DNA from: a virus
DNA length: 24,545 nt
IMG/VR virus record: IMGVR_UViG_3300036770_001201
Location: 1 to 24,545 of that record
Strand: one strand, 5' to 3'
A program made the translations under genes and the position numbers. Shown here one piece after another: positions 1-24,545 of the stretch. The notes beneath the pieces were generated by a model. The model saw nothing but the letters and a program-made list of their open reading frames with translations, was not told the DNA's origin and made no database searches. Position 1 is the first letter of the stretch. The number at the start of each line of letters is the position of its first letter.

Positions 1-1
1 T

Positions 2-136
2 CTACCCTGGTCCGAAGTCGCCAAGTCTGTATGGGACAAGAGCAGTGATGGTAGTTATGGATTTAAGAAAAGTCATGGTATTGCCTACGCACATCTTGTA
101 GCAGTCAACATGGTATTATTAGATCAATCTAAGTAA
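2..136 (+). CDS. C-terminal end of a gene starting outside the window; DnaE-like motif
   Basis: Only the last 44 codons are present, ending at TAA 134-136. The visible tail contains the stretch YGFKKSHGIAYA followed by a hydrophobic helix. This resembles the YGFNKSHxxAYA motif conserved in bacterial DNA polymerase III alpha (DnaE/PolC), but here the protein ends about 15 residues later, whereas in DnaE the motif lies well inside the chain. It could be the end of a truncated DnaE-like polymerase, or the match may be chance in a short piece. The stop overlaps by 8 bp the 3' end of the leftward gene that follows, so the two genes are convergent. Reading frame and stop are clear; the function is a guess. 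Confidence 0.6.
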   Translation, partial: LPWSEVAKSVWDKSSDGSYGFKKSHGIAYAHLVAVNMVLLDQSK

Positions 137-500
137 CTCGTCTAATTAGAGTAATACTGCGTCGTTTTGATCTTTTAGCGGCCATTTCTTTTAAATTCAC
201 ATGCGGGCCCATGCGTATGTTGACATCTTTGCTGTTCATGGTCTTGACAGCAAATTTAAATTCTGTCCAATCCTGTTTAAGAAAAACATTGATTGGAATC
301 ATGCGATTTGATTCCCACCACCATTGTTCTCCTAGGTCAAGAAATCTTTTCTTTTGACTGGCAGTTTGTAAGCTACCATAATCATAAATCGTAGTAATTT
401 GTTCATCGGAATTTTGAATTATTCCTATGTACTCGTTCCCACCGTAGACTAGGTAAGTTATAAAAGGGTACTGACTGAGTAGCTGCTTGTATTCTTCCAC
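129..500 (-). CDS. Small basic protein of unknown function, leftward
   Basis: This is the only leftward gene I accept. The frame is open from 608 down to the TAG at 129-131 and the region 140-490 has no competing + strand gene. The product (about 123 aa from GTG 500) has a tryptophan-rich middle (GEQWWWESNR) and a basic tail with KRSKRRSITLIRRVT. I do not recognise a family; the tail reminds me of small conserved proteins of T4-like marine phages. The start is uncertain: GTG at 500 is plausible but has no good ribosome binding site, and TTG 536 or ATG 608 are alternatives. ATG 608 would overlap the rightward gene. A T4-type late promoter octamer reading left lies at 548-541, just upstream. 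Confidence 0.6.
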   Translation of the reverse strand: MEEYKQLLSQYPFITYLVYGGNEYIGIIQNSDEQITTIYDYGSLQTASQKKRFLDLGEQWWWESNRMIPINVFLKQDWTEFKFAVKTMNSKDVNIRMGPHVNLKEMAAKRSKRRSITLIRRVT

Positions 501-506
501 TTTGGC

Positions 507-514
507 TATAAATA
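507..514 (+). promoter_or_regulatory. T4-type late promoter (TATAAATA), rightward
   Basis: Perfect match to the T4 late promoter octamer TATAAATA. With the usual T4 geometry, transcription would start about 6 nt further on (near 520), just ahead of the rightward adhesion gene block. Confidence 0.6.
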
Positions 515-522
515 GTGTAATA

Positions 523-1020
523 ATGACCGTAATCAACACATATTTATATCCAAATATTGTAGTGGCCCAATTTTGGGATCCCACTATTTTTACTGTGAGG
601 AATCGCACCGTGTATGCTAGACCCGTTACTGTGTATCAAGGCATTGATAATCCCATTCAGGTTCATGTAAAGAATCAAGATCAAAAGCCAGTTAATTTAA
701 CTGGTTATGTCATGCAAGTAGAAATACAAGATCCAGTTAATAAAGTCACTGTGGATTCTGTAGGCGTTACCTTTAGTAATATACAGTTAGGGCGTGGTAG
801 TTTTACCCTTGGTACCAATGCAGTAAACAATTTAGATAGAAGACTATACAAATTAACTTTTAAAACCACTAGAACCGCAGATAATGTTACTAGTCCGGTT
901 TATATTGACGACAACTTTGGTGTACCTTTAGACCTCGAAGTATTACCGGCTTACTACAATGAAGCAGTAACTTTAGCCACACCGGGGACAGAAATCACAA
1001 TCGATGGCGGTACTATATAA
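523..1020 (+). CDS. Putative baseplate/tail structural protein, BppU-like domain
   Basis: Predicted 165 aa if ATG 523 is used. An alternative start is GTG 610, which has a GAGGA ribosome binding site at 597-601 and gives 136 aa; I cannot decide between them. From residue 50 or so the sequence is beta-rich, with the pattern 'VHVKNQDQKPVNLTGYVMQVEI'-like strands (short form: NQDQKPVNLTGY). This resembles the N-terminal domain of BppU-type upper baseplate proteins and cyanophage structural proteins. The stop overlaps the ATG of the long tail fibre (TAATG), implying translational coupling, so it is probably the adaptor or partner of the fibre. Family assignment is by eye and tentative; that it is a virion component follows from its neighbours. 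Confidence 0.72.
   Translation: MTVINTYLYPNIVVAQFWDPTIFTVRNRTVYARPVTVYQGIDNPIQVHVKNQDQKPVNLTGYVMQVEIQDPVNKVTVDSVGVTFSNIQLGRGSFTLGTNAVNNLDRRLYKLTFKTTRTADNVTSPVYIDDNFGVPLDLEVLPAYYNEAVTLATPGTEITIDGGTI
541..548 (-). promoter_or_regulatory. T4-type late promoter (TATAAATA), leftward
   Basis: The + strand reads TATTTATA, so the minus strand carries a perfect TATAAATA. Predicted initiation is near 535, running left into the 129-500 gene. It faces the rightward octamer at 507-514, so each transcript would cross the other promoter. Confidence 0.5.
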
Positions 1021-4000
1021 TGTCTGCTAATGTAATCCTAAAACAAATTTTACTCAAACGCGGTAACAGTGCTGTAAGCAGCACTTATGTAGGTCCATTA
1101 GGCGAAATTACACTTGATACCACATTTAAAACCATACGCATTCATGATGGCATTACCCCAGGCGGCAATCTTATAGCACAAGGCGCACAGGGTCCTGCTG
1201 GTCCTGCCGGTAGTCCAGGTGGAGCTACTGGGCCACAAGGTAACATTGGTAGTACAGGTGCCACTGGTTTACATGTTACTTCAGCCAATGTCACAGTTGG
1301 TAATTTGTTGATCACACTGTCAAATTCACATGTTATAAACGCAGGCTTGGTTACAGGTGCCACAGGTCCCTCAGCTAATATTGCCATTTACGATGAGGGT
1401 AATTTAGTAATTGGTGCTGTAGCAAGTATAAATTTTGTTGGTGCCATAGTCACTGCCGACACCGTCGGTGCTAATGTTAATGTGACCATAGTGGGTAATA
1501 ATGTACCACTGAGCTCAGATAGATTAGTCAGCGGTAACGCACAAGTTGTTCTTAATACCAGTGGGCCAGAACCTTATGTGTTATTTCCTGCTGCTAGTGA
1601 TGGTCAGCAGCTACAACTATCCCAAGCAGAACTATCAAGCGTATCGGGCAATCTTGCTCTAACTTCTGCAGAAGATGCTTTAATAATCGCCAACGGTAGT
1701 GGAGCAGTACCGGGTGGTTCTCGACTTTGGCGATTTGATAGAACAGGTAGCATAACATTACCTAACAATGCTGTTATCAAAGATACTGCCACAAATTCTA
1801 TATCATTTGGTTTAAGAGCTGGAGACTCGGGGCAAGGTACTCTTACTGTGGCCATTGGTAGTCAAGCAGGTGAAATTAATCAAGGTCTTCAATCTACTGC
1901 TGTAGGTAGTGGGGCAGGAAACTATAACCAAGGCATAGGAACTGTGGCCATTGGAACTAATGCAGGTGCGTTCAACCAAGGACTTAGAGCAGTAGCAATT
2001 GGTGGTCTAGCAGGATCTCAAAATCAAGGCGAATACGCTGTGGCCTTGGGAAATTTCGCAGGTGGTACTAACCAGCCCAACAATAGTATCATAATCAATG
2101 CCAGTGGTACTGCGCTGAATGGGTCTGCTTCGGGGCTATTCATTGACCCCGTCAGAGAAATAGTTGGTACAAAAATTGTTTATTATAACTCATCTACTAA
2201 AGAAATTACCACTGGTCCAATTGGGTTAACCAGTAACAGCAATGTTAGCATCACTAGCAACAATAATGTTTGGACATTTGGCACAGATGGCGGATTACGC
2301 ACACCCGATAATCAGTTAACCATTGGCGGATATACTGTACAGGCCAGTAACAACAATGAAATAGATTTGTCAAATGGCCCTGATATAACAATCAAGAGCA
2401 ATGTTGGTGGCGTAGCCATTGTGGCTAATTGGGCAGTAAATCCTGCTGAATGGGGATTTCTCCCCGACGGCAATATCGAGTTGCCCAACGGTACACGCAT
2501 ACGCGACATCGGTAGTTATGTTAGCAACACTAGTGGTTTAGAACTAGGCAATCACGGTTTCCGACTGGATTTTGGTAGTCCCACAAACGATTGGGCTATA
2601 ATGTCTGGCGCTCGTTTGATTCAAGTTCAGCCCGACGAAATATTCAATATTTCTTTCGCCGAACAGGCCAATTGGCAATTCGCTAACACTGGTAATATTA
2701 CATTTCCAGATGGCACCATACAATCTACTGCTATACCCAACAAAATAACCAGTAATACTGCTAACTTAATCATAAATGGCCTAGGGCCGGAACCGTATGT
2801 GTTATTTCCTGCTGCTAGCACCGGTGGACAGCTACAGATTTCCGAAGCCGAGTTATCAAGTATAGCAGGTAATCTGGCTCTGACATCTGTTCAAGATGCT
2901 TTTGTAATCAGCAACGGCGATGGTTCGGTGCCGGGTGGGTCAAAACTCTGGAAGTTTGATCGTACAGGGAATTTAGTTTTACCGCAAACTGCTATGGATG
3001 TAAGCCCAGCCCCAGTTAGCTGGCCTGGTATTACATTCAGTGATGGTACATTTCAAAACACAGCCTACACGGGAGGCGGAGCTGCTGGCACAGTTGACAT
3101 CACTAATACCAATGGCTTAACCACTACCTACTATCCAACCTTTGTGGAAAGTAGAACCAGTGGGCAGTACATGAGAGCTGATGTTGACCTGACCTATCGT
3201 ACAGATGATAATTTGTTACGGGCAGGCAATATTCAAGTTGGTAGAAACATATATGGATCCGCTTTTTATGGTATCAGTACCGCTATTCAGTTAAGACCTA
3301 ACATAGATATAGATAAAAGGTTTTTATTTACTGTTGACTCTAGTGGTGGCAACTATATCCGTTCCGGCATGGAAATGCCCATGGCAGAAGTTGATAAAGC
3401 AGTAACCTTAGCGTTCCCACATGATAACAGCACTGCGGGTTATATATTCAACCAAGGTACAGACACAAATGGCACAGAATGGAACGATGCCTTAGTTATT
3501 TTCCAGAATGGCGGCAATGTCAAGATTGGTACAATAACCGGAGTTAATGGCAATAAAGTTTGGGAATTTAACCAGACTGGTAATTTGACTCTTCCACAAA
3601 CCGCTATGGATGTAAGCCCAGCCCCGGTTAGCTGGCCTGGTATCACATTTAGTGATGGTACCTTTCAAAACACAGCCTATACAGGTGGCGGAGGAGCTGC
3701 TAGTACAGTTGATATAACCAACACCAACGGCTTAACCACTACCTACTATCCAACCTTTGTGGAAAGTAGAACCAATGGGCAGTACATGCGAGCTGATGTG
3801 GACTTGACCTATCGTACAGATACCAATACCTTAACCGCTGGCAATATGGCCACTGGCGTTCTAAAGATAGAAGACGGTGTCCACGAAAAGTTCCAGACTA
3901 AATCAAACGCCACAGGTACTGTGACACACGATTGTTCCTCAGGACACATATTCTATCACACACTACCCAATGCTAACTGGACTGTAAACCTTACCAACCT

Positions 4001-4220
4001 TAACTTAGCAGTAGGTTATGCTACCGCAATAACTTTAGTAATAGAACAGGGTGCCACTGGCTACTATCCCTCAGCGGTACAGATAGATGGAAATGCTGTG
4101 CCTTTGGCGTGGCAGGGCAATATTATTCCAACACCTAGCAGTAATAGATTTGATGTAGTAACATTCAGCATACTATATGATGGCTTACATACTGTACTTG
4201 GGCAACTAACAGGATTCTAA
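1020..4220 (+). CDS. Long modular tail fibre (Mtd-N-like, collagen-like, YadA-like repeats)
   Basis: A 1066-aa receptor-binding fibre. Modules in order: residues about 5-50, an attachment domain of the Mtd-N/tail-fibre type (ILLKRGNS, then GPLGEITLD, then IRIHDGITPGGN); residues about 53-84, a collagen-like Gly-X-Y stretch (GPAGPAGSPG, GATGPQG); residues about 276-356, five roughly 16-residue repeats of the VAIGxxAGxxNQG type, as in YadA-like trimeric adhesin heads; between and after these, two pairs of duplicated domains (listed separately); and a C-terminal domain of about 110 aa containing THDCSSGHIFYH and ending TVLGQLTGF, which matches my memory of a terminal domain common in cyanophage tail fibres. 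All this fits a trimeric fibre. The start overlaps the preceding stop, and the stop abuts the next ATG. Confidence 0.9.
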   Translation: MSANVILKQILLKRGNSAVSSTYVGPLGEITLDTTFKTIRIHDGITPGGNLIAQGAQGPAGPAGSPGGATGPQGNIGSTGATGLHVTSANVTVGNLLITLSNSHVINAGLVTGATGPSANIAIYDEGNLVIGAVASINFVGAIVTADTVGANVNVTIVGNNVPLSSDRLVSGNAQVVLNTSGPEPYVLFPAASDGQQLQLSQAELSSVSGNLALTSAEDALIIANGSGAVPGGSRLWRFDRTGSITLPNNAVIKDTATNSISFGLRAGDSGQGTLTVAIGSQAGEINQGLQSTAVGSGAGNYNQGIGTVAIGTNAGAFNQGLRAVAIGGLAGSQNQGEYAVALGNFAGGTNQPNNSIIINASGTALNGSASGLFIDPVREIVGTKIVYYNSSTKEITTGPIGLTSNSNVSITSNNNVWTFGTDGGLRTPDNQLTIGGYTVQASNNNEIDLSNGPDITIKSNVGGVAIVANWAVNPAEWGFLPDGNIELPNGTRIRDIGSYVSNTSGLELGNHGFRLDFGSPTNDWAIMSGARLIQVQPDEIFNISFAEQANWQFANTGNITFPDGTIQSTAIPNKITSNTANLIINGLGPEPYVLFPAASTGGQLQISEAELSSIAGNLALTSVQDAFVISNGDGSVPGGSKLWKFDRTGNLVLPQTAMDVSPAPVSWPGITFSDGTFQNTAYTGGGAAGTVDITNTNGLTTTYYPTFVESRTSGQYMRADVDLTYRTDDNLLRAGNIQVGRNIYGSAFYGISTAIQLRPNIDIDKRFLFTVDSSGGNYIRSGMEMPMAEVDKAVTLAFPHDNSTAGYIFNQGTDTNGTEWNDALVIFQNGGNVKIGTITGVNGNKVWEFNQTGNLTLPQTAMDVSPAPVSWPGITFSDGTFQNTAYTGGGGAASTVDITNTNGLTTTYYPTFVESRTNGQYMRADVDLTYRTDTNTLTAGNMATGVLKIEDGVHEKFQTKSNATGTVTHDCSSGHIFYHTLPNANWTVNLTNLNLAVGYATAITLVIEQGATGYYPSAVQIDGNAVPLAWQGNIIPTPSSNRFDVVTFSILYDGLHTVLGQLTGF
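1563..1748 (+). repeat. Tail-fibre domain repeat A, copy 1
   Basis: A 186-bp segment encoding GPEPYVLFPAAS through FDRTG. It recurs at the same length at 2784-2969, with near-identical stretches such as the run encoding VLFPAAS. An intragenic duplication that has diverged. Confidence 0.85.
1845..2090 (+). repeat. YadA-head-like repeats within the tail fibre
   Basis: Five units of about 48 bp, encoding VAIGSQAGEINQG, AVGSGAGNYNQG, VAIGTNAGAFNQG, VAIGGLAGSQNQG and VALGNFAGGTNQP. The spacing and the (V/A)xIGxxAG pattern are those of left-handed beta-roll head repeats of trimeric adhesins. Confidence 0.8.
2784..2969 (+). repeat. Tail-fibre domain repeat A, copy 2
   Basis: Second copy of the 186-bp segment at 1563-1748. 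It encodes GPEPYVLFPAAS through FDRTG with scattered substitutions and no indels. Confidence 0.85.
2949..3206 (+). repeat. Tail-fibre domain repeat B, copy 1
   Basis: A 258-bp segment encoding W-K-F-D-R-T-G-N through DLTYRTD. It is nearly identical to 3561-3821, including the stretch PQTAMDVSPAPVSWPGITF. It overlaps the end of repeat A copy 2. Confidence 0.9.
3561..3821 (+). repeat. Tail-fibre domain repeat B, copy 2
   Basis: Second copy of 2949-3206. It is 261 bp because it has one extra glycine codon in the GGGA linker. DNA identity is high in the middle (the runs coding for SWPGITFSDGTFQNTAYTG and NTNGLTTTYYPTFVES), suggesting recent duplication or gene conversion. Confidence 0.9.
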
Positions 4221-5567
4221 ATGTTTTCATCATTTACAGGAGCGAGCAAGTTTGGTCGTAGGAGAAAAATAACTCTGCCTTCTGCAGCACTGGCTCTACA
4301 TCTAGATGCTACAGGTGGTTATACTGGCGTAGTTTGGCAGGATCTTACTGCCAATGGCAACGATGCTACATTGGGCGGAACACCCAGGCACGTCGGCGGA
4401 TCTGGTGCTTATTTTGATCTCGTGCCCGGGGACGGAGATTATTTTACCATTGCTGACCAAACTGTGTTGGATTCGATGACAGAGATTTCTGTGCTGATGT
4501 GGATCAATATTGACGCGATCAATGCCGCAGGCCCTAATATGCTGTACAGCAAACGAGGCACAACTTCAGACGGCTATGTGGGATTCTTCACCACCACAGG
4601 ATGGACCTTTCGTTTTGGTACAGGCACAGGCACAGGTTTAACCTATGGCACAGCGCCCACAACTAACATGTGGCAGCAAGTGGTTGTTACTATAGGTTCC
4701 GCGGGCAGCAAGATGTATATTAATGACGCACAAGTGGCCAGTTCTGGCTACACTGGGACTAGCAGCAACATCAACACCTCAGCGGCGTTGGATCTATTTG
4801 AAGTAAACCCTAGACCACAGTCTGGCCCGGTAAAGATGAACGGTAAAGTTGGCATATTTAAGATCTACAATGGTGTGTTGACACTGGCAGAAGTTCAGGC
4901 AGAATACAATACCTACAAAGACAGATATATCGTTACTAACGGTCTACAACTTTATCTACAACCAGAAGCCTACAGTGGCAGCGGTACCAATTGGACTGAC
5001 AGCAGTGACAATACATACACAACCACATTAGTAGGTGCTCCTACTTACAATACCACATACTTCAACTTTCCCAATACCACTGCTAGATACATAGACACTA
5101 ACCAAAGTCTAGCATCAGAATCGTTTTCAGTAGGTCTATGGTTTAGAACTTCGGCAGCTGGTATAAAAATGACCATATGTAAAGAAACCGCAGCAGGTTG
5201 GCCTTGGAACTATCGAATATGGCTAAATGGTGGTTCTATCAATGCTGATACTGCAAATAGTTCAGGTACTTATGAAAGCATTGAATCACCACTCTCTACA
5301 TACAACAATGGCAACTGGTATTTGGTGATGTTTACCAGAGATGCTTCTAATCTTAGATTATATGTAAATGGTAGTGAAGTTGCCAACGGTGCTGCTAGTC
5401 TTGCTACAGTTTCTAACAGTCAAGAAGTATGGATTGGTCGTAGCGCATACAGCGGTGCTTTCCAATGGGTTGGAGATTTTGGCGAAACTTTCATTTACAA
5501 CAGAGTGTTGACTAGCACTGAGATACTACAGAACTTCAATGCTACTCGAGCCACATATGGATTATAA
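4221..5567 (+). CDS. Tandem LamG/concanavalin-like adhesin, tail-fibre associated
   Basis: A 448-aa protein made of two concanavalin A-like (LamG, Laminin_G_3-type) jelly-roll domains. The first runs from about residue 22 to 235 (ALALHLDAT, WQDLTANGNDATL, then ISVLMWINID and FKIYNGVLTLAEV). The second runs from about 240 to 448 (LQLYLQPEAYSG, FSVGLWFRTS, LRLYVNGSEVANG, FIYNRVLTSTEILQNF). The endings 'IYNxxLTxxEIxxxYN' are typical of this fold. The N-terminus MFSSFTGASKFGRRRK is basic and resembles the start of several cyanophage structural proteins. The ATG directly follows the stop of the long fibre, so the two are probably co-translated. Likely a glycan-binding fibre or decoration component; the enzyme-like fold alone does not imply catalysis. 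Confidence 0.85.
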   Translation: MFSSFTGASKFGRRRKITLPSAALALHLDATGGYTGVVWQDLTANGNDATLGGTPRHVGGSGAYFDLVPGDGDYFTIADQTVLDSMTEISVLMWINIDAINAAGPNMLYSKRGTTSDGYVGFFTTTGWTFRFGTGTGTGLTYGTAPTTNMWQQVVVTIGSAGSKMYINDAQVASSGYTGTSSNINTSAALDLFEVNPRPQSGPVKMNGKVGIFKIYNGVLTLAEVQAEYNTYKDRYIVTNGLQLYLQPEAYSGSGTNWTDSSDNTYTTTLVGAPTYNTTYFNFPNTTARYIDTNQSLASESFSVGLWFRTSAAGIKMTICKETAAGWPWNYRIWLNGGSINADTANSSGTYESIESPLSTYNNGNWYLVMFTRDASNLRLYVNGSEVANGAASLATVSNSQEVWIGRSAYSGAFQWVGDFGETFIYNRVLTSTEILQNFNATRATYGL

Positions 5568-5577
5568 GGAATAAACA

Positions 5578-5764
5578 ATGATAGATAATTTGCCACACCC
5601 TAAACACCACATGGCAACAACCATTCACATGGAGTTTTCCTTGGCAAGGTGATGTAGCCATTTACAATGTACAAGACGTTACCAATCGTAGATTTTACAG
5701 AATCACACTCAGCATCGGTGGTGGATATAAAAAGAACACCATTATTATGGAAAGAATGGTGTAG
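5578..5764 (+). pseudogene. Small structural gene broken by a +1 frameshift
   Basis: ATG 5578 has a good ribosome binding site (AAGGA, 7 nt upstream), but its frame stops after 24 codons. Moving +1 near 5605 opens a frame to TAG 5762-5764 encoding TTWQQPFTWSFPW, then VTNRRFYRITLSIGGGYKKN. This has the character of a short beta-strand structural domain seen at the ends of T4-like phage tail proteins. Joining the two frames would give a protein of about 61 aa (MIDNLPHPK + TTWQQ...). Either a one-base indel has broken it or the read contains an error. It lies directly after the LamG gene. Confidence 0.55.
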
Positions 5765-5772
5765 TTGCTGAG

Positions 5773-5801
5773 TTGTGTTCGTAGTCAACATCGTGTATAA
5801 T
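5773..5801 (+). promoter_or_regulatory. Sigma70-like early promoter (TTGTGT-17-TATAAT)
   Basis: A -35 TTGTGT at 5773-5778, a 17-nt spacer and a perfect -10 TATAAT at 5796-5801. Initiation would be near 5808, immediately before the ATG at 5809. Probably the ancestral promoter of the primase-helicase operon. Confidence 0.5.
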
Positions 5802-5817
5802 ATTAAAGATGTTGACT
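5783..5817. repeat. Perfect 10-bp inverted repeat around the -10 box and ATG
   Basis: AGTCAACATC (5783-5792) and GATGTTGACT (5808-5817) are perfect inverted copies separated by 15 nt. The -10 box lies between the arms and the ATG (5809) lies in the right arm. It could be an operator, or an RNA hairpin formed only in transcripts that read through from upstream. Confidence 0.6.
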
Positions 5818-5955
5818 GCTGTTCAAGACGCTGTATTACAACTACTACCCTCTCGACGCCGCACCAGTTCGAGTGGATGGATCTCATTCAACGCACCTTG
5901 CTGTCATCACCGCGGACATAAACCCGACACTAGAAGTCGTGGACATTTGCTTTAA
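5809..5955 (+). pseudogene. Truncated N-terminal fragment of a second gp61-like primase
   Basis: Encodes 48 aa starting MLTAVQDAVLQLL and ending RGHLL, stop TAA 5953-5955. Residues 22-46 (SGWISFNAPCCHHRG..DTRSRG) align with SGWISGNAVCCQYRG..DTRGRG near the N-terminus of the primase at 6628-7608, with about 16 of 25 positions identical. It therefore carries the first half of the same zinc-binding module (the CC pair) and ends before the second pair of cysteines. The DNA is too diverged to be a simple recent tandem copy. A GIY-YIG gene sits between the two versions. I infer that it is the old 5' end of the primase gene, displaced when the endonuclease and a foreign primase 5' end came in. It might still be translated as a free mini-protein. 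Confidence 0.65.
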
Positions 5956-5965
5956 TTGTTACTTA

Positions 5966-5973
5966 GATAAATA
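5966..5973 (+). promoter_or_regulatory. T4-type late promoter variant (GATAAATA)
   Basis: Seven of eight positions match TATAAATA. The predicted +1 is near 5979, the A of the endonuclease ATG. It overlaps the left arm of the inverted repeat 5971-5993. Confidence 0.45.
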
Positions 5974-5993
5974 TATGTATGAAATACATATAT
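5971..5993 (+). promoter_or_regulatory. Start-codon hairpin of the homing endonuclease
   Basis: ATATATGTAT (5971-5980), loop GAA, ATACATATAT (5984-5993): a perfect 10-bp stem with the ATG (5979-5981) at its tip. Read-through RNA would bury the start; RNA starting at the late promoter would lack the left arm. Confidence 0.6.
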
Positions 5994-6659
5994 CTTATAA
6001 CTTCACCATCTGGTAAACAATACATAGGACAATCAAAGGTATCTATCGAACAAAAAATTAAGTCCTATTTAATATTAGAAAAAAATAAAAAATCTAATAG
6101 ATTAATTGCTAATGCTATTCAGAAATACGGCTGGGCTCAAATGAAATTCGAAATACTTGAATCTAATGACAACTGGTCACAGGAACAATTAAATTCAAGA
6201 GAGATTTTTTGGATAGAAAAATATAATACTTTACTAGAAGGCTACAATATGACCTCCGGTGGAGAAGGTGTTGATTCGGAATGTGCTCGCAGTAATGCCA
6301 TTAAACATCATAGAACAATGTCTAATGAAAAAAAGGCACAAAGAGCAGAAAATTGTAGTAAAGGGCAACTTAAAAGGTTTCAACAACAGCCTGATTCAGA
6401 AGAAACAAAAAAACGGAAACGAGACTCACACAATGGTTTATATAGAATAGAATCACCGGATGGGCGTGTATGGGAAACAAATATTGGTCTCAAAGGTTTC
6501 GCAGAAGAATTCAAAAATGAAATTCAAATTACTTATTGGCAGTTGTTCTCGGCATATAGAAAGTGTTATACTAACACTCTTACTATTAGAAAAATGAAAA
6601 ATAACAATTGTTGGAAAGTAATAAGACTTGATAAATTTAGTTACAGATACGACACTTAA
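5979..6659 (+). CDS. GIY-YIG homing endonuclease
   Basis: A 226-aa freestanding homing endonuclease that would cleave DNA to spread itself. The N-terminal GIY-YIG module is clear: YIYLITSPSGKQYIGQSK at residues 3-20, REIFWIEKYNT with the expected catalytic Glu near residue 77, and GYNMTSGGEG after it. The C-terminal half is lysine/arginine rich (EETKKRKRDSHNG) and probably binds DNA. An oddity: where I-TevI has RWKRH (catalytic Arg27) this protein reads KIKSY, so the Arg and the following His-like position look replaced. The gene is much more AT-rich than its neighbours, and its 3' end overlaps the primase start by 32 nt, both signs of transfer. Its start codon lies in a perfect hairpin with a late promoter, recalling I-TevI control in T4. 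Confidence 0.88.
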   Translation: MKYIYLITSPSGKQYIGQSKVSIEQKIKSYLILEKNKKSNRLIANAIQKYGWAQMKFEILESNDNWSQEQLNSREIFWIEKYNTLLEGYNMTSGGEGVDSECARSNAIKHHRTMSNEKKAQRAENCSKGQLKRFQQQPDSEETKKRKRDSHNGLYRIESPDGRVWETNIGLKGFAEEFKNEIQITYWQLFSAYRKCYTNTLTIRKMKNNNCWKVIRLDKFSYRYDT

Positions 6660-7608
6660 CTTATGGATTTCTGGAAGAAAAACTAGAAAATCTCCTTCTG
6701 GATGGATTTCTGGAAACGCAGTGTGTTGTCAGTATCGTGGCGAGACTGCCGATACTCGTGGTCGTGGTGGTGTCTTAGTAAGTTCAGACAATCAAATAAT
6801 CTATTCCTGTTTTAACTGCCAATTTAAAACTGGTTATCGACCCGGCCAACATTTAGGATATCGGTTTAGAAGATTACTGTCTTGGTTAGGCGCAGATGAA
6901 AATACTATAAATCGGCTGGTCATAGAAACAGTTAGGATCAAAGATATAGCTGGTACTAGATCCATTGAACCCGAACCTGTTGAAATTGACTTCAAGGCTC
7001 GTGCACTGCCTGATCCAGTTTATTTGGTAGAGCAAGATGCTGCTGCGTTAAAATACTGCCAAGACCGTGGCATTGACTTAAATAAATATCCCATGCTGGT
7101 AACTGACCGCACCGAGCACAATCTTAATCGTAGAGTAATAATACCATTTACTTGGCAAAATAGATTAATTGGATATACAGCAAGAGCCTGGGACGCCGCA
7201 GTCAAACCCAAATATCATAGCCAATATGAGCCTAATTATGTTTACAACATGGATCAACAACGCCCACACGCTGAATTTGTGATTGTATGCGAAGGTCCAT
7301 TTGATGCCATGGCCATAGATGGTATAGCGGTACTTGGGAACGATTGTTCGGAAACACAAGCTGACATCATTGACAGTCTAGGACGAGAAGTCATACTAGT
7401 ACCAGACCAGGATCGTGCGGGTCAACAACTGATTCGACGAGCACAAGAATACGGTTGGTCGGTGGCGTTCCCGGTCTGGGCAGAAACGTCAAAAGACATC
7501 AATGAAGCTGTAACACGATATGGTAAGTTGTTTGTGCTTAAAAGCATATTAGATTCCAAAGAAACCAGCAGATTAAAAATTGAACTATTAAGGAAGCGTT
7601 TAAATTAG
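6628..7608 (+). CDS. DNA primase, T4 gp61-like (Zn ribbon + TOPRIM)
   Basis: A 326-aa primase that would make RNA primers for lagging-strand synthesis together with the adjacent helicase. The N-terminal zinc module has CC near residues 31-32 and YSCFNCQF near residue 60. The TOPRIM core follows, with VIVCEGPFDAMAIDG near residue 215 (metal-binding Glu) and VILVPDQDRAGQQL near residue 255 (DxD). The start is unusual: TTG 6628, inside the end of the endonuclease gene, with GGAAAG 9 nt upstream; no ATG lies between it and the zinc motif. The 5' end seems to have arrived with the endonuclease, because another diverged primase 5' end lies upstream at 5809-5955. The stop is 1 nt from the helicase ATG. 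Confidence 0.88.
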   Translation: MINLVTDTTLNLWISGRKTRKSPSGWISGNAVCCQYRGETADTRGRGGVLVSSDNQIIYSCFNCQFKTGYRPGQHLGYRFRRLLSWLGADENTINRLVIETVRIKDIAGTRSIEPEPVEIDFKARALPDPVYLVEQDAAALKYCQDRGIDLNKYPMLVTDRTEHNLNRRVIIPFTWQNRLIGYTARAWDAAVKPKYHSQYEPNYVYNMDQQRPHAEFVIVCEGPFDAMAIDGIAVLGNDCSETQADIIDSLGREVILVPDQDRAGQQLIRRAQEYGWSVAFPVWAETSKDINEAVTRYGKLFVLKSILDSKETSRLKIELLRKRLN

Positions 7609-7609
7609 T

Positions 7610-9001
7610 ATGACTGACTACACAGTAGACCTACAACGACTATTTCTCGAGTTCATGCTTACTGATGCACAGAGTTTTGTGCGTGTGCAAAATATCTATA
7701 ACCCAGAAAACTTTGATCGTACCTTGCGTGAAGCTGCTAAATTCATACAAGATCATGTTGCAAAGCACACAGTATTGCCCACAGTAGAACAAGTACGAGC
7801 TGTTAGCGGAGTTGAAGTCGCACTAGTGCCTGAACTGGATTCTAGGCATTTAGAGTGGTTCATGGAGGAGTTTGAAACTTTTACTCGCAGACAGGAACTA
7901 GAACGGGCCATTCTAAAGTCAGCTGACTTAATTGAAAAAGGTGATTTTAATCCAGTTGAAAAGCTAATCAAAGATGCTGTACAGATTAGTTTAACTAGAG
8001 ATCTAGGCACAGACTACTGGAGCGATCCTACCGATCGTATTAATCGTTACTTTAACTCGGGTGGACAAGTCAGCACAGGTTGGCCACAGCTAGACAAGAT
8101 CATGTATGGCGGATTCAGCCGAGGTGAACTCAATATCTTTGCTGGTGGATCAGGATCGGGCAAGAGCTTGGTCATGATGAATATTGCCTTGAACTGGTTA
8201 CAGCAGGGATTACATGGTGTTTATATCACACTAGAACTCAGCGAAGAATTAACTAGTTTACGCACTGATGCTATGTTAACTGACATGAGTACTAGAGACA
8301 TACGCAGAGACATTGAAAACACTGGTCTCAAAGTTAAAATGGCTGGTCGCCGAGCGGGTAGTTATCGTGTTAAATATTTGCCAGCACAAAGCACAGTAAA
8401 TGACATACGCAGTTATATCAAAGAGTATCAGGTTCAAACCAATAATCGTGTTGACTTTGTTATGATTGATTATTTAGATTTGTTGATGCCAGTTAGTGCC
8501 AAAGTAAGTCCTAATGATTTGTTTGTCAAGGACAAGTATGTTAGTGAAGAACTGCGTAACTTAAGTAAAGAATTGGGTATGTTAATGATCACTGCCTCGC
8601 AGTTGAATCGAAGTGCTGTGGAAGAAGTCGAGTTTGATCATAGTCATATTTCGGGTGGTATTAGTAAAATTAACACAGCAGATAATGTGTTTGGTATTTT
8701 TACTAGTAGAGCCATGCGTGAACGAGGCAAGTATCAAATACAGTGCATGAAATCGCGTAGTAGCACTGGTGTGGGCATGAAACTGGATTTAGACTACAAC
8801 ATAGAAACCATGCGTATTACAGATTCTGGCAGTGACGATTCGTCTCAAAGAACCGAAGATCGTACTTCGTCCATTATGAATAAAATCAAGTCCACTAGTA
8901 ATGCCGCAACAGACGTGCAGTCTGTACCTAAAGGTGTGCAAGCTGACACTAGCAAATTAAAGCAAATGATCGCAGGCTTACGCGGTAATCAACAGGTATA
9001 A
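7610..9001 (+). CDS. dnaB: Replicative DnaB-type helicase, T4 gp41-like
   Basis: A 463-aa RecA-fold hexameric helicase for fork unwinding. An N-terminal helical domain (residues 1-140) is followed by the motor: Walker A GGSGSGKS at about residues 179-186, Walker B VMIDYLDL near 285, the motif ITASQLNRSA near 328, then ISKINTADNVFGIF and the basic MKSRSSTGVG near 385, a typical end for the DnaB/gp41 core. The C-terminal 60 residues are polar and serine-rich, probably a flexible tail. It follows the primase with 1 nt between stop and start, so the pair acts as a primosome as in T4 (41/61). Family identity is secure; T4-type rather than bacterial DnaB is inferred from the neighbour and the phage context. 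Confidence 0.93.
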   Translation: MTDYTVDLQRLFLEFMLTDAQSFVRVQNIYNPENFDRTLREAAKFIQDHVAKHTVLPTVEQVRAVSGVEVALVPELDSRHLEWFMEEFETFTRRQELERAILKSADLIEKGDFNPVEKLIKDAVQISLTRDLGTDYWSDPTDRINRYFNSGGQVSTGWPQLDKIMYGGFSRGELNIFAGGSGSGKSLVMMNIALNWLQQGLHGVYITLELSEELTSLRTDAMLTDMSTRDIRRDIENTGLKVKMAGRRAGSYRVKYLPAQSTVNDIRSYIKEYQVQTNNRVDFVMIDYLDLLMPVSAKVSPNDLFVKDKYVSEELRNLSKELGMLMITASQLNRSAVEEVEFDHSHISGGISKINTADNVFGIFTSRAMRERGKYQIQCMKSRSSTGVGMKLDLDYNIETMRITDSGSDDSSQRTEDRTSSIMNKIKSTSNAATDVQSVPKGVQADTSKLKQMIAGLRGNQQV

Positions 9002-9009
9002 TATAAATA
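9002..9009 (+). promoter_or_regulatory. T4-type late promoter (TATAAATA)
   Basis: Perfect octamer immediately after the helicase stop. Predicted +1 near 9015; a GGGAG ribosome binding site and TTG 9029 follow at normal distance. Confidence 0.65.
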
Positions 9010-9028
9010 TAGTATCCGGGAGATTCTG

Positions 9029-9277
9029 TTGCAAAAGCGTACTCGTAGTATATTAACTGAACTTGACAGTTTTAAGTTAGAGCGTGATCGCGAAAATTTC
9101 GTAGAGACTCGCGCGGCCAATGTTATTCAAAGTGCCATACATCTACTACATTATATTAAAGAAAACTATGACAATGACACAGCTCAAGATCTAGAGCGTA
9201 GATTAGTCAATAGTATACGCAGCGGAGATCTAGCAAAATTTCAACGAGGCATAAGGCGAGTTAAAGATGATGTTTAA
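9029..9277 (+). CDS. Small conserved helical protein, TTG start
   Basis: An 82-aa, highly charged, all-helical protein (RTRSILTELDSFKLERDREN, then DLERRLVNSIRSGDLAKFQRG). No transmembrane segment, signal peptide or catalytic motif is visible. TTG 9029 is chosen because GGGAG at 9018-9022 lies 6 nt upstream and a late promoter precedes it; no in-frame ATG exists. I recall similar short proteins in T4-like marine phages without a known role. The late promoter suggests a structural or assembly function. Confidence 0.75.
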   Translation: MQKRTRSILTELDSFKLERDRENFVETRAANVIQSAIHLLHYIKENYDNDTAQDLERRLVNSIRSGDLAKFQRGIRRVKDDV

Positions 9278-9280
9278 ATA
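9273..9280 (+). promoter_or_regulatory. Putative late promoter (TTTAAATA) overlapping a stop codon
   Basis: Seven of eight match TATAAATA. The TAA of the preceding gene lies inside the box. Predicted +1 near 9286; AAGGTAAGGA and ATG 9309 follow. Confidence 0.4.
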
Positions 9281-9308
9281 TTCAACATCATAAGGTAAGG
9301 AATACATA

Positions 9309-9857
9309 ATGAAATCTAGAGAAATCGTAGTTGAATATCCGACCCCGTTAGCGGCTAGACAAGCAGTTGGTACTGTTCGTGGAGCAGTACAAGGTTTTAA
9401 ATCGGGCGGATTCGGTGGTGCTGTTAGTGGTGCTACAGCTGGTTTTGCTCAGGGCCTAGGTGATCAACGAGTAGCCAACACATCTAACCGAGTATATGGT
9501 GACTGGGCTAGAATTGTCAAAAACCTACCGCTTGGTACCGACTACACTACAGAATTAGTCAATTATATAGATCAAAGATTCTCTAAGTATGTAGAGCCAG
9601 GTAAAAGTCAAGTGCCTGTGCCCACAATTGCCAATGCCACAGATTATCGGGCAATGCAGCAGTATATTAACGCCAGGACTCAAGAGCTTTGGACCAAAAC
9701 CCAACCGGTGCCCACTAATACCGGAGCAGCTGGCAGCACCGGAGCAAGCACAGGCGGAAATCAACCCACAGCAGTAGATCAAATAAAACAAATGTATGGT
9801 GCCCTAAGCACTGGAGAAAAAAACCAACTTCAATTATGGCTTAGTACTAATCCTTGA
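9309..9857 (+). CDS. Probable head internal or virion protein with a leader and glycine-rich segment
   Basis: A 182-aa protein of no family known to me. The N-terminus MKSREIVVEY resembles the capsid-targeting leader of T4 internal proteins (MKTYQEFIAEA), which the gp21 protease cuts after the Glu. Residues about 20-52 form a glycine/alanine-rich amphipathic run (GAVQGFKSGGFGGAVSGATA) like a glycine zipper. The middle is mixed alpha/beta, then a linker rich in Thr, Gly, Ala and Pro (TNTGAAGSTGASTGG), and a short helical end (MYGALSTGEKNQLQLWL). The ribosome binding site AAGGTAAGGA is strong, and a late-type promoter box precedes it. The idea of an internal or ejected head protein is inference. 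Confidence 0.75.
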   Translation: MKSREIVVEYPTPLAARQAVGTVRGAVQGFKSGGFGGAVSGATAGFAQGLGDQRVANTSNRVYGDWARIVKNLPLGTDYTTELVNYIDQRFSKYVEPGKSQVPVPTIANATDYRAMQQYINARTQELWTKTQPVPTNTGAAGSTGASTGGNQPTAVDQIKQMYGALSTGEKNQLQLWLSTNP

Positions 9858-9885
9858 TTCTAACCAAACAAAATTTTGGATCAAT

Positions 9886-9893
9886 CATAAATA
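9886..9893 (+). promoter_or_regulatory. T4-type late promoter variant (CATAAATA)
   Basis: Seven of eight match TATAAATA. Predicted +1 is near 9899, two bases before a hairpin at 9901-9912. Confidence 0.55.
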
Positions 9894-9900
9894 ATTACAT

Positions 9901-9912
9901 ACGCGAAAGCGT
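9901..9912 (+). promoter_or_regulatory. 5'-end hairpin with GAAA tetraloop
   Basis: ACGC-GAAA-GCGT, a GNRA tetraloop stem at the very 5' end of the predicted late transcript, upstream of AAAAAGGA and ATG 9936. Such 5' stems often protect mRNA from decay. Confidence 0.6.
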
Positions 9913-9935
9913 TGATATTAAAAAAGGAAATTAAA

Positions 9936-10307
9936 ATGGCCGTATTTGAAAGAGTAAATGGTTACGCAGGCAATTATACAACTGGTACACTTCGTTCCAC
10001 TTCTGATCTAAAGGCTTTTGTTTGCACAATTCGCAGCACAAGCAATGGCAGCAACACTGCTGTTGATCTACAAGCACAAGACGGTGATGCTACTGTTCCA
10101 AACGAAGCCGATCAAATGGTCGAATTGATCATGAAAGAGCTAAATCCTCTTATGTATCATGTTCCTAGCGCCAGTGCTGGTGCTGTACATTTGATCATGC
10201 ATGGTCACGCTGTTGACGCTGCTAGCATCAAGTCTCGTTTGGTCATGATCAGTGGCATTGGTACTGACACTGCTGTTACACTAGGTACAGCGATTACTGT
10301 TGCCTAA
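9936..10307 (+). CDS. Small, probably abundant virion protein (decoration-like)
   Basis: A 123-aa protein beginning MAVFERVNGYAGNYTTGTL. ATG 9936 is chosen over an upstream start at 9912 because of the strong AAAAAGGA site 6-7 nt before it. The sequence is beta-rich with many Thr, Ser and Ala, no cysteine cluster, and a central helical part (QMVELIMKELNPLMYHV). I recognise no family. The signals suggest very high expression: late promoter, protected 5' hairpin, strong ribosome binding site and a strong terminator straight after. A head decoration or tail-tube-like abundant protein is a reasonable guess, but only a guess. Confidence 0.8.
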   Translation: MAVFERVNGYAGNYTTGTLRSTSDLKAFVCTIRSTSNGSNTAVDLQAQDGDATVPNEADQMVELIMKELNPLMYHVPSASAGAVHLIMHGHAVDAASIKSRLVMISGIGTDTAVTLGTAITVA

Positions 10308-10323
10308 TCGACTCGTAGTCGAT
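10307..10323 (+). terminator. Small hairpin ahead of the terminator
   Basis: ATCGACT-CGT-AGTCGAT, a perfect 7-bp stem starting at the last base of the stop codon. It lacks a T-run and may stabilise the 3' end. Confidence 0.5.
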
Positions 10324-10327
10324 CATT

Positions 10328-10354
10328 AAAAGCCCTACTAGTTAGGGCTTTTTT
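10328..10354 (+). terminator. Rho-independent terminator
   Basis: Stem AAAAGCCCTA/TAGGGCTTTT with loop CTAGT, then a T-run (TTTTTT continuing past 10350). Ends the transcript of the 9936-10307 gene. Confidence 0.9.
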
Positions 10355-10377
10355 ATTAACCTTATTTTTAAAAATAG

Positions 10378-10385
10378 GTTAAATA
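10378..10385 (+). promoter_or_regulatory. Putative late promoter (GTTAAATA)
   Basis: Six of eight match TATAAATA. It lies just after the terminator, where a new transcript must start, 55 nt before ATG 10440. Confidence 0.35.
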
Positions 10386-10439
10386 TACTAATAATCTACT
10401 TTAGTGGTAGTATCTCTTATTTTAGGATTTTTAAATATC

Positions 10440-10697
10440 ATGTCGGCATCAGATATTGAGCGCGAGAATTTGGAGGCGCATGTGGAATTATGTGCAGAAA
10501 GATACAAACAGCTGAATCTCAAATTAGACAGCCTCGATAATAAGGTCACTGCCATGGAAGGCATGATTTCTGATATCAAAAACAGTTTATCAGACGCTAA
10601 TGATAAACATAATCGACAACTAATTACCATAGGTACCAGTGTTATAGTGGTATTAATTGGAGCAATTATTTCTCTAGTAGTGGCGTTAACGCGATGA
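10440..10697 (+). CDS. Coiled-coil protein with a C-terminal membrane anchor
   Basis: An 85-aa protein. Residues 1-58 are charged and helical with a likely coiled coil (LNLKLDSLDNKVTAMEGMI). Residues about 61-82 are a strong transmembrane helix (LITIGTSVIVVLIGAIISLV), followed by the short tail ALTR. ATG 10440 is preferred over an in-frame ATG at 10404, which would add a hydrophobic N-terminal segment. The topology (soluble N-terminus, tail anchor) resembles small membrane proteins of T4-like marine phages with no proven role. A lysis or superinfection role is possible but unsupported. The stop overlaps the next ATG. Confidence 0.75.
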   Translation: MSASDIERENLEAHVELCAERYKQLNLKLDSLDNKVTAMEGMISDIKNSLSDANDKHNRQLITIGTSVIVVLIGAIISLVVALTR

Positions 10698-10909
10698 GAA
10701 TCGTAGAATTTACCAGGGCTATAAGTATGCCCATAAGTAATGAAGAAGCCGAAGTTCTTGATCATATCACCGAGCAAGCTGAGCCGGTGCCCAAATCCGC
10801 ATTATCCCAGCGAGATCAAGTCTTAGCTAATCAATTAGTCAATAAGGGTCTAGTCATTAGACGAAATTATGAAGGTGTCATCAAATACAGTCGACAAAAA
10901 ACAAGTTGA
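10694..10909 (+). CDS. Small winged-helix-like protein
   Basis: A 71-aa protein. After MRIVEFTRAISMP comes a pattern resembling a winged helix: NEEAEVLDHI, then SALSQRDQVLANQLVNKGLVIRR (recognition-helix-like, followed by a basic turn) and IKYSRQ. This could bind DNA, but it is short and I cannot name the family. The ATG overlaps the upstream stop (ATGA), and its own 3' end overlaps the next gene by about 40 nt. The N-terminus resembles the leaders at 9309 and 12071 but lacks the cleavage-type Glu. Confidence 0.65.
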   Translation: MRIVEFTRAISMPISNEEAEVLDHITEQAEPVPKSALSQRDQVLANQLVNKGLVIRRNYEGVIKYSRQKTS

Positions 10910-11387
10910 ACAAGCTGTCGACCATGTAGTAAAACATATCAAGAAGTGGACCAAAGCCGAACTTGCTGAAATTATAAATCAAAAAAAGCCAAGAAACCAA
11001 AGTCCCTTAATAGTTGAATTAAGTGCCAATCATTTTTTAGTTGGCAATTATGCCATAAAGCATTATGTAGACAGTTGGGTTTTGATTTATCGATACAACG
11101 ATCAAGAGTTATGGTTTGAGTATAAGAATTCGGCTATATTTTATGCTATTTGCCAACATCGTAACAGGTTTGATTTATCTGACCAAATCATGCTATATGA
11201 TCAAAATATAAATAGATTAAAACGTGAGGCTGAACATTTTAAACAAAGAATACAGCGTGCTAAGAATCGACCTATGTTAACTCGTGAACTTTATACAAAC
11301 AGATTAACTCAAGTCACAGTAAATCTTAGACATCAGCATCACTTATTGGAAAAAACTTTAAAAATCGCTAAATACTTAAACATTTAG
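10869..11387 (+). CDS. Conserved phage protein of unknown function, helical C-terminus
   Basis: A 172-aa protein. Residues about 45-100 form a compact alpha/beta region with many aromatics (HFLVGNYAIKHYVDSW, ELWFEYKNSAIFYAIC). Residues about 105-170 are basic and helical, probably a coiled coil (INRLKREAEHFKQRIQRAKN). I recall similar uncharacterised proteins in T4-like marine phages. The ATG at 10869 lies inside the previous gene with only a weak ribosome binding site, so the true start may be a few codons later (GTG 10875). Neighbours suggest an assembly role. Confidence 0.72.
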   Translation: MKVSSNTVDKKQVEQAVDHVVKHIKKWTKAELAEIINQKKPRNQSPLIVELSANHFLVGNYAIKHYVDSWVLIYRYNDQELWFEYKNSAIFYAICQHRNRFDLSDQIMLYDQNINRLKREAEHFKQRIQRAKNRPMLTRELYTNRLTQVTVNLRHQHHLLEKTLKIAKYLNI

Positions 11388-11399
11388 GAATCTCCCATT

Positions 11400-12071
11400 A
11401 TGAACCTTAAAGATATTAATCCCGCATCAACTAGTAACAGAATGAACTCGTTAATGAGCAGTCGTTTTGGTTTTACTATTGATTTTGATCGTCTCAGCTG
11501 GCAAAAGGCTCAGCAGCTCAATGCCTTGATTGGAGAAAACATTCAGCGCATTCGTCGTGCACATGGTGTTCATCAAGTCGAGCGCAATCCCAAGTACATG
11601 GAATTGCTTATGGTACGAGAAAGCCTAGGGCGTTGGATGCAAGAAAACCAACAGCTCATGGAAAGCGAAATGGGCAAAAGTCAAGCCATATTAGCAGCCA
11701 AAGACATGGTAGACACTATTCAAGACATGGTTGAGCGTGTTAGCAAAATGCAAGTTGAGCAACTACCGGCCTTGATTGACACCATTCGTGATCAAATTGG
11801 CATGGCCGAAGCTGACCAGTTCAAATCATCTATGGCAGATTTGCTACAAAGTGTTAGTCAAAGCCTAGCACAAGCTCGTGAAACTGCTGATACTTCAGCA
11901 CGATCATTGGCTGGCGAAGGCGGTGGTGCTATGCCTGGTGCAGATCTTGGTGCTGCTGGGATGCCCGTGGCTCCGATCGCTAATGAACCCAGTGACCTAG
12001 ACACAGATGAGTTTAATGCCACTGATGCTGCTGTGGGTGGTTCAGAGCCCATGGGTAGAGAAAAACGCTGA
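11400..12071 (+). CDS. Probable head assembly/core-type protein
   Basis: A 223-aa protein: long helices (residues 20-160, for example NALIGENIQRIRRAHGVHQV and DMVDTIQDMVERVSKMQ), then a Gly/Ala/Pro-rich acidic tail (GGGAMPGADLGAAGMP, SDLDTDEFNATDAA). Helical body plus acidic low-complexity tail is typical of scaffold or core proteins. The pattern ERNPKYMELLMV reminds me of a conserved protein in cyanophage genomes. No enzymatic motif. AGGA lies about 10 nt before the ATG. The stop overlaps the next start (TGATGA), and that next gene has a head-leader-like N-terminus, which supports but does not prove a head role. Confidence 0.75.
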   Translation: MNLKDINPASTSNRMNSLMSSRFGFTIDFDRLSWQKAQQLNALIGENIQRIRRAHGVHQVERNPKYMELLMVRESLGRWMQENQQLMESEMGKSQAILAAKDMVDTIQDMVERVSKMQVEQLPALIDTIRDQIGMAEADQFKSSMADLLQSVSQSLAQARETADTSARSLAGEGGGAMPGADLGAAGMPVAPIANEPSDLDTDEFNATDAAVGGSEPMGREKR

Positions 12072-12457
12072 TGAGAGCCAGTGAGTTCGTGGTTGAAATT
12101 GATACCAATTCAACCACAAATTTAATTAGTATATTGGATAATTTGCGTGGCAGCCACGATCAAATTCGAGTTGATGCCTTGGTCAACATGGTTGCTCGCA
12201 GTCCAGGCAGCGAAATGTTTAATGTAGATTTACTAAAAGATGCTTACGACAGTGGTGAGTTAGACAACATAATCGAAAAAATAGCCAAAGATGATACTGG
12301 TGTATTATATGTGTATCTAAAGCCCTTGGTTAGTGATTTGGAAAATGAGCCCGAGTTAGAGCCCGAAACCACTGATGCTGGAGCAAAATGGGCTGGTTCT
12401 GAGCCCAGAAGAACTGTGGCCATGATGGCCAAAAGAGCACAAGCAAAACGATCATAA
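12071..12457 (+). CDS. Small acidic protein with a capsid-targeting-like leader
   Basis: A 128-aa protein starting MRASEFVVEI. The EFVVE stretch is strikingly like EFIAE in the leader of T4 internal proteins, where the prohead protease cuts after Glu; cleavage here would release nine residues. The body is helical (ISILDNLRGSHDQIRVDALV, DAYDSGELDNIIEKIA), then an acidic stretch (ENEPELEPETTDAG) and a basic tail (MAKRAQAKRS). Coupled to the upstream gene by overlapping stop and start. Role inferred, family unknown. Confidence 0.75.
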   Translation: MRASEFVVEIDTNSTTNLISILDNLRGSHDQIRVDALVNMVARSPGSEMFNVDLLKDAYDSGELDNIIEKIAKDDTGVLYVYLKPLVSDLENEPELEPETTDAGAKWAGSEPRRTVAMMAKRAQAKRS

Positions 12458-12461
12458 TCTA

Positions 12462-12490
12462 TTGTAATAGCCCCAACAAAGCTATATAAT
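12462..12490 (+). promoter_or_regulatory. Sigma70-like promoter (TTGTAA-17-TATAAT)
   Basis: A -35 TTGTAA at 12462-12467, a 17-nt spacer and -10 TATAAT at 12485-12490. Predicted +1 near 12497. Drives the exonuclease gene in the gap after 12457. Confidence 0.65.
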
Positions 12491-12495
12491 AGCAT

Positions 12496-12509
12496 AGAGC
12501 TTGCGCTCT
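12496..12509 (+). promoter_or_regulatory. 5'-end hairpin of the exonuclease transcript
   Basis: AGAGC-TTGC-GCTCT, a 5-bp stem at the predicted +1, followed by AAAGGA (12516-12521) 7 nt before GTG 12529. Confidence 0.5.
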
Positions 12510-12528
12510 CAAATAAAAGGATAAATCT

Positions 12529-13224
12529 GTGTTAGTAAAAAAGTTTGAGTATCTTGCCTTGTCAAGAAGTACTCAAAACGGGCGTCGTGAATATCTCACT
12601 CCCGATGGGCAAAGAGTCGCCAGTGTAACTACGATCTTAGATGCCACCAAACCCCAAGAAGCCAGACAAGCTCTTGAAGCATGGCGCCAAAATGTCGGAC
12701 AAGAACGGGCCAAGCAAATCACTACCGAAGCTGCCAATCGTGGCACTAGAATGCACAAATACTTGGAAGATTACATCAAAGGTGAACCCTTAAAAGAGTC
12801 AGTTTCGAATCCTTATGCACAAGAAAGTCTTAACATGGCCAAAACTGTGATTGCAGCTGGATTTGGACACATCTCCGAAGTTTGGGGAAACGAAGTTCCT
12901 TTGTATTTTCCCGAGCTTTATGCAGGAACCACTGATTGTGTGGGTGTACACAATGGCCATCCCAGTATAATAGATTTCAAACAAAGCAACAAACCCAAGC
13001 GTCGTGAATGGATCGATGACTATTTCCTACAACTCACTGCCTATGCTTTAGCACATAATGAAGTACATGGCACTGACATCAAGCGAGGAGTTGTTATGGT
13101 CTGTGTTAAGCCACAGCCCGGACAACAGCCCGATTATCAAGAGTTTGTGTTAGAACCCGAAGACTTTGGCATGTGGACTGAACGATGGTGTGATCGAGTC
13201 AGTGAGTATTATCGATTACGGTAA
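12529..13224 (+). CDS. PD-(D/E)XK exonuclease (RecB/MGME1-like)
   Basis: A 231-aa nuclease of the PD-(D/E)XK superfamily, probably for DNA recombination or host DNA breakdown. Visible motifs: TRMHKYLEDY near residue 77 (the conserved His-helix); EVPLYF near 124; GTTDCVGV near 136 (metal-binding Asp); IIDFKQSNK near 147 (the D-x-K); and YFLQLTAYAL near 165 (the Gln helix). All core residues are present, so it should be active. The start is GTG 12529, with AAAGGA at good spacing and its own sigma70-like promoter, which implies early expression. Other members of the fold (Cas4-like) are less likely because no cysteine cluster is seen. Confidence 0.88.
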   Translation: MLVKKFEYLALSRSTQNGRREYLTPDGQRVASVTTILDATKPQEARQALEAWRQNVGQERAKQITTEAANRGTRMHKYLEDYIKGEPLKESVSNPYAQESLNMAKTVIAAGFGHISEVWGNEVPLYFPELYAGTTDCVGVHNGHPSIIDFKQSNKPKRREWIDDYFLQLTAYALAHNEVHGTDIKRGVVMVCVKPQPGQQPDYQEFVLEPEDFGMWTERWCDRVSEYYRLR

Positions 13225-13227
13225 ATA
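13220..13227 (+). promoter_or_regulatory. Putative late promoter (GGTAAATA) overlapping a stop codon
   Basis: Six of eight match TATAAATA. It contains the TAA of the exonuclease. Predicted +1 near 13233; AAGGT and ATG 13247 follow at ideal spacing. Confidence 0.45.
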
Positions 13228-13246
13228 CTGCCTATAAGGTGAAAAA

Positions 13247-14851
13247 ATGGCAGTATTACAAGTCAGTCAAATTCAAATCAGAAGTGGGTTTTATTCTGAA
13301 CTAGGACAGTTATCTCGCGGCGAATTTGGTTGGGCTATTGATAAATTACGCTTGTTTATAGGTAATGGTACTACAGAACAAGGAGCACCATACCCAGGTA
13401 ATACCGAAGTTTTGACCACACAGGCCATGACCGAAATCATGGCCGGCAGTTTAAGTAGTTTTGAGTACACCTTCAAAGGATTAGCCAGCGGATATGAAGT
13501 ACAGACCGGTGCTACTATCAGCGCGAAAATCGTTAGAAATGTACAAGCCAAGTTAGATGACACGGTTAATGTCAAAGATTTTGGAGCCATAGGCGACGGA
13601 GTCGTAAACGATTTACTAGCCATACAACGAGCCATAGATCAAATTTATGATCGGCAAGCCGCTGCCACCGATCCTGAAACTCGCAGACAAATTAATTTTT
13701 ATCCCGGAGTTTACATTGTGGCCGGAGAATTGCGTATTCCGCCATATTGTACTCTAAAAGGCATTGGCAAAGGCAGTGTTGTAATAAGGCAAGTCAGTGA
13801 ATTGGCCACTTGTTTATTAAAATTAACCAGCAGTACCGGCAGTGATGATTCTAGCATGATTGCTAATGGTGTCAGTCCGCAATATGTAGAAATATCTAAC
13901 ATTGTGTTCGAGACTACTCAAGATATTCCCTTGGCCAAGATCGAATCGGCACATGATGTGATATTTGATAGATGTAGGTTCATTGGTATTCGTCAATCTC
14001 CCGGCAATATCACTGCTGGTTCAGGTGTAGCGATAGACAGTCGATATTATCCCACAGATAGTATCAAGTTCTTTAACTGTGATTTTACTAATCTTACATT
14101 TGCTGCTAATGTACGAGAAACATTGGGTACCAAGAATATTGTTTTTGACAGTTGTGGATTTAATGAGTTATATCGTGGAATCAACTTTGAAACCGTTTTT
14201 AATGGTAACACACAAGCCAGTCTCAAAGTCACAAACAGTATATTTAATAGAATATACCAACATGGTATCTATGCCGGCAACAATGTAAATGATGTAGTCA
14301 GCATGACCAACACTTTTATCAATGTTGGGACTGCGTTTGACGCCAATGCTAATGCCGGTGTAGTATCAAGCGTGATAAGATTTGGTGGTCGCAGTAGTTA
14401 TAGTTTTGGTGACACTCATTTAAGAAATGAATACCAAGATTCGGTATTGAGCAGTATTGAACATACCAGCCCTAATACTGTTAGCATAGATTCGGCAGGC
14501 CTAATCAAGTTTGGTAACACATATCAAACACTAGGAAACACAGTCATAGTGGCAAATTCCACAGTGCGTGACATACCGTTACATCCTAACTTTCTAAATG
14601 GTCAAATTACCTACCAATTAAAGCGCGGCACAGCCAATCGAACAGGTAGTTTACAATTTAGTTCTGATCCCAGTACCGGACAGTGTCAATACAAAGACAG
14701 TTATGTTGAACACATTGATACCGGCGTTGAGTTAGATATTGAATACAATTCAACATATATAACAGCAAGACCTGTGCTCAAAATCACAGCAGATAACCGA
14801 GGCAATAACACTACTTTTATTTACGATATAAAATCAACTAGTTTAATATAA
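13247..14851 (+). CDS. Right-handed beta-helix tailspike (pectate-lyase-3 type)
   Basis: A 534-aa receptor-binding or polysaccharide-depolymerising spike. Residues about 5-55 resemble the N-terminal attachment domain of the long fibre (IQIRSGFYSELGQLSRGEFG, then LRLFIGNGTTEQGAPYPG). From residue about 105, NVKDFGAIGDGVVNDLLAIQ is the classic entry of pectate-lyase-3/GH28-like beta-helices. Helix rungs follow to about residue 400 (VEISNIVFET, DVIFDRCRFIGI, IKFFNCDFTNL, IVFDSCGFNEL, LKVTNSIFNRI). The C-terminal 130 residues are beta-rich, probably a trimerisation or binding cap. Catalytic residues cannot be picked by eye. A late-type promoter box precedes it. It is separated from the fibre block by replication genes. 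Confidence 0.85.
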   Translation: MAVLQVSQIQIRSGFYSELGQLSRGEFGWAIDKLRLFIGNGTTEQGAPYPGNTEVLTTQAMTEIMAGSLSSFEYTFKGLASGYEVQTGATISAKIVRNVQAKLDDTVNVKDFGAIGDGVVNDLLAIQRAIDQIYDRQAAATDPETRRQINFYPGVYIVAGELRIPPYCTLKGIGKGSVVIRQVSELATCLLKLTSSTGSDDSSMIANGVSPQYVEISNIVFETTQDIPLAKIESAHDVIFDRCRFIGIRQSPGNITAGSGVAIDSRYYPTDSIKFFNCDFTNLTFAANVRETLGTKNIVFDSCGFNELYRGINFETVFNGNTQASLKVTNSIFNRIYQHGIYAGNNVNDVVSMTNTFINVGTAFDANANAGVVSSVIRFGGRSSYSFGDTHLRNEYQDSVLSSIEHTSPNTVSIDSAGLIKFGNTYQTLGNTVIVANSTVRDIPLHPNFLNGQITYQLKRGTANRTGSLQFSSDPSTGQCQYKDSYVEHIDTGVELDIEYNSTYITARPVLKITADNRGNNTTFIYDIKSTSLI

Positions 14852-14857
14852 TCAATT

Positions 14858-15313
14858 ATGTGGAATCTTAGACCTGAAGAACGTCTTCGTGAGTGGCGTG
14901 CTTTTAGGAATCAATTAGGTCAGCTTGAACTTGATCAAGCCATAGATCGTACTCAGCATCTTTGGAGCTATGCTCCTTATGTCACGCATTATCTAGCCGA
15001 TGACTTAGTGTCAGAATGGCCAGATCCCTGGAATCTTATTAATGATAATATCTACTGTGATCTTGCGAAATCACTGGGAATGTTATATACTCTGTATCTA
15101 TGCTCGCACTATGGAAAAGATATACAACAATTAGAGTTAAGAATATATCGAGACACCGAGTGCCACGACATAGCTAATACAGTATGGGTTAATTCGGGGA
15201 AATATATACTTAATTTGAAGTTTGATGAAGTAGTAAATAAAACTTCAATCACTGAGAAATTTGTGCTCAAACATCGCTACTCAGTCAAGGACCTACAACT
15301 TGACCTATACTAA
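14858..15313 (+). CDS. Conserved phage protein of unknown function
   Basis: A 151-aa protein rich in Trp and Tyr at the N-terminus (MWNLRPEERLREWRAFRNQL, HLWSYAPYV, WPDPWNLI) followed by a helix (CDLAKSLGMLYTLYLCSHYG) and a beta-rich end (YILNLKFDEVVNKTS). I recall closely similar uncharacterised proteins near nucleotide-metabolism genes of T4-like cyanophages. No catalytic motif stands out. The start has almost no ribosome binding site; it follows the spike stop by 6 nt. The frame fills the gap to nrdA. Confidence 0.75.
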   Translation: MWNLRPEERLREWRAFRNQLGQLELDQAIDRTQHLWSYAPYVTHYLADDLVSEWPDPWNLINDNIYCDLAKSLGMLYTLYLCSHYGKDIQQLELRIYRDTECHDIANTVWVNSGKYILNLKFDEVVNKTSITEKFVLKHRYSVKDLQLDLY

Positions 15314-15330
15314 AAGAGGAATCAACACTA

Positions 15331-17658
15331 ATGACCACGATTAATGTCATAAAAAGATCGGGACAAAAGGTCCCATTAGACATAAGCAAAATACAAAGGC
15401 AAGTTGCTAACGCTTGCCGAGGCATCGACGGGGTCAGCCCCAGCATGATCGAAATCAAAGCTCAGTTAGAACTACACGATGGTATGACCACTCGTACTAT
15501 TGACGCATTATTACTTCAAGCCATGGTTGGCTTGATTGATGAAACCGAAAATCCCGAAATCAACAATGTTAATTATCAATATGTAGCAGGTCGTCAAAGA
15601 CTAAGCATGTTGCGTAAAGAAGTCTACGGCCAATATGATCCACCCCGCATTTATGACATTGTCAAGCGGAACGTCGAAGCCGGAATGTATACCCCGGAAT
15701 TGCTAGAGTGGTATACGCGAGATGAATGGAATATTATTGATTTGTTTATTGATCATCACAAAGATGAAAATTATACTTTTGCAGCCATCGCCCAACTCTG
15801 CGAAAAATATCTAGTACAAAATCGTGCTACTGGGGAATTATACGAAACACCTCAAGTTAGGTACGCTGTGGCTGCTGCTACTGCGTTTCATGCCGAGTCC
15901 CGAGACCGTAGATTAAAATATGTCAAGGATTACTATGAGTGCGCTTCAGATGGTCATTTCACTCTTGCCACCCCTGTGCTTGCTGGGCTTGGCACTACTA
16001 CTAAACAGTTCAGTTCTTGCGTTCTTATCAGCAGTGATGATACCCTTGATAGCATATTCGCTGCTGGAGAAATGATGGCAAAATATGCATCAAAAAGAGC
16101 CGGAATTGGCCTGGAAATAGGCAGAATCCGACCCTTAGGTGCGCCAATTCGCAACGGTGAGATCAAACACACGGGTCTAGTACCATTTATGAAGAAATGG
16201 TTCTCAGATCTACGCAGTTGCAGCCAAGGTGGCATTCGTAATGCATCATGCACTGTGACATTTCCTATCTGGCACGCACAGTTTGAAGATCTTATTGTAC
16301 TAAAGAATAATCAAGGAACTGAAGAAACTCGTGTCAGGCAAATGGATTATAGTGTAGTGGTCAATGCCATGTTCTGGCGTAGATTTAAAAATAACGAAAA
16401 CATTACCTTGTTTGATCCACATGAAGTGCCCGATTTATACGAAGCCTTTTATCGTAACACAGCGGAATTTGAAAAGTTATATGTGAAATATGAGCACGAT
16501 GTCTCGAAAAAGAAAAAGACGCTACCAGCAGATGAAGTATTCAAGAACGGAATACTTAAGGAGCGTACTGACACTGGTAGGATCTATCTTGTCAACATCG
16601 ATAACGTGCAAAGCCAAGGCCCATTTGACACAGCAGTGGATCCCATATATCAATCTAACCTATGCCAGGAGATACTGTTACCCACGCGACCTTTCCAGAG
16701 AATTGAAGACGATCAAGGGCGAATTGCTCTTTGTACTCTTGGCAGTATAAACTGGGGAAGTTTCCGCAATCCACAAGACATGCGTAAGTGCTGTAGAATA
16801 CTAGTTCGTAGTCTTAGCAACTTACTTAACTATCAAGACTTCCTGAGTGTTCAAAGTCAACTAGCTAATGAGGACTTTGAACCACTTGGGGTGGGCATTA
16901 CTAATCTTGCTTATTGGCACGCCCGCAAGGGACTCAAGTACGGCGAACCAACAGCTTTGGCGGAAGTCCGGCGTTGGATGGAACATCAGGCCTATTACCT
17001 AACCGAAATGAGTGTAGAATTGGCCGAAGAGCGCGGTGCTTGCGGTAAGTCGGCGCAGACCTACTACGGTAGGGGCATATTCCCCTGGGAGCGTCGCGCC
17101 AAGGCGGTTGATGAGCTCACGGATTTCACTCCTAGTCTTGACTGGGAACCTTTACGAGCTCGATTAAAACAGTCGGGTATTCGTAATGCCACACTAATGG
17201 CAGTAGCTCCGGTTGAGTCTAGCTCAGTTGTGTTAAACTCCACCAATGGCATTGAAATGCCCATGGAGTTAATTTCGGTCAAAGAATCCAAAGCGGGAAG
17301 TTTTGTACAAGTAGTGCCCGAATATCGCCGCCTTAGATCCCGTTATCAGCTAATGTGGGATCAACAAGATTGCCAAGATTATCTAAAAACTGCTGCGGTG
17401 ATCGCTGCTTATGTTGATCAAAGCCTAAGTACTAATACTTTCTATAATCCCGCAAACTATGCAGGAAACAAAGTACCAGGCACTGTCATAGCCGGTAACC
17501 TAATGCGAGCACATCGGTGGGGCATTAAAACCATTTACTATAGCCTTATTAATAAAGTTGGAGCAAAAAGTATGTTGTCAAACACACCCCCAGTTACACA
17601 GACTGTTTCAAGTCAAATCGAAGAAGATCAAGAAAATTGTGAGGCCTGTGTATTATGA
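15331..17658 (+). CDS. nrdA: Ribonucleoside-diphosphate reductase alpha subunit, class Ia
   Basis: A 775-aa catalytic subunit that reduces ribonucleotides to deoxyribonucleotides for phage DNA synthesis. An N-terminal ATP cone (INVIKRSGQKVPLD at residue 4 onward) is present. Active-site cysteines are in place: C230 (KQFSSCVLIS), C445 with E447 (NLCQEILL) and C468 (IALCTLGSINWG); the 23-residue gap between the last two equals that of E. coli C439-C462. The radical-transfer tyrosine pair sits in IKTIYYSLINK near the end. The C-terminal thiol arm is CEAC, so it can be reloaded by a thioredoxin/glutaredoxin, and a glutaredoxin gene lies downstream. AGAGGA precedes the ATG. The stop overlaps nrdB (ATGA). 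Confidence 0.97.
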   Translation: MTTINVIKRSGQKVPLDISKIQRQVANACRGIDGVSPSMIEIKAQLELHDGMTTRTIDALLLQAMVGLIDETENPEINNVNYQYVAGRQRLSMLRKEVYGQYDPPRIYDIVKRNVEAGMYTPELLEWYTRDEWNIIDLFIDHHKDENYTFAAIAQLCEKYLVQNRATGELYETPQVRYAVAAATAFHAESRDRRLKYVKDYYECASDGHFTLATPVLAGLGTTTKQFSSCVLISSDDTLDSIFAAGEMMAKYASKRAGIGLEIGRIRPLGAPIRNGEIKHTGLVPFMKKWFSDLRSCSQGGIRNASCTVTFPIWHAQFEDLIVLKNNQGTEETRVRQMDYSVVVNAMFWRRFKNNENITLFDPHEVPDLYEAFYRNTAEFEKLYVKYEHDVSKKKKTLPADEVFKNGILKERTDTGRIYLVNIDNVQSQGPFDTAVDPIYQSNLCQEILLPTRPFQRIEDDQGRIALCTLGSINWGSFRNPQDMRKCCRILVRSLSNLLNYQDFLSVQSQLANEDFEPLGVGITNLAYWHARKGLKYGEPTALAEVRRWMEHQAYYLTEMSVELAEERGACGKSAQTYYGRGIFPWERRAKAVDELTDFTPSLDWEPLRARLKQSGIRNATLMAVAPVESSSVVLNSTNGIEMPMELISVKESKAGSFVQVVPEYRRLRSRYQLMWDQQDCQDYLKTAAVIAAYVDQSLSTNTFYNPANYAGNKVPGTVIAGNLMRAHRWGIKTIYYSLINKVGAKSMLSNTPPVTQTVSSQIEEDQENCEACVL

Positions 17659-18758
17659 GTCTAGCACAGTATAATCTTAGCAGACCCACTAACTACTTAA
17701 ATCGTAACATGTTTTTGGATCCCGAAGGTCCAGTCACAGTGCAAAGGTTTGAGGAAGTACGCTATCCTAAAATTGCAAGATACGAAGAAACAGCCCGTGG
17801 CTTTTTCTGGGTTCCAGAAGAAATTACATTAACCAAAGACAAGATCGATTTCAAAGAAGCCACAGATGCTGTTAAACACATCTTTACTAGCAATTTACTG
17901 CGTCAAACTGCCTTAGACAGTATACAAGGTCGTGCCCCGGCACAGATTTTTAATCCTGTTGTTAGTGTACCTGAGCTAGAGGCTCTGGTTAATAACTGGA
18001 GTTTTTTCGAGACAAATATTCATAGCAAAAGCTATAGCCATATTATCAGAAACATCTATGGTGTGCCCAAAGAAGAATTCAACAAAATTCATCACACTCA
18101 AGAAATCATAGACATGGCAGCTAGTGTGGGTAGATACTATGATCTACTACATAAACTCAACAGTCAAAAAGAAATTGGAGCAATGCTAGTAAGTGAACAG
18201 GATCATATTCGAGCAATCTGGATGGCGCTCAATGCTAGCTATGCTCTAGAAGCCTTCCGTTTTATGGTAAGTTTTGCTACTAGTCTAGCCATGGTAGAGA
18301 ATCGTATATTCATTGGTAACGGTAATATCATTGCACTAATTCTTCAAGATGAAATCTTACATGCTGAATGGACTGCTTATATTATCAACCAAGTAGTGCG
18401 TGATGATCCACGTTTTGCTCAAGCCGCACAAGACTGTCGAGCCGAGGTCTACGCTATGTACATGGAAGTCATAGCAGAAGAAAAGGCCTGGGCTGATTAC
18501 TTGTTCAAGCGAGGTGTAGTAATTGGGCTAAACAGTCAAATACTCAAAGACTTTGTTGACTACACAGCTTTTACTAGACTGAAAGATATTGGTGTTAAAT
18601 ACTTAGAGGATCATCCCAAGACTACTCCGATTCCTTGGTTTATGAAGCATGTTAACATCAACAAAAAACAAACTGCTTTACAAGAATCAGAATCAACTAA
18701 CTATGTGATTGGAATCATGAGTGACACTGTAGTCAAAGAAGAGCTTCCAGAAATATAG
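17655..18758 (+). CDS. nrdB: Ribonucleoside-diphosphate reductase beta subunit, class Ia
   Basis: A 367-aa ferritin-like radical subunit partner of NrdA. Ligands, by alignment with E. coli NrdB: D88 (TALDSIQGR), E119 and H123 (FFETNIHSKSY), E199 (LEAFRF), E233 and H236 (QDEILHAEW). The radical tyrosine is Y127 (HSKSYSH). One oddity is the E119-to-H123 spacing of ExxxH instead of the usual ExxH, while all other spacings agree (D to E 31, H to Y 4, last E to H 3). I believe related phage proteins share this, but I cannot verify it. The C-terminal tail (DTVVKEELPEI) is the acidic end that docks on NrdA. The ATG overlaps the nrdA stop. Confidence 0.96.
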   Translation: MSLAQYNLSRPTNYLNRNMFLDPEGPVTVQRFEEVRYPKIARYEETARGFFWVPEEITLTKDKIDFKEATDAVKHIFTSNLLRQTALDSIQGRAPAQIFNPVVSVPELEALVNNWSFFETNIHSKSYSHIIRNIYGVPKEEFNKIHHTQEIIDMAASVGRYYDLLHKLNSQKEIGAMLVSEQDHIRAIWMALNASYALEAFRFMVSFATSLAMVENRIFIGNGNIIALILQDEILHAEWTAYIINQVVRDDPRFAQAAQDCRAEVYAMYMEVIAEEKAWADYLFKRGVVIGLNSQILKDFVDYTAFTRLKDIGVKYLEDHPKTTPIPWFMKHVNINKKQTALQESESTNYVIGIMSDTVVKEELPEI

Positions 18759-18765
18759 GACGCAT

Positions 18766-18930
18766 ATGGCAAAAATAGAAGAAACAATATTTGTAATAAA
18801 ACTAAGTCGCCTAGTTCGCGACAATGAGTCAGTGGCTCAGAATTCATTTGATGATTTACCTGCCACCATAGAACAAGTAGTACAAGAGCTAGTCACTAGT
18901 GATGTTGTAGTAGAAGTGGAGTCAGCATGA
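18766..18930 (+). CDS. 54-aa ORF in the nrd operon
   Basis: Encodes MAKIEETIFVIKLSRLVRDN to VVVEVESA, 54 aa. ATG 18766 has AGGA 5 nt upstream, and its stop overlaps the glutaredoxin start (ATGA), so it is very probably translated. Beta-strand plus helix pattern, acidic, no cysteine or known motif. Its place between nrdB and the glutaredoxin suggests a small partner of nucleotide reduction, but that is context only. Confidence 0.7.
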   Translation: MAKIEETIFVIKLSRLVRDNESVAQNSFDDLPATIEQVVQELVTSDVVVEVESA

Positions 18931-19199
18931 CATTAATCGTTTATAGTAAAGAAAATTGTGCTTTTTGTGATAGAGCTAAGAATCTATTAAACTTAAAAAA
19001 TATACCATATACCGAAGTTCGTGTGGATCAAGATCCCCAAGCTAGGCAATTTATTATAGATCGTGGGCATCGCACCGTACCGCAGATTTATCTAGACGAT
19101 CAACTATTTGTAGAAAATGGATACAGTGGTCTAAGCCAAATGACCGAAGTAGCATTTCAACAACTCAAGGAACAACTCAATGTTAGTAAAACAGTTTAA
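18927..19199 (+). CDS. grx: Glutaredoxin
   Basis: A 90-aa thioredoxin-fold protein with active site CAFC (residues 11-14 region, SKENCAFCDRA), the cis-Pro motif HRTVPQIYLDD near residue 50, and the GYSGLSQM motif that binds glutathione. It would reduce NrdA, like T4 nrdC, and lies in the same operon. The ATG overlaps the preceding stop, and its last 20 nt overlap the next gene. Confidence 0.93.
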   Translation: MTLIVYSKENCAFCDRAKNLLNLKNIPYTEVRVDQDPQARQFIIDRGHRTVPQIYLDDQLFVENGYSGLSQMTEVAFQQLKEQLNVSKTV

Positions 19200-19494
19200 A
19201 TATCAACCCGGACAAGTTATTAATCTTAAATTAGTCAGTGGCGACGAAATTTGTGGTGAACTAGTGGATTTTGATGGTCGAGAATACCAGTTGCGTCGTC
19301 CCTGTATTGTGGTAACCACGCCCGAAGGCATTGGTTTATTACAGGCCATGTTTGGTCACGATCCCACTATTGAAAATATTCATTATCGTGATCAACATGT
19401 TATTAGTATATGCAAGACTCATAAAAAAATGGAAGATCATTATCTCATGGTAGTAAGTGATGAACCAATAAAGACACAGGAACCTGTGGCCTAA
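19180..19494 (+). CDS. LSm/Sm-like small protein
   Basis: A 104-aa protein with an Sm-type pattern: INLKLVSGDEICGELVDFDG (Sm1-like, with the Gly-x-hydrophobic core), REYQLRRPCIVV, and a second part VISICKTHKKMEDHYLMVV. Such folds bind RNA (Hfq and Sm families) or act as small rings in other roles. ATG 19180 overlaps the glutaredoxin end by 20 nt, so it belongs to the nrd operon. The fold call is by eye; no RNA-binding role is shown. Confidence 0.7.
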   Translation: MLVKQFKYQPGQVINLKLVSGDEICGELVDFDGREYQLRRPCIVVTTPEGIGLLQAMFGHDPTIENIHYRDQHVISICKTHKKMEDHYLMVVSDEPIKTQEPVA

Positions 19495-19496
19495 CT

Positions 19497-19766
19497 ATGC
19501 CAGGAGCTGCTAGGGCCGGCCAAGACCGCTTTGGATCCGGGACTGTGAAAAAAGGCAGTCCCGATGTAGTCATTAACGGTCGAGAAGCTGTTCGTGTTGG
19601 AGACTTAGTGGAACCACACGGCAAAAAACAACACGGCAGCCCTAGTCCAGTCATTACCGGAAGTGCCAGCGTGTTGGTAAATGGACGAGCTCTAGCACGA
19701 CAAGGATCCAAGGCCGCTTGCGGTGACACTGCTCAAACCGGCAGCAATGATGTTGAGTTGGATTAG
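19497..19766 (+). CDS. PAAR-domain tail spike tip
   Basis: An 89-aa PAAR-repeat protein that caps the central tail needle (T4 gp5.4 analogue) and helps pierce the outer membrane. It begins MPGAARAGQDRFGSG; the core has VVINGREAVRVGDLVEPH, then SASVLVNGRALARQGSKAAC, with His and Cys residues able to bind the tip metal. The length is typical of single-PAAR proteins. It starts 2 nt after the LSm-like gene and is followed by a large structural gene. A Gram-negative host is implied. Confidence 0.9.
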   Translation: MPGAARAGQDRFGSGTVKKGSPDVVINGREAVRVGDLVEPHGKKQHGSPSPVITGSASVLVNGRALARQGSKAACGDTAQTGSNDVELD

Positions 19767-19780
19767 TCCCCCGAATTTTC

Positions 19781-19788
19781 GGTAAATA
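19781..19788 (+). promoter_or_regulatory. Putative late promoter (GGTAAATA)
   Basis: Six of eight match TATAAATA. Predicted +1 at about 19794, the A of the next ATG, so the transcript would be leaderless. Confidence 0.4.
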
Positions 19789-19793
19789 TCCAT

Positions 19794-21932
19794 ATGTCTA
19801 CTAAAATCACACCCACTGGTGCTATAGCCATCTCTGGTATTTTAAATAACCAAGGATTGGGGATTCCCACCAGTCTTAGTTTGGCTAATACAGCGTTCAC
19901 AACTACACAATTAAGTGGGGCTAGCCAAACTCGCTTGGTTTCAGCCAGTGCCAATGTTGCTGAAGCATTAACAGCCAATGTGCCGGGATTCGTAACCGGT
20001 ATTGTGCCATTGAGCTTTCGAGGCAATATTCCCGTGGGCGTAAGTTTTAACTCAAATAACTTAATTGAAACAATTCATCAAACCGCTGTTACACTGCTTG
20101 GAAATAATGTCACTAGGTTTACTGAAATTATTTCAATCGCCTCAGACTTTGCAAAAGACAATTATGAATTGGCTGGTTCCTTGCAGGGTCTTAGCCAACA
20201 GACCCAGTTTGATTTTAACTATTCTACCATACCGGGGCAAATTACCGGAGGCATGGCTGAACAATTTGGTAGCACAATTATTGCAACACAGGCCTGGCGA
20301 GACTTTGCTGCTAACCTATCAAACCTAGGCAGCTATTTTGATCCTAAAGATCTACCCAACAGTTTTAAACCACACAATGTTGTTGACAATTTGATCGCGC
20401 AAGGTCAGACCACAAACCTTGCGCCGGCATTTGCTCGAGCCAATTTAGACATAGCTAATTATCAACTGCTTACAGAAACACAATTAACCACAGTCTTGGA
20501 CCAGCATTTAGCACCAGAAACAATACTAGATATCTTGGATGTTTGCCAAGCTCGGCTGGTCAAGACCATACCAATGATAACATTCAGTAACACCTTGGTA
20601 TTAAGCAATTATCTGTCTAGCTCGGCACAACAAGTAGTTGACACTGGTAGTAATTTGGCCATGCGTCTTTATAACATTGCCGGAGTTAATTCTAAGTTTA
20701 CACGATTTCAAGAATGGGGGCAGTTACTTGATCAAATCACTATTGCCGGTAATGTGGATTTAATAAATTCCTGTTTTACTGATCCAGTAGCTTACAACCA
20801 AGCTCTTACACTAACAGGTTCCAGCCTGGGATCCGGACATAGTGTGTTTGGTACACCTGATCTTGTTGATATTATAGGTCCTGCAGCCGATAGGTTCAAT
20901 AACAACAGTGCTTATAGTACAACTATCAATTCATTAAGGTCATTACAAGCCAACTTGTTATTGACCAGTCAAGGACAAAGTCTTTACACTGCCATAGTCA
21001 GCGGCAATGCTGACAGCATTATATCCGCCGGGGATATAATAACATCAAGTTCGGGAAATATTGGTAATATTGTATTGCAAGGTAACAGGTTATTTAGTAA
21101 TCTGTTTGATCAAATTGTTCAAGTCAAACGCAATCTAATAAGATCTGAAATCACCGACCAATATGGCAACATCAATACTGACATAACCGGAACTTCTAAT
21201 ACTGTTCGAAATTTCATAGCCAATAGCAACGACTATTTGATCTCAGATCGAGACTATCAATTAAATTTTGCTGGTGTTATAACAGCCATGGCCAGTAACA
21301 ATTTAACTGGACAGGCAATATTAGCCAGTCAAGCAGAAAATCGCAACAGTGAAGTTTTAAAATTAGCTGCTATAATACAGCAGAGTTCTGTGGCCTTTGA
21401 CACAGTGTCATATGGAACTGCCTTGGTTGCCAGTCAACCCAGTGTTGATGCTGCTGTAAATCTTGGTTTATCGGCTAATTTAGCCTATAGCATTACTACT
21501 TTATCTACAACCAGTTATTCAACCAGTAATGATTTGCCCGAAGTTGTATCAGCAGTATACATACCAGGCACTGAATTGTATCTATCAGATACTAGGTTAT
21601 TGTTTAACAATGTACAAGGTCAAGATTTTCTAGTTATTGAATTCGGGTTAGCTGACACTGTGTCAAGATCATGGTGGTTTAGATTAACCGGAGATCTAGT
21701 GATTAATAATTTTCTTGACGCTGTGATTCAAACCACTAGTGCTAATAATCTTCGACGCTATCGACTAGCGTTTAGAGTTGGTAGTAGTATACCACCGATT
21801 TTATCTAACATAATTACATGTAGAGTCGAATTGTTTTTAACACCATCAGATCAAAGTAGACCAATATGGAGCTCTAGTCAAATCCAAATAGTTCCTTTTG
21901 GGTTCACAGTTGCTACTGAATCTGGACTTTAG
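19794..21932 (+). CDS. Large virion (tail/baseplate) protein
   Basis: A 712-aa protein, low in cysteine, rich in Asn, Ser, Thr, Leu and Ile, with alternating helix (NLIETIHQTAVTLLGNNVTR, TETQLTTVLDQHLAPETI) and a beta-rich last 150 residues (AVYIPGTELYLSDTRLLF, IWSSSQIQIVPFGF). No domain I can name. No ribosome binding site: the ATG is 6 nt after a late-type box. Its place right after the PAAR tip suggests a spike-proximal baseplate or tail component. Similar large proteins occur at this position in T4-like marine phages as far as I recall. Confidence 0.78.
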   Translation: MSTKITPTGAIAISGILNNQGLGIPTSLSLANTAFTTTQLSGASQTRLVSASANVAEALTANVPGFVTGIVPLSFRGNIPVGVSFNSNNLIETIHQTAVTLLGNNVTRFTEIISIASDFAKDNYELAGSLQGLSQQTQFDFNYSTIPGQITGGMAEQFGSTIIATQAWRDFAANLSNLGSYFDPKDLPNSFKPHNVVDNLIAQGQTTNLAPAFARANLDIANYQLLTETQLTTVLDQHLAPETILDILDVCQARLVKTIPMITFSNTLVLSNYLSSSAQQVVDTGSNLAMRLYNIAGVNSKFTRFQEWGQLLDQITIAGNVDLINSCFTDPVAYNQALTLTGSSLGSGHSVFGTPDLVDIIGPAADRFNNNSAYSTTINSLRSLQANLLLTSQGQSLYTAIVSGNADSIISAGDIITSSSGNIGNIVLQGNRLFSNLFDQIVQVKRNLIRSEITDQYGNINTDITGTSNTVRNFIANSNDYLISDRDYQLNFAGVITAMASNNLTGQAILASQAENRNSEVLKLAAIIQQSSVAFDTVSYGTALVASQPSVDAAVNLGLSANLAYSITTLSTTSYSTSNDLPEVVSAVYIPGTELYLSDTRLLFNNVQGQDFLVIEFGLADTVSRSWWFRLTGDLVINNFLDAVIQTTSANNLRRYRLAFRVGSSIPPILSNIITCRVELFLTPSDQSRPIWSSSQIQIVPFGFTVATESGL

Positions 21933-21951
21933 GCAACAGTCAACATTGCCT
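21931..21951 (+). terminator. Weak hairpin after the structural gene
   Basis: AGGCAA-(9-nt loop)-TTGCCT; a T-run (CTTTTTTG) lies 10 nt further on. A poor terminator at best. Confidence 0.3.
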
Positions 21952-21957
21952 AATTAA

Positions 21958-21986
21958 TTGCTTTTTTGTATATCAAATGCTATAGT
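21958..21986 (+). promoter_or_regulatory. Sigma70-like promoter (TTGCTT-17-TATAGT)
   Basis: A -35 TTGCTT at 21958-21963, a 17-nt spacer and -10 TATAGT at 21981-21986. Lies before the lysis pair. Confidence 0.45.
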
Positions 21987-22027
21987 GTCTAGATGCTATG
22001 GCTTGGCCGACAATAAGGAGAGAAATT

Positions 22028-22597
22028 ATGACAAACTGGTCACCAGTTCAATCTCGACCCATCATACCATGGTTGGTGCACTCGTTTGCTGTTTTACTGA
22101 TGTTGGTAGGGCTGTATTTTTGTTACAACATGTTGCACTGGGTAATGGAAAAGAAATTTCAAAGCATTGCCGAAGTTGCACCCTCGCAGATCACAGCTCA
22201 ATATCGCGAAAGACAATTGGCTTGCTTGGCAAGAAATATTTATTTTGAAGCCGGCAACGAACCTTTTGAAGGTAAGGTTGCTGTTGCTCAAGTCACAGTA
22301 AATCGTGCCAATGCTCGTGGATTCCCTGAAGATTTATGTCAGGTTGTATATCAAAAAAACATAATTTACCAACGAGTAGTTTGCCAATTTAGTTGGTACT
22401 GTGACCGAGACAGTTCTAGTAGAATTTTACATCGCGAAGTCTATGATCAAAGCATGGAAGCTGCTAAAAAAGTTTTACTAGAAGGATTTCGGTTACCTAG
22501 CTTGACCGAAGCTTTGTATTATCATGCCGACTATGTTAATCCGGGTTGGAAACGAGAACGCATTATCAAAATTGGACGACACATTTTTTACAAATAA
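22028..22597 (+). CDS. Cell wall hydrolase, SleB type, with signal anchor (endolysin)
   Basis: A 189-aa muralytic enzyme. Residues about 13-36 are a transmembrane helix (IPWLVHSFAVLLMLVGLYFC) that would place the enzyme in the periplasm as a signal-anchor lysin. From residue about 60 it matches the SleB/Hydrolase_2 family: LACLARNIYFEAGNEP with the catalytic Glu, VAVAQVTVNRA, VCQFSWYCDRD, ALYYHADYVNPGW. These enzymes act as lytic transglycosylases on peptidoglycan. ATG 22028 is chosen over 21998 because AAGGAGAG (22015-22022) sits 5 nt before it. The next gene is holin-like, so the pair probably lyses the host. Confidence 0.9.
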   Translation: MTNWSPVQSRPIIPWLVHSFAVLLMLVGLYFCYNMLHWVMEKKFQSIAEVAPSQITAQYRERQLACLARNIYFEAGNEPFEGKVAVAQVTVNRANARGFPEDLCQVVYQKNIIYQRVVCQFSWYCDRDSSSRILHREVYDQSMEAAKKVLLEGFRLPSLTEALYYHADYVNPGWKRERIIKIGRHIFYK

Positions 22598-22606
22598 AGG
22601 ACTTGT

Positions 22607-22951
22607 ATGAATAATGATTTGCCTGCTGTGACTCGTATTTTTGAATCAATTCTAAATATTCCCGGCAACATGCTACTGTTTATTCGGGAACATTTGGGAA
22701 ATATCAGTGCTCATACACTGGGATGGTTAACCATAATCATGCTACATTTGAGCAGTGTACCAACACTGTTTGCAGTGCTTACACATCAAAGCGATCGCAT
22801 GCCACCAGTGGATATTATGTTGTTTATTTGGGGAGCCTTGATAGCAGTGTTTTTTAAAAGTTTATTTGAGCGTAATTTTCTTTACTTGGCTACAATTTGT
22901 CTAGGATTTTGTGGACAGACTGTGCTCATGAGCTTGATTCTTTTTAAATAA
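22607..22951 (+). CDS. Holin-like three-helix membrane protein
   Basis: A 114-aa protein with hydrophobic helices at about residues 38-59 (LGWLTIIMLHLSSVPTLFAV), 69-86 (IMLFIWGALIAVFF) and 92-112 (LYLATICLGFCGQTVLMSLI), and a charged N-terminus. Size, topology and position directly after the endolysin suggest a class I-type holin, but many small phage membrane proteins look like this. AAAGGA precedes the ATG. Confidence 0.7.
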   Translation: MNNDLPAVTRIFESILNIPGNMLLFIREHLGNISAHTLGWLTIIMLHLSSVPTLFAVLTHQSDRMPPVDIMLFIWGALIAVFFKSLFERNFLYLATICLGFCGQTVLMSLILFK

Positions 22952-22977
22952 CTCAATATTGACTTGAAAGATTTTCG

Positions 22978-22985
22978 AGTAAATA
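22978..22985 (+). promoter_or_regulatory. Putative late promoter (AGTAAATA)
   Basis: Six of eight match TATAAATA. Predicted +1 near 22991, with GGGAG and ATG 23009 downstream at normal spacing. Confidence 0.4.
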
Positions 22986-23008
22986 TTGCAACTAACGGGA
23001 GTTCTAGT

Positions 23009-23242
23009 ATGTCAAAAACTTTGGAACAGCAGGAATCTGAGCTCGCATCATTGGAACTCGATGAAACTAGTCAACTCGATATCGACGATACCGATGTCGG
23101 GCTGTTACTAGACAGAGATGGTAATCTTAAAACTGTATTTGGTCCCGCCGAGGGCTTTGAAAATCCCAGCGAAACACTGACTCAAATCCTTGAAATATTG
23201 GGCATAGATCGCTTGATTTCACCAAATCGTACCTTACACTAA
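23009..23242 (+). CDS. Small acidic protein
   Basis: A 77-aa acidic protein (MSKTLEQQESELASLELDET, then TDVGLLLDRDGNLKTVFGP and LTQILEILGIDRLI). The last part looks like a helix or short strand-and-helix domain. ATG 23009 is chosen because GGGAG (22998-23002) lies 6 nt upstream; an in-frame TTG at 22964 is upstream of the predicted late +1. Unknown family; a transcription-related or assembly role cannot be told apart. Confidence 0.72.
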   Translation: MSKTLEQQESELASLELDETSQLDIDDTDVGLLLDRDGNLKTVFGPAEGFENPSETLTQILEILGIDRLISPNRTLH

Positions 23243-23250
23243 GTTGTAGA

Positions 23251-23340
23251 AAAACAACACTGTTGTGGCACTAAAACAACACTGATTTGCAAGAAAACAA
23301 CACAGAATCACCCATTTTTCTTGCATTGAGGTGTTGTTTT
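23251..23340. repeat. Four AAAACAACAC boxes, three phased and one inverted
   Basis: Perfect 10-mers at 23251-23260, 23273-23282 and 23294-23303 (starts 22 and 21 nt apart, close to two helical turns), and an inverted copy GTGTTGTTTT at 23331-23340. They end 11 nt before the -35 of a consensus promoter, in a 144-nt gap without a gene. They look like protein binding sites (operator, activator or iteron). Confidence 0.75.
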
Positions 23341-23351
23341 TACACAACAAC

Positions 23352-23380
23352 TTGACACAGTCTACCCATTTTGCTATACT
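23352..23380 (+). promoter_or_regulatory. Consensus sigma70 promoter (TTGACA-17-TATACT)
   Basis: A -35 TTGACA at 23352-23357, a 17-nt spacer and -10 TATACT at 23375-23380. Predicted +1 near 23387, the ATG of the next gene. Confidence 0.85.
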
Positions 23381-23386
23381 ACGAGT

Positions 23387-23713
23387 ATGGAAAAAGCAAC
23401 TCGTACTCGTAAACGCAGACAAGACACTAAGCATGCCTTGTACATGATCGTCAATGTAGTGACTAACGAGCACTATGTTGGCATCACAGTATGCGGTAGT
23501 CAAGTCAATCGCGCACTGAAAATTCGCTGGCAAAAGCATGTTCGTCGTGCTGTAACAGAGAACAAGTCGTGGGCCTTATGCAACAGTATTCGCACTCACG
23601 GCGCAGAAGCTCATGTCATGCTGTTAGTTGACATCGTGCGCGGACGCAAGCCCGCGCATGCCGCAGAGCGCGAAATTGTAAATTCATGTGCCCCGGCACT
23701 AAACACGCATTAA
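23387..23713 (+). CDS. Small GIY-YIG nuclease-like protein
   Basis: A 108-aa single GIY-YIG domain. LYMIVNVVTNEHYVGIT gives the GIY and YVG motifs (residues 18-34), IRWQKHVRRA the Arg-containing helix, AEREIVN the metal-binding Glu, and PALNT the conserved Asn. All catalytic positions look intact, unlike the 5979-6659 enzyme. There is no separate DNA-binding domain, but the N-terminus is very basic (TRTRKRRQDTK). No ribosome binding site: the promoter places +1 on the ATG, so the mRNA is probably leaderless. GC content is higher than in most of the window. It may be a mobile or anti-host nuclease expressed early. Confidence 0.82.
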   Translation: MEKATRTRKRRQDTKHALYMIVNVVTNEHYVGITVCGSQVNRALKIRWQKHVRRAVTENKSWALCNSIRTHGAEAHVMLLVDIVRGRKPAHAAEREIVNSCAPALNTH

Positions 23714-23733
23714 CCCTAGACTTGACAGGGTTA
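23711..23733. promoter_or_regulatory. Inverted repeat overlapping the -35 box
   Basis: TAACCCT (23711-23717) and AGGGTTA (23727-23733), a perfect 7-bp inverted repeat with a 9-nt centre that holds most of TTGACA. It starts at the stop codon of the GIY-YIG gene. Could be an operator or a weak 3' hairpin. Confidence 0.5.
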
Positions 23734-23750
23734 CTGATTTTTGTTATACT
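23722..23750 (+). promoter_or_regulatory. Consensus sigma70 promoter (TTGACA-17-TATACT)
   Basis: The same hexamers and spacing as the promoter at 23352-23380. Predicted +1 near 23757, ahead of CGGAG and ATG 23780. Confidence 0.85.
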
Positions 23751-23779
23751 AACGGTACACTGAAACAACGGAGATCAAA

Positions 23780-24427
23780 ATGGCATACAAAGGTTTTTAT
23801 CGTGCTCCTCGTGTTGTTAGCCCTGACGCTGCTCAGGAACCCCAAGTGCAAGCTCTGCGTAATGCAATGAGCGCAATGTCTGCTCGTGACGCAGAGTTCG
23901 CTGGCAGTTTAGTCAGCAACTTCTACCGTTTTGGTCGTCTCAGCGACAAGCAGTTGGCATGGGTTGATACGCTTACTCAGCGTGTTACTAATCCTGCCCC
24001 GGCACCCGCTGCCGCTGTACAAGTCAACGTTCAGCGCATTCAAGACATGTTTGATCGTGCTGGTAAAACTCTTAAGCGTATCAAGGTCAAGCTACAAAGC
24101 ATTGAGGGTCAGCCTGTTGCGTTTGGTCGTGCCGGTCCCGCTAGCAAGTATGCTGGCCAAATTCTTGTAACAGACGGTGGTCCGTTTGGTGCCAACAAGT
24201 ACTTTGGTCGCATTGACATCAATGGTGACTTCCATGCTACTAGACAAGCCGGTGCTGACGTGTTAGCATTGGTACAAGAGTTTGCCGCAGAGCCCGAGGC
24301 CACTGCTGGCAAGTATGGGCGTCTAACTGGTGCTTGCAGTTTTTGTAATCACGGTCTCAAAGATAGTCGTAGCACTGAATTGGGTTATGGCCCAGTGTGC
24401 GCGAAGCGTTTTGGTTTAGTACATTGA
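23780..24427 (+). CDS. DUF6011-like zinc protein, early
   Basis: A 215-aa protein. N-terminal helical region (residues 15-75, LRNAMSAMSARDAEFAGSLV), a Pro/Ala linker (NPAPAPAAAVQV), then a beta-rich module (ASKYAGQILVTDGGPFGANK) and a C-terminal zinc-type motif TGACSFCNHGL ... LGYGPVCAKRFGL. That last part matches my memory of DUF6011 domains in phages and actinobacteria. Function unknown. GGAG precedes the ATG; it has its own strong early promoter and GC-richer, possibly high-expression, codon use. Host takeover or DNA metabolism is plausible, not shown. Confidence 0.82.
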   Translation: MAYKGFYRAPRVVSPDAAQEPQVQALRNAMSAMSARDAEFAGSLVSNFYRFGRLSDKQLAWVDTLTQRVTNPAPAPAAAVQVNVQRIQDMFDRAGKTLKRIKVKLQSIEGQPVAFGRAGPASKYAGQILVTDGGPFGANKYFGRIDINGDFHATRQAGADVLALVQEFAAEPEATAGKYGRLTGACSFCNHGLKDSRSTELGYGPVCAKRFGLVH

Positions 24428-24439
24428 TTGGAGAATACT

Positions 24440-24545
24440 ATGGTTAAGACTGTTGACAATCCTATTAAAAAAGGTGACATCGTAGTAGTTACCCAACGAT
24501 ACCAATTTTATACTCGTTTATCTTTCAGACGCATGCCAGCCGGGC
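24440..24545 (+). CDS. Start of a gene running off the window
   Basis: ATG 24440 with TGGAGAA 5-8 nt upstream opens MVKTVDNPIKKGDIVVVTQR and runs open to the window end (35 codons). Too short to name; KKGDIVVVTQRY has an SH3-like or KOW-like strand pattern, a weak hint. Probably in the operon of the DUF6011-like gene. Confidence 0.6.
   Translation, partial: MVKTVDNPIKKGDIVVVTQRYQFYTRLSFRRMPAG

Follow-up and report, generated by a model that had tools for sequence, protein, structure and literature searches.

The region at nt 5943–6807 of the window, the 24,545-base stretch of an uncultured virus record analyzed here, is very probably a homing-endonuclease cassette that replaced the 5' end of its target primase gene upon insertion. 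Alignments with related loci showed a unit made up of a short leader, a GIY-YIG gene and a B-type primase 5' end that starts inside the endonuclease gene. The same alignments placed this unit within a resident A-type primase, whose original 5' end was left stranded on the upstream side and whose original body was taken into use again after the CFNC codons.

Organization of the primase region

The window carried tail genes, a primase, a DnaB-like helicase and a class I ribonucleotide reductase. Features of the primase region were as follows (L001 and L002 are the nearest relatives found).

5597–5764, + strand: 3' remnant of the upstream tail gene, which is a 281-codon gene in L001/L002
5773–5801, + strand: putative resident sigma70-like promoter (TTGTGT, 17-nt spacer, TATAAT), read from sequence
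5809–5942, + strand: stranded resident primase 5' end, A-type, 98.5% DNA identity to L001/L002
5943–5945: left junction of resident DNA and inserted block; homology to L001/L002 ends at 5942
5946–5978, + strand: cassette leader, 33 bp, ending at the GIY-YIG start; its edge is conserved in 23 distinct cassettes
5979–6659, + strand: AT-rich GIY-YIG homing endonuclease gene, 226 aa, assigned by PHROG, I-TevI profile and predicted fold
6613–6618, + strand: GGAAAG, putative ribosome-binding-like sequence within the endonuclease gene
6628–6807, + strand: foreign B-type primase 5' end up to the CFNC codons, diverged from L002
6808–7608, + strand: resident primase body, starting at the CFNC codons, near-identical to L002
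7610–9001, + strand: DnaB-like replicative helicase (Pfam DnaB_C, 9e-20), resident downstream neighbour

The gene upstream of the primase (nt 5580–5764) was internally deleted and out of frame, with the 3' end alone left, and homology to the 281-codon gene of L001/L002 started only at nt 5597. As judged from the alignments, this remnant and the following spacer are the resident left flank, since DNA identity to L001/L002 was 98.5% from nt 5597/5606 to 5942. The putative sigma70-like promoter ended 7 nt upstream of the ATG of the stranded primase fragment (hereafter the stub), and its copy in L002 differed in one spacer base. On the other side, the DnaB-like helicase gene was collinear with that of L001/L002.

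Homology to the cassettes of two other loci (L039 and L044) began at nt 5944. The leader contained TTTGCTTTAATTGT, a relic of CFNC codons from the primase; next to it stands an ATAAATA box resembling a late promoter (nt 5967–5973). The complete primase was predicted from nt 6628 to 7608; its TTG start lies inside the GIY-YIG gene, with which its first 32 nt overlap, and GGAAAG is located 9 nt upstream of this TTG and is kept as W-K-V codons in nearly all cassettes.

Comparison with relatives lacking the endonuclease

Both L001 and L002 lacked the endonuclease and had the 5809-type end fused straight to the primase body, an arrangement that the sequence-only reading had proposed to look for in relatives. 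The site was therefore polymorphic for presence and absence, empty in L001/L002 and occupied in the window. From the CFNC codons (nt 6808) on, the primase body shared about 97.7% to 99% DNA identity with L002 (99% over the first 780 nt), and the body protein was identical to that of L001 across 266 columns. The B-type 5' end shared 47% to 63% identity with L002 per 30-nt bin, versus 97% to 100% just downstream. High identity up to nt 5942, a near-identical body from nt 6808 and a different allele in between indicate that the resident gene was opened at the CFNC codons or immediately ahead of them, its 5' end being left behind and a foreign one joined to the body. The proposal that an endonuclease had invaded the primase of a relative, leaving the resident 5' end stranded and a foreign 5' end on the body, was thus borne out.

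The stub lies downstream of the tail-gene remnant, in a 48-aa ORF at nt 5809–5955. Its homology to the resident primase stopped at nt 5942, the ORF reaching nt 5955 through codons of the inserted block; the zinc site lacked its CFNC half in frame, and the resident gene had lost about 40 bp between its RG and CFNC codons. When the complete primase was searched against the window, the stub was the sole other match (58% identity over 33 aa, E = 6.6e-8), and the two 5' ends shared only about 45% identity at the DNA level, in agreement with the earlier claim of homologous proteins with diverged DNA. Alignment of SGWISFNAPCCHHRGHKPDTRSRG in the stub with SGWISGNAVCCQYRGETADTRGRG in the N-terminus of the complete primase gave 16 identical residues of 24, in line with the about 16 of 25 noted before. 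Likewise, two 5' ends do flank the endonuclease as had been described for nt 5809–6760, although the inserted block extends farther, to nt 6807.

The endonuclease

The GIY-YIG gene product matched PHROG homing endonuclease families (9.6e-20), the family profile matched the I-TevI catalytic domain (E = 6e-4), and the predicted fold matched 1ln0 with a TM score of 0.77 to 0.79 of target; these three matches identify the enzyme as having a GIY-YIG catalytic fold. The Pfam GIY-YIG model matched only 4 of 16 family members. Residues Y5, Y15, G17, E75 and N90 were invariant in the family, as was R41. The position of I-TevI Arg27 was not conserved, being Lys in most members, and the protein may therefore not be an active endonuclease despite the invariant E75, N90 and R41. 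A search of isolate phages returned no full-length relative of the endonuclease (best coverage 77%), and the primase itself shared at most 34.5% identity with isolates.

Occurrence of the cassette in related phages

Cassette loci were gathered by protein searches and, independently, by scanning DNA for the leader pattern (TTTGYTTTAAYTGYN{8,11}TAAATANNNNTATG). The cassette was found in 61 loci, of which 23 were distinct after dereplication. All distinct cassettes had a sharp left edge followed by 32–34 nt to the endonuclease start, and a B-type primase followed the endonuclease wherever the contig was long enough; the primase start, a TTG in those examined, was among the final codons of the endonuclease gene. 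The first 16 nt of the leader shared 84% identity between distinct cassettes, a figure inflated because the loci had been collected with the leader pattern, versus 34% for the adjoining 16 nt on the left side and 42% for third positions of the codons that open the endonuclease gene. The best match of the leader within its own primase was at CFNC-2 in 14 of the 17 cassette loci tested, and that of the window leader was at the same place in 60 of 82 A-type genes. Single scores in both comparisons were often within the shuffled range; similarity to an operator was accordingly rejected as a per-locus test, and only the repeated position is telling.

Left of the edge, a truncated resident primase start was present in 14 of the 23 distinct cassettes and missing in the other nine, as counted by direct inspection of the upstream sequence because the automatic finder was unreliable for L054, L086, L090, L100, L101 and L103. 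The stubs broke at different points, such as MLNSIRD, ...LPAKK, ...SGWIS and ...DTRSRG. Recurrence of stub, endonuclease and foreign 5' end, with different stubs in many phages, contradicts the earlier view of the footprint as an unusual, single event. It also bears on a simpler account, by which an ordinary free-standing endonuclease of the T4 Seg type dragged a 5' end along once by flank co-conversion and the stub is an accidental leftover. Such co-conversion is well documented for the T4 seg genes (PMC2988022), and the enzyme belongs to that class, but stub and foreign 5' end occur together in those 14 cassettes, whose left edge is fixed and whose right edge falls at CFNC or close to it. 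In those examined, moreover, the replacement start is inside the endonuclease gene, which makes the 5' end part of the mobile unit. The same endonuclease beside an A-type primase lacking 5' replacement was seen at none of the 109 A-type loci, and this account is improbable.

It had also been suggested that the stub might be a free zinc mini-protein, since the fragment had a promoter and a start. Both were indeed intact in the window, as far as a promoter can be read from sequence, and the window stub was almost the same as the L002 counterpart. A functional small zinc protein under selection is nevertheless very unlikely, as the stubs ranged from 7 to 48 codons with varied break points and frames, that of the distant locus L169 had in-frame stops, nine distinct cassettes had no stub, and the window stub lacks the CFNC half. 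The near-identity to L002 is attributable to recent insertion, because flank and body were equally similar to L002. Nor was the stub a separate conserved gene, and the similarity between the two 5' ends was significant, the two points on which the sequence-only reading could have failed.

Two sets of loci documented transfer of the cassette. Between L172/L197/L199/L217 and L205/L207/L210/L212/L213 the cassette was 99.8% identical, versus 63% to 64% for the upstream region and the primase body; on the left the shared block reached 20 nt beyond the edge, into the SGW codons of the stub, and on the right it stopped in the CFNC codons. In the second case (L083/L085), the shared block extended from the stub start codon to about 25 nt past CFNC. 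Since these boundaries lie in primase codons, the unit moves as a block with primase-coding homology at its ends, and a leftover stub can serve as the arm on the left. These alignments showed that the cassette has moved repeatedly between divergent phages. Although all sequences were metagenome contigs, chimeric assembly is scarcely credible, for the arrangement was present in all 61 loci, which came from many samples and whose stubs were lineage-specific, and each identical transfer block was seen in several contigs.

Primase alleles and phylogeny

Among 183 primase loci, 109 were A-type, and an endonuclease of either family was present in none of these; the 43 endonuclease-bearing loci were all B-type except for one odd locus, L177. 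In the tree of primase bodies, the A/B label called for 20 changes, with well-supported branches forcing at least 12 for A; for the cassette label the count was 14, of which such branches forced at least 10. In the N-terminal tree a single A/B change sufficed. The trees were quick ones, and the counts do not separate gain from loss. Since the A/B labels were defined on the N-terminus, only the body-tree result is independent. Identity jumped at CFNC in every pair of cassette and A-type loci compared, whereas 5' ends as diverged were seen in none of 95 A-A control pairs with a comparable distance between bodies. Primase N-termini in this phage group thus do not track phage descent.

By tree path, the B-type N-terminus of the window was nearest to those of the cassette loci L083/L085. 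No donor of the window's cassette was found among the loci searched, the best endonuclease being 73% identical. That the B-type end is nearest to other cassettes and not to the resident also speaks against an origin in which one phage duplicated its primase 5' end in tandem and the copies then diverged and received the endonuclease; two related copies do stand side by side, but their DNA identity of about 45% compares with 97% to 99% between stub or body and L002, no close relatives with two similar A-type copies were seen, and this origin is hardly tenable. A group I intron or an intein carrying the endonuclease, with the two ends as exons, is equally implausible even though the class is common to the intron-encoded I-TevI: no Rfam intron match at the gathering score was obtained in the window, only about 36 nt separate stub and endonuclease start, and the downstream primase is complete, so that nothing needs splicing.

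B-type 5' ends with no recognised endonuclease were found at about 20 distinct loci (including L015, L016, L018, L058, L074 and L157), and the B-type is therefore not exclusive to the cassette; some of these loci may be cured sites and others an old allele lineage. L015 and L018 had an N-terminus nearest to cassette loci and a body nearest to A-type, each at 65% to 70% DNA identity, a level at which their status as cured sites is merely suggestive. Locus L130 (nt 2650–2860) was a decayed cassette, in which the first bases of the leader were kept, as was the 3' portion of the endonuclease gene that includes the primase start, and the rest was deleted. A CNNNG cleavage motif at the His-Cys codons was considered as the determinant of resistance and rejected as insufficient, because the distributions overlap: the C was present in 67 of 82 A-type genes and absent in 15, and was also present in 3 of 21 cassette loci.

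Proposed mechanism

For the homing cassette, the following cycle is proposed. The endonuclease would cut an A-type primase at or near the CFNC codons, and the carried B-type allele would resist cleavage. The body side of the break would recombine with the donor primase body at CFNC, and the upstream side would be trimmed and then joined through homology to the residual stub of the donor or, alternatively, to the leader at its fixed left edge. Left edges could also be due in part to later trimming and not to the insertion event. I-TevI keeps hold of one side of its break, which leads to one-sided co-conversion (PMC2988022); a similar hold would account for a body side that stayed intact and a 5' side that was trimmed. 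The outcome would be a working, resistant primase translated from the TTG inside the endonuclease gene, an arrangement in which simple loss of the whole endonuclease gene also removes the primase start. The CFNC relic would be retained in the leader as a recombination arm or an I-TevI-like operator site, and could be both.

Comparison with known systems

The WHO elements of Torulaspora and Lachancea yeasts replace the 3' end of FBA1 with each insertion, the left-behind fragment serving as homology (PMC7282813). There, as in the phage cassette, an endonuclease gene and a replacement end of an essential target gene form the mobile unit (PMC7282813), the displaced end stays as a fragment and possible recombination arm, fragments and nuclease genes decay, and the target becomes chimeric with discordant phylogeny, which for the phage cassette is seen in the difference between the body and N-terminal trees. 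The two differ in that WHO replaces a 3' end, versus the primase 5' end, and belongs to LAGLIDADG/HO relatives in nuclear DNA, versus GIY-YIG in a phage host; a start codon inside the endonuclease gene is a feature of the phage unit. Cleavage and resistance were shown experimentally for WHO (PMC7282813), whereas those of the phage unit are deduced from sequence.

Mobile ORFs (mORFs) with duplicated gene ends are known in fungal mitochondria, in atp6 of Allomyces and in atp6, atp9, cox2 and nad3 of Glomus/Rhizophagus (PMC3630166). Here too an endonuclease ORF, in one case GIY-YIG, brings a foreign gene end and has the native end on its far side, and the native end matches close relatives whereas the foreign one does not. 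In contrast to the phage cassette, mORFs replace carboxy-terminal (3') ends, are mostly LAGLIDADG and reside in organelle genomes. The phage unit works like WHO and the mORFs and is not a member of either, since it involves the other gene end, another nuclease family and another host.

In T4, SegF and SegG of marker exclusion are likewise free-standing GIY-YIG endonucleases beside an essential replication gene, with flank co-conversion (PMC2988022), but seg genes are inserted between genes and leave the target intact, and no carried end with a stranded stub was described for them in the literature searched. Regulatory signals or promoters of the next gene embedded in T4 endonuclease genes favour retention (PMC2988022); the item embedded there is a promoter, and in the phage cassette it is a start codon. 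T4 mobA resembles the cassette in lying inside an essential phage gene of DNA metabolism, gene 39/60 (PMC3014915), but is of the HNH type, and the gene is split into two working parts with no new 5' end (PMC3014915). I-TevI shares the catalytic fold, and its upstream operator, which overlaps a late promoter, is similar to the homing site (PMC2988022); the phage cassette differs in having no intron, in its Arg27 position and in an operator that is putative.

The literature searched contained no report of such a gene-end-replacing unit in phages, which is not proof of absence; end-replacing homing was described there only for yeast WHO and fungal mitochondria, and the present case extends it to phages. 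In phages it is the 5' end that is exchanged, in a gene essential for replication, and the new start codon is locked in a selfish gene. As a tentative possibility, homing elements that replace gene ends may have arisen in phages as a class of their own, separately from those of fungi. In such elements the nuclease gene would hold the ribosome-binding site and start of the rebuilt gene, the stub would be the left arm and the CFNC relic would double as the operator of an autorepressor. Such a class would drive chimeric primase evolution across a large group of uncultured phages. Empty, long-stub, eroded-stub and degenerate sites offer a natural series for study of the homing cycle.

Other genes and inserts

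A second GIY-YIG family, with a gene of about 250 aa, was observed at L023 and L028–L030 (nt 3205–3960). In L023 and L028 this gene abuts the TTG of a B-type primase after a two-codon stub (ATG CTG), and a relative in L177 precedes an LP-type primase. A small second GIY-YIG ORF of the window (108 aa, nt 23387–23713, near the right end) gave a Pfam E of 0.012 and a PHROG E of 6.5e-5. In the long tail gene of the window, L001 matched nt 2932–3669 and 3555–3847 (within 2932–3847), indicating repeated modules there.

Single-gene inserts varied between primase and helicase (L040, nt 4900–5900; L039, 4950–5990; L022, 4940–6110; L034, 1180–1950; L025, 1150–2030), as if this spot accepts cargo. Two of them had CxxxCxxC-like motifs resembling radical-SAM proteins, and one was HNH-like and on the other strand.
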